The notes below the pieces were generated by a model that did not search any database, was not told where the DNA came from, and saw only the letters and a list, made by a program, of their open reading frames with translations. A DNA stretch of 64,000 nucleotides from Acidobacteriota bacterium (GTDB lineage Bacteria; Acidobacteriota; Thermoanaerobaculia; Multivoradales; Multivoraceae), in assembly GCA_003388555.1 (NCBI GenBank), contig QQVD01000052.1, forward strand, positions 1 to 64,000, written 5' to 3'. Shown piece by piece: positions 1 through 64,000 of this stretch. The translations under genes and the position numbers were made by a program. Every line of letters begins with the position of its first letter. The stretch's first letter is position 1.

Positions 1-234
1 AGTGGAGGAACTCCACGACGCGCTGAGTTGTGGTGTCTCCTGATTCGACGCCGAACTCGAGCCGAGAGGCGAAGAGTGAGCCGCCGACCGTCTGGAGGCG
101 TCTAAGGAGTGGAGGAACTCCACGACGCGCTGAGTTGTGGTGTCTCCTGATTCGACGCCGAACTCGAGCCGAGAGGCGAAGAGTGAGCCGCCGACCGTCT
201 GGAGGCGTCTAAGGAGTGGAGGAACTCCACGACG
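1..234. repeat. 107-bp tandem repeat, two full copies plus a partial third
   Basis: Copies start at 1, 108 and 215, with an exact 107-bp period as far as read. The third copy breaks off after about 20 bp, where it runs into the 3' end of the minus-strand secreted-protein gene. Each copy contains the stem-loop GTGGAGGAACTCCAC (6-bp arms, GAA loop) and, on the minus strand, the codons for the last residues SWSSSTP and their stop. The array is therefore a duplication of a gene's 3' end. It may continue left of the window. Confidence 0.9.
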
Positions 235-1066
235 AGACGTCTCCAGACTCGAACCCGTCGACGAACACCTCCTCGGCCGTCGTCACCCGGTCGAAGGCGA
301 GGCCGATGTAGGGCCGTGCGCCGGTGTTGCCGGTATCCGTCTGCACACCGGCGGGCGACAGCGTCCAGTAGGCGGCGCCGAGGGTGAAGAAGCGGAAGAC
401 GTCGTCTATCGGATCGTGCACCAGGCCGAGCACCCGCGACGACGGCCCGGCTCCCGCGAGCGGCACGTTCGTCTTCGCTCCGCTGTTGCGGTCGACGCGC
501 TCGAGGAAGTGGTTGCCCAAGCCGTCCGCCGAGTAGACCCACAGCTCGCGGTCGGCGCCGCGGTAGGCGATGGTCTGTTCGCGGTCTCCTGCGGTCGACG
601 CGAGCGGAGCCTGGGCCACGCCGCTCGCCTTGTCGATCGCCAGCACCGAGGTTGCGAAGACGCCGGCCTGCCCGGTCACCCCCCACAGCTGCCCGGCGCC
701 GTCGAACGTCAGGTCGCGCACCGGCGGGTTGGCGGTGCCGCCGGTGTCGAAGATGGTGGCGACGAATGTGGCAGCGCCGATGGATGGATCCAGGGTGTAG
801 AGATCGGTGGACGACGCGCCGCCGACGCTCTGCAGCGCGTAGAGCACGCCAGTCGTCGGATCCATCGCCATGCCCCGCGCCGCGGTGAGCGCCGCCGCGT
901 TGCCGATCAACGAGACGTCGGAGCCGGCGATCCTGTCGAGCTCGACGAAGGCGCCGCCCCCGGCTCCGCCGTTGAACTCGAGACCGTAGAGCGTCTGGGC
1001 CTCGGCGACGTGAGCGGCGGTAGAAGCGAGTAGCAGGATGCCCTGAACGAGCGCGCGGATTCTCAT
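209..1066 (-). CDS. secreted beta-propeller-like protein with C-terminal FESGD/W-S tail
   Basis: 285 aa. Residues 1-23 form a signal peptide (hydrophobic core, AEA cleavage region), so the protein is exported. The body has repeated 'MAMDPTTGVLYAL' and 'LTFDGAGQLWGVT' type strands, as in DUF4394 or lactonase-like propellers; no enzyme residues are evident. The protein ends in DGFESGDVSSWSSSTP, a tail also seen in the secreted proteins at 43525 and 47788. The start is supported by a GAGAGGAGA Shine-Dalgarno (SD) sequence about 3-10 bases upstream. The stop lies inside the 107-bp repeat array. The function is unknown; an adhesin or surface protein is a guess. Confidence 0.8.
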   Translation of the reverse strand: MRIRALVQGILLLASTAAHVAEAQTLYGLEFNGGAGGGAFVELDRIAGSDVSLIGNAAALTAARGMAMDPTTGVLYALQSVGGASSTDLYTLDPSIGAATFVATIFDTGGTANPPVRDLTFDGAGQLWGVTGQAGVFATSVLAIDKASGVAQAPLASTAGDREQTIAYRGADRELWVYSADGLGNHFLERVDRNSGAKTNVPLAGAGPSSRVLGLVHDPIDDVFRFFTLGAAYWTLSPAGVQTDTGNTGARPYIGLAFDRVTTAEEVFVDGFESGDVSSWSSSTP

Positions 1067-1169
1067 GGTTCTCCTCTCTCGTGGCAGGCTGGAGGTAGGA
1101 GCGGGCTCTGCGATCGAGGCTTCCTGTCGCCGGTCCTTGCGCCGAGGGAGCTGATGCCCGGTCGATCGT

Positions 1170-3431
1170 TCAACCGATCGACGGCGGCGCCTGCTCCTCC
1201 TCGGCGGGAGCCATCTCCTCGGTCTCCTCCTCGCTCTCGTCCGTTCCCGGCGCCTCCTCCCACGTCCACTCGCGACCCCGCGCCCACTTCTCGAACCACT
1301 CCATCTCGACGTTCACCTTGAAGAGCTGATGGCGCAGCTCGCGCCAGCCGTGGCCGGCGCGCGGTGCCATATAGAGATGCGTCGGCACGTCATGGCTGCG
1401 CAGGGCGCGGAACAGCTCGATCGACTGCGCCGCGGGCACCCGCAGGTCGTTGGCGCCGACCAGGACGAGGGTCGGCGTCTTCACCTTCCAGATCTCCTTC
1501 AGAGGCGAGGCCTCCCAGTACACCTGGATCGGCGCGTCCTCCTCCCAGGGCGTGCCGCCGAACCAGGGCGTGCGGTAGATGCGCACGTCCGACTGGCCGT
1601 ACATCGACACCCAGTTGATCGCGCCGGCGCCGGAGGAGGCGGCCTTGAAGCGGTCGGTGTGGGTGATGATCTTGTTGGTCATGTGGCCGCCCGCCGACCA
1701 GCCCATCTTCACCATCCGCTCGCCGTCGACCAGGCCGCGCTCGATCAGCGCGTCGACGCCGGTCATCACGTCGAGGTGGGACTGGTTGAAGTAGCTGCCG
1801 ACCATGTCGCGCAGGAACTCGTCTCCGTAACCGGTGGAGCCCCGGTAGTTCGGCTGCAGGACCATCCAGCCGTGGGCGGCGAGCAGCTGGGGGTAGTCGA
1901 TCCAGCTGCCGAAGGCGAACTTGTCGGAGGCGGCCGGCCCGCCGTGCGTCTGCACCACGAGCGGGTACCGCGTGCCGGCCTGGTACTCGAGCGGATACCA
2001 GAGCAGACCCTCGACCGCCTCGCCGTCGGCGCCGGTCCAGGTGATCGCCTCGACTTCGGGTAGCGCGAAGCGCTGGGCGTAGTCGTCGAAGATCGAGCTG
2101 ACCTGTCGCAGATCGCCACCTTGGTCGCGCAGCCAGAGGTCGCCCGGCGAGGTCGTGGTGGAGAGCGCCATGACGTGCTCGCCGCGCTCGGGAAGGTAGT
2201 CCCAGCTGCGGAAGGAGTGGTCACCGGAGGTCAGGCGCTCGAACTGCTCGCTGCGCGGGTCGACCTCGAAGAGGTCCGATCGCACCCCGGTGTTGGCGAG
2301 GAAGACGATGCGCCCCGCAGCGGTCCAGCGTGCGGCATCGATGCCGTAGGGCACGTGCTCGAGCAGCAGGCGGTGGGTGCGGTTCGCCGCCGAGGTCGAA
2401 GGGCCGCTGGCGGGGACGAGGAAGAGGTTGGTGTTGTGGTACCCCTCGAAGCCGCTGTCGGCTCCGGCGAGGAACAGGACCTGCGTGCCGTCGGGCGACA
2501 GCTCACCGCCGCTCTCGTTCACCAGGTTGTCGGTGAGTCGCAGCCAGGTGTGTTCCGTCGGCGCCGCCAGATCTCCCGTTGCCTCATCTGCGGCCAGATC
2601 GAGTCGCCACACCTCGCTCTCGTCGGAGTCGTCGAACAGCGGTGTCGGAGCGCGGTGCACGATCACCGTCGAGGCGTGCTCGGCACTGAGGGACAACGAG
2701 AACGAAGTCACGGAGTGGTCGCCCTCGGTGATGCGCTCCGGTGCTGCCTCGCCGATCTCCGCGTAGGGCGAAGCGGGCATCGCCAGCCGCCAGAGATGCC
2801 GCTGCTTGAAATCCTGGTCGTAGTCGATGACGTCGTCCTGCGCCTTCTTGCGCTTCTTCTCCTCCTCGCTCTCCGGCTCCGAGGCGAGGAAGTAGAGATG
2901 ACGACCGCCCCTGTCGAAGGCGAGCGACGCCGGGGAGCTCGGGTGCTCGAACAGACGGCGCGCCTCGCCGCCCGCGACGGGCAACAGGTACACCTGCGAG
3001 TGCTCGTCTTCGCCGCGCCGGGCGAGGAACACGATCGCATTGCCGTCCGGCGTCCACACCGGATCGTCCTCCCCGGCGTGCTCGCCGGCGGAGAAGGTGA
3101 GCTGGCGCGTCGTGCCGCCGTCGCGCTCGGCGATCCACAGGTGCGAGACCCTGCGGTTCTGCTCCCAGTCGCTGCCGCTGCGCACGAAGACGATCGCCGA
3201 GCCGTCGGGCGCCAGGCGGGCGCTGGAGATGCTCGGGGTGTCGATCAGGTCGACGATCGACATCGGCCGGGGCTCTGCGGCCGACGTCGCCGTTCCTGCG
3301 GTGAGAGCCGCGAGCAGCACCAGGGCGGCGACGGGCGGGCGGCGCCCAGTGTCGAGTCGTCGATGGGCGTGCGAGGGCGACGAGGTGCTCGTCGCCGTCG
3401 AGGGTCGTCGGGAGATTCTGGTAGCAGGCAC
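1170..3431 (-). CDS. S9 family (prolyl oligopeptidase-like) serine peptidase
   Basis: 753 aa with a GTG start and a GAGGAA SD six bases upstream. An N-terminal export signal with a long basic n-region (to about residue 51) precedes a TolB/WD40-like propeller (about 55-430) with repeated 'SPDGTQVLFLAG' strands. The C-terminal alpha/beta-hydrolase domain carries the triad Ser579 (GWSAGG), Asp662 (GANDLRVP) and His694 (RAGHGW), plus the S9 hallmark PNYRGSTGYG. Length fits acylaminoacyl-peptidase/DPP-type enzymes. Expected role: cleavage of short peptides in the periplasm. The tail after residue 725 is acidic and low-complexity. It lies 99 bp downstream of the C45 gene on the same strand and could be the last gene of that unit. 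Confidence 0.93.
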   Translation of the reverse strand: MPATRISRRPSTATSTSSPSHAHRRLDTGRRPPVAALVLLAALTAGTATSAAEPRPMSIVDLIDTPSISSARLAPDGSAIVFVRSGSDWEQNRRVSHLWIAERDGGTTRQLTFSAGEHAGEDDPVWTPDGNAIVFLARRGEDEHSQVYLLPVAGGEARRLFEHPSSPASLAFDRGGRHLYFLASEPESEEEKKRKKAQDDVIDYDQDFKQRHLWRLAMPASPYAEIGEAAPERITEGDHSVTSFSLSLSAEHASTVIVHRAPTPLFDDSDESEVWRLDLAADEATGDLAAPTEHTWLRLTDNLVNESGGELSPDGTQVLFLAGADSGFEGYHNTNLFLVPASGPSTSAANRTHRLLLEHVPYGIDAARWTAAGRIVFLANTGVRSDLFEVDPRSEQFERLTSGDHSFRSWDYLPERGEHVMALSTTTSPGDLWLRDQGGDLRQVSSIFDDYAQRFALPEVEAITWTGADGEAVEGLLWYPLEYQAGTRYPLVVQTHGGPAASDKFAFGSWIDYPQLLAAHGWMVLQPNYRGSTGYGDEFLRDMVGSYFNQSHLDVMTGVDALIERGLVDGERMVKMGWSAGGHMTNKIITHTDRFKAASSGAGAINWVSMYGQSDVRIYRTPWFGGTPWEEDAPIQVYWEASPLKEIWKVKTPTLVLVGANDLRVPAAQSIELFRALRSHDVPTHLYMAPRAGHGWRELRHQLFKVNVEMEWFEKWARGREWTWEEAPGTDESEEETEEMAPAEEEQAPPSIG

Positions 3432-3530
3432 GATCGGTTCCTCGTCGGGCTACGGTGGGAGGTGCGCCACCGGCACTCTACCGGGCGAGCCGCTACCTCA
3501 GAGGCCGGGAGGGGGGAGTGCCCCTCAGGC

Positions 3531-4613
3531 TCAGCAGTGCACGACGATCGCGCCGCGGCCGCGGGCGGCGATCTCACCGCAGAGCTGACGCGGCCGCCAG
3601 GTCGCGGTGTAGAGGGTGGCGAAGGAACGCTCGAAGTCCGAGGCAAACACGGGCTCGCTGCGCAGCGGTTCGTCGATCGAGGTCAGGGGCCTCGACGGCG
3701 CCCGTTCCAGCCACTCGAGCCACTCGTCGAGAGCTGCGGCGCGCTGGTGGGTGCGCGAGACCTGTTCGTAGGCCGGCCAGTCGCCACCGGTTCCCTGGTG
3801 GTTGGTGACCACCCGCCGGTCGCTGAAGCGGTGCGGGCGGTCGGGAGCCAGCTCGACCGCGAGGTGAGCGCCCTGGGCGTCGACCATCAGGAGGTTGTAG
3901 GCCATGTGGCAGCGCACCCTGGCGAGAGCCTGCGCCGCCTCCTCGACGGTGGCGCAGCGCTCGAGCAGCCAGCGCACGATCAGCGGTATCCCGAAGCCGT
4001 CGCCGACCACCCGGCGACCGCCGAAGGCCAGGGCGACGGCCAGCCCGTGCTCGTTGATGCCGTCCAGCGCGCCCCATAGACAGTCGCTCATCGACAGCAC
4101 CCGCTTGGCGCCCCAGGTGGTGTGCCAGAGGGTGCCTTCCCAGAGCGCCGGGTCGTAGTCGTAGTTGCGCACCAGAACCGGTTCGCCCGTCGCCGGATCC
4201 CAGGTGGCGACGAGCGAGCAGCCGGTGAGGAAGGGAGGCGGGCGATAGAGGGTCAGGAAGCGCGCCGCGAGGTCTCCGGCGCCGGCGCCCCGCGCCACCG
4301 AGCACAGCTCCTCCCACAGCGGCAGCAGCTCCGGCATCTGACGCCCGAGCTGACGTCGCGACGCCTCGAGCGAGGGCGGCTCGTCGCGCTGACGCGACAG
4401 GAACCACCGTCGGTAGCCCGGCCACAGGCGCAGGAAGTGCTCGCGCCACCCGTCGTCGGGACGGGGAGCGTGGCGGGCGCTCAGCTCGATCGTGGTGCGC
4501 CGAGAACCCGGCCCCGGCCGCTCCTCGGCCAGCGGCTCCGGCGCGGTCAAGGCACAGCTCCCGCCAGCCGGCGGAGAGACCGGTTGCTCGCGGCCGGACG
4601 TGGCATCGCGCAC
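3531..4613 (-). CDS. C45-family Ntn-hydrolase / acyl-CoA:6-APA acyltransferase-like protein
   Basis: 360 aa, GTG start 16 bp after the ATP-grasp stop. It resembles the C45 (AAT, isopenicillin-N acyltransferase) fold: the TGCSLVA segment supplies a candidate nucleophile Cys132 that would become N-terminal after self-cleavage. This is followed by the family pattern of 'VLVRNYDYDP', 'LDGINEHGLAVALAFGGR' and 'VTNHQ'. Family members self-process, then hydrolyse or transfer acyl groups at amide bonds. About 130 residues precede the Cys, consistent with a propeptide. The context (ATP-grasp ligase, amine decarboxylase, aminotransferase) points to an acylated amine or amino-acid conjugate rather than a beta-lactam. 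The substrate is unknown and the start uncertain, as I saw no clear SD. Confidence 0.82.
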   Translation of the reverse strand: MRDATSGREQPVSPPAGGSCALTAPEPLAEERPGPGSRRTTIELSARHAPRPDDGWREHFLRLWPGYRRWFLSRQRDEPPSLEASRRQLGRQMPELLPLWEELCSVARGAGAGDLAARFLTLYRPPPFLTGCSLVATWDPATGEPVLVRNYDYDPALWEGTLWHTTWGAKRVLSMSDCLWGALDGINEHGLAVALAFGGRRVVGDGFGIPLIVRWLLERCATVEEAAQALARVRCHMAYNLLMVDAQGAHLAVELAPDRPHRFSDRRVVTNHQGTGGDWPAYEQVSRTHQRAAALDEWLEWLERAPSRPLTSIDEPLRSEPVFASDFERSFATLYTATWRPRQLCGEIAARGRGAIVVHC

Positions 4614-4629
4614 CGGCGCCAGAGCGTCA

Positions 4630-6288
4630 TCAGTAGATCTTGAAGCGGCCGATCTCGGGAGCGTGCTGCACGGCGTCGTCGCCCGCCGCCACGGTGCGGT
4701 ACTGGCCGACGATGCCCTGGGCCCAGGCCCGGGCCCGGTCGGTGAGCTTGCCCTTCTCGTCCATCAGACGGCCGGGGGTGATCAGGATGCCGAGGTCGGC
4801 GCCTTCGTAGAGCAGGTCTCCGGCGCTGGCGATGCGCAGGAAGAAGCCCTCCCACTCGCGCTCCACCGTGCGGCGGTGGGTCTGCGGGCGCAGGAACTCC
4901 ACCGAGCCGTCCTCTCCGAGGCCCCAGACTCCGGAGCGCGGTGCGTGGTTGACCAGGCGCAGGTCGTCGTCGGTGTGCTTGAGCACCATCTGCGACCAGC
5001 TGTCGATGTTCTCGGGATCCGACCAGCGCAGATTGAGCTCCTCGACGTCGATCTCGAAGTCGACTCCCATCCACTCGAGCAGGTGGAAGAGGAAGAGCGG
5101 AGCGTCGGCCTGGGCGAACGCCGCCAGGTTGGTCATCGACGAGGCGCCGGTGATCCGCGGATTGATCTCACCGAGGTAGACCTTGCCGTCGGCGCGATCG
5201 ATCAGGTAGTCGACCTCGAAGTAGCCGCGGTAGCCCTCCTTGGCGAGCTCCTTGCCCAGCGCCACCGTCTTGCGGCGGGCCTGATCGCGGATGCGCCGGT
5301 TGAAGGCGTCGGCGAACACCTCGTTGCCGCACCAACCGCCGCGGTATGGGGTCATCTCCTCGAAGCCGACGAGCTCGGTCATCAGCGGTCCGACCAGCGT
5401 GCCGCAGCGGGTGATGCAGGCCTCGACCGCGGCCTGCACGCAGTCGACGCGCTTCATGATCTTGATCTCCTCGTCGGCCGGGAGCTCGTGCTTGATCTCG
5501 TCGAAGTCCTTCTTCTTCTTGACGAAGAAGGTGGTGTGGCCGGAATCGCCGAAGGAGGTCTGCAGCACCAGATCGGTGCCGAGCTTCTCGGCCGCCAGCT
5601 TGCGCAGCTTGCTCCAGCTGGTGACGTCCTTGGCGAGCACGTTCGGCACGCTCTGCACCCGCGCCCGGTTGCCGATCCGGGTGGTGTTGATCTTGTTGTC
5701 GATCTCGGTGCGCAGCTGCGCCGAGGGGAAGCACACCTCGAGGCCGAGCTCCTCGCAGAGCTGCTCGATCTCGTCGTCGAAGAAGAGGAAGAGCGCCTTG
5801 CCACTCGAGCCGCGGCTCTGGATGTACTCGCGCACCTCGGGGTGGCGCAGCAGGTACTTGTTGACGTCCTCGAGGCTCTGGAACGGCGGGTGGTCCTGCG
5901 GCGAGGGCACGAAGACGTTCGGGTGCTTGCCGTCGAAGCAGTCGATGTAGTTGATGAACCGGAAGCGGTGCACCCACTCGTCGATGTTCAGCAGGTTGAA
6001 GTTGGTGGCGCTGATGAAGAACACCGGCTCTTCGTTGCGATGGAAGAACCTGCGGATGTCCGAGACGCTCTCGAGCTTGCGCGCCTTGTGCGGAGCGTGC
6101 GGCAGCGGACCCGGTCGCCACATCGGCTTCTTCTTCGCCCGCGCCTCGCCCTGGTCGGGCGCCGCGGCGCCGCGCGAGCTCTTGGCGGGCACGCTCTTGT
6201 TCGGAGCAGCCTTGCCGGGCACGCCCTTGGTCGGAACGCTCTTGCCGGGTGCGGTCGGTTTGCGGGTCGGGGGATTGCTCTTGCCCAT
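4630..6288 (-). CDS. ATP-grasp ligase, biotin carboxylase-like
   Basis: 552 aa from the ATG at 6288; the frame stays open to a GTG at 6480 (616 aa), and neither start has a strong SD. Residues 1-60 are a low-complexity K/P/A/G linker with reiterated 'GK-x-VP-x-K' units. The ATP-grasp core shows a phosphate loop near 241-256 (LQTSFGDSGHTTF) and Mg-ATP ligands in GYFEVDYL (Glu358, Asp360) and YLGEINPRITG (Glu374, Asn376, Arg378). No biotin-carrier or carboxyltransferase domain is present, so a stand-alone carboxylate-amine or peptide ligase is more likely than a true biotin carboxylase. It is 216 bp (or 24 bp for the longer form) downstream of the decarboxylase gene. Confidence 0.8.
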   Translation of the reverse strand: MGKSNPPTRKPTAPGKSVPTKGVPGKAAPNKSVPAKSSRGAAAPDQGEARAKKKPMWRPGPLPHAPHKARKLESVSDIRRFFHRNEEPVFFISATNFNLLNIDEWVHRFRFINYIDCFDGKHPNVFVPSPQDHPPFQSLEDVNKYLLRHPEVREYIQSRGSSGKALFLFFDDEIEQLCEELGLEVCFPSAQLRTEIDNKINTTRIGNRARVQSVPNVLAKDVTSWSKLRKLAAEKLGTDLVLQTSFGDSGHTTFFVKKKKDFDEIKHELPADEEIKIMKRVDCVQAAVEACITRCGTLVGPLMTELVGFEEMTPYRGGWCGNEVFADAFNRRIRDQARRKTVALGKELAKEGYRGYFEVDYLIDRADGKVYLGEINPRITGASSMTNLAAFAQADAPLFLFHLLEWMGVDFEIDVEELNLRWSDPENIDSWSQMVLKHTDDDLRLVNHAPRSGVWGLGEDGSVEFLRPQTHRRTVEREWEGFFLRIASAGDLLYEGADLGILITPGRLMDEKGKLTDRARAWAQGIVGQYRTVAAGDDAVQHAPEIGRFKIY

Positions 6289-6504
6289 CGGGATCGGGAT
6301 CTCGCTTTCTCGAAGTGTCTGGATTGCTGTTTCACCCGCGAGGCGGTGGCCGGCGCAGGATCGTTTCCGCGCCGTAGCTCGCGTCGCGCCGCCTTCGTGC
6401 GGCGCTCGCTCGGGGTGGTGTCGAACGGTGGGATCGGGGAGAGGGATCGGGACCGGGCGTCGCGATCGTCGGACCGGCACGCAGCGGCCGGGCAGACGGC
6501 TGGG

Positions 6505-9351
6505 TCAGTGGCGCGGCGCGCTCCGGGCCTGCTTCTCGAGCGCCTCCTCGGTGAAGATCCGCAGCCCGTACTCGGGCTTGTAGCCGTGGATCTCCTTGAC
6601 GTCGAGCGCCCGCAGGTAGTGCAGGATGTCGCGGCTCATCACCTGGCCGGGGACGAGCACCGGGAAGCCGGGTGGATAGGGAGTGACGAATCCCGCCGAC
6701 ACGACGTCGCGGCCGGCGTCCATCGCCTGCTCGACCTCGCCGTCGAGCGACAGGTACTCGCAGTTCTCGGGGTCGTAGGCGAGGAACGACGCGGAGCGCA
6801 TGTCGCCCTCGCGGGTGCTCGAGCCCGCCTCGCGGAAGACATCGTGGAAGTGCGAGAAGTTCGGCAGCGGTGGCAGCTCGACGGTGAGGCTGCGCACCTT
6901 GCGCTCGAAGAGTGACTTCTCGGCCGGGTTCTGGTCCTCGAGCTCCTCCTCGATCTCCTCGGCGATGCGCACCAGCACCTCGACGAGGTGCGCCATGGCG
7001 CCGCGGCTGGTGCCGATGTGCACCATGAACAGCACCGTGTTGCGCGACGTCTTGTTGATCTGGATGTCGTGACGGTCGATGAGGTGCTTCTTGAAGGTGT
7101 CGCCGTCCATGCCGGCGGCGCCCACCTCCAGGGTGACCCGGGTGGGATCGAGCGCGAACTCGTCGCCGATCCACGCCTCCTCCATCGCGTTCCATCCCTG
7201 GTCCTGGCCGTAGTAGGTGTCCAGCTTGCTCGGCCGGTAGTCCTCGGGGATCAGGTCGGCCGGTCCGAGCACGTTGAAGTAGCGGGCGAGCAGCGGGTGG
7301 CTCTTGATCTTGCGACGCAGCGTCATCGCGTACTCGATGCTCTTCTGCACCAGCTCGTAGCCCTCGAACTCGACCTGCCGCCGGCCGGCATCGAGCGAGG
7401 CGAGGATCTGGTAGTTCGGTGACGTCGAGGTGTAGGTCATGTAAGCCGACTGGAATGCTTCGCTGGCACGCTGCTCGAAGTCCTGGTCCCAGACGTGGAT
7501 CATCGACCCCTGGCGCAGCGAGGTGAGCGTCTTGTGGGTCGACTGGGTGGCGTACACCCGCAACCTGACGCGCTCGGGATCGACCACCGGGGAGCCGTCG
7601 AGCCAGCGCGGGTCGTCGTCCTTCCACTGCTCGCCGGCGAAGCGCGCGAAGCGCTCACGGTGGGCGGGGCTGCGGAAGCGGTCGCGCAGCAGCTGGGCGG
7701 TGTGCATCGCGGTGCGTCGGCGCAGCGTCGGGTTGAAGCGCGCGAAGGCGAACCAGGCCTCGTCCCAGAGGAAGATCATGTCCGGCTTGATCGCCAGCAC
7801 CTCCTCCATGACCCGCTCCGGGTTGTAGGTCAGGCCGTCGAAGGTGCAGTTGGTGAGCATGATCATGCGCACCCGGTCGAGCTTGCCGTCGCGGCGCAGA
7901 TCGATCAGGTGCTGCTTGATCTGGCGCAGCGGGATGGCGCCGTACATCGAGTAGCGCGACAGAGGGTACGGATCCATGTAGACCGGCAGGCCGCCGGCCA
8001 GCTGCAGCGCGTAGTGGTGCGACTTGTGGCAGTCGCGCGAGCAGAGCACGATGTCGCCCGGACGGATCAGGGCGTGGCTGACGATCTTGTTGGCGGTCGA
8101 GGTGCCGTTGGTGACGAAGTAGCTGCGCCGCGCTCCGAAGGCACGTGCCGCGAGCTCCTGGGCGTCGCGCAGGGCGCCCTGCGGCTGGAGCAGCGAGTCG
8201 AGGCCGCCGGTCGTCGCCGACGTCTCGGCGAGGAAGATGTTGGCGCCGTAGAAGCGCCCGAGGTCCTGGATCCAGTTCGAGCGCGCGATCGACTTGCCGC
8301 GCGAAAGCGGCATGGCGTGGAACACCCCGGTGGGCTTGCGCGAGTGGGACTTGACGGCCTGGAAGAAGGGCGTCTGGTAGCGCTCGGCGATGCCCTTGAG
8401 GATGTTGACGTGCAGCTCGGGATAGTCCTCCTGGCGGTAGAAGACGCGGCGGAACGGGAGCTTGCCCGAACCGGTGATCTCCTCGACCGGGGTGTCGGTG
8501 ACCAGGAAGAGGTCGAGCTCCGGGCGCAGGGCCTTGAGCATGCGACCCAGCGCCGGCGTCGACTCGCCACCGATCGACTCGTCGAGTCGGTGCGGCCCGA
8601 GGGCGGCGAGGTACGAGTGCAGAACGTCGAGGCGGCGCTCGGAGCGGAACGGCACGTCGTAGCGCAGCACGCACGACTGGATGTTGTAGTTGAACAGCAC
8701 CGCGATCAGCGCGTCCTCGAAGCTCGGCACGATGACCACGTCGTAGACGAACTCGTCCTCGTCGCGGCGCAGCTCGCGCAGGCTCGAGCGCAGCTCCTGC
8801 TCCTCCTCGTCGTCGAGCTGGTCGACCACCAGGACCTCGGCGTAGGGGCGCGACTCGGGGGGCAGGCCGAGGCTGAACGACTCGCCCTGCTCGCTACGCG
8901 GCTCCTCCTCGACCGCGGCGCGGCGGCGCAACGCCTCGGTGTCTCGACGGCGGTAGCTGCCGCTCGAGAGCAGCCGCACGATCTTCGCGGTCTTCGCCGC
9001 CAGGGAGTTGTAGCTCTTCTTGGCGAGCAGCTGGCGCAGGTCGGCGAGTGTGCGCTTTCCGGGGAATGCCCAGTAGAACTCGATCGGCTCGAGCTGGTCC
9101 ATCGCCGCCTCGACCTTGGCGGCTGTCGTCTCGGTGCCGCGGCCGGCCTTGCGGGCACGCGAGAGGTTGTCGGCGCCGCGCTTGAGCTGGTCCCAGAGGT
9201 CGGTGCGCAGGTTCGAGGCGTTGTAGTAGCGGTCGAGGCCGGACGGGCCGCTGGCGCTCGGTCGCGGTGCCTTGCGTGCCGGCGATTCCGCCTTCGGCGC
9301 GGCGCTGGCGGCGCCGGAGGTCTGTGTCTGCGTCGGCTGATCAGCTGCCAT
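6505..9351 (-). CDS. large Orn/Lys/Arg-type PLP-dependent amino-acid decarboxylase
   Basis: 948 aa, much longer than typical inducible lysine or arginine decarboxylases (about 715-755 aa). Residues 1-165 are an Ala/Pro-rich, then helical, extension. Residues 170-330 resemble the receiver-like wing domain of this family. The fold-type I PLP core has GTSTANK (416-422), WDEAW (Asp530, pyridine nitrogen contact) and STHK with Schiff-base Lys607, followed by a C-terminal domain. The family decarboxylates lysine, ornithine or arginine to cadaverine, putrescine or agmatine; which one cannot be read from sequence alone. The ATG overlaps the 3' end of the nitrilase gene by 11 bp, implying translational coupling. 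Confidence 0.92.
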   Translation of the reverse strand: MAADQPTQTQTSGAASAAPKAESPARKAPRPSASGPSGLDRYYNASNLRTDLWDQLKRGADNLSRARKAGRGTETTAAKVEAAMDQLEPIEFYWAFPGKRTLADLRQLLAKKSYNSLAAKTAKIVRLLSSGSYRRRDTEALRRRAAVEEEPRSEQGESFSLGLPPESRPYAEVLVVDQLDDEEEQELRSSLRELRRDEDEFVYDVVIVPSFEDALIAVLFNYNIQSCVLRYDVPFRSERRLDVLHSYLAALGPHRLDESIGGESTPALGRMLKALRPELDLFLVTDTPVEEITGSGKLPFRRVFYRQEDYPELHVNILKGIAERYQTPFFQAVKSHSRKPTGVFHAMPLSRGKSIARSNWIQDLGRFYGANIFLAETSATTGGLDSLLQPQGALRDAQELAARAFGARRSYFVTNGTSTANKIVSHALIRPGDIVLCSRDCHKSHHYALQLAGGLPVYMDPYPLSRYSMYGAIPLRQIKQHLIDLRRDGKLDRVRMIMLTNCTFDGLTYNPERVMEEVLAIKPDMIFLWDEAWFAFARFNPTLRRRTAMHTAQLLRDRFRSPAHRERFARFAGEQWKDDDPRWLDGSPVVDPERVRLRVYATQSTHKTLTSLRQGSMIHVWDQDFEQRASEAFQSAYMTYTSTSPNYQILASLDAGRRQVEFEGYELVQKSIEYAMTLRRKIKSHPLLARYFNVLGPADLIPEDYRPSKLDTYYGQDQGWNAMEEAWIGDEFALDPTRVTLEVGAAGMDGDTFKKHLIDRHDIQINKTSRNTVLFMVHIGTSRGAMAHLVEVLVRIAEEIEEELEDQNPAEKSLFERKVRSLTVELPPLPNFSHFHDVFREAGSSTREGDMRSASFLAYDPENCEYLSLDGEVEQAMDAGRDVVSAGFVTPYPPGFPVLVPGQVMSRDILHYLRALDVKEIHGYKPEYGLRIFTEEALEKQARSAPRH

Positions 9352-10309
9352 GCGAGCTTCCCTTCACCGGCACTTCGATCGGCGCCGGGACGAACTCGCC
9401 CGGCTCCTCGGCGCTCGGCGGCCCGGCGATCTCGTGGGCCGGTGGCGCGTGCACGACCTGTCCAGGTCGTGCCGGCTTCTCCAGCCTGCCGAGGGTTCCG
9501 AGATATCCATCGTAAGGGCTTTCACGGTAGAGCGTGAAATCGACCTGGCGGTCGCGGAAGCTCTTGAGAGGCTGACCGAGCCCACGCAGACCGCGCTCGC
9601 GGCCGCGCCGCACCCGCCCGAGGTCGAGCTCGATCGGGATGATCTCGGGAGCTTCGCCTGCGACGTGCAGCACGTCCCCCGCCGGGCCGACGATGATCGA
9701 ACGTCCGACACCGCCGGCGTCGAGCCCGTTGACGTCGACGAAGTAGCACTGGTTGGTGACCGCCGAGGAGCGCGCGATCGACAGCTCGACGTCGCGGTCG
9801 ATGGTGCCGGTGAGCGATGGGTGCAGGATCAGCTCGGCCCCCATGGCGGCGAGCGTCCGGGTGGTCTCCGGGAACCACATGTCGTAGCAGATCGAGACCC
9901 CGATGCGGCCGGTGTCCGGCACGTCGAAGGTGACGAAGCGATCGCCCGCGGCGATGCCCGCCTCGTAGGGCAGGAAGGGGAACTGCTTGCGGTAGCGGTC
10001 GACGACGACGCCCTGCGGCGAGATGATGGGAGCCGTGTTGTAGATCCTGCCGTCGCGGCGCTCGTAGAGCGAGCCCGGGATCAGCCAGATGCGGTGCTGG
10101 CGCGCGATCTGCTGGAACTGCTCCTCGACCGGACCGGGCAGCTCGACCGCCCGCGAGGGGTCGGCGCCGAACGGCGCCAGCTCGCTGAACAGCACCAGCT
10201 GCACCCAAGGGAAGAGCGCCATGGTGGTCTCGAGGCGCTGGATCATCACCGCCCGGTTGTCGGCGTTGTGGATCCGCATCTGGATCGCGGCGATGGCGAT
10301 GTGGCTCAT
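9341..10309 (-). CDS. carbon-nitrogen hydrolase (nitrilase superfamily amidase)
   Basis: 322 aa. The catalytic triad is visible: Glu43 (FSELAPFG), Lys108 (DRYRKQFPF) and Cys141 (GVSICYDMWFPE). Length and architecture match aliphatic amidase or N-carbamoylputrescine/omega-amidase branches. The last 40 residues are a Pro/Glu-rich tail. It likely hydrolyses an amide, carbamoyl or nitrile group on an intermediate of the surrounding amine pathway, for example a carbamoyl-amine or a DavA-like aminovaleramide. It sits 22 bp after the aldehyde dehydrogenase stop and overlaps the decarboxylase start by 11 bp. The exact substrate is undetermined. Confidence 0.9.
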   Translation of the reverse strand: MSHIAIAAIQMRIHNADNRAVMIQRLETTMALFPWVQLVLFSELAPFGADPSRAVELPGPVEEQFQQIARQHRIWLIPGSLYERRDGRIYNTAPIISPQGVVVDRYRKQFPFLPYEAGIAAGDRFVTFDVPDTGRIGVSICYDMWFPETTRTLAAMGAELILHPSLTGTIDRDVELSIARSSAVTNQCYFVDVNGLDAGGVGRSIIVGPAGDVLHVAGEAPEIIPIELDLGRVRRGRERGLRGLGQPLKSFRDRQVDFTLYRESPYDGYLGTLGRLEKPARPGQVVHAPPAHEIAGPPSAEEPGEFVPAPIEVPVKGSSHGS

Positions 10310-10331
10310 GCTCGTTCCCCCGCGAAAGCGT

Positions 10332-11720
10332 TCAGGCGATCCACACCGTCTTCACGTTGACCAGCTCGAGCAGACCCTCGCGCGACAGCTCGCGCCCGTA
10401 GCCGGAGTCCTTGACGCCGCCGAACGGAAGCCGTGGATCGGACTTCACCAGTCCGTTGACGAACACCGATCCGCTCTCGATGTCGCGGATCAGGCGCGCC
10501 TGCCGCTGGGCGTCGGCGGTCCACACGCTGGCGCCGAGGCCGTACGGCGAGTCGTTGATCTTCTCGACCAGCTCGAGCTCGTCCTCGAAGCGGTAGACCG
10601 TCGCCACGGGGCCGAAGAGCTCCTCCTTGGCGACGTCGCTCCCGGGATCGAGATCGGTGACGACGCCGGGCTGGAAGAAGAAGCCGTCGCGATCGATGGC
10701 GCGAGCACCGCTGCGCACCGTGCCGCCGGCCCGCTCGATCGCCTCGACCTGTCGCACCAGCTCGTCGCGCAGGTCCTCACGGGCGATCGGACCGATGTCG
10801 ACGCCGGTGTCGCGTGGATCGCCGACCCGGCGAGCCTCCATCACGGCGACCATGCGCTCGAGCGCCTGGTCGTAGATCGAGGCTTCGAAGAAGAATCGCT
10901 TCGCCGCGATGCAGCTCTGGCCGTTGTTGAGGCAGCGCGACTGCACCGCGACCTCGATCGCCGCTTCGAGATCGGCGTCGGCGAAGACCGAGAAGGAGTC
11001 GCTGCCGCCGAGCTCGAGCACGCTGGGCTTGAGAGCTTTGCCGGCGGCCGATCCCACGGCGCGCCCGGCGCGGGCGCTGCCGGTGAGGGTGACGCCGCGG
11101 ACTTCGCGCCTGGCGATCAACTCGGCGGCCTGATCGTTGTCGAGGAAGAGGGCCTGCACGACCCCTTCCGGTGCGCCGGCGGCGAGCGCCAGCTTCTCGA
11201 TCTCGAGGGCGCACTGGGGAACGTTCGGCGCGTGCTTGAGCAGCATCGTGTTGCCCACAGCGAAGGCGGGGGCGAGGAAGCGGAAGACCTGCCAGAACGG
11301 GAAGTTCCACGGCATCACGGCGAGCACCGGACCGATCGGGTCGTAGCGCACGTAGGCCCTCGAGCCGTCCGACTCGCGGTCCTCCGCGCGCAGCATCTCG
11401 GCGCCGTGGTCGGCGAAGTGGCGGCAGACCCAGGCGCACTTCTCGGCTTCGCCGCGACCCTGGGCGAGAGGCTTGCCCATCTCCAGCGCCATCATCGCGG
11501 CCAGCCGCTCCTTGCCCTCCTCGAGCAGGTCGGCCAGGCGCTTCAGCTTGGCGGCGCGCTCCTCGAAGGGGACCTTGCGCCACTGCTCGAACGCCGCCCA
11601 CGAGCGCTGGGCGGCCTGCTCCATCGCGGCGTCGGAGTGGAGATCGAAACGGGCGACGACCTCGCCGCTGCTCGGGTCGAGACTGCGGTATTCGACAGAC
11701 GGCACCGATTGCTTCGCCAT
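10332..11720 (-). CDS. NAD(P)-dependent aldehyde dehydrogenase, succinate-semialdehyde dehydrogenase-like
   Basis: 462 aa, close to the E. coli Sad/YneI type in length. Catalytic residues are Glu236 (LELGGSD) and Cys270 (NNGQSCIAAKRF); the Rossmann segment shows MPWNFPFWQ and TGSARAGR. It oxidises a semialdehyde to the acid, plausibly the product of the aminotransferase immediately upstream (succinate, glutarate or an analogue). The ATG at 11720 is chosen because it overlaps the aminotransferase stop (TGATG, one shared base), which implies tight co-translation. The longer open frame upstream merely shadows the aminotransferase. Confidence 0.93.
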   Translation of the reverse strand: MAKQSVPSVEYRSLDPSSGEVVARFDLHSDAAMEQAAQRSWAAFEQWRKVPFEERAAKLKRLADLLEEGKERLAAMMALEMGKPLAQGRGEAEKCAWVCRHFADHGAEMLRAEDRESDGSRAYVRYDPIGPVLAVMPWNFPFWQVFRFLAPAFAVGNTMLLKHAPNVPQCALEIEKLALAAGAPEGVVQALFLDNDQAAELIARREVRGVTLTGSARAGRAVGSAAGKALKPSVLELGGSDSFSVFADADLEAAIEVAVQSRCLNNGQSCIAAKRFFFEASIYDQALERMVAVMEARRVGDPRDTGVDIGPIAREDLRDELVRQVEAIERAGGTVRSGARAIDRDGFFFQPGVVTDLDPGSDVAKEELFGPVATVYRFEDELELVEKINDSPYGLGASVWTADAQRQARLIRDIESGSVFVNGLVKSDPRLPFGGVKDSGYGRELSREGLLELVNVKTVWIA

Positions 11721-13036
11721 CAGTGCGCCACCCGGCTCCCGGAGCTCAGCGCCTCGGCGAACTTCGCCGCCGACTGCTCCAGGATCCCGAGGGCTTCGTC
11801 GAGCTGGTCGTCCGCGATCACCAGCGGCATCAGGGTGCGGATGGTGGCGCCGTTGGCGGTCATCAGCAGCAGGCCGGACTCGCGCGCCGCGGCGACCAGG
11901 GCGTTGGCGCCCTCGGCCCAGGCGCGCCCGTTCTCGTCGACGACGTCGATGGCGCACATCGCGCCCAGTCCTCGCGGCCTGGTCAGGTGGTCGTGCTGGG
12001 CGGCGATCCTCTGGAGACATGCGAGGGTCTTCTCGCCGATGCGCTCGGCGCGCTCGCAGAGGTTCTCCTGCTGCAGCACGTCGAGGACCGCGAGGGCGGC
12101 GGCGCAGGCCACGGGGTTGCCGCCATAGGTGCCTCCGAGGCCGCCGATCTGCGGCGCGTCCATCACCTCCCGACGTCCGGAGACCGCGCTGAGCGGCATG
12201 CCGCCGGCGAGCGACTTGGCCATGGTGACGAGATCGGGCTCGACGCCGTAGCGCTCGATGGCGAAGTAGGTGCCGCAGCGACCGAAGCCGCTCTGCACCT
12301 CGTCGCAGATCAGCAGGATGCCGTGCTCCCTGGTGACCTCGCGCAGCACCCGCGCCGCCGCCGGGTGGATCGGCACGAAGCCGCCCTCACCGACGACCGG
12401 CTCGAAGATCAGCGCAGCGATCGAGTCGCTGGCGATGTGGTAGGCGAAGAGGTGGGCGAAGGCCTCGCGGCAGGCGGCCTCGACACCTGCATCGTCAGGG
12501 GCGCTCGGAGCGTAGAACGGCTCGAAGGGCAGGCGGTAGACCTCCGGCGCGAACGGGCCGAAGCCGGCTGCGTACGGATGCACCTTGCCGGTCAGCGTCA
12601 TGGTCAGCAGGGTGCGTCCGTGGTAACCGCGCTCGAAGCAGATCACCGCCTGCTTGCCGGTCGCCGAGCGGGCGATCTTCACCGCGTTCTCGACCGCCTC
12701 GGCGCCGGAGTTGAAGAAGGCGGTCTTGGCGTCCTGCACCGGCACCAGCGCGTTGAGGCGCTCGGCGAGCTCGACGTACTCCTCGTACATGGCGACGTGC
12801 CAGCAGGTGTGCAGGTACTTCTCGCCCTGAGCCCGGATCGCGTCGACCACGCGAGGGTGGTTGTGGCCGACGTTCAGCACGCCGATGCCGCCGCAGAAGT
12901 CGATGTAGCGCCTGCCTTCGCGGTCCCAGAGCTCGGCGCCGCGCGCCTTGCTGACGAAGATCGGGGCGACGTTGAACGGGCCACGCGGGATCGCTCGCTG
13001 GCGGCGCTCGAGCAGCTGCTGATGGGTCTGGGTCAT
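11720..13036 (-). CDS. gabT: class III PLP aminotransferase, 4-aminobutyrate aminotransferase-like
   Basis: 438 aa. Family motifs are GAEAVENAVKIAR (111-123), GYHGRT (137-142), DEVQSGFGR with Asp245, and Schiff-base Lys274 (MAKSLAGGMP). It transfers an omega-amino group (GABA, 5-aminovalerate, putrescine or similar) to 2-oxoglutarate and releases a semialdehyde for the coupled dehydrogenase. The ATG at 13036 is preceded by AGAAGG about nine bases upstream; the frame is open further upstream, but that stretch is Arg/Pro-rich and not protein-like. It is the first gene of the putative amine operon. The symbol reflects best family resemblance and is not a substrate assignment. Confidence 0.9.
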   Translation of the reverse strand: MTQTHQQLLERRQRAIPRGPFNVAPIFVSKARGAELWDREGRRYIDFCGGIGVLNVGHNHPRVVDAIRAQGEKYLHTCWHVAMYEEYVELAERLNALVPVQDAKTAFFNSGAEAVENAVKIARSATGKQAVICFERGYHGRTLLTMTLTGKVHPYAAGFGPFAPEVYRLPFEPFYAPSAPDDAGVEAACREAFAHLFAYHIASDSIAALIFEPVVGEGGFVPIHPAAARVLREVTREHGILLICDEVQSGFGRCGTYFAIERYGVEPDLVTMAKSLAGGMPLSAVSGRREVMDAPQIGGLGGTYGGNPVACAAALAVLDVLQQENLCERAERIGEKTLACLQRIAAQHDHLTRPRGLGAMCAIDVVDENGRAWAEGANALVAAARESGLLLMTANGATIRTLMPLVIADDQLDEALGILEQSAAKFAEALSSGSRVAH

Positions 13037-13810
13037 GGAGGTTGCCTTCTCTTTGGAACCGTCGGCGCTCGTCGGGATCGGAGACCGGACGGCGGCCTTT
13101 CGGGTGTCTTTCGGGGGTCGCTTGAGGGTGACTGAGGGGATGTTGGTCAGCGAGGGTCGGGAGCGGTGGCGGGATCTCGAGGAGACCCGGGGCGCGGATC
13201 GAAGACGGCTTCTCCGCGGTCGCCGGAGCGCGCCGACGGCGGTGTCGACGGGCGCGGATCGCAGGCGCGACGCTGGGCCGCCTGCCTCGATTCCTGGCGG
13301 ACCCGTCGGCCAGGCTCGCTTCCGTTTCGTCGCATCGATCGCCGGAGGGCGGCCGGCTCGAGCGTCGAGGCTGGCGGGTCGTATCGGGCGCGCTCGCGAA
13401 CCACGATCGGCCGCGTCGGGCTGAAGCCCTCGGAAGCCACTGAAGGCTATCAGAGGTGCCGCCGGAGGCAAGGGAGACGAGGTTCTGTCGGCAACCGAGT
13501 TTTGCTGGTCCCAAGGAGCCTGGGCCACTCCTCAGCGGATCCAGGGGATCCAGCGGCTCATCGGCAGGCGGCGCGCCGGAGGACGGGGGAATCCGAGCGG
13601 CTGTGCGCGTCGTGGCGGCGGATGCTGGCCGGTCTCGGCGTCGGCGCGGTGCAGCCGGTCGGCCGCCTTGCGGGTGGTCGCCTGACGGTCGCCGACCCGG
13701 TCGAGCCACGGGTGGGGTCGGAAGCGGTCCATTGTCGGGACTCCGGTCGGAGAATGGCGAGGATGGTGGGTGGCGAGGTTGTCGTCGTCACCCGTCTCCA
13801 GGGGAGCAGG
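13037..13810. other. 774-bp stretch without a confident gene
   Basis: This lies upstream of the amine operon and presumably contains its promoter. Open frames here on both strands are Arg/Pro/Gly-rich, change composition along their length and lack recognisable domains. The only candidate worth listing is the short minus-strand frame at 13532-13732, entered separately. No strong terminator or repeat was seen. Confidence 0.5.
13532..13732 (-). CDS. possible small protein, unknown
   Basis: A 66-aa frame starting ATG with GGAG about ten bases upstream. It is Arg/Pro-rich and ends in WIPWIR. It follows the 79-aa minus-strand gene by 78 bp and could be its operon partner. No domain, signal peptide or membrane segment is apparent. 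The composition is close to that of random open frames in this GC-rich DNA, so this may well be spurious. Confidence 0.2.
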   Translation of the reverse strand: MDRFRPHPWLDRVGDRQATTRKAADRLHRADAETGQHPPPRRAQPLGFPRPPARRLPMSRWIPWIR

Positions 13811-14050
13811 TCAGGCGGCGACACATCGGGCGTCGGAGTCCTCGAGCAGCAGGTCGAGCTCCGGGTCGAGGCCGCGACAAGCCGTGCGCAGGGCGAGCCG
13901 GAAGTCCGCCGAGCGCAGTCCGGCGAGCCAGCTCCGGTACTCGGCGATCCGCACCGGGGCGGGGCTCGGTAGCCGGTGCACGATGGCGAGGCGCAGCAGC
14001 GAGGCGGCGCTGCGGGTGGAGGTGCAGTCGGGTCCTTGCATCGGGTCCAT
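13811..14050 (-). CDS. small hypothetical protein, 79 aa
   Basis: The ATG is preceded by a strong SD (AAGGAGA) within the leader CACGAGAAGGAGACTC, nearly identical to the leader of the secreted gene starting at 38436. The protein has a varied composition, a helical middle (ASLLRLAIVHRL, then EYRSWLAGLRSADFRLAL) and an acidic end (LDLLLEDSDARCVAA). There is no signal peptide or known motif. It is divergent from the ECF sigma gene with 213 bp between starts, so it could be a target or partner of that regulator; this is inference only. Confidence 0.5.
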   Translation of the reverse strand: MDPMQGPDCTSTRSAASLLRLAIVHRLPSPAPVRIAEYRSWLAGLRSADFRLALRTACRGLDPELDLLLEDSDARCVAA

Positions 14051-14263
14051 GACGAGTCTCCTTCTCGTGTCGCTTCGCGGGATCGGTGGCTCGGACGGTG
14101 TCTTCGCGATCTGGCGAAGGCGTGTGGCGTCGTCGCCGCCTCTCAGCTCCACCTGCGCAACCGGGAGCAGAAGTGCAACACTCGGTCCGAGCCCGAGCAG
14201 ACAGCTGTGGTCGTGGGCTGAGGGGAGACAGTCGCGCGGTCGGCACACCCGGAGCTGGATCGG

Positions 14264-14848
14264 ATGAGCGATGACACAGGCGGTACGGATCGACGAGGAG
14301 ATCTGACCGTGCTGCTCGAGCGGGCGCGGGATCCCTCCGACCCGGAGTCGGTCGAAGAGCTGATCCGCGCGGTCTACGCCGAGTTGCGCAAGACGGCGGG
14401 CTCCCTGATGCGACGCGAGCGGGCCGGCCACTCCCTCGTCGCCACCGACCTGGTGCACGAGGCCTACTTCCGCCTCTTCCGCGAGGGCGCGTCGTGGGAG
14501 GACCGGCGACACTTCTTCGGCTCCGCTGCGATCGCCATGCGCCGCGTGCTGATCGACCACGCGCGGCGCAAGAAGGCCGGGCGCCGCATCCCCAGCGACG
14601 AGCTCGTCGAGCTGGAGCCGGACAACGAGCCCTTCGAGCTCCCCGATCTCGATCTGCTCGCCCTCGACCGCGCCCTGACCCGCCTGGCCGAAGTGCACCC
14701 ACGGCAGGCGGAGATTGTCGAGCTGCGCTTCTTCGCCGGTCTCAGCGAGTCGGAGGTCGCCGACCTGCTGCAGGTCTCCCGCATGACCGTGAGCCGCGAC
14801 TGGAAGGTGGCGCGGCTGCGTCTGCAGCGGGAGATGCGGGCGGGCTGA
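14264..14848 (+). CDS. ECF-type RNA polymerase sigma factor (SigX6/TIGR02999-like)
   Basis: 194 aa. The sigma-2 region includes 'LVATDLVHEAYFRLF' and 'RRVLIDHARRKKAGRR' (DNA-melting and -10 binding helices). Region 4 is a helix-turn-helix with 'LSESEVADLLQVSRMTVSRDWKVAR'. This branch is common in Acidobacteriota and Planctomycetes and tends to lie near Ser/Thr kinases rather than classical anti-sigma factors. Here the kinase-TPR gene at 16905 is two genes downstream on the same strand. Its expected role is to redirect transcription after a kinase-transduced signal. No anti-sigma gene is adjacent. Confidence 0.92.
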   Translation: MSDDTGGTDRRGDLTVLLERARDPSDPESVEELIRAVYAELRKTAGSLMRRERAGHSLVATDLVHEAYFRLFREGASWEDRRHFFGSAAIAMRRVLIDHARRKKAGRRIPSDELVELEPDNEPFELPDLDLLALDRALTRLAEVHPRQAEIVELRFFAGLSESEVADLLQVSRMTVSRDWKVARLRLQREMRAG

Positions 14849-14867
14849 AACCGCGGGGGACCGGGGC

Positions 14868-14885
14868 GGCCTCGAAGTCGAGGCC
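14868..14885 (+). terminator. hairpin after the sigma gene, possible terminator
   Basis: GGCCTCGA-AG-TCGAGGCC is a perfect inverted repeat beginning 20 bases after the sigma stop codon. No T-run follows, so it is not a canonical intrinsic terminator; it may instead be a processing site or a protein-binding palindrome. Confidence 0.3.
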
Positions 14886-15160
14886 TCGCCTGAGGTCTGT
14901 GGCTCTGCACCGCCAAAGCACCGCCACAGCATCGGCGCCGGCGGCGTGCGCCGGCCCGAGGAGCCTCGTCATCGCCGCGACGGGAGCCGCGGCGCCGACC
15001 GGGTGAGAGGGCAGATCTCGGAGGAGAAAAAAAGTCTGTTGCACAGGCCGGCGTTCTTGCGCAGGTCTCGGTGAAGGAACGAAACGCGGCGGCGCCCGGT
15101 GCTGCCGAACCTGAACCGAAAGAGCCCCCCGGGCTCCAACCCACCCAAGGGAGATCCACC

Positions 15161-16720
15161 GTGAAGAACCTGTCGTGCAAGAACCTCCTCCTCGGCGTCG
15201 CCGGCGCGACGCTGCTGTCCCTCGGCCTCACGGCGCCCGCCGCCGCGACGATGCACGCCGAGCTGGCCTCCAACCTGATCGACTTCCGTGTCGACGTCCC
15301 CTACCGGAGCGTGACCCTGCGGGTCAGCGGCCAGGGCGTCGATGTGCAACGCACCTTCAGCGACCAGGAGGCTCTCAGCTTCGCGCCGTCAGAGCACGGC
15401 CTCGCCGACGGCACCTACGCCTGGGAGCTGGTCGCCAACCCGATCGCCGGGGAGCGCGAGGACGGCGCCGGTGCGGCCGAAGCCGAGTCGACGTTCGGCT
15501 ACTTCACCGTCGCCGGCGGCGTGCTTGTCGATCCGGAGCTCTCCGAGGTCGCCGAGGCGCCTCGGGCCGCGGCCTCGGAGGCGGGCATCCAGGGGGTCGC
15601 CGCCTCGGCGCAGGTGTTCACCACCGACCTGATCGTCGACGGCAGCGCCTGCGTCGGCGTCGACTGCGCGTCGAACGAGAACTTCGGCTTCGACACGATC
15701 CGCCTGAAGGAGAACAACCTGCGGATCAAGTTCGACGACACCAGCTCGAGCGGCAGCTTCCCCGACAACGACTGGCAGCTGGCCGCCAACGACACCAACA
15801 ACGGCGGCGTCAACCGCTTCTCGATCGAGGACGTCACCAACTCGAAGACCCCCTTCACGGTGCTGGCAGGAGCGCCCAACAACGCCCTGTTCGTCGAGGA
15901 CAGCGGTGACATCGGCATCGGCACCAACGCTCCGGCGGTCGAGATGCACATCGTCGACGGCGACAGTCCGACCCTGCGCCTGCAGCAGGACCAGTCGGCC
16001 GGTTTCCAGGCGCAGACCTGGGACATCGTCGGCAACGAGGCCAACTTCTTCGTCCGCGACGTGACCAACGGTTCCAAGCTGCCTTTCCGCATCAAGCCGG
16101 GGGCGCCGGACGATTCGATCTTCGTGACCGACAGCGGTGACGTCGGACTGGGCACCGACACCCCGGGCGGCGCTCTGCAGGTGCAGCGTGCGACGGGTGC
16201 TTTCGAGAACATCCTGACCCTGCAGAACAACTCGGGTGTCGGCTTCGTCCTCACCAACACATCCGGCGAGTCCGTCAACAGCGTCTACACCTCGATCAAC
16301 AACCTCGCCAGCCTCTACACGGTCAACTTCGCCGACGGCGACGGCGCGGAGCTGTCCATCGACGCCGACGGCAACGTGACGATCACTGGAACCCTGACCA
16401 CCACGGGAACCACCTGTGGCGGCGGCTGCGACCTGGTCTTCGCCGAGGGCTACGAGCTGCCGACGATCGAGGAGCACGCCGCGGCGATGTGGAGCAACGG
16501 CTACCTGCCGAACGTCGGCCCGACCATCGAGAACGAGCCGATCAACCTGAGCGAGAAGACCGGCCGGATCCTCAACGAGCTCGAGCATGCTCACATCTAC
16601 ATCTCTCAGCTGAACACCCAGGTGCACGATCTGAGCGCCGAGGTGGAGCTCAAGGACGCGCAGCTGCGGGCGGTGCTCGAGCGGCTGGAGCGTCTCGAGC
16701 ATCGTGTCGGGGGCGAGTAG
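15161..16720 (+). CDS. secreted fibre-like repeat protein with C-terminal coiled coil
   Basis: 519 aa from a GTG start with AAGGGAGA six bases upstream. Residues 1-30 form a signal peptide ending in APAAAT. The middle holds two copies of a tail-fibre-like module: 'NxFxxxDVTNxxxPFxVxxGAPxxxxFVxDSGDxGxGTxxP', starting near residues 220 and 310. Near residue 420-450 is CGGGCDLVFAEGYELP followed by W-S, a variant of the tail found on neighbouring secreted proteins. The last 60 residues are a heptad-like coiled coil (LNTQVHDLSAEVELKDAQLRA). The two modules suggest a trimeric surface or extracellular fibre. The 312 bp between it and the sigma gene holds only the hairpin at 14868. Confidence 0.8.
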   Translation: MKNLSCKNLLLGVAGATLLSLGLTAPAAATMHAELASNLIDFRVDVPYRSVTLRVSGQGVDVQRTFSDQEALSFAPSEHGLADGTYAWELVANPIAGEREDGAGAAEAESTFGYFTVAGGVLVDPELSEVAEAPRAAASEAGIQGVAASAQVFTTDLIVDGSACVGVDCASNENFGFDTIRLKENNLRIKFDDTSSSGSFPDNDWQLAANDTNNGGVNRFSIEDVTNSKTPFTVLAGAPNNALFVEDSGDIGIGTNAPAVEMHIVDGDSPTLRLQQDQSAGFQAQTWDIVGNEANFFVRDVTNGSKLPFRIKPGAPDDSIFVTDSGDVGLGTDTPGGALQVQRATGAFENILTLQNNSGVGFVLTNTSGESVNSVYTSINNLASLYTVNFADGDGAELSIDADGNVTITGTLTTTGTTCGGGCDLVFAEGYELPTIEEHAAAMWSNGYLPNVGPTIENEPINLSEKTGRILNELEHAHIYISQLNTQVHDLSAEVELKDAQLRAVLERLERLEHRVGGE

Positions 16721-16904
16721 AGCCCAGCTTCCGAGATCGACCCTCTCCTCCCAGTGCGAGGGGAGCCGTGCGCCGGGCATGCAGGAATGCGTGCCCGGCT
16801 GTCTCGTTGCCGGGCGCTTGGACGCTCGGTGTCCCCCTCGCCCCGCTCCTCCCGTCCTCCCACTCGTGCCCCTCTCCCTGTTCAGCGCCGGCCCTTAGGC
16901 TGCA

Positions 16905-19874
16905 ATGATCCGGAGCAGGCAGGTGAATCGAGAAACCGGAAGTCCGAGCCACGACCTCGACTGGCACGATCGGGTCGCCGACATCGTCGTCGAGGCGTCG
17001 GAGCTGCAGGCCGACGAGCGGGACGAGTACCTCGTGGCGGCCTGTGGCGACGATGCCGCGATGCTCGCCGAGGTGCGCTCCCTCCTCGACGAGGAGGCGA
17101 ACGCCGACGACGGTTTCCTCGCGGTGCCCGTGCCCGAGCGCCTCGGCGCGTCGCCGTATGCCCCGGTCGAGGGATCGGGTGAGGCGGAGTCGCGAGCGCC
17201 GGACAGAGTCGGCCCCTACCGCCTCGTCGAGCGCCTCGGTGCCGGCGGGATGGGGGCGGTGTTCCTCGCCGAGCAGACCGAGCCGGTCGAGCGTCGCGTC
17301 GCGGTCAAGCTGATCCGCGGCCTGCAGTCCGAGAGGGCGCGACGTCGGTTCCAGGCCGAGTGCCAGGCCCTGGCGCACCTCAATCACCCGAACGTCGCCT
17401 CGATGTACGAAGTGGGCTCAGTCGAGCACGGCGACGAGCCGCTGCCCTACATCGCGATGGAGTGGGTCGCCGGCAAGCCGATCCACCAGTGGTGCGACGA
17501 GAGACGGGACTCGCTGCGCCAGCGTGTGCGGCTGTTCCTCGGCGTCTGCGCAGGGATCGCGCACGCGCACGAGAACCAGGTGCTCCACTGCGATCTCAAG
17601 CCGAGCAACATCCTGGTCACCGAGGTGGACGGCGAGCCGCGCGCCAAGGTCATCGACTTCGGCATCTCCCGCGCTCTCGGTGACGGCTCGCCCAAGGCGC
17701 GCGCCAAGCGCTTGACCACGGACCTCTTCATGGGCTCGCCCCTCTACATGAGCCCGGAGGCCGCCGACACCGGCCGGCGTCGACACCTCGACACGCGCAG
17801 CGACGTCTACTCGCTCGGCGTGGTGCTCTACGAGCTGCTCTGTGGAGTCCTGCCCGTGGATCCCGACCAGCAGGTGGGGTGGGCGCTGCTCCACCGGGTG
17901 AACCAGCAGCAGGCCCCTCCCCCGAGCGATCGCCTGCGGGCCGTCGACGCACCTTCGCGCGAGGTGATCGCCGAGTGCCGTTCCACGAGCTCGCGCCGTC
18001 TCGCCTCTGCACTACGCGGCGATCTCGACGCGGTGGTGCTCAAGGCGATGTCGCCCGATCCCGCCGCCCGCTACGGTTCGCCCAGGGAGCTGGCGGCCGA
18101 TCTCGAGCGCTACCTGGCGCGCCAGCCGGTGACGGCGCGCCCGGCCCGCCCCGGCTACGTGCTCGGCCGCTTCGTGGTGCGCCGGGCGTCCGCCGTGGTC
18201 GCCGTGGGCGTGGTGATCCTGGCGCTGCTGGCTGGCCTGGTGGGCCGCACCCTCGAGGCGCGACGGGCCAACGAGGCGGCCAGGCAGGCCGAGGCGGCGT
18301 TGGCGGAGTCCGAGCAGGTGCGCGAGTTCGTCGTGCGCCTCTTCGACGCCGCCGATCCCGAGAGCGGCGGCCGGGGTACCACCGTCGAGGAGGTGCTCGA
18401 TCGTGGACTCGAGCAGCTCGAGACCGATCTCGTCGACCTGCCGCTGGTGCGCGCCGAGCTGTTGCTGACGATCGGCAGCATCTACGACAAGCTGGCGCTG
18501 TACACCCGCGCCGAGACGGTGCTGCGGCAGGCGCTGGAGCTGCGCCTCGCCGAGCTGCCTCCGGGACACGAAGAGGTGCTCGAGACGCGCGACTTCCTCG
18601 GCGTCCTGCTGCGCAAGGCGAGGAACTTCGAGGCCGCTGCCGAGCAGCTCGAGCTCGTCCTCGAGGGCAGGCTGGCGGATCCCGACGTCCACCCGGAGCG
18701 CCTGGCCCTGGCCTACTCCCATCTCGGCAACCTGCGCTGGGCCCAGGATCGTTTCGAAGCCGCCGAGGTCCACCACCGCGAGGCGCTGCGGATCCGTGAG
18801 GAGAACGACGTGCCGGCGGGGGCGATCGCGGAGTCGGCGAACAACCTCGGCGTGCTGCTCAACAGCCAGGGCCGCGACGAGGAGGCGTTGCCGTACCTCG
18901 AGCTGGCCGCCGAGAGGTTCGACGAGCAGTTCGGACCGCGGCACAACAGCACCGCGGCGGCGATCAACAACCTCGGCCTGGTGCTCCGCCGGACGCCGCG
19001 GTGGCGGGAGGCGCTCGACCACTTCGAGCGCGCCGGTGCGACGTGGAGCGAGCTGCTGGGGCGCGAGCACCCACGCACGCAGTTCGCTCTCCGCAACCGG
19101 CTCAGCGAGCTGCAGCGACTGCACCGCTGGCCGGAGGCGCTCGCGGCTGCCCGCGAGCTGGTCGAGGTCACCGTGGCGGTGGACGACGCTCTGGCGCAAC
19201 CGCGGGCACACCGGCTGCTGAGCACCGTCGAGCGCCTCTCCGGCGACGCCGAAGCCGCGGTGCGCTCGGCCGAGACCTCGGTGCGGCTGCACACCGAGCG
19301 GGTCGGGGCGGATCACGCGGCGACGCTGCGTGCCCGTCGGGTGTTGGCGCAGGCGCTGCTGGCGGCGAAGAGACCAGGCGCCGCGAGGAGCGAGATCGAA
19401 GAGGTCGTCGACCGGTTCGCCGCACTCTCCGGCGCCGCCGCCGACGAGACCCTGCTCTCCCTCTCGACGCAGGCCGAGATCTGGATCGCAGAGGGCGACA
19501 CCGAGCAGGCGGTCGAGCAGCTGCGCCAGGTCGTCGCGGCGCGCGAGGCCGAAGGGGGCTCGGGCCGATCGAGCCTCGCCTACGGCCGACTCGCCCTCGG
19601 CGAGGCGCTGACTGCAGCGGGGCGCAGCGGCGAGGCGATCGAGCTGCTCGAGCTGGCGCGGCAAGGGTTCGTCGCATTGCACGGCGAGCAGCATCCCAAC
19701 GTCGTCACGGTCGACGCGGCGCTCTCGCTGGCGTTGCAGGAGGACGGAGCGGTCGACCAGGCGCGGCAGGCCCTGTCGCGCGCGGTGCAGGCAGCGGCCG
19801 AGCTCTTTCCGGCGGGCGACGCCGACCTGGGGCGCTACCGCCGACGTCTCGCCGATCTCGCCGTCATCCCCTGA
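16905..19874 (+). CDS. transmembrane Ser/Thr protein kinase with TPR domain
   Basis: 989 aa. The Hanks-type kinase spans about 104-410: Gly loop LGAGGMGAVF (111-120), Lys135, catalytic loop HCDLKPSN with Asp230, and DFG 251-253. The usual HRD arginine is Cys here, so activation-loop control may differ. A transmembrane helix (about 425-447, VVAVGVVILALLAGLV) is followed by tetratricopeptide repeats to the end ('SANNLGVLLNSQGR', 'AINNLGLVLRRTPR'). An alternative GTG start at 16923 (residue 7) has GGAG seven bases upstream and may be the true start. It probably couples a periplasmic or protein-binding signal to phosphorylation; the nearby ECF sigma factor is a plausible partner. Confidence 0.93.
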   Translation: MIRSRQVNRETGSPSHDLDWHDRVADIVVEASELQADERDEYLVAACGDDAAMLAEVRSLLDEEANADDGFLAVPVPERLGASPYAPVEGSGEAESRAPDRVGPYRLVERLGAGGMGAVFLAEQTEPVERRVAVKLIRGLQSERARRRFQAECQALAHLNHPNVASMYEVGSVEHGDEPLPYIAMEWVAGKPIHQWCDERRDSLRQRVRLFLGVCAGIAHAHENQVLHCDLKPSNILVTEVDGEPRAKVIDFGISRALGDGSPKARAKRLTTDLFMGSPLYMSPEAADTGRRRHLDTRSDVYSLGVVLYELLCGVLPVDPDQQVGWALLHRVNQQQAPPPSDRLRAVDAPSREVIAECRSTSSRRLASALRGDLDAVVLKAMSPDPAARYGSPRELAADLERYLARQPVTARPARPGYVLGRFVVRRASAVVAVGVVILALLAGLVGRTLEARRANEAARQAEAALAESEQVREFVVRLFDAADPESGGRGTTVEEVLDRGLEQLETDLVDLPLVRAELLLTIGSIYDKLALYTRAETVLRQALELRLAELPPGHEEVLETRDFLGVLLRKARNFEAAAEQLELVLEGRLADPDVHPERLALAYSHLGNLRWAQDRFEAAEVHHREALRIREENDVPAGAIAESANNLGVLLNSQGRDEEALPYLELAAERFDEQFGPRHNSTAAAINNLGLVLRRTPRWREALDHFERAGATWSELLGREHPRTQFALRNRLSELQRLHRWPEALAAARELVEVTVAVDDALAQPRAHRLLSTVERLSGDAEAAVRSAETSVRLHTERVGADHAATLRARRVLAQALLAAKRPGAARSEIEEVVDRFAALSGAAADETLLSLSTQAEIWIAEGDTEQAVEQLRQVVAAREAEGGSGRSSLAYGRLALGEALTAAGRSGEAIELLELARQGFVALHGEQHPNVVTVDAALSLALQEDGAVDQARQALSRAVQAAAELFPAGDADLGRYRRRLADLAVIP

Positions 19875-19892
19875 GTCGCGCCGCCCGATGCC

Positions 19893-21149
19893 TCAGCGCC
19901 GACGGCGTACCGCCGCGCCGCAGCGCCGCAGGATCTGCTCGAGCAGCAGCGCCGAGGTGGCGAGGTTCAGTCGGACGTGCCCGCGCCCGGCATCGTCGTC
20001 GCGGGCGGCGAACTCCCTGCCGTCGCTGAAGGCGACCCGGGCCTCGCGCAGGAAGAAGTCGAACGGTTCTTCACCCAGCTCGAGAGCGCGGCAGTCGAGC
20101 CACATGAGGTAGCTGCCTTCGGGAGTGGTGGCGCGCGCCGCTGGCAGCTCCTCTGCGAGCAGGCCGAGCGCGAGCTCGCGATTCTCCCGCAGATAAGAGC
20201 GCGCCGCGCCGAGCCAGGTCTCGCAGCGCGGATCGGTCCAGGCGGTGATCGCCGCGGCGGAGTCGAGAGGGCCCGAGTGGCCGATCAGGTGGGGCGGCAG
20301 GGTGCGCTGACGCCGCTTCAGCTCGGGCGAGCCGAAGACGGCGACGGCGACGGTCAGCCCGGCGATGTTGAAGGCCTTGGTGGCCGAGCTGAGGGTCACG
20401 GTGCGGGCGGCGATCTCCGGCGCCAGGCTGGCGAAGGGAAGGTGTGGCGAGCGCTCCTCGTCGCGGTGCAGTGTGAGGTCGGCCCAGATCTCGTCGCTGA
20501 CCACGACCAGCCGGAAGCGCTCGGCGAGCTCCGCCAGGCGCTCGAGCTCGGCGCGTGTGAAGACGCGACCGCTCGGGTTGTGAGGATGGCTGAGCAGGAG
20601 CAGGCGGGGCGGCCTCGGGGCGCTGTCGAGGCGCCTCTCCAGATCGTCGAAGTCGATCTCGTGGTGCAGGGCCGGGGCGCCGCTTGGATCCATGCTCCGC
20701 CGCGCCACCAGTCGGCTCTCGATGCGGAGTCTGCCGGCACCGTCGACGGCCTGGTGGAAGGGGCCGTAGATCGGCGTCAGCAGCACGACCCCCTCGCCGG
20801 GCTCGCTGTGCAGCAGGATCTGCGAGTCCACTCCCTGCAGCACGTTGACCAGCGAGTAGACCGCGCCCGGATCCACCGTCCAGCCGTACCGCGCCTGCTG
20901 GCGCTGCACGAAGGCCTCACGCAGGCGCGGGTCGATCGGCAGCGGGGGGTAGCCGACGCCATCCACCTCGATCTGCTCGATCAGCGCTTCGCGGATCGCG
21001 TCGGCGATCGGGAAGTCCATCTCGGCGACCCAGCAGGGGAGCACGTCGCCGTCGTGATGGGTCCACTTGAGGCGCCGTCCGCGGCGCATGGCCGCTGCAT
21101 CGATGTCGCTCCAGCGCGCGTGCAGCGCCTGCCGAGCTGCCTGGCTCAC
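19893..21149 (-). CDS. MalY/PatB-type PLP aminotransferase / C-S lyase
   Basis: 418 aa, GTG start. Fold-type I PLP enzyme: SHPHNPSGRVF (187-197), Asp219 (VVSDEIWADL) and Schiff-base Lys258 (LSSATKAFNIAG). The N-terminal WVAEMDFP and GYPPLP segments are typical of the MalY/PatB branch, which cleaves cystathionine or cysteine conjugates by beta-elimination and can also transaminate. It is followed on the same strand by nothing further, and is preceded 33 bp upstream by the YtoQ-like gene, with which it may be co-transcribed. It ends convergently with the kinase gene, 18 bp apart. Confidence 0.9.
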   Translation of the reverse strand: MSQAARQALHARWSDIDAAAMRRGRRLKWTHHDGDVLPCWVAEMDFPIADAIREALIEQIEVDGVGYPPLPIDPRLREAFVQRQQARYGWTVDPGAVYSLVNVLQGVDSQILLHSEPGEGVVLLTPIYGPFHQAVDGAGRLRIESRLVARRSMDPSGAPALHHEIDFDDLERRLDSAPRPPRLLLLSHPHNPSGRVFTRAELERLAELAERFRLVVVSDEIWADLTLHRDEERSPHLPFASLAPEIAARTVTLSSATKAFNIAGLTVAVAVFGSPELKRRQRTLPPHLIGHSGPLDSAAAITAWTDPRCETWLGAARSYLRENRELALGLLAEELPAARATTPEGSYLMWLDCRALELGEEPFDFFLREARVAFSDGREFAARDDDAGRGHVRLNLATSALLLEQILRRCGAAVRRRR

Positions 21150-21182
21150 CGTCTGGTCACCACGCTGCCCGCTCGAGACCGC

Positions 21183-21647
21183 TCAGAGGCGACCGGCGAT
21201 CACGTAGTCGAGCAGCGCCACCACCTGCTCGGGCTCGCGCGCCACCGCCAGCGCCGCGGCGTCGACCTCCTTCAGGGCGTGGGTGTGCGCCTCGGGATGC
21301 AGGACAACGAGGGGTTTGCCGAGCGCCGCCGCGAAGCCGGCGTCGAAGGCCGCGTTCCACTGCTTGTACTTCTCGCCGAAGCGCACCACCACGACATCGG
21401 CGTCGCGCAGATGGGTGCGGGTGCGGATGGCGTTGACCTGGGCTCCCTTGTGGTCCTTCCAGAACGGCTGCTCCTCCTCGCCGAGGATCGCCACCCCGCA
21501 GTCGTCGCTCGCCGCGTGATCGGTCACCGGGGCGGTGCAACGCACCGGCAGGCCGCGCTCCCGCACGCCCTGCTCGATCCGCTCACGCCAGTCGGAGTGG
21601 ATCTCGCCGGCGAGATAGACGTTCCAGATCTTCGTCTCGTTGCTCAT
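21183..21647 (-). CDS. YtoQ-like protein (nucleoside 2-deoxyribosyltransferase-like fold)
   Basis: 154 aa. It has the N-terminal 'VYLAGEIHSDWRERI' pattern of the YtoQ family and a central 'LRDADVVVVRFGEKYKQWNAAFDAGFAAALGKP' region that resembles the nucleoside deoxyribosyltransferase fold. YtoQ proteins have no firmly established function to my knowledge. The gene is divergent from the F420-type oxidoreductase gene at 21798 and is probably co-transcribed with the MalY-like gene. Confidence 0.85.
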   Translation of the reverse strand: MSNETKIWNVYLAGEIHSDWRERIEQGVRERGLPVRCTAPVTDHAASDDCGVAILGEEEQPFWKDHKGAQVNAIRTRTHLRDADVVVVRFGEKYKQWNAAFDAGFAAALGKPLVVLHPEAHTHALKEVDAAALAVAREPEQVVALLDYVIAGRL

Positions 21648-21797
21648 GTTCGCACTCCGTGCCGCGGCCGCAGGGTAGCAGCAGGAGCGGCGACCGGGCA
21701 GCGTCCGGCTCGGCGTGGGGTTGGTCTAGCATCGACACTCGAGACGCCGGCCGTCGAGGAAGACGGCCTGCGGCGCCGACGATTCCAGGAGACTCCG

Positions 21798-22250
21798 ATG
21801 AGCCCCGAGCTGCCGCATCCGCCGATCGATCGCAATCTGCCTCAGTGGATCCAGGACCACCTGGCCCTCTACCACGAGAAACCCGAGGAGGGTCACCTCT
21901 GGAACGGCGTGCCGACCCTCCTGCTCACCACCGTGGGACGCAAGTCGAAGCAGCGCCGGCAGCTGCCTCTGATCTACGCCGAGGACGACGGGCGCTACGT
22001 GATCGTCGCCTCCAAGGGCGGTGCGCCCGAGCATCCCGCCTGGTATCTCAACCTGCAGGACGATCCCAACGTCGTGGTACAGGTCGCCGGCGATCGGTTC
22101 CAGGCCACCGCCCGCACTGTCGACTCCCGGGAGCGCGCCCGACTGTGGCCGAAGATGGTCGAGATCTGGCCGCAGTACGACGACTACCAGGAGAAGACGG
22201 ATCGCGAGATCCCGATCGTCGTGCTGGATCGCGCAGGCCGCGCCGGCTGA
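21798..22250 (+). CDS. nitroreductase/deazaflavin-dependent oxidoreductase family protein
   Basis: 150 aa, ATG with CAGGAGA upstream. The sequence 'PTLLLTTVGRKSKQRRQLPL' plus 'VIVASKGGAPEHPAWYLNL' and 'DREIPIVVLDR' is characteristic of the DDN split beta-barrel family, which binds F420 or flavin and reduces diverse substrates. It is a single-domain, cytoplasmic protein of normal length. The Coa1-like frame follows 45 bp downstream. Whether the host makes F420 cannot be seen here. Confidence 0.9.
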   Translation: MSPELPHPPIDRNLPQWIQDHLALYHEKPEEGHLWNGVPTLLLTTVGRKSKQRRQLPLIYAEDDGRYVIVASKGGAPEHPAWYLNLQDDPNVVVQVAGDRFQATARTVDSRERARLWPKMVEIWPQYDDYQEKTDREIPIVVLDRAGRAG

Positions 22251-22295
22251 GCCGCCGATCGACACTTCCGCAACACGGTCAGCGTAGGAGCAGCC

Positions 22296-22846
22296 ATGGC
22301 GAACGGACGACGCAGCGAAGGCGATTCGATCTTCCGCAGCCCGATGCTCTGGGGCGGCTGCGGCTGCTGCATCGGTTGCCTGCCCTTCCCATCGTGCTGG
22401 CGACCCTCGCCGGAGGCGGCGTGTTCTGGGGGATCCGCCAGAGCGGCATCCAACAGGAGGTGCTCGAGAGGGTGCGCGCGAGCACCGCGGTCGTCGAGCG
22501 GCTGGGGGAACCGATCGAGACGGGTTGGATGGTGCAGGGGTCGATCAGCGTGTCGCCGGGCAGCGGCGAGGCGGACTACTCGGTGCCCCTGAACGGGCCG
22601 GAAGGCGCCGGGCGGGTGTTCGTGGTGGCGGAACGCCGCGGTGGAGAGTGGGTCTTCTTCGAGCTCTACGTCGAGATCGAGGGCAGCGGCGAGCGCATCG
22701 ACCTGCTCACCGCCGACGGCGGCGCTGGCTCGTTGGCTCCGGATCCTTCGCCGACCGAGGAGAAGGTGGTGCTCTCACCTCCTGGCGGCTCGTGGGGGGC
22801 GCGATCCGGTGCCGCCTCTCCGTGCTTCCTACGGCACGGCGGATGA
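22296..22846 (+). pseudogene. Coa1-like cytochrome oxidase assembly protein, frameshifted
   Basis: The ATG with AGGAG five bases upstream starts a frame encoding a Cys/Gly-rich leader (WGGCGCCIGCL). Around 22383-22395 the coding sense jumps by -1 into a frame that continues as PIVLATLAGGGVFWGI, the membrane helix, and then as the Coa1/DUF1783 pattern 'GWMVQGSISVSPGSGEADYS', 'FVVAERRGGEWVFF', to a stop at 22846. One base missing in the C-rich stretch TGCCTGCCCTTCCC would explain it. This may be a sequencing or assembly error, or a real lesion. Related proteins are small single-pass membrane proteins. The stop overlaps the start of the next gene. Confidence 0.7.
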
Positions 22847-24813
22847 TGGGTCGTGGGCGGCGGGTCGGCCTGGCCCTGGCGCTCGTGCCGCTGGTGCTCT
22901 CCGCCTGCGGACCGGCCGGGCAGGGCGGGTCGAAGTCCTCCGCCTCGCCCGGTGGCGACCCGGCAGCGTCAGCGCTCCGCGAGCTCTACGGGAAGCAGCA
23001 GGCGCAGATCCCGATGCGCGACGGCGTGACGCTGAACACCGAGATCTACGCGCCGCTGCCCGGAGGGCCGCTCGGCGCTGGACCGTGGCCCCTCCTGCTG
23101 ACCCGCACGCCGTACGGCCTGTCGCACGACGACGACGGCTTCCACCGCGCGCTGTCGACCTCCTACGCCGAGCTGGTCGGTGACGGCTACGTCTTCGTGT
23201 TCCAGGACATTCGCGGCCGCTACGGATCGCAGGGAGAGTTCGCCATGCTGCGCCCACCCCGCGCCTCGAGCGGCGCCGCGGTCGACGAAGCGAGCGACAC
23301 CTTCGACACGATCGAATGGCTGCTTCCGCACGTGCCTGGCAACAACGGCAGGGTGGGCATGCTCGGCATCTCCTACGGCGGCTGGCTCACCGCCGTGGCG
23401 ATGCTCGACCCGCATCCTGCGCTGACGGCGGCGTCGCCCCAGGCCTCTCCCGCCGACATGTTCCTCGGCGACGACTTCGCGCACAACGGTGCCTTCCGAC
23501 TGAGTCCCAGCTTCGGATATGTGGCGCTGATGGAGAGCGGCCGGGAGAACGCGCCCTTCGACTTCGACCAGTACGACGTCTACGAGTGGTATCTCGAGAT
23601 GGGGCCCTACTCGAACGTCGACCGCGTCTTCGGCGAGCCGAAACCGACGTGGGAGCTGTTCATGGACAACCCGAGCTACACCGACGCCTGGAAGGCGATC
23701 AGCCTGCTGCCGGTGCTGGCGCGGGTGGAGGACGTCGAGGTTCCCGCGCTCCACGTCGCCGGGTGGTGGGATGCCGAGGACTTCTTCGGTCCGCTGGCGA
23801 TCTACCAGGGGCTCGAGCCTCACGATGCGCGGCAGGTCTCTCACCTGGTCGTTGGTCCCTGGCGACACGGTGGCTGGGCGCGCGGCGACGGCGCCAGCCT
23901 CGGTGCCATCGAGTTCGGCAGCAAGACGGCGGAGCACTACCGTCGCGAGATCGAGCGGCGCTTCTTCGCCCACCACCTGCACGGTCCCGCCGACGCCCGC
24001 GGCGCAGACGAGACGGAGGGCTGGAGCGGCGCCGAGGCGATCGTGTTCGAGACCGGCCGCAATCGTTGGCGCACCTTCGATGCCTTCCCTCCGAAAGAGT
24101 CCGAGACGCGCAGGTTGTACCTGCATCCAGGCGGCAGCCTCGGCCTGCAACCGGGCGCTCCGGATGGCGCTCCACCGTACGACGAGTACATCTCCGATCC
24201 CGCCGATCCAGTGCCCTACATGCCGCGACCGATCCCGGGCTTCTGGCAGGGTGGCCAGGCGCTGTGGAAGGTCACCGACCAGCGCTTCGCCGACCACAGG
24301 CCCGACGTCCTCAGCTGGCAGGGGCCGCCTCTGGAGGAGGACCTGACGGTCTGCGGCGACGTGCGGGTCCATCTCGTCGCTTCGACCAGCGGCGCTGACA
24401 GCGACTGGATCGTCAAGTTGATCGACGTCTACCCGGAGCAGCTGCCGGAGAACGGACCGTACGCCGCCGAGATGGCCGGCTTCCAGCTGATGGTCGCAGA
24501 CGAGGTGTTCCGGGCCCGATTCCGCGACTCCTTCGAGAATCCCTCCCCGGTGCCCGCCGGCGTGCCGCTGGCATACGACTTCTCGCTCGGAGCGCGATGC
24601 CACACCTTCCTCGCCGGACACGCGCTGATGGTCCAGGTGCAGTCGACCTGGTTCCCTCTGATCGGGCGCAACCCGCAGACCTGGGTGGAGATCCCCGAGG
24701 CGGTGGCTTCCGACTACCGACCGGCGACGCAGCGCATCTGGCGTGATCCCAGCGGCGCTCCGGACCGGGCGAGCTTCCTCGAGCTGCCGGTGCTCGGGAA
24801 CGCGGAGGAGTGA
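22843..24813 (+). CDS. CocE/NonD family hydrolase, predicted lipoprotein
   Basis: 656 aa from the ATG at 22843, which overlaps the stop of the preceding Coa1-like frame. The signal peptide ends in a lipobox LSAC with lipidated Cys22. The alpha/beta-hydrolase domain has the family signatures 'QDIRGRYGSQGEF' (121-133), nucleophile Ser177 (GISYGG), Asp in 'GWWDAEDFFG' and His in 'GPWRHGG'. A C-terminal beta-sandwich (X-Pro dipeptidyl-peptidase C-domain-like) follows. The family cleaves acyl esters (cocaine esterase, glutaryl acylases) or X-Pro peptides; the substrate is not predictable. Envelope-anchored location is likely. It converges with the renalase-like gene 22 bp away. Confidence 0.93.
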   Translation: MMGRGRRVGLALALVPLVLSACGPAGQGGSKSSASPGGDPAASALRELYGKQQAQIPMRDGVTLNTEIYAPLPGGPLGAGPWPLLLTRTPYGLSHDDDGFHRALSTSYAELVGDGYVFVFQDIRGRYGSQGEFAMLRPPRASSGAAVDEASDTFDTIEWLLPHVPGNNGRVGMLGISYGGWLTAVAMLDPHPALTAASPQASPADMFLGDDFAHNGAFRLSPSFGYVALMESGRENAPFDFDQYDVYEWYLEMGPYSNVDRVFGEPKPTWELFMDNPSYTDAWKAISLLPVLARVEDVEVPALHVAGWWDAEDFFGPLAIYQGLEPHDARQVSHLVVGPWRHGGWARGDGASLGAIEFGSKTAEHYRREIERRFFAHHLHGPADARGADETEGWSGAEAIVFETGRNRWRTFDAFPPKESETRRLYLHPGGSLGLQPGAPDGAPPYDEYISDPADPVPYMPRPIPGFWQGGQALWKVTDQRFADHRPDVLSWQGPPLEEDLTVCGDVRVHLVASTSGADSDWIVKLIDVYPEQLPENGPYAAEMAGFQLMVADEVFRARFRDSFENPSPVPAGVPLAYDFSLGARCHTFLAGHALMVQVQSTWFPLIGRNPQTWVEIPEAVASDYRPATQRIWRDPSGAPDRASFLELPVLGNAEE

Positions 24814-24835
24814 CCCGGCGCTACGGCGGGGATGG

Positions 24836-25957
24836 TCAGGGGGCGTCCGATCGCCGGACGGCAGTCAGGATGGCGGTGGCGATCGACAGACCGCTGAGGA
24901 AGGCCCCTTCGACCCGAGAACCGGCGCACCAGTCGCCGCAGAGACCGAGCCTGAGCTGCTCGTCCCAGAGAGAGCCACCGTCGAGGGGATCGTCGGCCAT
25001 CGAGTAGCGCCAGCGGTGGGCCGCCACCGGTGGGCGCCCTGCCGCCAACTCGGTCGCGTCCTTGTCCCGGAACCGACCGGGATCACCAGTGCTCCGTCCA
25101 GCGACGTGCTCGAAGGTCTCGATGAGGGCGCGGCAGACGTCGGCTGGATCGTCGTCGAAGTGTGCAGAGCTCCATTCGGGTCCGGCGTGCAGCACCCAGG
25201 ACTCGGCGCTGGGGCGTCCCGGCTTCGACGAGTCCCGCGCCACCCAGCGCAGTGGACCGGCATCGACGAAGGCGCCGTCGAACGGCAGATCCAGCGGCTC
25301 GGCGACGCCGAGCATCACTGCCCAGCAGGGCTGATGACACACCGCGGCGGCGTGCGATCGCAGGTCTGGCGCCAGGTCGAGCAGCTGCGCCGCCTGTTCC
25401 GCCGGCAGGGCCAGCACCAGGTGCTGGAAGGGGCCGTCGACGCGCATCTCGTCGGTACTGTGCTCGCCGTTGGTGGTGGCTTCGCTGATCACCATCCAGC
25501 CGGCGTCAGTGCGATCGAGGCCGACCACCCTGCGGCGCCGCCGCAGCTCGAGGCCGTTCGCCACGTGCTTGCACAACGCGGTCATGCCCGGCGTCGCGAC
25601 GAATCGCGGCTCGCTCGGCTGCAGGAGCTCCAGACCGGAGAGGCCTTGCGGGCGCTGGCCGTCGAGACGCAGCGAGGCGAGCCGCAGCGGCCACTCCGCA
25701 ACCACTCCGTCGCGGATCCAGCGCGGCAGCCGTTCCCGGGTGCGCGGGTCCCGGACAGTGAAGTACTGCGCTCCGAAGTCGAACTGGTGGGCGCCGTAGC
25801 TGCGTCGGGCCATCCGCCCTCCGGGGCCGCGTGACTTCTCGAAGACGACGACGTCGAGGCCGTGATCGGCGAGGGTGCGGGCGGCGGTGACGCCGGCGAG
25901 GCCGGCGCCGACGACGGCCGTGCCGCGCGCGCCGCGACGGACGTAGTTCTGGACCAT
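24836..25957 (-). CDS. FAD-dependent amine oxidase-like protein (renalase-like)
   Basis: 373 aa. N-terminal Rossmann GAGLAGVTAA (17-26), then 'VVVFEKSRGPGGRMA' and the renalase-type segment 'FDFGAQYFTVRD'. The C-terminal FAD segment is 'LGLCGDWCAGSRVEGAFLSG'. Bacterial renalase-like enzymes oxidise dihydronicotinamide isomers; other relatives oxidise amines. It is a cytoplasmic single gene, divergent from the membrane glycosyltransferase (199 bp between starts), and I saw nothing tying it to the amine cluster. Confidence 0.88.
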   Translation of the reverse strand: MVQNYVRRGARGTAVVGAGLAGVTAARTLADHGLDVVVFEKSRGPGGRMARRSYGAHQFDFGAQYFTVRDPRTRERLPRWIRDGVVAEWPLRLASLRLDGQRPQGLSGLELLQPSEPRFVATPGMTALCKHVANGLELRRRRRVVGLDRTDAGWMVISEATTNGEHSTDEMRVDGPFQHLVLALPAEQAAQLLDLAPDLRSHAAAVCHQPCWAVMLGVAEPLDLPFDGAFVDAGPLRWVARDSSKPGRPSAESWVLHAGPEWSSAHFDDDPADVCRALIETFEHVAGRSTGDPGRFRDKDATELAAGRPPVAAHRWRYSMADDPLDGGSLWDEQLRLGLCGDWCAGSRVEGAFLSGLSIATAILTAVRRSDAP

Positions 25958-26156
25958 GGGGACTCGGAAGGGGAAGGCAAGGGAGGAGGTGGCTGCCTCG
26001 CGAGAGGCCAGTCGAGAGCGTCATTCTCCCCGATCCTCACCCCGCTGGAGCGGTCGGCTGGAAAACGGCGACCGGTCGGTGCCGGGGGTCGGTGTCCGGA
26101 CCGGACGCGGACCCGCCCCGTCCTCGGGCGGCGGGAGATAGGGTTGCCGCGCACCC

Positions 26157-27941
26157 ATGAAGCCCGACTCTGCGATCGACTCTCCAGCCACGCCCTCACC
26201 GAGCGCTCGACGGCTCGAGGTCGTGTCCTGGGGAGCGCTCTGGGTGCTGTTGGCGGGTTGTCTCGCCGGCGCTGCGACCTTCGACCCGGCGAGCTGGCCT
26301 TCCCTCGCCGGTGACGAGGCGACCTACCTGATGGCGGCCGAGAGCCTCGCCTTCGACTTCGACCTGCGCTACGAGATCGAAGACCACGAACGCCTCCGCG
26401 AGCTGGTCGAGAGCCGTGGCGGTGGGCCGGAGAGCCTGATCGTGCAGAGCACCGACGGTGGCGCGACGCTCAGGTACAGCAAACCGCCGCACTACCCCCT
26501 GGCGGTCGCGCCCTGGGTGCGATTCGCCGGACACCGCGGCGCGGTCGTCTTCAACGCCCTGCTGCTGGTTGTCGTGCTGCTCGCGACGGCCTGGGCGCTG
26601 CGCTCCTGGATCGGCTGGCGCGCGCCGTGCTACGTCCTGGTCGCGGCCTTCGTCGGCGTCTTGCCGTTGCAGGTCCTGTGGCTGCACTCCGACCTGCTGC
26701 TGCTGGCCTGCGTGGCGCTCGCCTACGCCCCTCTGGTGCGTGCCGCCAGTGGCCGCCGGGATTCCGCCACGAGCCTCTTCGCCGACGCCACCGCCGGTGC
26801 GCTGCTCGCCGTGGTGATCACCGCCCGTCCGTTCTACCTGCCGCTCCTGCTGCCGCTGCTGCCGCTGCTGGCGCCGCCCGCCGGTGGAGGCCGGTGGCGC
26901 CTCCGCGCCCTCGCCTTGGGCCTCGGTCTCCTGTTCACCGCCCTGGCGGTGGTCGGCCTGCAGCAGGCGCTGCTGGGCAGTTGGAGCAGCTACGCAGCTC
27001 CGCGCATCACCGTCGGCAGCGCCGATCCGCTGCCCGACGCCGCCGCCTGGACGGCTCAGATCGAGGCCCGTGGCAGCAACTCCTGGACCGGCACCCAGAG
27101 CCTGCCGTTCGGGTTCGATCTGGCCGAGACGCGGTGGAACGTGCTCTACCTCTTCCTCGGCCGCCACGTCGGGCTCTTCCCGTACTTCGCGGGAGCGTTG
27201 CTGCTCGGCCTGCTGGCGATGCGCGGTGATCGGGTCGGATGGTGCCTGGCGGCGGCTTTCGTCGTCGTCGCTGCAGCCTTTCTGGTGGTGAGGCCATTCA
27301 ACTTCTGGGGTGGCGGCGGTGCTCTGGCCAATCGCTACCTGCTGCCGGCGCTGCCGGCGCTATGGTTCATGGCGCGGCGGCCGATCCACCCGGCGTGGCT
27401 GCTGGCCATCGCCGCCGTCGCGGCGCCGTTCCTCTGGCCGGCCTGGACCCAGCCGCGGTCTTTCCTGCTCACCGAGCAGGGGACCTACCGGTTCGCTTCG
27501 CCGCTGGCAGCGAGACTGCTGCCCTACGAGACGACGCAGAGCCATCTCAAGCCGTCGGGGGGGGAGGATTTCGTGCTCGCCGGCGACGGTGGTGACGGCG
27601 GTGACGATCTGTGGGCCAAGCCGCTGAGCCGCGCCGTGCGGCCGCGGCGGCAGGGCGATGCCAACTCGCCGGTGGACTCGCTCGTCATCGATCCGACGGT
27701 CGGCGTCGCCCGACTGCTGGTGGCGTCGCCGCGTCCCATCGCCGGCTTCTCGCTCGCGGCGTCGGGAGGATCGGGGCGACGCGTCAGTGTGCGCAACGGC
27801 GGCGTGAGGGCGCGGCACCGCATGTGGTGGAGCGCCGAGCGGCTGTCGCTCTACGAGCTCGATCTCGGCGCTGCGCTCGCGGAGCTCGACGATCCGTCGG
27901 CGCGGGAGTTCGAGTTGTCCTGGCGACTGGCGAGGCGCTAG
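26157..27941 (+). CDS. polytopic membrane glycosyltransferase-like protein (GT39/ArnT-like)
   Basis: 594 aa with about ten or more hydrophobic helices between residues 20 and 430. The first periplasmic loop carries AGDEATYLM, matching the Asp-Glu motif of polyprenyl-phosphate-dependent GT-C enzymes. The C-terminal 150 residues are soluble and probably periplasmic. Members transfer sugars from lipid carriers to lipid A, proteins or glycans; the acceptor is unknown. Its stop overlaps the 3' end of the convergent response-regulator gene by 4 bp. Confidence 0.8.
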   Translation: MKPDSAIDSPATPSPSARRLEVVSWGALWVLLAGCLAGAATFDPASWPSLAGDEATYLMAAESLAFDFDLRYEIEDHERLRELVESRGGGPESLIVQSTDGGATLRYSKPPHYPLAVAPWVRFAGHRGAVVFNALLLVVVLLATAWALRSWIGWRAPCYVLVAAFVGVLPLQVLWLHSDLLLLACVALAYAPLVRAASGRRDSATSLFADATAGALLAVVITARPFYLPLLLPLLPLLAPPAGGGRWRLRALALGLGLLFTALAVVGLQQALLGSWSSYAAPRITVGSADPLPDAAAWTAQIEARGSNSWTGTQSLPFGFDLAETRWNVLYLFLGRHVGLFPYFAGALLLGLLAMRGDRVGWCLAAAFVVVAAAFLVVRPFNFWGGGGALANRYLLPALPALWFMARRPIHPAWLLAIAAVAAPFLWPAWTQPRSFLLTEQGTYRFASPLAARLLPYETTQSHLKPSGGEDFVLAGDGGDGGDDLWAKPLSRAVRPRRQGDANSPVDSLVIDPTVGVARLLVASPRPIAGFSLAASGGSGRRVSVRNGGVRARHRMWWSAERLSLYELDLGAALAELDDPSAREFELSWRLARR

Positions 27942-28651
27942 CCGTCGGCGTCGAAACGGTAGCCGACGCCGCGAACGGTCTGGATGAAGCGGGGGGCCTC
28001 CGCGTTGCGCTCGAAGTGACGTCGCAGCCGGACCACGAAGTTGTCGATCGTGCGACTCGACGGGAAGGCGTCGTGTCCCCAGACCCGGTCGAGGATCTGG
28101 TCGCGCGAGACGACCTCGCCCCGAGCGCCGACGAGGAGCTGCAGGATCATCGCCTCCTTGTGCGAGAGCTCTACCTTCTCGCCGCGCCAGGTCTCGGCCC
28201 GGTAGGAGCGGAAGTCGATCCGATTGTCCCCGAAGGTCGCGCTGCCCGGTTGCCTGACCTCATCCCTGGTGCGCCGCAGGATCGCTTCGATGCGCAGCAG
28301 CAGCTCCTCCAGGTGGAAGGGCTTGGCGAGATAGTCGTCACCGCCGGCGCGCAGTCCACGCACCCGCTCCTGAGCAGCGCCGCGGGCGGTGAGGAAGAGG
28401 ATCGGAGTCGTGACGCCGCGGGCCCGCGCCGTCTCGCACACAGTGAAGCCGTCGACCTCGGGCAGCATCACGTCGAGCAGCACCAGATCGAATCGGCCGT
28501 CCTCACGCAGCTCCTCGAGGGCCTTGGCGCCATCGCGCACCAGCTCGACCCGATGTCCCTCGAGCTCGAGGTTCTCGACGATGCTCTCGGCGAGGTGATC
28601 CTCGTCTTCGACGACCAGCACGCGGGCGGGAGGACGACTGCTTTGGGACAT
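27938..28651 (-). CDS. OmpR-family response regulator
   Basis: 237 aa. The receiver domain has acidic pocket Glu15/Asp16, phospho-acceptor Asp60 (LLDVMLPEVDG) and the conserved Lys in 'DDYLAKPF'. The winged-helix DNA-binding domain ends with 'SSRTIDNFVVRLRRHF' and 'VRGVGYRF'. No kinase gene is adjacent; the simple histidine kinase at 32551 is the nearest candidate partner, separated by three genes. It is likely to act as a transcription factor for neighbouring envelope or redox genes; the targets are unknown. Confidence 0.96.
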   Translation of the reverse strand: MSQSSRPPARVLVVEDEDHLAESIVENLELEGHRVELVRDGAKALEELREDGRFDLVLLDVMLPEVDGFTVCETARARGVTTPILFLTARGAAQERVRGLRAGGDDYLAKPFHLEELLLRIEAILRRTRDEVRQPGSATFGDNRIDFRSYRAETWRGEKVELSHKEAMILQLLVGARGEVVSRDQILDRVWGHDAFPSSRTIDNFVVRLRRHFERNAEAPRFIQTVRGVGYRFDADG

Positions 28652-28806
28652 CCGTGAGAGCTCGTCGACAGGTCCTGGAGAGGTGGCTTCGCCGCAGCGC
28701 GGTCGGCAGGCGCCGCGCTGCGACGCCGTTCGGCGATGCCCTGGACCACGCCAGGCTCCGGCGCACCGACTCCTCGGCGGAGTCTACGGTGATCGGCGGG
28801 CCGGGA

Positions 28807-30276
28807 TCAGGCGACGCGGGCGCCGACCAGGTCCGCCGCCTCGCGCAGCCGCGCCTCGCTCTCGCGGTGGGCGCGCAGGAACGACTCGGGATCGGAGAGC
28901 TTCGAGAGGCCGAGCCGCATCCCCTTGCGCAGCGCGGTGAAGGTCACGGCGCCCGAGGCGAGTGCCAAGAGCAGACCTGCGTAGACGCGCATCCGCCCCT
29001 GGATCTGGTAGCGGACATCGAGGGTGTGGCGCCAGAGCCCGGCGTACTGGCGGTAGAACTCGTCGATCGGCAGTCGGGTCGGGAGCACCGTGTGGGCGAT
29101 GTCGAACAGCTCCCAGTCCTCGGTGACCACGTCGTCCTTGACGTCGTCCCACAGGTCGGTGCCCGGCAGCGGGGTCAGAACCGAGAAGCCGCTGTTGTAG
29201 GCGCCGGTGCGGTCGATCCAGCGCTTGAGCTTGTCGAAGTCCTCGCGGTCCCAGCTCGGGTCGACGATGAAGTTCGGCGTGTAGCCGACGTCGAGATCCT
29301 GCAGGATGCGGATCGCTTCGTCGTTGTTGGCCGCGGTGTTCGACTTGTTGACCGAGCTCAGCCCTGCGTCGTCGATCTTCTCGAGGCCGAGGAAGATCGT
29401 CATCGGACCGCACCGCTTCCACTGCTCGATGATCTGCGGGAACTTGCAGATGATGTCCGAGCGGGTCTGGATGGTGTAGTGCTTGACGGTGCCGGAATCG
29501 GCGAGCGCGTCGGCCAGCTCGCGGGCCCGCTTGATGTTGATCCAGAAGATGTCGTCGGTGACGAAGACGTTCGGAGCGCGCACCTGCTCGAGCTCGGCGA
29601 CCACCCGCGGCGCCGACTTCTCGCGGAAGGTCGACTCGTGGAACTTCCAGACCGAGCAGAAGTTGCACTTGAACGGACAACCGCGGGCCGTCTCGAGCAG
29701 CGCCAGCGGGCGGCGGAAGTTGATGTAGTACTCGTCGGCGTATTCGTCGACGAGATGCCTCGCGGGCATCGGCAGCTCGTCGATGTCGCGGCGGGCCGGA
29801 GCATGGCCGGTGAACCGCGGCGCGCCGTCGCCGCCGAGCATCAGGCCGGGCACCCGGCTCAGGTCGCCCTGCTGTTCGAGCGCCGCGACCAGCGGCGGCA
29901 TCACCTCCTCGCCGTCACCGATCACCACCACGTCGATCAACGGATGGTGGAACCAGCGCGGATCGCGGGAGCAGTCGTGGCCGCCGAGAACGATGGTCGC
30001 GTCGGGCAGCGCCGCGCGCACCAGCTTGGCCAGGCGCAGCATGCGGTAGCGCTCGGTGGTGAAGTTGCACTGCAGGCCCACGACCTGGGGAGCGAAACGC
30101 ACCACCTTCTCCAACCCCGCCTCCAGACCGTCGAGTCTGCAGTCGACGATCTGGCACTCGTGACCGTCCAGCTCGAGTCCTCCGGCGACGCACTCCATCC
30201 CCAGGGGCTCGACCATGGTGATCATCTCGAGGCCGATGATCCCGCCGACCGGCGCCTTAACGAACGCGACTCTCAT
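28807..30276 (-). CDS. B12-binding radical SAM protein
   Basis: 489 aa, ATG with GGAGGAGG upstream. The N-terminal cobalamin-binding-like domain (about 1-165) contains 'VLGGHDCSRDP' and 'VVVIGDGEE'. The radical SAM core has the CxxxCxxC cluster Cys200, Cys204 and Cys207 (RGCPFKCNFCSVWKF), then 'FVTDDIFWINIKRARELA'. This layout is shared with methylases such as hopanoid C-3 methylase HpnR, a possible but unproven assignment. The C-terminal region contains a hydrophobic helix (VYAGLLLALASGAVTF), suggesting membrane proximity and a lipid substrate. It follows the ATP-grasp-like gene by 55 bp on the same strand. Confidence 0.88.
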   Translation of the reverse strand: MRVAFVKAPVGGIIGLEMITMVEPLGMECVAGGLELDGHECQIVDCRLDGLEAGLEKVVRFAPQVVGLQCNFTTERYRMLRLAKLVRAALPDATIVLGGHDCSRDPRWFHHPLIDVVVIGDGEEVMPPLVAALEQQGDLSRVPGLMLGGDGAPRFTGHAPARRDIDELPMPARHLVDEYADEYYINFRRPLALLETARGCPFKCNFCSVWKFHESTFREKSAPRVVAELEQVRAPNVFVTDDIFWINIKRARELADALADSGTVKHYTIQTRSDIICKFPQIIEQWKRCGPMTIFLGLEKIDDAGLSSVNKSNTAANNDEAIRILQDLDVGYTPNFIVDPSWDREDFDKLKRWIDRTGAYNSGFSVLTPLPGTDLWDDVKDDVVTEDWELFDIAHTVLPTRLPIDEFYRQYAGLWRHTLDVRYQIQGRMRVYAGLLLALASGAVTFTALRKGMRLGLSKLSDPESFLRAHRESEARLREAADLVGARVA

Positions 30277-30331
30277 CGTGAGACCTCCTCCCGCGGGTGC
30301 GGACCGGTGCTCTGGTGTCGGTTCCGTGATA

Positions 30332-31696
30332 TCAGCGAACGCCGCGACCTCCGGCCGACGGCTCCGGTCCTGGGAAGACGGTGGCGAGGCCGCCGCCCGG
30401 TGTCCTCAGGTTGGTCGTCTGCCCACGATAGAGGCGCGCGATGAAGAACTGGACCTCTCCATCGTAAACCACCGCCCTCAGGTCGAGCTTCAGGCGGCGT
30501 TCGTCGTCGCCTCCCGGCGACCCCTCGCTGCGCCGACGCGGCCAGGCCTGGACCTCGCTAGGCTCGATCCTCTGCTGCGCCAGGTACGACGCAGCGCCTT
30601 CGCCGGTGATGCTGTCGAAGGTGCGGCGGGTGAGCTTGCGACCGTCGTAGGCGCCGCGGCTGCCGTACCCCTGCACCGGCTTGAAGAACAGCTCCTTGCG
30701 TCGTCGCCAGAGGTCGTCGGGGTCGGCCCCGGCCACGACGCTCGTCGGCGGTACCGCCGCGGCGAGCAGCCGACGGTCTGCGTCGCTGACGCCGATGGCG
30801 GCGAGCAGCTTCGCGTCGGACAGCTGCACCAGGCGCCGCTTGTCGGCCAGCGCCAGGTAGACCTCCGGGTTCGGGGTGACCACGACCAGGCGTCTCAGCC
30901 AGGCATCGCGCAGCGCTCGCTGCGGTGCTTCGGCGAGCTCGAAGTCGGTCGAGCGGTTGTAGACCAGATCGATCGGCTGACCGCGGTGGCTCAGCCCTGC
31001 CGGCGTCGACTCGAGCTGCCCGGTGTCGATGACCTCGGCGCGCACGCCGGCGCGCTCGAAGAGAGCTCGGAAGAGGAGCATCTCGGCGTACAGACCCTGC
31101 GACGGCGGGTCGGCGTCGACGATCGCGATCGAACGCGGGCGCTCGCCGTGGTGTGGGCCGCCGCCGACGGCACGCGCGATCGCCCACTCGGCGAAGAAGG
31201 AGTCGAGGAGGGCGCGCTCGAGACCTGGCGGATCGATCGTCGCGGTGGACAGCTCGGCGACCTCGTCGCAGCAGGCGAGCTGCGCGGCTGTCAGGCGCGC
31301 TGCCAGCAGCACGCCGCCGGCGTTGGTGTTGATCTCGACCAGACGGGGGCCGTCGGTCGTGAGGTGGAAATCGAATCCGAAGAGAACGCCGCGCGGGTGG
31401 CCGGGTGCGAGGAAGCCGGACGGGCAGCCCGGCAGCCGCGGCGCCACCCGCCAGATCGAGCGCACGATCTCCCGCGCCGCTTCGAGCTGGGCCGGCGGCA
31501 CGAAGACCGGGGTCGACGCGAACCAGGTCGAAGCCGCGTCGGTGAGGCGCTCGGCGAGCCGGTCACCGACGTCGCGCTGCAGCCCCTCCCTCAGCGCCGC
31601 CTCGTCGACCTCGATCCACCTGCAGCCCAGCGCGGGAGGGCAGGTCCCTTTCGTCGCCTCCGGATCGATGGGCCACTGTTGTTCGGGTCGGTTCAA
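30332..31696 (-). CDS. ATP-grasp-like protein
   Basis: 454 aa, TTG start with GGAGGAGG about ten bases upstream. An early 'GFDFHLTTDGPRLVEINTNAGG' segment supplies carboxylate and Asn metal-binding residues. A later 'ELFFKPVQGYGSRGAYDG' resembles the lysine and glycine-rich loop of ATP-grasp folds, so the order of elements looks permuted relative to glutathione synthetase. Such proteins usually ligate a carboxylate to an amine. It is divergent from the selenoperoxiredoxin gene (145 bp between starts) and upstream of the B12-radical SAM gene; a joint pathway is plausible but unproven. Confidence 0.65.
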   Translation of the reverse strand: MNRPEQQWPIDPEATKGTCPPALGCRWIEVDEAALREGLQRDVGDRLAERLTDAASTWFASTPVFVPPAQLEAAREIVRSIWRVAPRLPGCPSGFLAPGHPRGVLFGFDFHLTTDGPRLVEINTNAGGVLLAARLTAAQLACCDEVAELSTATIDPPGLERALLDSFFAEWAIARAVGGGPHHGERPRSIAIVDADPPSQGLYAEMLLFRALFERAGVRAEVIDTGQLESTPAGLSHRGQPIDLVYNRSTDFELAEAPQRALRDAWLRRLVVVTPNPEVYLALADKRRLVQLSDAKLLAAIGVSDADRRLLAAAVPPTSVVAGADPDDLWRRRKELFFKPVQGYGSRGAYDGRKLTRRTFDSITGEGAASYLAQQRIEPSEVQAWPRRRSEGSPGGDDERRLKLDLRAVVYDGEVQFFIARLYRGQTTNLRTPGGGLATVFPGPEPSAGGRGVR

Positions 31697-31841
31697 TCCC
31701 GGCTCGCCTCCTCCAGGGCAATCCTCGCATCGGCGCCGTCCGTACCATCAGGCGCGTCGAGGCTTGCTGAGCCTGCGCGGTGCGAGATGCTGCAGCGATT
31801 CTGCGATACTGCGGCTCCGCCGTCACGAGAGGAGGAAGCGA

Positions 31842-32480
31842 GTGAGGATCGAACCGAGAGCAGGCCTGGTCGCCGCGGTCCTTGCGGCATCGCTGGCCGC
31901 GACGGCTCTGCCGGCTGCGTCGGCCGAGGTCGCCGCCAGCGCCACAGAGATCCGCCCGCTGCTGATCGGAGCGCAGGCGCCCGACGTCGCGGTGCAGGCG
32001 CTCGACGGCAGCGAGGTGGAGCTGAAGGACATCCTGGCCAAGCAACGCAGCGTCCTGGTGTTCTACCGGGGAGGCTGGTGACCGTTCTGCAACACGCAGC
32101 TCGGGAAGCTGCAAGAGATCGAAGACGACCTCCGGGAGCTGGGCTGGCAGATCGTCGCCTTCGCCCCTGATCGCCCGGAGAACCTGCAACCGACGGTCGA
32201 GAAGAACGCCCTCGGATACCAGCTCTACTCGGACGCCTCGGCGGCGGCGATGAAGGGCTTCGGTATCGCCTGGCGCACGCCCGAGGAGATGCGAGAGCAG
32301 TACAAGGGCTACGGCATCGACCTGGCGAAGGCGTCGGGTGAGGAGCATGGGCTGCTGCCGGTGCCGGCGATCTTCCTCGTCGACACCGACGGCAGGGTGC
32401 TCTTCTCGTACGTCAATCCGGACTACAAGGTCCGGCTGGAGCCAGCGATCCTCCTCGCCGCGGCGCAGTCACTGAAGTAG
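31842..32480 (+). CDS. peroxiredoxin-like selenoprotein with in-frame UGA (Sec80)
   Basis: 212 aa if UGA 32079-32081 is read as selenocysteine. GTG start with AGGAGG six bases upstream. Residues 1-28 are a signal peptide ending in AASA, so it is probably periplasmic. The AhpC/TSA (thioredoxin-fold) domain follows: 'LIGAQAPDVAVQALDG', then FYRGGW-U-PFC, where U occupies the peroxidatic cysteine position (usually FYRGxWCPxC), with Cys83 giving a UxxC redox pair. The same frame then continues without a stop through 'LPVPAIFLVDTDGRVLFSY'. A hairpin fitting a bacterial SECIS follows the UGA. Conservation on both sides argues against decay. Standard gene calling would give only fragments. Expected role: reduction of peroxides by thiols. 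Confidence 0.85.
32079..32112 (+). promoter_or_regulatory. candidate bacterial SECIS element
   Basis: UGA at 32079-32081 is followed by a perfect 6-bp stem, GCAGCU (32096-32101) with AGCUGC (32107-32112), closing a five-base loop CGGGA. The loop begins 20 bases after the UGA and has G at its second position, as required by the bacterial SECIS consensus (SelB-binding hairpin just downstream of UGA, G in the first two loop bases). Read by eye; no folding energy was computed. Confidence 0.75.
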
Positions 32481-32550
32481 GGCGAACCGCCGCGGGCCGC
32501 AGCCAGCACCGGCCCCGGCGGGTGGGCGCGGCCGACGTGGATTCCTTCGC

Positions 32551-33714
32551 ATGTCGAGCCCCCCCGCCGCCCGCAACCAGATCGCGTTCCTGCTGCTGCT
32601 CCTGGTGGCGGTCGCCCAGGTCTTCTGGTGGATCTATGACCAGGGGCGGTACTCGCGCGAGCGTCAGCAGGAGCTCATCGAAGCCTACGAATCGGAGCGT
32701 CTGGCGGCGGAGCGCCTGCTGCAGAGTGGCGCCCTGGGGCCGGAGGCCTGGAACGCCGAGCTGGCGCAGCGCTTCCCGCACCTCGAGTTGATCGGCGATC
32801 GGGTGCGGGTGAGCCCGCTGGCGATCGCTGAGCTCGAGCGTGAGCGGCGCTCACACCTCAACCAGTACCGCTGGGAGGGCGCCTTCTTCCTGCTCGTGCT
32901 GGTCGCCGGCATCTGGGTGATCCGCCGCGCCCTGCTCGGCGAGCGCCAGCTGCGGCTGCGGCAGGAGAACTTCCTCGCCGCCGTTTCGCACGAGCTGAAG
33001 AGCCCGATCGCCAGCCTGCGCCTGGCCGGCGACACCATGGCCCGGCCCGAGCTCGACGAGTCGAGACGGCAGGCGCTGCTCGAGCGCAGCCAGCGTGACC
33101 TCGACCGTCTCGAGGACCTGGTGATCAAGGTGCTCGACACCTCGCGGATCGAGGCGGGCGGCGTGTCGACGGTGCCGGAGCGCCTGCGCCTGGCACCGCT
33201 GCTGCGCGGCCTCGTGGCCGAAGGTGCGCCGCCCCGCGGCGCGATGGCACGCGCCGAGCCGGAGGTCGAGGTGGACGTGGCCGAGGAGCTCGAGCTCGAG
33301 GCCGACCGCGTGGCGGTGGAGACCGTGGTGCGCAACTTGCTGAGCAACGCCCACGCCGCGGTCGCCGGCCGGGACGAACCCCGCATCGTCGTGCGGGCGC
33401 GACGTTCGGGCGCCACGCCGACGGCGGTCGAGCTCGTCGTCGAGGACAACGGCGTCGGCTTCCCGCCGCAGGAGAGCGAGCGGCTGTTCGAGAAGTTCTA
33501 CCGCGTCGGCGACGAGCTGCGCCGTCGCAGTCGCGGCACCGGGCTCGGCCTCTACCTGGTGCGGCGCTTCGTCGAGCTCGAGGGTGGCGAGGTCTCAGCC
33601 AGCTCGCCCGGAGACGGCGGCGGCGCCATCTTCCGTGTCGTCTGGCCGGGCACGGCCGCCGTGGCACGCCGGCGGCGCCGACCGCAGGCTCGGGCCGCCG
33701 GTCAGGGGGCGTGA
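32551..33714 (+). CDS. membrane sensor histidine kinase
   Basis: 387 aa. Two transmembrane helices (about 10-28 and 110-126) flank a short periplasmic sensor of about 80 residues. HisKA has phospho-acceptor His147 (VSHELKSPIASLRL); the ATPase has N-box 'VRNLLSNAHAAV', G1 'EDNGVGFP' and G2 'GTGLGLYLVRRFVELEGG'. It lies 70 bp after the selenoperoxiredoxin gene on the same strand, so the two may be co-expressed. The OmpR regulator at 27938 is the closest candidate partner. Confidence 0.95.
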   Translation: MSSPPAARNQIAFLLLLLVAVAQVFWWIYDQGRYSRERQQELIEAYESERLAAERLLQSGALGPEAWNAELAQRFPHLELIGDRVRVSPLAIAELERERRSHLNQYRWEGAFFLLVLVAGIWVIRRALLGERQLRLRQENFLAAVSHELKSPIASLRLAGDTMARPELDESRRQALLERSQRDLDRLEDLVIKVLDTSRIEAGGVSTVPERLRLAPLLRGLVAEGAPPRGAMARAEPEVEVDVAEELELEADRVAVETVVRNLLSNAHAAVAGRDEPRIVVRARRSGATPTAVELVVEDNGVGFPPQESERLFEKFYRVGDELRRRSRGTGLGLYLVRRFVELEGGEVSASSPGDGGGAIFRVVWPGTAAVARRRRRPQARAAGQGA

Positions 33715-33847
33715 ACTGGAGACCGACCCCCACCGGCGCATCCGGGACTCGGAGGGGTAGCGGTCGTCGCTGGACACGCTGGGCACGGTCGAGGCTCCTT
33801 CCGCCCTGCGGCCGTCCGCCGCCCCTGCAGGTACGCCTGCCTGGCGG

Positions 33848-35236
33848 TCAGCGCCGGGCGGCCGCTTCGGTCGTCGGCGCCGGAAGGCCGGAGCCGCGCA
33901 GAGAGTCCACGATCGCGTCGGCGAGGAGGGTGTTGCCCTCTGGGTTGAAGTGGCAGCAGTCGTCGACGTACAGGGTCTGCGCGGCGTCGGAGAAGAGGTC
34001 GGTGGCGTCGAGGAAGGCGACGCCGCGCTGCGACAGCTCGGCGCCGGCCCGGCGCAGCAGCGGATATCCGGCGAGCACACCAGGTCGGTACGCGTGGTCG
34101 GCGAGGAAGGCGGTGCGTCGCTCCGTGTCGCTCAGCGGCTTGGACCCGGGCACGTACTGGTTGGGCTGCAGCACGTGTAGGTAGGCGATCCCGAGGCCTT
34201 CGCAGAGCGAGCTCATCTGCAGCGAGGAGCGGGCCCACACGTCCACCATCGCTGCCACGGGATCGACGCCGGAGGGTAGCGGTGGCCCGAGCATCTGTCG
34301 GCTCTCGACGATCAACGAGGCGTCGCGGAGCGAGGTCTCCAGCTCGGCGAGCCGGCGCCCGTCCCTGCGGTCGAGGGAGGCCCACAGCGAGCCAGCGAAC
34401 AGGCTCTGGCCGAGCAGTGGAGCAGACCAGCGCAGGGCACGCTGTTGGCGTCGTCTCCTGACCACCAGGAGCTCACCGGTGGCGCGCAGCAGGGTGGGAT
34501 CGCGCTCGGCGACCAGGGTGCGCCAGCTGCGCGGGTAAACGGGGGAGACGCCGTGCGGCACCAGCTCGTGAGGCGGCAGCGCGACCTCGTTGAAGCCGTC
34601 GATGACGATGACCAGGTCGAGCTCGCCGCCGAGCGCCAGCAGGTAGTTGAGCGCCATCAGCTGCTGTGGCTGCTTGTAGCCGCCAGCGGCCAGCGACAAC
34701 ACCGACACGTCGCGTCCTCGGTAGGCGTCGAGGCCGGCCAGCTGGTCGGCGAAGCGCTCGCCGACGGTGTCGACGAAGATGTTGGCGACCGAGCCGCCGA
34801 ACACCCCGACGAGTAGCTTGTCGGCCGAACGACGCTGGATGAGGGGCTGCCGGTTGTCGGGGAAGCCCAGCGCGTCGCCTGCGGTCACCGCGGCCGCTTT
34901 GAAGCCCTCTCCGGCAACCGCGTCGCTTTCTCGCGCCGGCGCGCCGCTGCTGCCATCGAGGTCGTTCGATGCGTCTCCCGATGGGTGCAGGACGTAGCCG
35001 AGGTAGGGGTGCAGCACCCCTTCGTCGTGGCGGCCGCGGATCTGTCTGGCGCGGCGCGCCGCGCGCGAGTCGTCGCGCAGCTCGGGCTCGGGGCGCAGCG
35101 CAGCCCGCCGTGCCTCCAGGGTCCGCCAGCCGACCCAGCTACCCTCGGTGAGCCGCAGCGAGACGGCGCCGAGGGCTTCGACGAGGGCGACCACCGCGAG
35201 TGCCGTCGCCGTGGTGAAGAGGAGCTTCTTGAGCAC
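33848..35236 (-). CDS. membrane-anchored SGNH/GDSL-like hydrolase
   Basis: 462 aa from a GTG at 35236; another GTG at 35251 is equally possible. An N-terminal membrane anchor (LLFTTATALAVVALVEAL) precedes an SGNH fold: block I 'VGVFGGSVANIF' with the nucleophilic Ser, block III-like 'VIDGFNEV' and a C-terminal 'DDCCHFNPEGNTLLA' providing the Asp-His pair. Such anchored SGNH proteins often (de)acetylate cell-surface polysaccharides. It follows the OsmC gene by 46 bp on the same strand. The substrate is unknown. Confidence 0.75.
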   Translation of the reverse strand: MLKKLLFTTATALAVVALVEALGAVSLRLTEGSWVGWRTLEARRAALRPEPELRDDSRAARRARQIRGRHDEGVLHPYLGYVLHPSGDASNDLDGSSGAPARESDAVAGEGFKAAAVTAGDALGFPDNRQPLIQRRSADKLLVGVFGGSVANIFVDTVGERFADQLAGLDAYRGRDVSVLSLAAGGYKQPQQLMALNYLLALGGELDLVIVIDGFNEVALPPHELVPHGVSPVYPRSWRTLVAERDPTLLRATGELLVVRRRRQQRALRWSAPLLGQSLFAGSLWASLDRRDGRRLAELETSLRDASLIVESRQMLGPPLPSGVDPVAAMVDVWARSSLQMSSLCEGLGIAYLHVLQPNQYVPGSKPLSDTERRTAFLADHAYRPGVLAGYPLLRRAGAELSQRGVAFLDATDLFSDAAQTLYVDDCCHFNPEGNTLLADAIVDSLRGSGLPAPTTEAAARR

Positions 35237-35282
35237 GCCCTGAGGTCGCACGCGGCGAGGTCGAGAGTCGCCCGGCGCAGGC

Positions 35283-35708
35283 TCAGCCGGCGAGCCGCGC
35301 CTGCAGGGTGATCTCCGCGTCGAGCAGCTTGGACACCGGGCAACCGGCCTTCGCCTTCTCCGCCGCTTCGGCGAACTGCTCGGCACTGGCTCCCGGTACC
35401 TCGGCCTCGACCTCGAGGTGCACCCGGGTGATCGCGAAGCCGCCATCGACCTGCTCGAGGCTCACCGTCGCCGCGGTGTCGATCCGCTCCGGGGTGTGTC
35501 CGCCATCGCCGAGGATCTTCGAGAGGGCCATCGAGAAGCAGCCGGCGTGAGCGGCTCCGATCAGCTCCTCGGGATTCGTCCCTTTGCCGTCCTCGAAGCG
35601 GGTGCCGAACGAGTACTGGGTGGCGGAGAGCACTCCGCTGTCGGTGGTCATCGTGCCGCGGCCGTCGCGCAGGGATCCCTGCCATCGGGCGCTTGCCTTG
35701 CGTTTCAT
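35283..35708 (-). CDS. osmC: OsmC family peroxidase (organic hydroperoxide reductase)
   Basis: 141 aa, ATG with AGGAGG nine bases upstream. The two catalytic cysteines are Cys57 ([11 protein letters not shown]) and Cys123 ([10 protein letters not shown]), and '[12 protein letters not shown]' is the OsmC/Ohr signature. It reduces organic peroxides with lipoyl or thiol donors. Full length for the family. It lies 3 kb from the selenoperoxiredoxin, so this stretch has two peroxide-detoxifying genes. Confidence 0.95.
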
Positions 35709-35944
35709 CTCTGGTCCTCCTGCTGGGGTCCGGTGGGGTCCGGTTCGGTCGACCCGGATTCGGTGCGGCCTCGCACGGAGCGGGGCGCCGGGCGTCGCCT
35801 GCGTGCCGCCTGAGAGTTGGAAAGGTGGACAGCGCCTTCGCGACGGCCGATGCTAACCACTGACGTCGCCCTCGTTGCCTTCGTTTCGTCCGCCGCGTCT
35901 CTCGCGCCGCCGTCCGCCTGCGCTCCCTCGGCGACCGCGAGCCC

Positions 35945-37240
35945 CTAGTCGGCGGGGGGCCCGACGCGGAAGGCCAGCCGGTCGCCTTCCGGCCGCGTCG
36001 GCGCCACGACTTCGCTCGCCGCCGCCGGCCCGGTGTCGCCGGTGGCGACGTCGAACCGGCGCCCCACCGCGTTGCCCGCGAGATCCTCGATGGCGGGCGG
36101 CACGACCAGCACGTAGCTGCCGGGGCGCCACGGTCGGCGCGGCGTGAAGCTCCAATGATCGCCGCCGGGAGTGGTCTCGGCGTCGCCGGCGACAAGCTCG
36201 CCCCGCATGTCGGTGACGGTGAGCATGCGGCGGGCGATCTCGGGGTCGAGGAGATCGTCGAAGCGCACCTCGAGCGGGCTGTCGCCTTCCGCCGGCGGGA
36301 CGAGGACCCAGGTACCGGGGTGGGGCGGATCGCGGTCCACGTCACCGGTCTCGAAGCGATGACGATGGGTTGCGAGCTCCTCCCCGTCGACGCTGCGCAG
36401 CGGCGGGCCGATCTCGAGCTCGTAGCGGCGTCCGGGTTCGAGCACCGGTCCGAGCTCGCGGTTGGGTCCCACCCCGCGCTTGATGCGGCCGGGATCGAGG
36501 AAGAGGGTGAGGCGACGGCGCTCGGCGTCCCAGAGGCCGTCCGGGATGTCGACGAACGGCAGCGGCAGTGGACGACCGGCGTCGTCGCGGAGAACCACGG
36601 AACGGGCGACGTCGCGCGGCTGCATCGGTCGGGAGAAGTGCACGTAGACGCGCAGCAGGTTGGCCGGAACGCGCTGCCCCGGCGGCGGCCAGACGGACGA
36701 CACCTGCGGTGCCGCCGCCGGCGCGGCGGGCATCGACAGAGTGGCGACGAGGCGTCGGCTCCCTGCCTCGCGCCGTCCGCCTGCGGCGCTGCGAGGCGAG
36801 CCGCGTGTCTGGGCGAGTCGGGCCAGATCGACGCAGGCCCAGTAGTCGACACCGCCGACGAAGGCGAAGCGCGGGGTGAAGCGCAGCTCGTCTTCGTGGC
36901 GGCTCCAGCGTCCGAGGATCGTCGGCTGGCCGTCGGGATGGAGGCATCCCCCGGTCCCTCCGGGCTCTGGTGCGGGCGGCTGGCCGGTGTAGACCGCCAG
37001 GACCGCGGCCAGCTCGCGTGGGTCCTCGGCAGCGACGAATCCGTCGCCATCGAGCGGAAGGCCAACGAGCGCCGCGCCGCTCAGCGAAGCGCCGGTCTCG
37101 TCGAGCACCAGGATCGGCTCGTCGGCCGGCCCGCCGCGGCAGCCAGCCGTGATCACGATGCCGAGCGCCACGAGCGTGCGCGGCTCGACTCGAGGCCGGC
37201 TCGGCCGACTCCGCGAAGGCGGCCGCGCCGAGGGGCCCAA
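35945..37240 (-). CDS. predicted lipoprotein with Ig-like (SbsA-type) domains
   Basis: 431 aa. The signal region ends in 'LGIVITAGC', a lipobox-like site with Cys34. Two Big/SbsA-type domains follow, seen as 'PPPGQRVPANLLRVYVHFSRPMQPRDV' and later 'PLEVRFDDLLDPEIARRMLTV'. It starts 2 bp after the stop of the upstream secreted protein gene, so the two are coupled and probably function together on the cell surface. No catalytic motif was seen. The start is uncertain, given a long basic leader before the hydrophobic core. Confidence 0.72.
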   Translation of the reverse strand: MGPSARPPSRSRPSRPRVEPRTLVALGIVITAGCRGGPADEPILVLDETGASLSGAALVGLPLDGDGFVAAEDPRELAAVLAVYTGQPPAPEPGGTGGCLHPDGQPTILGRWSRHEDELRFTPRFAFVGGVDYWACVDLARLAQTRGSPRSAAGGRREAGSRRLVATLSMPAAPAAAPQVSSVWPPPGQRVPANLLRVYVHFSRPMQPRDVARSVVLRDDAGRPLPLPFVDIPDGLWDAERRRLTLFLDPGRIKRGVGPNRELGPVLEPGRRYELEIGPPLRSVDGEELATHRHRFETGDVDRDPPHPGTWVLVPPAEGDSPLEVRFDDLLDPEIARRMLTVTDMRGELVAGDAETTPGGDHWSFTPRRPWRPGSYVLVVPPAIEDLAGNAVGRRFDVATGDTGPAAASEVVAPTRPEGDRLAFRVGPPAD

Positions 37241-37242
37241 GA

Positions 37243-38436
37243 TCAGCCGCGGCGCAGCGGCAGGGTGGCGAGGTTCAGGGTGCCGCTCGGCATCCTCTGC
37301 ACGGTGAGCAGGAACGCGTCACCCATCTTGTCGAGCTGCTGGATACCGGTCGGCGAGCGCCTGACGTGCTCGACCCCTGCGGTGTAGCCAGGGACCTTCT
37401 CGGTGATCGAGCCGTCGAAGGCAGCGATCGCCGCCGTCTCGATGATCATCAACGGTAGCGAGCTGTTGGCCATGGCGATGCGGTCGCCGCCGGGCCCCTG
37501 GATGCGCACCATGTCGAGGGGGTAGTTGCCCGCTCCGAGCTCGGCGATGGTGCGACCCTTGACGTGGCTCTCGTCGCGGAGCGCGTCGGCGTCGAAGAGC
37601 GCCAGGGGCGTGCACAGGTAGGCGGCCAGGATCCTCTCCTCGCCGTCGATCTCCAGCGGCACGAAAGTGCGGATCGGCGCGTGTGTCTCGTACTCGCCGT
37701 GTGCACCGTGGTACACCTCGACCGTGGTCACGCTGGTGCTGGCCGCAGTGCCCAGCGGAAGCGAGATCTTCCACAGGGCCGAGGAGAACTCCTCGTTCGA
37801 CAGCCCGGCGACGTACAGTGTCTTTCCCGAGACCGCCAGATCGGTGATCGTGTCGGTGCGCAGCGACAGCTCCTGCATCCAGGCGTGCTTCTTCTCCTCC
37901 GAGACGGGAGAGGGCAGCGCGACGCGGGCGAGGTCGGCGCCGCTGAGCGGATACTCGGTGATGGCGCCCCCGGGGTCGACCGTGAGCAGGATGTCGGCGT
38001 CGGCGACGTGATTCGGCAGCTGCCAGGCGTTCGTCCACCCGGCGCGGCCGCGCGAGACCGCGAGGAAGACGCGATTCGAGCTCGGGTGCACCGCCAGGTC
38101 GTGCAGCATGATCTCGCCCGGGCTGGTGCCGAGTCGGGCCGCGATCTTCGCTTCGAGGTCCACCACCTCGAAGGCCGTGGGCTCGTGGCGGGCCGGCTCT
38201 TCGGTGGTCACGGCGAACACCGCGCCACCGCGGCTGTCGCCGATGTAGAGGGTGCCGTCGGGGCCGAAGGCGAGAGCGCTCAGGGAACGTGGCGCGGCGG
38301 TGGCACCGGCATCGCTGGACGGCGTACCGACTGTGGCCGTCGCGGTCTCGTGATTCGCTGTCGGAACGGCCGCGGCGAGCAGCGCGAGGCCGAGCAGCAC
38401 GGCGGCGGCGAGGCAGAGGGCGGAGCGGAGCCGCAT
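37243..38436 (-). CDS. secreted beta-propeller-like protein of unknown function
   Basis: 397 aa from an ATG with a strong SD (AAGGAGA) in the leader CACGAGAAGGAGACTC. Residues 1-24 form a signal peptide. The body has 'ALAFGPDGTLYIGDSRGG', 'LAVHPSSNRVFLAVSRG' and 'ITDLAVSGKTLYVAGL', i.e. strand repeats of a six- or seven-bladed propeller like those of NHL or strictosidine-synthase-like proteins. It likely acts as a periplasmic binding or scaffold protein coupled to the lipoprotein gene immediately downstream. Confidence 0.78.
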   Translation of the reverse strand: MRLRSALCLAAAVLLGLALLAAAVPTANHETATATVGTPSSDAGATAAPRSLSALAFGPDGTLYIGDSRGGAVFAVTTEEPARHEPTAFEVVDLEAKIAARLGTSPGEIMLHDLAVHPSSNRVFLAVSRGRAGWTNAWQLPNHVADADILLTVDPGGAITEYPLSGADLARVALPSPVSEEKKHAWMQELSLRTDTITDLAVSGKTLYVAGLSNEEFSSALWKISLPLGTAASTSVTTVEVYHGAHGEYETHAPIRTFVPLEIDGEERILAAYLCTPLALFDADALRDESHVKGRTIAELGAGNYPLDMVRIQGPGGDRIAMANSSLPLMIIETAAIAAFDGSITEKVPGYTAGVEHVRRSPTGIQQLDKMGDAFLLTVQRMPSGTLNLATLPLRRG

Positions 38437-38622
38437 GGGAGTCTCCTTCTCGTGGTGGCGCGACTCCCTTTGGAGGCGCGAGCTGTGGAGTGTCGACCAT
38501 GATACGGCCGCGGGCGGCTGCGGGTTCGACCCCTGTGGTTCGGACGACTGCGAACCGTAAGCCCCTAAGATGGAGGCGTCCTGCCGCGCCCGGTCTCTCG
38601 GTCCGGCGAGCGGCCCGCGAAG

Positions 38623-41600
38623 ATGAGCCACTCCTCCGACCGCACGCACGACCGCGAGCACGACCAACGACGCCGCACCGCGGGCGCAGGCAGGCCAGTC
38701 GGCCCCGAGGCGTTCGCCCGCTTCTCGGCGGCGCTCGACCGCTTCGCCGAGTCGCCCCCGGAGCGCTGGCCGGAGATCGCCGCAAAGGTGTTCGACGACG
38801 ATTCGGAGCGCGTCTGGGCGCTGCGGCTGGCGCGCGAGGAGCTGCTCGACGACGAGTCCGTCCCCGCGGACCGCGGACCGCTGCGGTCGGCGTCGGCCGC
38901 CGAGCTGCTGCCCGAGCTGGTCGGGGAGATCTCGGGCGACGAGGATGGGGAGGCCGTCTCGGGGGATCCCCTACCAGCGACCCTCGGCGACTTCCGCGTC
39001 CTCCACCGGCTCGGCAGCGGCGGCATGGGGGAGGTCTTCCTCGGCGTGCGCCAGCGCGACGGTTTCGAGCAGCGCGCCGCGGTCAAGCGCATGGGGCCGC
39101 GACGGCTCGACGCCGAGGCCGAGAGCCGCTTCCGCCGCGAGCGCGAGATCCTCGCCGGTCTCGAGCATCCTGGCATCGCTCGGCTGATCGACGGCGGGGT
39201 GAGCGACGATGGCCGTCCCTACTACGCCATGGAGTTGATCGACGGCCGACCGATCACCGAGGCGTGCGACGACCAGCGGCTGACGCTCGAGGAGCGCATC
39301 GAGGTCTTCCTGCAGGTGTGCGACGCGGTCGCCGCCGCCCACCGGCACCTGGTGCTGCACCGCGACCTCAAGCCGGCCAACATCCTGATGACCGCCGAAC
39401 GGCGGATCAAGCTGGTCGACTTCGGCATCGCCAAGCCACTGGTCGAGAGACCGGAGGACGCCGTCGGTGGCTCCGAGTCGACGGTGCTCGCGTTCACCCC
39501 CGAATACGCAGCGCCGGAGCAGCGCCTCGGCCGCGCCACGTCGACCGCGACCGACATCTACGCCCTCGGCCTGGTGCTCTACGAGGTGCTGATCGGCATC
39601 AGCGCCCACCGGGCCAGCAGCGACTCCGGCAGTAGCGGGCCGGCGTCGATCCCCGAGGTGCCAGAGGCGCACCGCGCCCTGGACCGCTTCGAGACGAACG
39701 CCCCGGGCGACCTGGCCGAGCTCGCCGCTCGCCGCGGCACGTCGCCCGGTCGGCTGCGGCGCGAGCTGCGTGGCGACCTCGGCAACATCCTCGGCGTCGC
39801 GCTGCGGCCCGAGCCCGGCGAGCGCTACCCGAGCGTCGAGGCGTTGAACAGCGACCTGCGGGCCTACCTCGAGCGACGACCGGTGAGCGCCACGCGGAGC
39901 AACGCCTGGTACCGCGTCCGCAAGCTGACGGAGCGCCACCGCTGGACCGTCGCGGCGGCGGGGGTGGCGCTCGTCGCTCTGGCGCTCGGTGCGGTCGGTA
40001 CTCTCTCGCAGCGGGATCGCGCGCGCAGCGAGCGCGACCGGGCGCTCGAGGCGGAGGCGGAGGCCGCGGCGATCAACCGGTTCCTTGTCGAGGACCTGCT
40101 GGGCAGCCTGTCGCCCGGCGAGGCCGCCGCCAGCCAGGTCTCGCTCGGCGAGCTCACCGACCAGGCGGCGCGACGACTACGCGCCTCGCTGGGCGAGACG
40201 CCGGAGATCCGGCGAGCGATCCACCTGCGCTTGGCGGAGATCTACCTCGAGCAGGGGAACGGCCCAGCCGCGCTGGAGCAGATCACGGCGGCGTCGGCGA
40301 GCGCCGTCTCGCCGGACGAGGAGGGCGAGCGCCGCGCCGCTCTGCTGCGGGCGCGCGCACTGGTGTCGGTCGGCGAGTTCGACGCGGCGCAGGAGATCGT
40401 CGACAGGCTGCGTCGGGCGAGAGTTGCCGGAGGAGAAGCGGCGGTGACGGCGGGGCGCAAGGCCGATGTGCCCTTCGACCTGATCGAGGCCGAGATCTTG
40501 CGTCAGCGTGGAGACTGGTTCCGTGCCGAACAGCTGTTGCGACGAGCGATCGGCGAGCTCGGCTCTGGCTCCCGGGAGCAGCTCCAGCAGGCGCGGGGGC
40601 AGCTGAGCGCGGTGCTGATGGAGCAGCGGCGCGCTCCCGAGGCGATCGAGCTGCTCCGTGAGCTCCTGGAGCAGCAGACCGCCGAGCTCGGTGAGGACCA
40701 TCCCGATACGCTGCTGACCTCCAACACGCTGACCCAGGCGCTCGATCGGGCGGAGCACCGGCGGCAGGCGCTGGAGAACGCCGAACGCACCTTCGAAAGG
40801 GCGCGGCGGGTGCTCGGCGAGGACCATCCGCAGACGCTCGCCAGCATGAACCGGCTGGGCATCGCGCAGCGCGACTTCGATCTCGAGCGAGCCGCGGAGA
40901 CCTTCCGCGAGATCGCGATCCTGGCGACGCGCCGCTTCGGCGAGCGCAGTCCCAGGGCGATCACCGCGAGAATGAACGAGGGTGTCGTGCTGGCGGACCT
41001 CGGTCGCTATGCGGAGGCCGAGGAGCTCTATCGAGAGACCCACCGGCTCTACGTGGAGGTGCTCGGCGAAGACCATCCGTCGACAGTACGGGCGCTGAGC
41101 AACCTCGAGTCGCTCCTGCGCCGCATGGAGCGCACCGCCGACGCCGACCGGATGGTCGAGCGCCTGATCGAGCTGGGGCGCAGCGAGGCGCGCAAGCCGT
41201 CGCCGGATCCGACCCGCCTGTCCGACTTCGCCAGCCGGCTCGCACAGCGTTTTCCGCAGCGCTACCGCGATCTCGACGAGGCCCTGGAGTACTCGCTACG
41301 CGCCGAGGAGCTGAGCGGCGGACGCTCGTTCGCAGTGCAGTCGACGTTGGCGCAGATCCGGCGGATCCGCGGCGAGAACCAGGAGGCGTTCGAGGCCTTC
41401 GAACGGGTTCTCGAGTCTCCCGAAGCGGTCTACACCTTCTCGCTCGAACGCGATCTGATCGATCTGGGGATCGACTCGGGGGATGTGGCGAGGGCCGAGC
41501 GGGCGCTGCTGCGCATCCAGCAGCTTCGCGCCGAGACACGGCCTCCTGGCGACCGTCTGCACAGCGTCAGCCACCGGAGACTGAGTGAGCTGTACCGGCG

Positions 41601-41904
41601 GGCGGAGCGTCTCGACGCCGCTCTGCGCTCGGCCCACGCCGCCGTGGAGCGGGCGGAGCGCTGCTGCGCAGCGCAGAGCGCCGAGGCGGCCTTCGCCGTC
41701 CAGCAGCGGGGCCGCGTGCTGACCGACCTGGGGCGCTTCGACGAGGCCCGGGCGGCGTTCGACGAGGCGATCGACCGGCTGGAGAGCCTGCCGGAGGGCA
41801 CGACGCGGGAGGTCGAAGAGGTGCGGGAGGATCTCGACAGGATGGAGCGAGCGCGCCGAGCTGCCAGCGTCGGTGCTCGGCGGTCCTCTCCGCCGGATGC
41901 GTGA
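38623..41904 (+). CDS. transmembrane Ser/Thr protein kinase with long TPR domain
   Basis: 1093 aa. Kinase domain about 123-425: Gly loop LGSGGMGEVF region (130-139), Lys155, catalytic LHRDLKPAN with Asp248, DFG 266-268 and APE-like 'YAAPEQ'. All canonical residues are present. A single membrane helix (about 445-465, VAAAGVALVALALGAVGTL) precedes some 600 residues of tetratricopeptide repeats (periodic 'LGEDHPQTLASMNRLG', 'LGEDHPSTVRALSNLE'). A short N-terminal cytoplasmic part precedes the kinase. It converges with two overlapping ECF sigma genes 92 bp away. It probably transduces a signal to such factors, but the partner is not proven. Confidence 0.94.
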   Translation: MSHSSDRTHDREHDQRRRTAGAGRPVGPEAFARFSAALDRFAESPPERWPEIAAKVFDDDSERVWALRLAREELLDDESVPADRGPLRSASAAELLPELVGEISGDEDGEAVSGDPLPATLGDFRVLHRLGSGGMGEVFLGVRQRDGFEQRAAVKRMGPRRLDAEAESRFRREREILAGLEHPGIARLIDGGVSDDGRPYYAMELIDGRPITEACDDQRLTLEERIEVFLQVCDAVAAAHRHLVLHRDLKPANILMTAERRIKLVDFGIAKPLVERPEDAVGGSESTVLAFTPEYAAPEQRLGRATSTATDIYALGLVLYEVLIGISAHRASSDSGSSGPASIPEVPEAHRALDRFETNAPGDLAELAARRGTSPGRLRRELRGDLGNILGVALRPEPGERYPSVEALNSDLRAYLERRPVSATRSNAWYRVRKLTERHRWTVAAAGVALVALALGAVGTLSQRDRARSERDRALEAEAEAAAINRFLVEDLLGSLSPGEAAASQVSLGELTDQAARRLRASLGETPEIRRAIHLRLAEIYLEQGNGPAALEQITAASASAVSPDEEGERRAALLRARALVSVGEFDAAQEIVDRLRRARVAGGEAAVTAGRKADVPFDLIEAEILRQRGDWFRAEQLLRRAIGELGSGSREQLQQARGQLSAVLMEQRRAPEAIELLRELLEQQTAELGEDHPDTLLTSNTLTQALDRAEHRRQALENAERTFERARRVLGEDHPQTLASMNRLGIAQRDFDLERAAETFREIAILATRRFGERSPRAITARMNEGVVLADLGRYAEAEELYRETHRLYVEVLGEDHPSTVRALSNLESLLRRMERTADADRMVERLIELGRSEARKPSPDPTRLSDFASRLAQRFPQRYRDLDEALEYSLRAEELSGGRSFAVQSTLAQIRRIRGENQEAFEAFERVLESPEAVYTFSLERDLIDLGIDSGDVARAERALLRIQQLRAETRPPGDRLHSVSHRRLSELYRRAERLDAALRSAHAAVERAERCCAAQSAEAAFAVQQRGRVLTDLGRFDEARAAFDEAIDRLESLPEGTTREVEEVREDLDRMERARRAASVGARRSSPPDA

Positions 41905-41996
41905 ACCTTCGCGGACCCGTCTGGCGCGACGAAACACCGCCTGCGCTCGGCTCCACGAGGGTCGCCACGGGCTCCCCGGCGCGGTGTCCCACGGCG

Positions 41997-42548
41997 TCAG
42001 CGGTCGTTCCGATGTCCCAGTCGGGTCTCCAGCCAGGCCCTGGCCCTGGCCCACTCCCGCCTCAGGGTGCGCTGGCTGAGCTCGAGCACGAGCGAGGACT
42101 CCTCGCGCGACAGGCCGGCGAAGAACTGACATTCGATCACCTGCGCAAGCCTCGGCTCGCTCCGCGCCAGCTCGTCGAGTGCCCGGTCGAGGTCGATCAG
42201 CTGCTCGGCCTGGGCCGCCACCCGTGCCGCGGGGTGCCCCACCTCGGTCAGCGTCTCGGCGAAGCGGCCGCCGCCTCGCTTTCCGGTCAGCCGCTTGCGT
42301 GCGTGATCCACCAGCAGGTGGCGCATCGCCTTGGTGGCGCTGGCCAGGAAGTGCTCGTCGTCCGAATAGTCGGCTGGCGAACGCGCCAGGCGCAGGTAGG
42401 CCTCGTGCACCACGGCCGTGGTGTCGAGGGTGTCGGGCATGCCCGATCGGCGCTTCTGGCCGCGCGCCACGCGGCGCAGCTCTTGATAGAGCGTCGCAAC
42501 GAGCTCGTCGAGTCGCTCGTGCGCGGCGTCGTCGCGGTCAGTCGTCAC
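41997..42548 (-). CDS. ECF-type sigma factor (second of a tandem pair)
   Basis: 183 aa. Region 2 shows 'TLDTTAVVHEAYLRL' and 'AMRHLLVDHARKRLTGKRGGG'; region 4 is 'LSREESSLVLELSQRTLRREWARARAWL'. It is of the SigX6-like branch. Its start overlaps the 3' end of the upstream sigma gene by 11 bp, so both are made from one transcript. Convergent to a kinase-TPR gene. No anti-sigma gene is present. Confidence 0.93.
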   Translation of the reverse strand: MTTDRDDAAHERLDELVATLYQELRRVARGQKRRSGMPDTLDTTAVVHEAYLRLARSPADYSDDEHFLASATKAMRHLLVDHARKRLTGKRGGGRFAETLTEVGHPAARVAAQAEQLIDLDRALDELARSEPRLAQVIECQFFAGLSREESSLVLELSQRTLRREWARARAWLETRLGHRNDR

Positions 42549-43170
42549 CGTCGCCGCCGGCGTTCGAGGCGACGTCTGCCTTCATCTCGCGCCGCAGCCA
42601 GGCGCGAGCGAACGCGGTGTCGCGGTTGACGCTGCGCGCCGACATCTCGAGTGTCTGTGCCGTCTCTTCGACCGTGAGGCCGCCGAAGACGCGGCACTCC
42701 AGGACACGGGCGGGGCGTGGATGCTCGCGAGCCAGTCGTTCGAGGTGCGTGTCGAGCTCCAGGATCTCGGCCGCGGCGGTGTCGGCGGGGGAAGGGGCCG
42801 GAGTCAGCTCCTCGTCGAGCGTGGCCGGGCGCTCACCGGCGCCGCGCTTCTTGCGTCCGCGGCGCCGTGCCGCGTCGACCAGCACGTTGCGCATGGCGCG
42901 GGTGGCGGCACCGAAGAAGTAGGAGCGACTGCGCAGCGGCAGCTCGGGTGCCTGCACCAGCCGCAGGTAGGTCTCGTGCACCAGGCCGGTGGTGTCCAGC
43001 GTGTGCAGGCCGCCGCCGCGCCGGATCTGGAGATGGGCTACGCGGCGCAGCTCGTCGTAGACCGCCGGCACCAGCCGGTCGAGCACCTCGCGATCCTCGA
43101 GCGGCTCTTCGTCGCTGTGTGACCCCAGCTCGAGCAGGGTCGCGGTGAGATCTGCGGCCGGGGTGCTCAA
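42538..43170 (-). CDS. ECF-type sigma factor (first of a tandem pair)
   Basis: 210 aa. Region 2: 'HTLDTTGLVHETYLRLV' and 'AMRNVLVDAARRRGRKKRG'; region 4: 'LTVEETAQTLEMSARSVNRDTAFARAWLRREM'. It shares the branch of the neighbouring sigma factor but is clearly divergent, so the pair is not a recent duplication. It is transcribed away from the purine-rich tract at 43281, which therefore lies in its promoter region. The short linker between the sigma regions is Pro/Thr-rich. Confidence 0.93.
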   Translation of the reverse strand: MSTPAADLTATLLELGSHSDEEPLEDREVLDRLVPAVYDELRRVAHLQIRRGGGLHTLDTTGLVHETYLRLVQAPELPLRSRSYFFGAATRAMRNVLVDAARRRGRKKRGAGERPATLDEELTPAPSPADTAAAEILELDTHLERLAREHPRPARVLECRVFGGLTVEETAQTLEMSARSVNRDTAFARAWLRREMKADVASNAGGDGDD

Positions 43171-43280
43171 CTGCTCCTCCTAGATCGGGAGTCCGATCCT
43201 AGCGAACCGAACGAGGGGCCCTCTGGTCGACCGTACGGACCGGCAGAGTGGCGCGCCGCGCGGTCGGACGTCGGAGGTGT

Positions 43281-43410
43281 GGGGAGAAGGGAGAAGGGAG
43301 AAGGGAAAGGCAAAAGGGAAAAGGGAAAAGGGACAAGGGAAAAGGGAAGAGGGAAAGGGAAGAGGGAAAGGGGAAAGGGAAAAGGGGAAAGGGGAGAGGG
43401 AGAGAAGGGA
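43281..43410 (+). repeat. 130-bp polypurine tract of GGGAAA-type repeats
   Basis: On the plus strand this is almost pure A/G with only two C residues (43311, 43334), built of GGGA(A)n units, with many GGG runs. It fills most of the 354-bp gap between the sigma pair (start 43170) and the secreted-protein gene (start 43525), with no gene. Possible roles: H-DNA/G-quadruplex structure in the divergent promoter region, or a length-variable tract. No direct evidence of function. Confidence 0.85.
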
Positions 43411-43524
43411 TCAGGGGACAGGGGAGAGCGGTCAGGGGACGGGGGAAGAGGCGAGACCGCTACCTGGTCTTCGCCCTCCCGCGCGAAGTGAGGGCGAGGA
43501 GAAGAGGAGAGGAGAGGCAGTGCC

Positions 43525-44784
43525 ATGAACGGACGCGGTGAGCGGCGCCGAGAGCGCGGTCGTCGGTGGGCGGGACGAAGCGGACCGCCGTTGGCGCGCC
43601 TCTTGGTCGCGGTTCTGGTTCTCGTGTCGGGTGCGCTGATGTTCTGCGCTGCGGCGTCGGCACGTCAGTTCGTGGTCACGTCGAGTGGCGACCAGGGCGA
43701 CGCGAACCCGGGCAACGGCTTCTGCGCCACCCCGGGGATGTTCGCCTCCTGCACCCTGCGGGCGGCGGTCGAGGAGGCCAACGCCTACCCGGGTGCCGAC
43801 GAGATCGTCATCGGCGCGGGCACGATATCGCTCGCCAGCGGCCAGCTCTCGATCGACGACGACGTCTCGATCCGGGGCGCGGGCGCCCGCCAGACGATCG
43901 TGCGAACCAACGGCGGTGGACACCGGATCGCCCAGGTCGGCTCGTCGATCGCGGTGACGATCTCGGACCTGACGCTGCGCGGCGGCGGCGGCGCTCAGAC
44001 CTCCGTCGGAGGAGCGGTCTTCAACAGCGGAGATCTCGTCCTCACGAGGGTCTGGCTCGACGCCAACCGCGCCGCAAGCTGCGGCGCGGTATACGTCACC
44101 GGTTCGCTGCTGGTCCGCGACTCGACGCTGACGGCGAACTTCTCCTACGCGGCTGGAGGCGCGGGTGGCGCCCTGTGTCTGGTCAACGGCGCCGTCGCGA
44201 CGCTGATCAACGCGACCCTGCACGGCAACGCCGCGAGCGAGGGTGGCGCGATCTTCACCACCGGCATGCAGAGCTCACTCGAGCTCTACTCCTGCACCTT
44301 CATCGACAATGTCGACACGGAACCGACGGGACGGCCGAGCAGCGCGCTCGAGATAGGGCTCGGCGCCCTGCACCTCGACAAGACCCTCATCGTCGGGAGC
44401 TGCGCTTTCGCTCGCGTCCTGCCGGCGCGCGACCATCGCGCGGTGACCTCGAACGGAGGCAACATCGAGAGCCCCGGGGAGGGCTGCCTGCTCGGAGCGC
44501 CCGGTGACCTGAACCTGGTGGCGCGGCGCGATCTCCACCTCGGCACGCTCGGCGACTACGGCGGACCGGTCCCGACCGTGCTGCCCGGCACCCTGAGCGT
44601 CGCGGTGGAGCCGCCACTCAGCGGCGCTGCGTGCAGTGCCGAGGATGCTCGTGGGGCGCCGAGGGTCGGGCGCTGCGACGTCGGCGCCGTCGAGCGTCAG
44701 CTCGGCGATCCCGAATCGGGGCCGCTGTTCGAGGACGACTGGGAGTCGGGAGACCTCTCGGCGTGGAGCGCGGCCGCTCCCTGA
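43525..44784 (+). CDS. secreted CSLREA-type beta-helix protein with FESGD/W-S tail
   Basis: 419 aa. A basic leader and hydrophobic core (LLVAVLVLVSGALMFCAAASA) form the signal peptide. Next comes a CSLREA-like block, 'CTLRAAVEEANAYPGADEI', then right-handed beta-helix rungs ('GGAVFNSGDLVLTRVWLDAN', 'GGAIFTTG'). The C-terminal end matches the choice-of-anchor Q type ('GDYGGPVPTVLPG', 'DVGAVER') and finishes in FEDDWESGDLSAWSAAAP, the same tail as the protein at 209. It is likely an extracellular or surface protein with unknown ligand. GAGAGG lies about 12 bases upstream of the start. Confidence 0.85.
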   Translation: MNGRGERRRERGRRWAGRSGPPLARLLVAVLVLVSGALMFCAAASARQFVVTSSGDQGDANPGNGFCATPGMFASCTLRAAVEEANAYPGADEIVIGAGTISLASGQLSIDDDVSIRGAGARQTIVRTNGGGHRIAQVGSSIAVTISDLTLRGGGGAQTSVGGAVFNSGDLVLTRVWLDANRAASCGAVYVTGSLLVRDSTLTANFSYAAGGAGGALCLVNGAVATLINATLHGNAASEGGAIFTTGMQSSLELYSCTFIDNVDTEPTGRPSSALEIGLGALHLDKTLIVGSCAFARVLPARDHRAVTSNGGNIESPGEGCLLGAPGDLNLVARRDLHLGTLGDYGGPVPTVLPGTLSVAVEPPLSGAACSAEDARGAPRVGRCDVGAVERQLGDPESGPLFEDDWESGDLSAWSAAAP

Positions 44785-44785
44785 G

Positions 44786-44882
44786 GCCACAGAGACAGTG
44801 CCACAGTGCCACAGAGCCACAGAGCCACAGAGCCACAGAGCCGCAGAGCCGCAGAGCCACAGGGCCGTAGAGCCACAGGGTC
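44786..44882 (+). repeat. 9-bp minisatellite, unit GCCACAGAG
   Basis: About ten imperfect copies of GCCACAGAG (variants GCCGCAGAG, GCCACAGGG, GCCGTAGAG) directly after the secreted-protein stop and before the convergent kinase gene's stop at 44911. Noncoding; the copy number probably varies between strains. Confidence 0.85.
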
Positions 44883-44910
44883 GCGGATCGGTCCCCCGCG
44901 ATGGAGCCGT

Positions 44911-47721
44911 TCAGTCGTCGCGTTGCGCCTCGGCGGCCGCCGCGTCGTCCTCGCGCCCCATCCGGCGCAGGATCCCGACCCACACCTCGAACGCCTCGGC
45001 GCTGTCCTCGCCGCGCGGACCCTGCACCGCGGCACGGATGCGGAAGGCTCGTTCGGCGTGCGTCACGGCGGCAGCGAGGTCGCCCTGCGCAGCATCGAGC
45101 TCGGCCAGGTTGAGCAGCGGATAGGAGGTGTAGAGGTGGTCGGCGCCGACGCGTTGCTCGAAGATCGCCAGCGCCGCGTCGAAGTCGGCGCGCGCTTCGG
45201 CCTCACGCGCCAAGGCGACCAGGGACTCGCCGCGGTTGTTGCGGTGGATGGCGACGGTGGGGTGGTCGTCCGGCAGCGATCCGCGCAGTAGCGACAACGC
45301 GCGTCCATAGGCAGCCAGGGCCTCCTCGTGACGGTCCTGGTCGGCGAGGGTGGCCGCCAGTGACCCCTGGAGACTGGCGTGGAGGTGCATGTTCTTGTCG
45401 GCCGTGAAGCTGCCGATCTCCTGGCGCAGCAACGCCTCAGCCTCCTCCGGGCGGCCGAGGCGACGCAGGAGCATCGCCCGGTTGGAGCGCGCCACGATGC
45501 GCCCCGGATGGCCGAGGGCGAAGGCTGTGCGGCTGACGCGGTCGGCTTCCTCGAAGACCTCGAGCGCGCTGGCTGGATCTCCCAGTCGGTCGTGCGCCAC
45601 GGCCAGGGTGTTGAGAGCGGCGACGAGGTTGTCCGATCCGGGCGAGGTCTCGCGCAGGATCTCGATCGCCTCGGTGAGCGTCGAGAGGGTCGCCTCGAAC
45701 TGACCGAGGCCGCTGAGCGCATTGGCCTTTCTGGTCAGGGCGTCGGCCAGACTGGGGCGGTCGCGGGGGTCCAGGCGCATCAGCTCGGCAGCCTGCTCGG
45801 CGAGCTGGAGAGCGAGCTCCGGATCTCCGGCGTCCTGAACCACGGCGGCGAGGTCGGCGAGCAGGGGGCCGCGGTGGGCGCTCGTCGGGTTGGCGCGCCC
45901 CAGTGCCTCGAGCACGAGGCGCAGCAGATACCGCGAAGACGTGTACTGGAAACGCGCCTGGCACAGGCGCGCCATCTCCCAGATCGCGTGCACCGCCGCC
46001 TCGCCGGCTCGGACCACTTGGTCGAGGAGGAGCTGGGGGATCTCCTCGTCGCCGCGCTCTCCGCCGACCGGGTGGCTCAGTGCCTGCCCGTCGATCCTGA
46101 GAAGGGTCAGTGCCTCCACCTGCAGCTGCTCGGCGGCGTCGAAATCACCGTAACGACGGTAGAGGGTGCCTAGGGTGGTCAGCAGTCGCGCCCGTGTCTC
46201 GGGTCTCTCGAAGGTGCGGCGGTCGATCTCGCGCCGCCCGGCGGCGAGCAGCTCGAGCGCTGAAACGGGACCTCCACCGACGTGCTGCGGCGAAGTGCGG
46301 TCGAAGAGGGTGGCGATGAACTCGACCAGCTCCTCGGCCTCGTCCCGCGACTGCACCGCGTCGAGGCGCTGTCGCTCGGCGAGCGCCGCGGCCTCGCGGC
46401 TGCGATCCCGCTCGCGCACCAGCTGCAGGGTGAAGGCGAGGCTGGAAGCGATCAGCAGCACGAGCGCGACGGCGCCGACCGTGGCGGGCACCGCGTTGCG
46501 CTGCAGCCACCTCGAGCCACGGTAGAGGAAGGTGGCTGGCCGCGCCGCGATCGGGCGACCCTCGAGGAAGCGCTCGAGATCTCGCTGCAGATCGGCTGCC
46601 GAGGCGTACCTCTTCGACTGCTCCTTGGCCAGGGCCTTGAGCACGATGGTGTCGAGATCGCGCGGCAGCCGGAAGGAGCGACCGGCGGCCCGGCTCCGCG
46701 AGCTGGGAGGTGGCGGATCCAGATCGGTGATGAGGCGGGCCGTCTCGGCCGACGAGATCCCCCGCAGGTCGTACGGCCTGACCCCGGTCAGCAGCTCGTA
46801 GGCGACCAACCCGAGCTGGTAGACGTCCGAGGACACGGTGACGGGCTCGCCGCGGAACTGCTCTGGGCTGGCGTACTGCACAGTCATCGGGTTGTGGCGG
46901 GTGCGTGTCAGGTGGCTGCTCTCGTTCTCGACATCGGCCTCCTCGAGGAGCTTGGCGATCCCGAAGTCGAGCAGCTTGGGGCGCCCGTCCCCGGAGACCA
47001 GGATGTTCGAGGGTTTGATGTCGCGGTGCACCACCAGCCGTTGATGTGCCGCCTGGACCGCGCTGCAGACGCAAGCCAGCAACCTCACTCTCTGTTCGAG
47101 GTCCACCCGACGCTCGGCGCAGTAGCGGTCGATCGGCACACCGTCGACGAGCTCGACCACGAGGTACGGCTCACCACGGTCGCTGATCCCGCCGTCGAGC
47201 AGCCGTGCGATCGAGGGATGCTCGAGCGTCGCGAGGATCTGGCGCTCGCGGGTGAAGCGCCGCACCGCGATCTCGCCGGCCGTCGGGTGCAGCAACTTGA
47301 GCGCGACGGTCTGGGTGAAGGCGCCGTCGTCGCGGGTGGCTCGGTACACCACTCCCATCCCGCCGCGACCGATCTCCTCGTGCAGCCGGTAGCGGCCGAC
47401 CACGCGGTCGCCCTGGCTGGCGTCGTCGTCCGGCAGGCCTCCGGCGCCCTGGTCGCGAGGATCCTCTTCGAGCAGCATGCGAGCGCCGAACAGGTCGATG
47501 CCGCGCCACGACGTCGCCTCGCCCTCGTCGTGCGCCGCGAGCAGGGAACGCAGCTCCTGCAGCAACCCGACGTCGTCGGCGCACTCGGCCCGGAGGAAGG
47601 ACTCGCGCTGCCCGATCTCGAGCTCTCGCGCGAGACCGAAGAGTTCCTCGATGCGTCGCGCGCGCGCGGCGGTCCGCACGCTCTCGTCACCGTCGCTGGA
47701 TCGCATGGGGACCACCATCAT
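44911..47721 (-). CDS. transmembrane Ser/Thr protein kinase with TPR domain
   Basis: 936 aa. Kinase about 111-375: Gly loop IGRGGMGVVY (117-126), Lys142, VHRDIKPSN with Asp234 and DFG 252-254, all canonical. A membrane helix (about 405-425, VPATVGAVALVLLIASSLAF) precedes the C-terminal TPR half ('LAATLADQDRHEEALAAYGRAL', 'LLNLAELDAAQGDLAAA'). An N-terminal region of about 100 residues precedes the kinase. The second ATG at 47706 is an equally possible start. It lies downstream of the FG-GAP secreted gene (66 bp gap) on the same strand, so it may be co-transcribed with it. Confidence 0.94.
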   Translation of the reverse strand: MMVVPMRSSDGDESVRTAARARRIEELFGLARELEIGQRESFLRAECADDVGLLQELRSLLAAHDEGEATSWRGIDLFGARMLLEEDPRDQGAGGLPDDDASQGDRVVGRYRLHEEIGRGGMGVVYRATRDDGAFTQTVALKLLHPTAGEIAVRRFTRERQILATLEHPSIARLLDGGISDRGEPYLVVELVDGVPIDRYCAERRVDLEQRVRLLACVCSAVQAAHQRLVVHRDIKPSNILVSGDGRPKLLDFGIAKLLEEADVENESSHLTRTRHNPMTVQYASPEQFRGEPVTVSSDVYQLGLVAYELLTGVRPYDLRGISSAETARLITDLDPPPPSSRSRAAGRSFRLPRDLDTIVLKALAKEQSKRYASAADLQRDLERFLEGRPIAARPATFLYRGSRWLQRNAVPATVGAVALVLLIASSLAFTLQLVRERDRSREAAALAERQRLDAVQSRDEAEELVEFIATLFDRTSPQHVGGGPVSALELLAAGRREIDRRTFERPETRARLLTTLGTLYRRYGDFDAAEQLQVEALTLLRIDGQALSHPVGGERGDEEIPQLLLDQVVRAGEAAVHAIWEMARLCQARFQYTSSRYLLRLVLEALGRANPTSAHRGPLLADLAAVVQDAGDPELALQLAEQAAELMRLDPRDRPSLADALTRKANALSGLGQFEATLSTLTEAIEILRETSPGSDNLVAALNTLAVAHDRLGDPASALEVFEEADRVSRTAFALGHPGRIVARSNRAMLLRRLGRPEEAEALLRQEIGSFTADKNMHLHASLQGSLAATLADQDRHEEALAAYGRALSLLRGSLPDDHPTVAIHRNNRGESLVALAREAEARADFDAALAIFEQRVGADHLYTSYPLLNLAELDAAQGDLAAAVTHAERAFRIRAAVQGPRGEDSAEAFEVWVGILRRMGREDDAAAAEAQRDD

Positions 47722-47787
47722 AGGGCTGCGCCGGCTCGGTTGGCCTCGGCGGATCCGTGTCCGCTCCCGGAATCGTCGGTTCGGCTG

Positions 47788-49083
47788 CTAGGGCGACGTC
47801 GAGCTCCACTCCGAGGTGTCGCCACCCTCGAAGCAGGCGGTGTGTAGCGGCACGAGCCCGTGGAAGTAGTAGACCGCGCCGGCGCCCGGCTCGCCCATCG
47901 GTCCGTCGTCGCCCGGAGCCCCGACCAGTACCCCGCGGTCGGTGATCGCCACCGCGCTGCCGAAGCGCGAGTCCATTCCGGTCTGGGAGCCGAGCAGCTT
48001 GGCGAGCGGTCGCCAGGAACCGTTGCACTTGCGGTAGACGTAGGCGGCGCCGCGGTCGAGGATGGTGAAGGGCGAGCCGAAGTTCTCCAGCGGTGCTCCG
48101 ACCACCAGAGTCGTCTCGTCGGCGGCGACGGCGGCGCCGAAAGCCGCCTGGTTCTGCGTCCCGAGCAGCGGGCTCTGGGCCTGCCAGGTGGTCGGGCCCG
48201 TGCGTCGGTAGGGATAGACGCCGCCGCGCTCGCCCTGACCGAGCACCACGAGCTCGGGGGCGCCGGCCACGAAGTCGGTTCCAGAGAAGGCCACGCTGGC
48301 GCCGAACGAGCCGCTGCGGGTGGCCGAGAACTCGCTGGAGAGAGGCGAGCCCGTCTGTCTCACGTCCACGTAGCCTTCGCCGGGGCACTCCGCGCCCTGC
48401 AGCAGCAGTGCGCCGTCGCTGGACACCGCGAGCGCGCGACCGAAGGTGCAGTCGCCGCCGAGGATCGCACCGGCGAATGACCAGTTGCCCTGACTCTCCA
48501 GCCACAGGTTGATCCTTCCGACGTGGCCGTCCGGCTCCGGGAAGTTGACTCCGACGTAGGCATGGGTGCCGCCGAGCGCCAACGAGCGCAGGCCTCGGTG
48601 CAGCTCCGGGAGGGATGCCGGGGAGCCGGGCCACGTCTGGCCGGTCGGCCAGGAAGCGGCCCACACGGTTGCTGGGACGTCGCGGTCGGTACCGAAGATC
48701 CATCGGTGGTTCGCGACCGCCGCCACGCCCGTGCCGGCAGAGAAGTCGTCCTCCAGGAAGACGTGCCAGTTCTCCGGTCCGGGCTGCTGCGTCGCCGCGT
48801 AGACGCGGCCGAGGGCGCCGATCGCGGCATGCCTGCCCGAGGCGGCCAGAGTGGCGCCGAACTGGGCCGCCAGACCGAGACTCGCGTGGTCCTGAGCGGG
48901 GATGCGCTGGGTCTCGAACAGCGTCGGGACGGCGGCGCCACGGTTGGCCACCGCGGCGCCCGAAGAGGCGGCGCACAGCACGCACAGCGCGGCGACGAGC
49001 CGGCGCGGTGCGACACCCCGAGCCGGCTGGACGATGCGCCGGACTGCCGGGCCGGTGCGATCGACGGCGGAGCCGGCGGTCAC
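47788..49083 (-). CDS. secreted FG-GAP-like repeat protein with W-S tail
   Basis: 431 aa from a GTG at 49083; no clear SD, so the start is uncertain, and the frame is open to 49395 through minisatellites. A signal peptide (RRLVAALCVLCAASSGAAVA) lies near residue 30. The body has FG-GAP-like blades ('GSFGASVAFSGTDFVAGAPE', 'AAFGAAVAADETTLVVGAPL', 'SRFGSAVAITDRGVLVGAPG'), as in integrin-type propellers. It ends CFEGGDTSEWSSTSP, a variant of the shared tail. It is likely a surface or extracellular protein. Confidence 0.78.
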   Translation of the reverse strand: MTAGSAVDRTGPAVRRIVQPARGVAPRRLVAALCVLCAASSGAAVANRGAAVPTLFETQRIPAQDHASLGLAAQFGATLAASGRHAAIGALGRVYAATQQPGPENWHVFLEDDFSAGTGVAAVANHRWIFGTDRDVPATVWAASWPTGQTWPGSPASLPELHRGLRSLALGGTHAYVGVNFPEPDGHVGRINLWLESQGNWSFAGAILGGDCTFGRALAVSSDGALLLQGAECPGEGYVDVRQTGSPLSSEFSATRSGSFGASVAFSGTDFVAGAPELVVLGQGERGGVYPYRRTGPTTWQAQSPLLGTQNQAAFGAAVAADETTLVVGAPLENFGSPFTILDRGAAYVYRKCNGSWRPLAKLLGSQTGMDSRFGSAVAITDRGVLVGAPGDDGPMGEPGAGAVYYFHGLVPLHTACFEGGDTSEWSSTSP

Positions 49084-49094
49084 GGGCCGGGACG

Positions 49095-49142
49095 CAGGAA
49101 GAGCTACAGGAAGAGCTACAGGAAGAGCTGCAGGAAGGGACG
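49095..49142 (-). repeat. 12-bp minisatellite (CAGGAAGAGCTA-type), four copies
   Basis: Four imperfect 12-bp units lie just upstream of the proposed FG-GAP start. On the minus strand they would encode repeats of ALPV-like residues if translated. The 12-bp period would keep a frame open, but nothing else supports coding here. Confidence 0.85.
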
Positions 49143-49231
49143 CAGCTGCAGGCAGCGGGGGCGGCAGGTTGCCTGGCCTCGTCGACAGCCCAGACGAGAT
49201 CCCATCGAATGGCAGAGTCGAGTCCGTCGTG

Positions 49232-49285
49232 GAGAGCATCGAGAGCATCGTCCAGGGCATCGTCCAGGGCATCGTCCAGGGCATC
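49232..49285 (-). repeat. 9- and 12-bp minisatellite (GTCCAGGGCATC-type)
   Basis: Two 9-bp GAGAGCATC units are followed by three exact 12-bp GTCCAGGGCATC units. It lies in the gap between the divergent FG-GAP gene and the methyltransferase gene (49084-49563, 480 bp), which otherwise holds no recognisable gene. Confidence 0.85.
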
Positions 49286-49563
49286 GTGTTCCTCCTCGGC
49301 TTGCGGGGCGCGGAGTGGAGCCACGGCAGCGCGGGCCCGGGCTCCTCTGACGCCCCTCTCTCCTGCCTTCGCCGATGCGGCGCCGACCGCGCCACCGCTC
49401 ACGTCGAGACCGGCTCCGGCATAGGGAGGGCTTCGGGCCGTGAGAAGCCGCGACGACGAGCTGCCGATAGAGTGCGGCGGTGGACTCCCGAGCTGCACGG
49501 GCCGCCCCGCCGTCGTCGAGTGAGTCGTCCGTGGCGCGGCCGGACCGCGATCCGGTGGCCGCG

Positions 49564-50271
49564 ATGGAGAGCGAGTACTCGCTGCCGGTGCACTGGTTCC
49601 CGAAGACGAGGATCGCCGCCGCCGGCAGGCGGGAGAAGCAGCGTCTGGTGATGGAAATGCTGCGTGCGTTCGACCACGGCCAGCCGATCGACCACCTCGA
49701 CGTCGGCTGCGGCGATGGGCGCTGGACGGCCGACATCAAGGATCGGCTGCGCAACCCACGCCGCTGCTGCGGCGTCGACAGGTCGCGTCGGGCGATCGGC
49801 TTCGCCACCTTGATCCGACCCGACATCGACTTCCAGGTGGCGCAGGGCGAGCAGCTGCCTTTCGAGGACGACAGCTTCGATCTGGTCTCGGCGGTCGAGG
49901 TCCTCGAGCACGTCGAGGACGGCGCCGAGGAGCGCTTCCTGGCGCAGATCGCACGGGTGCTGCGACCGGGCGGCCGTCTGCTGCTGACCACGCCGTCGCA
50001 CCTGGTTCCCCTGCCGGCGACCCACTTCCGCCACTACACCCAGGAGCGACTCGGTCAGCTGATCGAGGGCGCCGGGTTCGAGATCGCCGTCTGGCGCGGC
50101 CACGGCATCCCCGTGGGCGCCGCGGTGTGGAGGCTCGTCCTCTGGTGCAACGAGTTCCCGCTGCTGTGGAAGCTGGGGCGGTTCCGCTACGCCGAGGCCT
50201 CCCCCGGGCGCACAGCGAACCACGTCCTGCTGGCGCGGCTCTCCGGGACGGGTGGCGAGTCGGCGCGATGA
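49564..50271 (+). CDS. class I SAM-dependent methyltransferase
   Basis: 235 aa from the ATG at 49564 (open frame from a GTG at 49480; neither has a clear SD). SAM motif I is LDVGCGDGRW, acidic motif II is CCGVDRS, and 'LPFEDDSFDLVSAVEVLEHV' and 'ARVLRPGGRLLLTTP' mark the methyltransferase 11/25 fold. The substrate is unknown. It is the first of four plus-strand genes (methyltransferase, DUF3616, MBL, SRPBCC), the last three of which are closely spaced. Confidence 0.9.
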   Translation: MESEYSLPVHWFPKTRIAAAGRREKQRLVMEMLRAFDHGQPIDHLDVGCGDGRWTADIKDRLRNPRRCCGVDRSRRAIGFATLIRPDIDFQVAQGEQLPFEDDSFDLVSAVEVLEHVEDGAEERFLAQIARVLRPGGRLLLTTPSHLVPLPATHFRHYTQERLGQLIEGAGFEIAVWRGHGIPVGAAVWRLVLWCNEFPLLWKLGRFRYAEASPGRTANHVLLARLSGTGGESAR

Positions 50272-50400
50272 GAGCTCGGTCGAGGTGGCCGGCCTGAGTC
50301 GCGTCGATCTCGCCTGCCGGTCTTGGGCCGAACGGGCGCTCGGCGGCGCGGTCCGGCGTCGCGGCGGCGCTGCCCCGCCTCGTGGTGTAATCGGTTCGCG

Positions 50401-51534
50401 ATGCGAGAGGCGACGAACGACCTTTACGAAGTCCGAAGCGAGCCCGAAGAGCGGATCCGCCTCGAGTTCCGCGCCGCCGAGGAGCTGGAGCGGATCGACG
50501 ATGCCCTCGAGCGGGACATCTCGGCGCTCGCGGTCCACGCACGAAGCCTCTTCTATGCCTGCGACGAGACGGCGACCGTCGAGCGCCTGCTCTGGGACTC
50601 TCGGCGAGGGGCCTTCGGCAGCCACCGCTCGTTCGCCCTCGGCGAGCACTTCGACCTGCCCGACGGCCCCGACGGCGAGATGGACATCGAGGGGCTGGCG
50701 ATCGACGGCGGCTACCTCTGGATCACCGGATCGCACAGCTACAAGCGCGACGATCCCGACGAGGGTGACACCGACCTCTCGAGCCTCGACGACATCGACG
50801 TCGATCCCAACCGTGGTTTCCTCGGCCGGGTGCCGCTGGTGGACCGGGGAGACGGTGAGCTCGAGCCGGTCGGCCGGATCGAGACGCTGGATGGCGTGGA
50901 GCGCACCGCGGCGTGCATGAAGATGCGCGACGACGGCCGCACGCTGCTGCGCAAACGGCTGTCCGGCGACCGTCTGCTGGCTCCTTTCATGGGCCTTCCC
51001 TGCAAGGAGAACGGATTCGACGTCGAGGGCCTGGCGGCCAGCGGCGATCGGCTCTGGCTGGGGCTGCGCGGCCCGGTCATCGGCCAGCGCTCGCTGCTCG
51101 TCGAGGTGCGCACCAAGACCACGAAGAAGGGCTGGTTGAAGCCGCGGCGACTGAGTGACGGCCGACGCTACCGGCTGGTGGCGCTACCTCTCGACGGGCT
51201 CGGGGTGCGCGACCTCCTGATCGACGGCGACAGGATGCTGGTGCTCGCCGGCGCGACCACCGATGTCGAAGGGCCGCAGTCGATCTACTCGGTGGAACTG
51301 TCGCGGCTCGACGAAGCGGCGGTGGTCGCCGAGGCTGACGTGGTGCGGATCCTCGACCTGCCGGTACACCGCGGCTGCGACCATGCGGAGGGCATCGCGT
51401 TCTTCGAACGCGAGGGTCGCCGCTGCCTCGCGGTGGCCTACGATGCTCCGGCCGACGACCGGATCGACGAGAAAGACCACTGGCTCGAGCTCGATCTCTT
51501 CGACGTCCTGACGCGAGTGGGCGGCTCTTCTTGA
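50401..51534 (+). CDS. DUF3616 domain protein
   Basis: 377 aa. It has the beta-propeller-like DUF3616 layout: 'LEFRAAEELERIDDALERDIS', then 'DIEGLAIDGGYLWITGSHS', 'GFDVEGLAASGDRLWLGLRGP' and 'GCDHAEGIAFFE'. No signal peptide, so it is cytoplasmic. Function unknown. Its stop overlaps the start of the MBL-fold gene by 4 bp, so the two are probably translated together. Confidence 0.9.
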   Translation: MREATNDLYEVRSEPEERIRLEFRAAEELERIDDALERDISALAVHARSLFYACDETATVERLLWDSRRGAFGSHRSFALGEHFDLPDGPDGEMDIEGLAIDGGYLWITGSHSYKRDDPDEGDTDLSSLDDIDVDPNRGFLGRVPLVDRGDGELEPVGRIETLDGVERTAACMKMRDDGRTLLRKRLSGDRLLAPFMGLPCKENGFDVEGLAASGDRLWLGLRGPVIGQRSLLVEVRTKTTKKGWLKPRRLSDGRRYRLVALPLDGLGVRDLLIDGDRMLVLAGATTDVEGPQSIYSVELSRLDEAAVVAEADVVRILDLPVHRGCDHAEGIAFFEREGRRCLAVAYDAPADDRIDEKDHWLELDLFDVLTRVGGSS

Positions 51535-52463
51535 GCGGACCTCCCAGAGTGCTCCGAGGTGCCGGAGCGGCGGGGTGCCACCGGGTGGGAGAGGTGCGGA
51601 TCCGCCGCGTCGTCGAGCTCGAGGCGGCTGGCGGCACCCGCTTCCTGCTTCCCGACGCGACGCGCGAGGCGGTGCGCGAGATCGACTGGCTACGACCTCA
51701 CTTCGCCGACGCAGAGGGCAATCTGATCCTCAGCATCCACTCGTGGCTGCTCGATACCCCGAGCGGGCGTGTCGTCGTCGACACCGGGCTGGGCAACGAC
51801 AAGCAGCGCGAGATCCCGCTCTGGAATGCGCGCTCCGGCCCCTATCTCGAAGAGCTGACGTCGGCGGGCTTCGCTCCCGGCGACATCGATCTGGTGATCA
51901 ACACCCACCTGCACGTCGACCACGTCGGCTGGAACACGCGCTGGCGCGACGGAGCGTGGACTCCGACATTCCCCTCAGCACGCTACCTCCTGGGGCGTGT
52001 CGAGTGGGAGCACTGGAGCCGGCGACCGGAGCCGCAGTACCGGCAGGTGATCGACGACTCGGTGCGGCCGGTCGTCGAGGCGGGGCTCGCCGACCTGTTC
52101 GAGATGGACCAGAGACTGACCCCGGAGATCTCGGCCGAGCCCACCACCGGCCACAGCATCGGTCACGTCAGCCTGTGGATCGAGTCGGCCGGCGAGAGAG
52201 CGCTCGTCAGCGGCGACTTCCTCCACCATCCCGCCCAGGCGGCGCGGCCCGAGTGGTGCAGCACCGCCGACCACGATCGCGACCAGGCGATCGCGACGCG
52301 GCGACGGATGCTCGCCCGTCTCGCCGACGAGGGCGTGGCGGTCTTCGGCATGCACTTCGGCGAGCCCTGCCGGGTGCTGCGCGACGGCGACGCCTTCCGG
52401 CTCGAGCCCACCACCTCGTCCGAGAGCGCTCTGACCGGCTCTGACCGGCGGACCTCCGACTGA
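51531..52463 (+). CDS. MBL-fold metallo-hydrolase
   Basis: 310 aa from a TTG that overlaps the DUF3616 stop (TTGA); in-frame GTG codons at 51585 and 51594 are alternatives. The metal-binding THLHVDH (His126, His128, Asp130, His131) and later His in 'TTGHSIGHVSLW' and 'MHFGEPCRV' form the dinuclear zinc site. It resembles lactonase or N-acyl homoserine lactonase-like hydrolases in layout. Substrate unknown. Confidence 0.92.
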   Translation: MSGPPRVLRGAGAAGCHRVGEVRIRRVVELEAAGGTRFLLPDATREAVREIDWLRPHFADAEGNLILSIHSWLLDTPSGRVVVDTGLGNDKQREIPLWNARSGPYLEELTSAGFAPGDIDLVINTHLHVDHVGWNTRWRDGAWTPTFPSARYLLGRVEWEHWSRRPEPQYRQVIDDSVRPVVEAGLADLFEMDQRLTPEISAEPTTGHSIGHVSLWIESAGERALVSGDFLHHPAQAARPEWCSTADHDRDQAIATRRRMLARLADEGVAVFGMHFGEPCRVLRDGDAFRLEPTTSSESALTGSDRRTSD

Positions 52464-52476
52464 ACGGAGCGATTCC

Positions 52477-52947
52477 CTGCACTTCGTCCAGCGCAGCACC
52501 ATCGCCGCCCCGGCGCAGCGGGTCTTCGCCTTCCACGAGGAGCCCGACGCCTTCGCCCGACTGCAGCCGCCCTGGCAGAGGGTGGAGATCGTGCAGCCGC
52601 CGACATCGCTCGAGGTCGGCACCCGGGTCGTGTTGCGGGTCCGGGTCGGACCGCTGTGGCAGACGATCGAGGCCGAGCACGTCGCCTACGAGCCGGGCCG
52701 CTCGTTCACCGACCGCATGGTGCGAGGACCCTTCGCCGAATGGCTGCACCGACACATCGTCGAGCCGATCGACGCGAGTTCCTGCGAGCTGATCGACGAC
52801 GTGACCTTTCGGCTGCCGCTGGGAGCCCTCGGACGCGTCTGCGGCGGCTGGTACGCGCGCCGGCAGCTGCAGAGGCTGTTCGACTACCGCCACGAGGTGA
52901 CGCGACGGGCCTGCGAACGACCGGAGGTGTCGGCTGCCAGTCGTTAG
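52477..52947 (+). CDS. SRPBCC (START-like) family protein, apparent CTG start
   Basis: 156 aa. The family's conserved N-terminus, LHFVQRSTIAAPAQRVFAF, begins at CTG 52477 with GGAG seven bases upstream; I found no ATG, GTG or TTG in frame between the previous stop and this point. The remainder fits the polyketide-cyclase-like pattern 'RVEIVQPPTSLEVGTRV', 'RGPFAEWLHRH' and 'LPLGALGRVCGG'. The first alternative start in frame (GTG 52582) would remove 35 conserved residues. It sits 13 bp after the MBL gene and ends 4 bp before the convergent hybrid kinase stop. Confidence 0.72.
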   Translation: MHFVQRSTIAAPAQRVFAFHEEPDAFARLQPPWQRVEIVQPPTSLEVGTRVVLRVRVGPLWQTIEAEHVAYEPGRSFTDRMVRGPFAEWLHRHIVEPIDASSCELIDDVTFRLPLGALGRVCGGWYARRQLQRLFDYRHEVTRRACERPEVSAASR

Positions 52948-52951
52948 CGCC

Positions 52952-55900
52952 TCAGGGATTGGGGTGCTGAGCCGACGCGGTCGCCAGCAGGCCGCGGAGC
53001 TCCGCCATGTCGATCGGCTTGACGAAGTGCTGGTCGAAGAGCGGTGACGGCTCGGCAGCGCGCTGGAGCACCTCGTCGTTCGAGAACCCGGTCGTGGCCG
53101 CGAGGATGCCGCGGTAGCCGTCGGCGCGCATGCGTCTGGCCACCTCGACCCCGGAGAGGTCGGGCAGGTCGATGTCGAGCAGTACGACCTGGAAGCGACC
53201 GCCATCCCGCAGCCGCTCGAGCGCCTCGAATCCGTTGCCTGCGACGGCGACGCGATGCCCCTCGAGCTCGAGCAGCTCGGCGAGGGTGGCGGCGACATCG
53301 GCGTTGTCCTCGACGATGAGCATGTAAAGGCTCTCTACCGCAGCCGTCTGTTCCTCGGCCGTGTCGGCTTCGAGCGCCGGGATCCTGCCGGGGAGCCGGA
53401 CGACGAACCGCGATCCCTGACCGAGTCCGTCGCTGAAGGCCTCCACCTCGCCGCCGTGCAGGTGCGCGAGGTCGCGTACCAGGGCCAGACCGACCCCGAG
53501 CCCTTCGACGTCGTCGTCACGCCGCACCCTGGAGAAGAGATCGAAGATGCGCATCAGGTCGTCGCTCTCGATGCCGCAGCCTTCGTCCTCGACCGTGATC
53601 TCGAACTCCTCGGCGGAGGTCGGGTGCACGGCGAGCGACACCCTGCCGCCGGCATCCGAGTACTTGATCGCGTTGGAGAGCAGGTTGACGACGATCTGCT
53701 CGAGCCGCACCGGGTCCACCGAGGCGGCGAGCTCGGGATCGCCGAGGTCGAGCTCGAACCGGATCTGCTTGCACCTCAGCGCGTCCTGGCACGCCGCCAC
53801 CGCGTCGGCGACGCTCTCGGCGACGAGGATCTCCCTCTTCTGGAGCCGGATCGTTCCCTGCTGGAAGCGACTGGCGTCGAGCAGGTCGGCGAGGATGCGC
53901 CGCAGGTAGACGATCTGCCGCCCCATGCCGTCGATCAAGGGCCTCACCTCCTCGATCTCGCGGCTGCCGTCGCGGCGCAGGATCTCGATCGAGTTGGCCA
54001 GCCCCGAGATCGGGTTCCGCAGCTCGTGGCCGAGCACCGCGAGGAAGCTGCGCGTCCTGCCCGCCGCCTCGCGCAGATCGAGCTCGGCTCGGCGACGGAG
54101 CTTCGCCGTGTGCAGCTGGGTGCGGATGCGCACCAGGAGCTCGTGGCTGCTGAACGGCTTCGCCAGGTAGTCGTCCGCCAACGACTCGAACCCCTCGGTG
54201 CGCGATTCTTCGCCCGCTCTCGCCGAAAGCAGGATGACGGGCGTCGTGGCCAGCGCGGGATCCCGGCGCATGGCTCGCGCCAGCCCGAAGCCGTCGAGCC
54301 TCGGCATCATGACGTCGGCCAGCACCAGAGACGGGCCGAGCTCACCAGCGAGTCGCAGAGCGGCCTCTCCATCGCGGGCGGTGACGACTCGGTAATGGGG
54401 CTGCAGTAGATCGACGACGTAGCGGCGCATGTCTGGATTGTCGTCGGCCCAGAGGATGAGTGGCACGTCTTCACCGGCTTCGGAGGCGGCCGCCTCGTCC
54501 TCGTGAGGAGGCTCCGCGGCCACTCCTTCGGCGGTCGCATTCGTGTCCTCGAGCCAGGTTGCCGCCTCGATCAGGTAGGGGAGGTGCCCGACGTCCCCCC
54601 GGTCCTTACCGGTGGCGCTTTCCGACACAGGCTCCGACTCCGGATCCCCGCCCGACCGCTCCTCCCAGGGGATCGTGACAGTGAATCGGCTGCCCTGACC
54701 GACGCGGCTGGTCACCGCGACCTCGCCGCCGTGCACCGCGGCCAGCTCCCGCACCAGGGCCAGGCCGATACCGGTGCCCTCGAACGAACGCGCCTGCTGG
54801 CTGCGCACCCGATGGAAGCGGCGGAAGAGATGCGGGATCTCGTCCTCAGGGATGCCGACCCCGGTGTCCTCGACCTCCAGCACCAGCGTCTCGCCGTCGC
54901 GACGCAGTCGCACCGTCACGCGGCCCTCGAGGGTGAACTTGAGAGCGTTCGAGAGCAGGTTGAGGACGATCTTCTCCCACATCGCCGCATCCAGCCACGC
55001 CTTCTCGTCGGGCGCCTCGATCTCGCAGTGCAGCTCGAGGCCGGCGCGCTGCATGGCGCCCTCGAAGTGGCCGACCAGCCCTCGGGTCAGCTCGCTGGCG
55101 TCGACCGCCTCGAAGCGGGCCTGGTGCCCGCCGGCGGACAGGCGGGCGAAGTCGAGCAGGGTGTTGACCATGCGCAGTAGGCGCTGGGCGTTGCGGTAGA
55201 CCGGCAGCAGCCGCTCGTGTCCGGGTCCTTCCGCCAGCAGGTCCTCCAGCGGACCGAGGATCAGCGTCAGCGGCGTGCGGAACTCGTGCGAGATGTTCGA
55301 GAAGAAGGTGGTCTTCGCGCGGTCGAGCTCGGCCAGGGCCTCGAGGCGCCTCTCCTGCATCTCGAACGCGTGCGCCTGCGCCGCCGAGTTGCCGACGATG
55401 CGCACCAGGGTGCGGCAGAAGTGGCGGTAGCTGGCATCGATCACGCAGCGCGGGTTGAGCCCGAGGATGGCGAAGCCGTTGGGCGCGGCGTCCGGCCTGC
55501 CGAAGGGCATCACCTTCGCCGAGCGCGCCGGCTCCGGCCAAGGCTCCGCGGGCAGACCGCGATCATCGAGGCCCTCGAGCAGGCGCGGCCCGTCTTCCGG
55601 TGACGGCGTCGGCCATGCCTGGCCCGCGGCGCCGGCCGTGAGGACGTGGGGGGCGTGGTCGGAGCCCGGCGTGACACCCGCGGCGGCCATCAGGCGCGCC
55701 TCGGTCTGGTCGGGGTTCCACTGGTAGAAGAGGGCGAACGGCACGTCGGCCTCGCCGGCGGAGAGCGCCCGCGCGCATTCTTCGAAGGCCTCGTCGGCCT
55801 TCGACGCGACAGAAGCGGCTTCGGAGAGCCGTTGCAGCAGGGCCATCCGGCGCACTCCGATGACGCGCTCCGTCTCCTCGGTGCAGGCGCAGAAGAGACC

Positions 55901-56356
55901 GGCGACCTCGCCGCCCTCGTCGAGGATCGGGCTGTAGGAGAAGGTGAAGTACGTCTCCTCGAGGTAGCCGTGACGCTGCAGGGTCAGCAGCAGGTCGCGG
56001 TTCCAGGTGGCAGTGCCTCGTTCGAGCACCTGGTCGGCGAGCGGGCCCACCTCGTTCCAGATCTCGCTCCAGATCTCGGCCGCCGGCGCTCCCAGGGCCG
56101 AAGGGTGACGCGTCCCGAGTATCGGGATGTAGTCGTCGTTGTAGAGGTTGATGCGCTGGCGACCCCACCAGACGAACATCGGGTGGCGCGAAGCGAGGAT
56201 CAGCTGCACCGAGGTGAGCAGGCTCTGTGGCCAGCGGTCCGGCGGGCCGAGGGGCGTCGTCTCCCAGCGATGGGCGCGCATCCGTGCGGCCATCTCGCTG
56301 TCACCGCGGAAGGAGGCGAGGGTGCCGCCGCCGTCGGAGGGCGCTGATCCGCTCAC
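52952..56356 (-). CDS. hybrid histidine kinase with two kinase and two receiver modules
   Basis: 1134 aa, GTG start. Order: PAS-like (about 40-165), GAF-like (about 175-330), HisKA with His357 (SNISHEFRTPLT) and ATPase (LLSNALKF, GTGIGLAL), receiver 1 with Asp681 (VLADVMMPRLDG), HisKA 2 with His778 (VLGHELRNPISG) and ATPase 2 (LLSNAIKY, GLGVGLAL), and receiver 2 with Asp1061 (LLDIDLPDLSG). No transmembrane segment, so it is cytosolic. The tandem layout suggests an internal phosphorelay; no output gene is adjacent. Confidence 0.95.
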   Translation of the reverse strand: MSGSAPSDGGGTLASFRGDSEMAARMRAHRWETTPLGPPDRWPQSLLTSVQLILASRHPMFVWWGRQRINLYNDDYIPILGTRHPSALGAPAAEIWSEIWNEVGPLADQVLERGTATWNRDLLLTLQRHGYLEETYFTFSYSPILDEGGEVAGLFCACTEETERVIGVRRMALLQRLSEAASVASKADEAFEECARALSAGEADVPFALFYQWNPDQTEARLMAAAGVTPGSDHAPHVLTAGAAGQAWPTPSPEDGPRLLEGLDDRGLPAEPWPEPARSAKVMPFGRPDAAPNGFAILGLNPRCVIDASYRHFCRTLVRIVGNSAAQAHAFEMQERRLEALAELDRAKTTFFSNISHEFRTPLTLILGPLEDLLAEGPGHERLLPVYRNAQRLLRMVNTLLDFARLSAGGHQARFEAVDASELTRGLVGHFEGAMQRAGLELHCEIEAPDEKAWLDAAMWEKIVLNLLSNALKFTLEGRVTVRLRRDGETLVLEVEDTGVGIPEDEIPHLFRRFHRVRSQQARSFEGTGIGLALVRELAAVHGGEVAVTSRVGQGSRFTVTIPWEERSGGDPESEPVSESATGKDRGDVGHLPYLIEAATWLEDTNATAEGVAAEPPHEDEAAASEAGEDVPLILWADDNPDMRRYVVDLLQPHYRVVTARDGEAALRLAGELGPSLVLADVMMPRLDGFGLARAMRRDPALATTPVILLSARAGEESRTEGFESLADDYLAKPFSSHELLVRIRTQLHTAKLRRRAELDLREAAGRTRSFLAVLGHELRNPISGLANSIEILRRDGSREIEEVRPLIDGMGRQIVYLRRILADLLDASRFQQGTIRLQKREILVAESVADAVAACQDALRCKQIRFELDLGDPELAASVDPVRLEQIVVNLLSNAIKYSDAGGRVSLAVHPTSAEEFEITVEDEGCGIESDDLMRIFDLFSRVRRDDDVEGLGVGLALVRDLAHLHGGEVEAFSDGLGQGSRFVVRLPGRIPALEADTAEEQTAAVESLYMLIVEDNADVAATLAELLELEGHRVAVAGNGFEALERLRDGGRFQVVLLDIDLPDLSGVEVARRMRADGYRGILAATTGFSNDEVLQRAAEPSPLFDQHFVKPIDMAELRGLLATASAQHPNP

Positions 56357-56411
56357 TGCGACTCGATCGCGGTGCCGAACCGTGGCGATCCGGACCCCGC
56401 TCCGCGGCGTC

Positions 56412-59400
56412 TCATTCCGACTGGAACCACAGGGTCTCGGGTCGCCATGCGCCGGGGGCGATCTCCTGCAGCGTCAGGGCGTCGTAGAGCCGGCCGCCGA
56501 GCATGGTGTGGGAGATCTTCTCGCTGCTGCGCAGGTCCTCGAGCGGGTCCTCTTCGAGCACGATGAGGTCGGCGAGTTTGCCGGGCTCGAGCGAGCCGAG
56601 ATCGCCGTCGAGGCCGAGGTGGCGGGCGCCGTCGATGGTGCCGGCCTCGAGCGCCTCGAGGGGGCTCATGCCTCCCTGCTCGAACATCCACAGCTCCCAG
56701 TGAGCGGCGAGGCCCTCGCGCTGTCCGTGGGCGCCGAGCCCGATGATCACTCCCGCGTCGCGCAGCTGCCTGCAGACCGCCGCCGCCCGGATGTGGTTGT
56801 AGTCGCCTTCGGGTGCCTTGGGGACGCGACGGGCTCGCGGGTCGACCCGGTCGGAGGGCACCCAGCGCAGCAGGCGCTCGTTGTCGTAGACGTCGGTGTG
56901 GTGGTACCAGTAGCGCTCGCCCTCGATGCCGCCGAAGGCGACACCCAGAGTCGGCGTGATGCCGGCGACGTCCATCGTCTCCGGGCCGCCCCAGAACTGC
57001 AGCACGTCGTCGTAGATCTCGGCGACCGAGAGCGAATGCTCGATCCCGGTGTGTCCGTCCATGACCATCGTCATGTTGTGCATGAACAGGGCGCCGCCTT
57101 CGTTGACCACCATCATGTCGAGCTCGCGCGCCGCCTGCACCACCTGCTGACGCTGGTCACGGCGCGGCTGGTTGTAGCTCTTCACCGAGAAGGCCCCGGC
57201 GGCCTTGAGGCGACGCAGGTGAGCGCGGGCGTCGTCGAGACTCTCGATCTCCGCCTTGGCCGGGCCGGCGGCGCCGTAGAGGATCGTGCCGGTCGAGAAG
57301 AGTCGCGGCGCGGGGATCATGCCCGCCTTCTGCATCTCGCTGGCGGCGAAGAAGGTGGAGGTGTCGTTCGACGGATCGTGCACGGTGGTGACGCCGAAGG
57401 AGAGCGAGCTGAGGTTGTAGTAGTTCTGCTGCGGGATGATCTCGCTGACGCCCTGTGAGCCGTGCCAGTGCACGTCGAGCAGGCCCGGCATCACCACCTT
57501 GCCGCTGACGTCGACGACCACCGCATCGGCCGGGATCTCGACCTCGCTGCGCGGCCCCACCGCGGCGATGCGATCGCCCTCGGTGACCACGACACCGTCC
57601 TCGAGGATGCCGCGCTCGTCGGCGCCGTCCTTGCCGGGCGCCATGGTGAGCACCTTGGCGCCGACCAGCGCGATGCGTGCACGGTGCAGATCACGGGTCA
57701 CTGCGAAGCCGAGGTCGACGCTCGCCGCGGCGTCGGAGCTCTCGGAGTCCTCGGAGTCCTCGGAGTCCCGCGAGCCGCCCGAGCCCGTGGCGTCGCCATC
57801 GCCGTCGCCAGCGCGCCGCGGAAAGGCGACGGCGGTCTCGAAGAAGTCCGGCCCCATCGACCAGTAGAGCCTGGAGGAGTCGCCCGACCAGTCGATCCAC
57901 TCGCCGGCGTCCTGCGACACCCTCCGCATCGGCAGGCTCTTGAAGTCGGGAGAGAGCGCCAGCGGCTTCGAAGCGTCCGGCATCGGCACCACGAAGGCCT
58001 GGAAGCGTTCGCTGAAGGCCAGCAGCGTCCCGTCGGGGGAGACGCGGAACTCGGTGGCGTTCTCGCTGGTGGCGTGCTCGCGCGCCTCGACGTCACCCGA
58101 GAGGGGACCGTCGACCCGCTGCGAGCGCAGCACCCGTCGGTCGCCGCCGAAGCCGGTGAAGTAGACGCGGTCCGACCCGTCGCCGAAGTGCGGCTGGAAG
58201 CCGGATTCGGCGAAACGCGTCGGCTCGCCGACGGTGCGAGGACGATCGCCTGTGAGGTCGACCGAGACGCGGTAGAGACCGGGCTCCTTGGACCACAGCG
58301 GTGAGGTCAGGAAGCCCCCTTGGCCCTTGCGGTAGACCAGCGTGCTGCCGTCGGGCGACAGCGCCGGCTCGAAGTAGTGCCCGGGCGCCTCGCTCAGCGG
58401 GAACGGCTCGCCGCCGCCGGCGGCGACGATCTGCACCGTGGCCAGATCCTTGTCGTCCCAGGTGGTGTAGACCACCCAGCGTCCGTCGCGCGAGAAGCTC
58501 GGGTAGTGCTCGAAGCGCTCGTCCCCGGTCAGTCGTCGGGGCGCGCCGAGCGCCATGCGGCCTGCGCCGTCGCGTTCGACCGAGCGGGTGTAGAGGTGAC
58601 CGAGGGCCTGGAAGACCACCCGGCTGCCGTCGGGTGACATCTGCGCCCAGCGCACCATCTTGGTGTGGAAGGTCTCCGGCGCCACGTCGACCGGGTAGCG
58701 CAGCGCGTGGTGGATGCGATGGGTGGCGCGGGCGCGGAACGGGATCACCTCGGCGCCTCCGTCGGCGACGTCGACGCGGCGGATCTTGCCGCCGGCCCAG
58801 ATGACGATCGAGCGGGAGTCCGGCGTCCACTCGTAGCTCGGGTAGACGCCGTGGATCGCCCAGATCTCCTGGTTGTCGCGGTCGAGGCCGTCGTAGAGAG
58901 CCCGGTTCTCGCCGCTCTCGAGATCGTGCACGAACAGAGTGCTCTGGAAGTGCACCCGGCGCACGAACGCCAGATAGCGCCCGTCGGGCGACGGCTGCGG
59001 CCGCACCGCGCCGCCGGGGCCGTCGATCACCGTCTCGATCTCGCCGGTGGTGCGGTCGATGCGGCGGACGGTGTAGATCTCGTCGTTGCTGTCCTTGCTG
59101 TACTGGAAGGCGTCGCCGGGCGTGGTGTCCTGCGAGAAGTAGACGTAGCGCCCGTCGGGAGAGAACTCGGGCTCGCCGAGGTCCTTCTGCTCGTTGGGCT
59201 TCTCGTTGAGCTGCAGGCCGCTGCCCTCGCCCGAGGCGTGCCACAGCCAGATCTCGCCCGAGCCCAGTGAGCGCCTCGAGCTGAAGTGCTTGCGCGCCGC
59301 CAGGAACTGGCCGTCCGGCGCCCACGCCGGCGAGTTCGGCAGCCGGAAGGTCTCCTTGGTGACCTGCCGCGTGCCGTCCCAGCTGGCGTCCTCGCCGCGC

Positions 59401-59831
59401 TCGAGCACCCAGATGTTGTCGCCGCCGCCGCGATCCGAGGTGAACGCGATCTCGTTGCCGTCGGGCGAGAACTTCGGCTGCATGTCCCAGGCGGCGCCGC
59501 TGGTGAGCTGACGCGCTTCGCCCCCGGCGATCGGCATCAGGAAGATGTCGCCGAGCAGGTCGAAGACGATCTCGCTGCCGTCGGGCGAGACGTCGAGATT
59601 CATCCAGGTCCCCTCGTCGACGTCGACGGTGACCTCGGTCGACGGCCATTCGTGGCCGCCGAACTCGGACACCGACCATCGTTCGTCCTGCTTCGCGCCG
59701 TCTGTCGCGGCCTCCTTCTCGGCCTGTCGCCTCTCCTTGCGGGACTGTGCCTGCGCATCGTGCGGCGGCGCCGGCAGGGTGAGGAGGAGGACGGCGACCA
59801 GCAGGGCTGGTCGCCGGAGTGCGTGCTGCAT
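56412..59831 (-). CDS. amidohydrolase with N-terminal TolB/WD40 propeller
   Basis: 1139 aa from the ATG with GGAG six bases upstream. A signal peptide (to about residue 29) is followed by TolB-like propeller repeats ('PKFSPDGNEIAFTSDRGG', 'EFSPDGRYVYFSQDTTPGD'). A Ser/Asp/Glu linker precedes the amidohydrolase TIM barrel, with metal motif HWH (788-790) after the 'VVMPGLLDV' strand and later His residues ('IGLGAHGQREG'). It probably cleaves a C-N bond of an exogenous substrate in the periplasm. It ends 55 bp before the start of the hybrid kinase gene on the same strand. Confidence 0.92.
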   Translation of the reverse strand: MQHALRRPALLVAVLLLTLPAPPHDAQAQSRKERRQAEKEAATDGAKQDERWSVSEFGGHEWPSTEVTVDVDEGTWMNLDVSPDGSEIVFDLLGDIFLMPIAGGEARQLTSGAAWDMQPKFSPDGNEIAFTSDRGGGDNIWVLERGEDASWDGTRQVTKETFRLPNSPAWAPDGQFLAARKHFSSRRSLGSGEIWLWHASGEGSGLQLNEKPNEQKDLGEPEFSPDGRYVYFSQDTTPGDAFQYSKDSNDEIYTVRRIDRTTGEIETVIDGPGGAVRPQPSPDGRYLAFVRRVHFQSTLFVHDLESGENRALYDGLDRDNQEIWAIHGVYPSYEWTPDSRSIVIWAGGKIRRVDVADGGAEVIPFRARATHRIHHALRYPVDVAPETFHTKMVRWAQMSPDGSRVVFQALGHLYTRSVERDGAGRMALGAPRRLTGDERFEHYPSFSRDGRWVVYTTWDDKDLATVQIVAAGGGEPFPLSEAPGHYFEPALSPDGSTLVYRKGQGGFLTSPLWSKEPGLYRVSVDLTGDRPRTVGEPTRFAESGFQPHFGDGSDRVYFTGFGGDRRVLRSQRVDGPLSGDVEAREHATSENATEFRVSPDGTLLAFSERFQAFVVPMPDASKPLALSPDFKSLPMRRVSQDAGEWIDWSGDSSRLYWSMGPDFFETAVAFPRRAGDGDGDATGSGGSRDSEDSEDSESSDAAASVDLGFAVTRDLHRARIALVGAKVLTMAPGKDGADERGILEDGVVVTEGDRIAAVGPRSEVEIPADAVVVDVSGKVVMPGLLDVHWHGSQGVSEIIPQQNYYNLSSLSFGVTTVHDPSNDTSTFFAASEMQKAGMIPAPRLFSTGTILYGAAGPAKAEIESLDDARAHLRRLKAAGAFSVKSYNQPRRDQRQQVVQAARELDMMVVNEGGALFMHNMTMVMDGHTGIEHSLSVAEIYDDVLQFWGGPETMDVAGITPTLGVAFGGIEGERYWYHHTDVYDNERLLRWVPSDRVDPRARRVPKAPEGDYNHIRAAAVCRQLRDAGVIIGLGAHGQREGLAAHWELWMFEQGGMSPLEALEAGTIDGARHLGLDGDLGSLEPGKLADLIVLEEDPLEDLRSSEKISHTMLGGRLYDALTLQEIAPGAWRPETLWFQSE

Positions 59832-60049
59832 GATGGGCTCCGGGGAAGCGGCGGGTCGGGACCGGCGGGCTCGGCCGATCGTCGGAAGGGGTCGAGCGAC
59901 GCGGGCTGGGATTATCTCACCCCTGTCCGCGGGCGCGCCCGGCACCGTCGCCGCGCCGGCCGTCGTCGGCCCGGGGCGACCGTGGTGGCGCTCGATCGGG
60001 GTGAGCCGCGACCTCCGGAGACGCTCCGCCCGCCGGCTGCGTCCGCGCT

Positions 60050-60091
60050 CAGGCGTCAGGCGTCAGGCGTCAGCCGTCAGCCGTCAGCGGG
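60050..60091 (+). repeat. 7-bp tandem repeat (CAGGCGT/CAGCCGT)
   Basis: Three CAGGCGT units, two CAGCCGT units and a degenerate sixth lie between the amidohydrolase start and the permease stop, in a 281-bp gap that holds no gene. Confidence 0.85.
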
Positions 60092-60093
60092 CA

Positions 60094-60113
60094 AGGGCCC
60101 CCTCGAGGGCCCT
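60094..60113 (-). terminator. hairpin overlapping the permease stop, possible terminator
   Basis: AGGGCCC (60094-60100) and GGGCCCT (60107-60113) form a 7-bp stem with a six-base loop at the last base of the permease stop codon on the minus strand. No T-run follows, so termination is only likely. Confidence 0.4.
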
Positions 60114-62737
60114 CAGGCCTCGTCCTGCAGCACCGAGGCGACCGGCAGTCGCAGCAGTCGCAGTGCCGGCGGAGCGCAGGCGAGCACCGCGACCCCGACC
60201 AGACAGCCGATCACGATCAGGTGCGACCAGGGGTCGTCGGTGCCGATCCCGTGCAGCATCCCACGCAGCGCCCGGCCTCCCAGCTGGGCGAGCAGCAGAC
60301 CGATCGCCAGGCCGATCGCGGCGACACCGAGGATCGGCAGGATGGCCCTGCGAACCACCTCTGGGAGGCTCGATCCGAGGGCGATGCGCACCGCCATCTC
60401 GCGACGCCGTGCGCCGATCTCGGTGGCGGTGATGCCCGCCAGCCCGACGGCGGCGAGGACCAGAGCGAGCAGTGCGAGGACCGCGAAGAGGAGCGCCTGG
60501 AAGCGCTCGACCGCCAGGGCTCGCGCACGCGCCTCCTCGAGGCCCGAGATGCGGGCGATCGGCGTCACCGGTTCGAGCCTCTCGATCGCCGAGCGCAGAG
60601 CCTCGGTCCCCGCTGCGGGCGTGGCGCGGGCGCGCACCACCCAGTGCGGTTGGAACCAGGTGTGCACCATGCCCATCGCCTCGACCGGGAACTGGTCGGC
60701 CGGCAGGTAGACGGTCGGCACGTCGCGCGCCAGCGGGGCGGAGGCGCTGAACGACGGAACCTGACGGACGTCGCCGACGACGCCGACGACCTCGCGCTCG
60801 GCCCCCATCAGCGAGATCCTCGCGCCGAGCGGCTGCCGGCCCGCGAGATGGAGCTCGGTGAACGTCTGGTTGACCACCGCCACCAGGGGTGACGTGCTGC
60901 GGTCGCGATCTTCGATCAGGCGCCCGGCGACGTGCCGTACGGCGAGCAGCTCGAGGGCGCCCGGCGTGGCGTAGTTGACCACCGTCAGGTGACGGTCGTC
61001 GTCGCCGGCGAGGGTGAAGTTCATGTTCAGCCCGCGCTGGAAGGGCAGGCTCAGGAACGCCCCGGCGCCGACGAGCCGCGGGTCGGCGCGCAGCGCCTCG
61101 ACGCCGGAGGCGAAGTACTCGCGCACCGCCCCGGCCTCGGCGAAGTTGGCGTCGGCGAGCGAGACGGCGCCGGAGACGACGCCCTCCAGCTCGACTCCGG
61201 GATCGGCGGAGCTCAGGCCGGAGAGGCTGCGCGTCAGCAGCGTGGCGGCGAGGAGCAGGGAGACTCCGAGCGCCACCTGTCCGGCGACGAGCACGGCTCG
61301 CCCCTTCGAGCGGCGATCTGTCACACCGCGCTGGCGCAGGCTCGAACGATCGGTGCGCGCCAGGCGCGCCGTCGGCGCCAGACTGAACAGGACGGTGGCG
61401 AGCAGCGCCACGGCGAGGGTGTAGAGCAACGCCCGGTCGTCGAGCGCGAAGTCGTGGGTCAGGCCGAGAGCCGTGCGAGCCCACCCAGCCACCCAGCGCA
61501 TCGCCACGCCGGCCAGTGCGAGCCCGAGCGCAGCGCCGCAGGCCGTCTGCAGCAGGTTCTCGGTCAGCAGCTGGCGGGTCACCGCCCAGGCTCCTCCGCC
61601 GAGTGCCCGGCGCGTCGCCATCTCCTGGCGGCGTCGGCCGGCGGCGGCGATCAGAAGGCCGGCGATGTTGACGCAGCGGATCAACAGCACCGCGCCGACG
61701 GCGGCCCAGAGGACCAGCAGGCGGTCGCGCAGCCAGCCGCTGCGCGCCTGAAGCAGCGGCACCGGCTCGAAGGAGAAGCCGTCGCCGCGCATCGCCGCGA
61801 CGGATCGGCTCGCGGTGTCCAGCGCCGCGGTCGCCCCGGCTCTCTCGTGGTCGCCGATCCGCGCCAGGATCCGGTAGTTGGTCCCCGAGCCCTCTCCTTC
61901 GCGACTCGCCCGCAAGGGCGTGAAGACCTCGGCGCCGGTTCCGGGATCGAAGCGTTCGGCGGTGACGCCGACCACGGTATGAGCCTCGCCGGCGAGCAGG
62001 AGGCGGCTGCCGAGGACGTCTTCGCGAGCGCCCAGCCGGTCGCGCCAGAGGCGCCAGGTGACCACCGCGACCGCGGCTCCGCCGACCCGATCCTCGTCGA
62101 TGTCGAAGCCGCGACCGCTCGCCATCGGCACGCCGAGCAGCTCGAAGAAGCCGCTGCCGACCCGCTGTCTCTCGACCACGGTCGCCACCTCGGCACCGGT
62201 CGGCGAACGAGCGATCAGATTGACTCCCTGCGTCCAGTCGGAGTAGACGCAGGCCCTCAGCTCCGGTGCGGTGTCCGCGAGGCTCTGCCACATGGTGCCG
62301 TCGACCGAATCGCGCAGCGAGCCCCGGGACTGCTCACTGCTCCACTGCACCTCGAAGAGCTCCTCCGGCGCCGGGTAGGGCAGGCGCTGGAAGAGCACCG
62401 TGTCGACGACCGTGAAGACCACGGCGTTCGCCGCCACGCACAGGGCCAGGGTCGCGACGACTGCGACGAAGACTCCGGGTGCGCGGCGCAGGCGCCGCAC
62501 GGCGAAGCGGAGGTTGCGCGTCAGCTCGTCGAGCCAGGCCAGACGATCCTGGTCGCGGCAGTGGTCTTTCACCAGGTCGACCGATCCGAACTCTCTTCGC
62601 GCCTGGCTCCTGGCGCCGTCGGGGTCGAGTCCCCTGGCGACGAGGTCGGCGGTCCGCTCGTCGATGTGATGCTCGATCTCCTCCGCCAGCTCGCGTTCGT
62701 AGCGGCGGTTGCGCAGGGTGTGCAGCCAGCGCCTCAC
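60113..62737 (-). CDS. ADOP-type ABC transporter permease (MacB/FtsX-like)
   Basis: 874 aa from a GTG that overlaps the PadR stop (GTGA, 4 bp). The first 75 residues are the soluble prefix typical of ADOP permeases ('RRYERELAEEIEHHIDERTADL', 'SQARREFGSV'). A first membrane helix (VFVAVVATLALCVAANAVVF) precedes the MacB periplasmic domain and an FtsX-like region with three helices. A second such half follows, with further helices near the end ('LLFAVLALLALVLAAVGLAGI', 'ILGVAAIGLAIGLLLAQL'). No ATPase gene adjoins, as usual for this family. Probable role: envelope efflux or lipid/peptide signalling, repressed by the linked PadR. Confidence 0.92.
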   Translation of the reverse strand: MRRWLHTLRNRRYERELAEEIEHHIDERTADLVARGLDPDGARSQARREFGSVDLVKDHCRDQDRLAWLDELTRNLRFAVRRLRRAPGVFVAVVATLALCVAANAVVFTVVDTVLFQRLPYPAPEELFEVQWSSEQSRGSLRDSVDGTMWQSLADTAPELRACVYSDWTQGVNLIARSPTGAEVATVVERQRVGSGFFELLGVPMASGRGFDIDEDRVGGAAVAVVTWRLWRDRLGAREDVLGSRLLLAGEAHTVVGVTAERFDPGTGAEVFTPLRASREGEGSGTNYRILARIGDHERAGATAALDTASRSVAAMRGDGFSFEPVPLLQARSGWLRDRLLVLWAAVGAVLLIRCVNIAGLLIAAAGRRRQEMATRRALGGGAWAVTRQLLTENLLQTACGAALGLALAGVAMRWVAGWARTALGLTHDFALDDRALLYTLAVALLATVLFSLAPTARLARTDRSSLRQRGVTDRRSKGRAVLVAGQVALGVSLLLAATLLTRSLSGLSSADPGVELEGVVSGAVSLADANFAEAGAVREYFASGVEALRADPRLVGAGAFLSLPFQRGLNMNFTLAGDDDRHLTVVNYATPGALELLAVRHVAGRLIEDRDRSTSPLVAVVNQTFTELHLAGRQPLGARISLMGAEREVVGVVGDVRQVPSFSASAPLARDVPTVYLPADQFPVEAMGMVHTWFQPHWVVRARATPAAGTEALRSAIERLEPVTPIARISGLEEARARALAVERFQALLFAVLALLALVLAAVGLAGITATEIGARRREMAVRIALGSSLPEVVRRAILPILGVAAIGLAIGLLLAQLGGRALRGMLHGIGTDDPWSHLIVIGCLVGVAVLACAPPALRLLRLPVASVLQDEA

Positions 62738-63075
62738 GACGCCGCCTCCGCGGCCAGCACCGCGGCGATGCCCTCGCTGACCCGCGCCCAGCGGCCGGTC
62801 TCCTGCTCGAGATGGCGATGGCCCCCCTCGGTCAGGCGGTAGAACCTCGCTCGCCGGTTGTTGTCCGAGCTGCCCCATTCGCTGGCGAGCAGCCGCTGCT
62901 GCACCAGCCGGTGCAGCGCCGGGTAGAGAGAGCCCTGCGGGACCTGCAGTGCTCCGCCCGAAAGCTGTTCGATGCGCAGCAGGACGCCGTAGCCGTGCAG
63001 CGGGCCGAGCGACACGGCCTTGAGCACGAGGAGATCGAGGGTTCCGGGAAGCAGGAGAGTGGCGCTGGCGCTCAT
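62734..63075 (-). CDS. PadR family transcriptional regulator
   Basis: 113 aa. Winged helix with the PadR pattern 'GTLDLLVLKAVSLGPLHGYGVLLRI' and 'GSLYPALHRLVQQRLLASEW', then the wing 'NNRRARFYRLTEGGHRHLEQE'. A perfect palindrome abuts its start codon, indicating autoregulation. It overlaps the permease gene by 4 bp. Most likely a repressor that responds to a small ligand. Confidence 0.95.
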   Translation of the reverse strand: MSASATLLLPGTLDLLVLKAVSLGPLHGYGVLLRIEQLSGGALQVPQGSLYPALHRLVQQRLLASEWGSSDNNRRARFYRLTEGGHRHLEQETGRWARVSEGIAAVLAAEAAS

Positions 63076-63100
63076 CTTCTCCTAGTACGTCTAGGAGAAG
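63076..63100 (-). promoter_or_regulatory. probable PadR operator palindrome
   Basis: CTTCTCCTAG, a 5-bp spacer TACGT, then CTAGGAGAAG: 10-bp perfect arms. The palindrome touches the PadR ATG and includes its AGGAG SD sequence, so a bound repressor would block translation or transcription start directly. Confidence 0.75.
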
Positions 63101-63226
63101 GGGCGGTTTCAGCCGTGAGCGTCCGTTCGACCCGCGTCGCCTCTCGTGTATGCTGCGACAGCATTTCCATGCAGGAGTGCACGCCCGGGGAGGCGGCGGC
63201 GCGCGGCTGTAGACGAGGAGGCGACG

Positions 63227-64000
63227 TTGAGAGCAGCCAGCCGCGCCGATGAGGAGGCCGATCGAGGCCGGGTCAGTCGGGCCACAAGCGCGCACTCCGC
63301 GACCCTGGCTGGGCTCGTGCTGTGGGCTTTGGTGGCGAGCGCGCCGGCACAGCAGCTCGAGCTGGAGCCGGTGCTGGGCGGCCTGCAGTCGCCGCTCTAC
63401 CTGACCCACGCCGGCGACGACCGGGTCTTCGTCGTCGAGCGGGGCGGCACCATCAGGGTGGCCTCGCCCGCCCCGCCCGGTGGCGGGCTCGTGCTCGCCA
63501 CCGAGCCCTTCCTCGACCTGAGCGATCGGGTGCTGGCGGGCGGCGAGCGTGGACTGCTGGGCCTCGCCTTCCATCCCGACTACCAGCAGAACGGTCGTCT
63601 CTTCGTCTACTACACCGACCTGCAGGGTGACTCGGTGCTGGCGCGGTTCGAGAACGTCGACCCCTCCAGCGGCGTCGTGCCCCCCTCCAGCTTCGTCGAG
63701 ATGCTGCTCGTCGAGCAGCCCTTCAGCAACCACAACGGCGGCATGCTGGCCTTCGGTCCCGACGGGATGCTCTACGTCGGGCTCGGCGACGGCGGCTCGG
63801 GAGACGACCCCCTGTGCGCGGCCCAGCGGGGCGACACGCTGCTCGGCAAGATCCTGCGTCTCGACGTCGACGGCGGAGCTGAATCGCCGCCGTTCTACAC
63901 GGTGCCGCCGGACAACCCCTTCGTCGGCGACCCCACCGTGCGCGACGAGGTGTTCCTGCTCGGGGTCCGCAACCCATGGCGCTTCTCGTTCGACCGCCTG
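63227..64000 (+). CDS. PQQ-type glucose/sorbosone dehydrogenase-like protein, truncated by window end
   Basis: 258 codons visible, incomplete at the 3' end. TTG start with AGGAGG five bases upstream. The signal peptide (ATLAGLVLWALVASAPA) is followed by a propeller: 'LQSPLYLTHAGDDRVFVVERGG', 'RGLLGLAFHPDYQQNGRLFVYY', 'NHNGGMLAFGPDGMLYVGLGDG' and 'LGVRNPWRFSFDR'. These match the soluble quinoprotein glucose dehydrogenase / HHIP-like family. The periplasmic enzyme would oxidise aldose sugars with PQQ. It is transcribed away from the PadR gene, 151 bp between starts. Confidence 0.9.
   Translation, partial: MRAASRADEEADRGRVSRATSAHSATLAGLVLWALVASAPAQQLELEPVLGGLQSPLYLTHAGDDRVFVVERGGTIRVASPAPPGGGLVLATEPFLDLSDRVLAGGERGLLGLAFHPDYQQNGRLFVYYTDLQGDSVLARFENVDPSSGVVPPSSFVEMLLVEQPFSNHNGGMLAFGPDGMLYVGLGDGGSGDDPLCAAQRGDTLLGKILRLDVDGGAESPPFYTVPPDNPFVGDPTVRDEVFLLGVRNPWRFSFDRL

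Follow-up and report, generated by a model that had tools for sequence, protein, structure and literature searches.

The gene and its reading frame

The window (the whole stretch of DNA analysed, 64 000 nucleotides) contains a gene that reads as a single frame from a GTG at 31842 to a TAG at 32480, with a TGA at residue 80 as its sole internal stop (Table 1). Pfam family PF00578 (AhpC-TSA) matches residues 42–186 of the product at 84.1 bits (cut-off 26), a stretch that spans the TGA. Scanned for TGA codons flanked on both sides by 50 open, coding-like codons, the 64 kb yielded four places, and a redox motif was recognized (by eye) only at this one, LVFYRGGW-U-PFCNTQL, in which Sec would be residue 80. 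Cys83 is the single cysteine of the protein, and Sec80 and Cys83 are its sole redox residues. R76, G77, W79, Sec/Cys80, P81 and C83 are invariant across 57 aligned members of the family.

Table 1. Features of the selenoprotein locus in the window.
Feature	Position	Strand	Remark
Selenoprotein gene, Prx-like UxxC, PF00578	31842..32480	+	212 aa; range includes stop
Shine–Dalgarno sequence AGGAGG	31830..31835	+	6-nt spacer to GTG; read from the sequence
Probable Sec-type signal peptide, residues 1–28, AASA/EV	31842..31925	+	estimated cleavage site
Active-site motif R-G-G-W-U-P-F-C, residues 76–83	32067..32090	+	profile alignment
UGA read as selenocysteine, residue 80	32079..32081	+	homologue codon comparison
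SECIS-like hairpin, GCAGCU/AGCUGC (6 bp), loop CGGGA	32096..32112	+	stem 32096–32101/32107–32112
Pro175 codon	32364..32366	+	aligned to ResA Pro and peroxiredoxin catalytic Arg; at least 90% conserved

The N-terminus is hydrophobic at about residues 8–25, followed by an AxA-type site, ALPAASA/EV (hydropathy); the predicted model has an N-terminal helix at 6–22, in blocks of mean pLDDT 65–78. Hydrophobic N-termini are common to many homologues, and members of a more distant clade (L048, L049 and the Paenibacillus loci, for example) are without one, start sites being script-chosen in both cases. The window protein is probably exported, judging from its N-terminal sequence. An earlier, sequence-only reading of this DNA had described conserved protein on both sides of the TGA in one frame, a strong Shine–Dalgarno sequence and an exported protein related to peroxiredoxins. 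The PF00578 match and the AGGAGG ahead of the GTG bear out the first two; the third holds as well, with export itself only probable.

The UGA codon and the selenocysteine machinery

That reading had made its case depend on the presence of sel genes, and all of them are found in the genome that carries the window: SelA (422.1 bits, cut-off 267.9), SelB (315.4 bits, cut-off 242.25), SelD (228.3 bits, cut-off 125) and tRNA-Sec (70.1 bits, cut-off 47), the last also called by ARAGORN as tRNA-SeC with anticodon tca. Among 14 control genomes, SelB passes its cut-off in two, SelA in one, SelD in two and tRNA-Sec in five. Thus the protein models prove selective, the RNA score less so; by itself the tRNA-Sec score is weak, since it passes in five of the 14 controls while SelA passes in one.

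A match at E 1e-3 was obtained in 105 of 118 related genomes, many of these matches being distant, and one at E 1e-25 in 55 of 396 genomes across the phylum. Within the family of the source genome (G001–G023), 22 of 23 genomes have a close homologue (48–55% identity) with TGA at the corresponding codon; G003 has just a 34% match. When the homologous loci were aligned at residue 80, as the sequence-only reading had proposed, 40 rows (the window included) had TGA and 61 had TGC or TGT. These rows are drawn from the fetched loci only and leave out repeats by motif (L062, L064, L066, L067 and L086; compare L023, L027, L029, L031 and L046), the window itself under a second label (L021), two fragments (L118, L122) and L121, which is unaligned at the motif. 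The 19 Sec homologues in the profile are 25–56% identical to the window protein. The ratio of Sec to Cys rows is not a frequency: the database contig scan searched with Cys in place of Sec (WCPFCNTQ was among its six peptide patterns) and is biased to Cys forms, and Sec forms outside Acidobacteriota are under-sampled.

The form of the gene goes with the machinery. Of the 36 genomes that have a Sec form (the source genome included), 33 have SelA above cut-off, versus 10 of 29 with Cys only (Fisher p 1.3e-6, uncorrected for kinship); in 22 of those 29 the Cys form was assigned from the lack of an internal stop and not from the codon itself. G003, with its distant TGA match only, was placed in neither group, and G052 and G125, each with two or more homologues, were counted as Sec. 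The three Sec-form genomes without SelA above cut-off (G016, G022 and G213) have tRNA-Sec scores of 70.9, 73.2 and 69.2 bits respectively, and in G016 SelA is split in two pieces. G436, which the phylum listing gives as '1 TGA', has Cys at the motif and no SelA above cut-off.

A conserved hairpin downstream of the UGA

A hairpin lies just 3' of the UGA with a G in its apical loop (CGGGA, 32102–32106), which begins 20 nt past the UGA. This agrees with what is expected of a bacterial SECIS but is weak when taken from the window alone. Indeed, of the 973 TGA triplets that the window has over both strands and all frames, 73 precede a hairpin of such geometry with 6 bp or more, and on its own the window hairpin is unremarkable. 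When four stretches of 39–62 nt were folded, the minimum free energy structure was a different hairpin; the SECIS-like one took its place once the first 12–17 nt were omitted, as if held by the ribosome. In a control with synonymous recodings of the window sequence, 80 of 300 were as stable (z -1.16). The codons for QLGKLQ predispose to a hairpin of this kind, which counts against it. A search of Rfam with 31700–32700 at E 10 gave no SECIS match, only five weak and unrelated ones.

The homologues give a clearer result. With the register fixed, at least five of the six pairs form in 33 of 35 Sec homologues versus 9 of 60 Cys homologues, although near-copies abound among the 35, which reduce to 20 distinct 45-mers. 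L048 and L049, the two that fall short, form hairpins of 8 and 6 bp shifted by one nucleotide. The mean recoding z is -1.53 for 28 Sec sequences versus -0.25 for 57 Cys sequences. The 19 distinct Sec sequences give 114 cells, of which 98.2% are paired (7.0–53.5% in slid registers), two-sided changes occur in 13 cells versus 4.6 in shuffles, and the covariation score is 0.343 versus 0.183; none of 500 shuffles reaches the observed value of any of these three measures, which relatedness may inflate. Two further measures are not exceptional, namely the number of pairs with two-sided changes (three, a value reached by 43 of 500 shuffles) and that of further pair types (five; 425 of 500). We conclude that the hairpin is above chance because it is conserved with compensatory changes in the Sec homologues and rare in the Cys ones. 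The sequence-only reading had placed a SECIS-like hairpin 20 bases past the UGA, and pairing in the homologues supports it. The folding and covariation analysis which it had suggested came out divided: covariation is seen among the Sec homologues, but the minimum free energy structure of the window alone is the other hairpin.

One Cys homologue, from a Bacteroidetes MAG (L065, 1015–1653, + strand), has a well-placed SECIS-like hairpin, CAGCU-CGGAC-AGCUG. Either the QLGQLQ codons happen to produce it, or it is the trace of a recent change from Sec to Cys.

Taken together, the sel machinery, the conservation of the TGA and the compensatory pairing in the hairpin mark this as a selenoprotein gene and not an error or a pseudogene. 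We are nearly certain that the UGA encodes selenocysteine, as the sequence-only reading had it. Were the TGA a true stop, the locus would be a pseudogene, a sequencing error or two separate fragments, and the hairpin could be dismissed as one of the 73 of similar geometry. However, the TGA recurs at the same codon in homologues as little as 25% identical, the hairpin covaries and the genome has the full sel machinery, so that we regard a true stop as extremely improbable. Sequencing error and pseudogene were rejected on the conservation of the TGA.

Predicted fold and active site

The structure was predicted with Cys in place of Sec. The model (pLDDT 94.0, pTM 0.86) has a helix, residues 81–91, directly after residue 80, and its predicted fold is that of a peroxiredoxin: the top Foldseek match is the peroxiredoxin 3hjp (E 7.5e-12), on which it superposes with Z 22.1 and rmsd 2.1 over 156 aligned positions. 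By Foldseek TM score, normalized by query length, it is nearer to peroxiredoxins (3hjp, 0.66) than to ResA (4nmu, 0.54).

The active site was mapped by aligning a profile of the 57 members to solved structures. R-G-G-W-U/C-P-F/Y-C aligns on P-A-A-F/M-S/T-x-x-C of 2cx3, 2ywn and 5epf, with Arg76 at the motif Pro, Sec80 at Ser/Thr and Cys83 at the Cys, the peroxidatic residue of peroxiredoxins. In L052, a TxxC paralogue from the same genome, Sec80 likewise maps to Thr and Cys83 to Cys. The sequence-only reading had put Sec at the peroxidatic position; this alignment does not support that placement. The window protein thus departs from the peroxiredoxin motif PxxxT/SxxC in two places, Arg76 for Pro and Sec80 for Thr/Ser, and retains Cys83. 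Pro175 aligns to the Arg of KRAVF/KRSVF in 2cx3, 2ywn and 3hjp, the peroxiredoxin catalytic Arg, and no such Arg precedes the late strand of the window protein. In ResA (4nmu), Sec80 and Cys83 fall on both Cys of WCKPC and Pro175 on the second Pro of PLPT, which corresponds to the thioredoxin cis-proline. The residue mapping and the predicted fold together point to a thioredoxin-like active site on a peroxiredoxin scaffold.

Gene neighbourhood

In the window, the gene is flanked by a histidine kinase downstream and by an upstream protein without a Pfam match. The 10 ORFs beside the gene at eight homologous loci have no Pfam family in common; one ORF adjoining the L123 locus is DsbA-like. The neighbours scanned, in the window and at these eight loci, point to no substrate.

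About 3 kb downstream, on the opposite strand, 35283–35708 encodes an OsmC-family protein (72 bits), possibly involved in peroxide defence. Two long ORFs on the same strand as the OsmC gene, 30332–31696 (454 aa) and 33848–35446 (532 aa), gave no match to Pfam at E 0.001. ARAGORN calls a tRNA-Ala (cgc) at 29724–29821 (+ strand) inside the opposite-strand B12-binding/radical SAM gene 28807–30276; this is probably a false call.

Proposed function

We favour, with moderate confidence, a model in which the protein is an exported reductase of the thiol-disulfide type that works through a Sec80–Cys83 bond, its UGA being decoded with the help of the hairpin. In this model SelB would deliver tRNA-Sec on the hairpin, so that the UGA at 32079 is decoded as Sec80, and the precursor would leave the cytoplasm, presumably through the Sec pathway. 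The mature protein would combine a peroxiredoxin fold with a thioredoxin/TlpA-type site, Trp79-Sec80-Pro-Phe-Cys83 plus Pro175. Sec80, just ahead of the helix, could then attack an oxidized substrate (a protein disulfide, a sulfenate or a small disulfide), Cys83 would close the Sec80–Cys83 selenenylsulfide, and a DsbD-type membrane relay may serve as electron donor for its re-reduction. A DsbD_TM match is found in the same genome (66 bits, cut-off 27.1). Two features of the protein speak against a thiol-disulfide role: its fold resembles peroxiredoxins more closely than ResA, and Cys83 stands at the peroxidatic place. In its accessible text, PMC3514251 takes the CDD definition to imply that PRX-like CXXC proteins are not protein disulfide oxidoreductases, and this counts against the model too.

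The sequence-only reading, a periplasmic peroxiredoxin with Sec at the peroxidatic position, would make the protein an exported selenoperoxidase in which Cys83 resolves. The predicted peroxiredoxin fold and the OsmC-family gene nearby would suit such an enzyme, and selenols readily react with peroxides. The doubt cast on a disulfide oxidoreductase role of PRX-like proteins in the available part of PMC3514251 leans the same way. However, Sec80 aligns on Thr/Ser, and Arg76 and Pro175 replace the motif Pro and the catalytic Arg, and we consider this assignment unlikely. The roles may also be exchanged, with Cys83 peroxidatic and Sec80 resolving its sulfenate into a selenenylsulfide. This would fit the alignment of Cys83 on the Cys of 2cx3, 2ywn, 5epf and L052 and the fact that the protein has no redox residues besides these two; PMC3514251, as far as its accessible sections go, raises the speculation that the peroxidatic Cys has its counterpart in one of the two Cys of CXXC. 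But the same source itself notes that the other two residues of the triad are missing, and in the window protein the activating Thr and Arg are both absent, which makes a peroxidatic Cys83 a rather doubtful proposition.

Distribution and relation to known families

The Sec rows fall into 10 family codes within Acidobacteriota; Cys rows with a named source include Pseudomonadota, Bacteroidota, Verrucomicrobiota and Bacillota, among others. In a quickly built tree of the 101 rows, in which 41 of 96 inner branches are open, the distribution of Sec and Cys needs at least eight changes, of which the starred branches force at least two. The 40 Sec and 61 Cys rows offer a natural comparison of the two residues within one, probably exported, scaffold. 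A bolder proposal is that of a class of dual-purpose exported repair selenoenzymes, spread over many acidobacterial families, in which a peroxiredoxin scaffold would have been converted to a thioredoxin-type W-U-x-x-C/Pro site. Outside the cytoplasm these enzymes would reduce disulfides as well as hydroperoxides, at selenium rates, and lineages would repeatedly have exchanged Sec and Cys; we regard the proposal as speculative and rather improbable.

Selenoproteins of the UxxC kind are known, as the sequence-only reading had stated. In its available text, PMC1088965 (2005) treats a Prx-like selenoprotein family with UXXC replacing TXXU as known; PMC2398784, in its accessible part, lists 225 Sec and 2,740 Cys members of 'Prx-like 1' (pfam00578, UxxC) from ocean samples; and the available portions of PMC13188914 and PMC9312934 give the UxxC Prx-like family as predicted. 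The window gene is therefore not a new kind of system, since Prx-like UxxC selenoproteins are, on these excerpts, an established predicted family. It represents a new branch of this known kind, frequent in Acidobacteriota. With Prx-like 1, or the Prx-like thiol:disulfide oxidoreductase family, it shares PF00578, UxxC in place of TxxU and the occurrence of both Sec and Cys members, as far as the excerpts describe that family; it differs in being frequent in Acidobacteriota, in carrying the motif RGGWUP[FY]C and in its probable signal peptide. This placement follows from PF00578 and UxxC as described for the family, whose published representative is WP_010940744.1.

The CXXC proteins of PRX-like2 (cd02970) resemble the window protein by description: according to the accessible text of PMC3514251 they are cyanobacterial Cys proteins with an N-terminal CXXC, peroxiredoxin-like and without the catalytic triad. 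The cd02970 selenoprotein in the available part of PMC13188914 has UxxS, unlike the UxxC found here. The selenocysteine peroxiredoxin PrxU (NF040737) belongs to the same superfamily and also has Sec in its active site, but in TxxU (PMC13188914, available part), whereas the Sec of the window protein is at the Thr place. ResA/TlpA proteins, which are exported thiol-disulfide oxidoreductases, share W-C/U-x-x-C and the aligned Pro (4nmu) with the window protein, and probable export, but the fold predicted here ranks with the peroxiredoxins.

In NCBIfam (June 2026) the window protein stays below the cut-off of every model. PrxU NF040737 (22 bits, cut-off 270), ResA NF002854 (41.9 bits, cut-off 170) and the SelL-related redox protein NF040769 (55 bits, cut-off 120) were rejected on this basis, and the window protein is also under cut-off for the WAxxUGC families. 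A scan of all 57 members with NCBIfam lists E-values; the cut-offs apply to the window protein only. Because no model reaches cut-off, annotation pipelines may well split the gene at the UGA. The gene is ordinary in kind, and its value lies in the correction of the annotation.

Few selenoproteins are named for Acidobacteriota in the available literature excerpts. The accessible part of PMC1794560 counts eight Prx-like selenoproteins in genomes and, for Acidobacteria, four selenoproteins in three families, and the open-licence literature, as far as its text is accessible, has one acidobacterium with three known selenoproteins. The branch to which the window gene belongs was not found described in the accessible open-licence literature on UxxC or acidobacterial selenoproteins, and a search of that literature for selenoproteins in Thermoanaerobaculia gave no match.

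Further UxxC candidates in the genome

The genome (G000) contains three UxxC Prx-like candidates, the window gene included. The second, at C21:56887–57438 on the minus strand (L051, L141), has an in-frame TGA in FFRGHW-U-PYC and shares 28% identity with the window protein; its longest hairpin has an apical loop that begins 16 nt past the UGA. The third, at C3:148496–148687, also on the minus strand (L053, L142), has an in-frame TGA in FRGDW-U-PYC, followed by a hairpin with the stem GCCAGCUG/CGGCUGGC whose loop begins 21 nt past the UGA.
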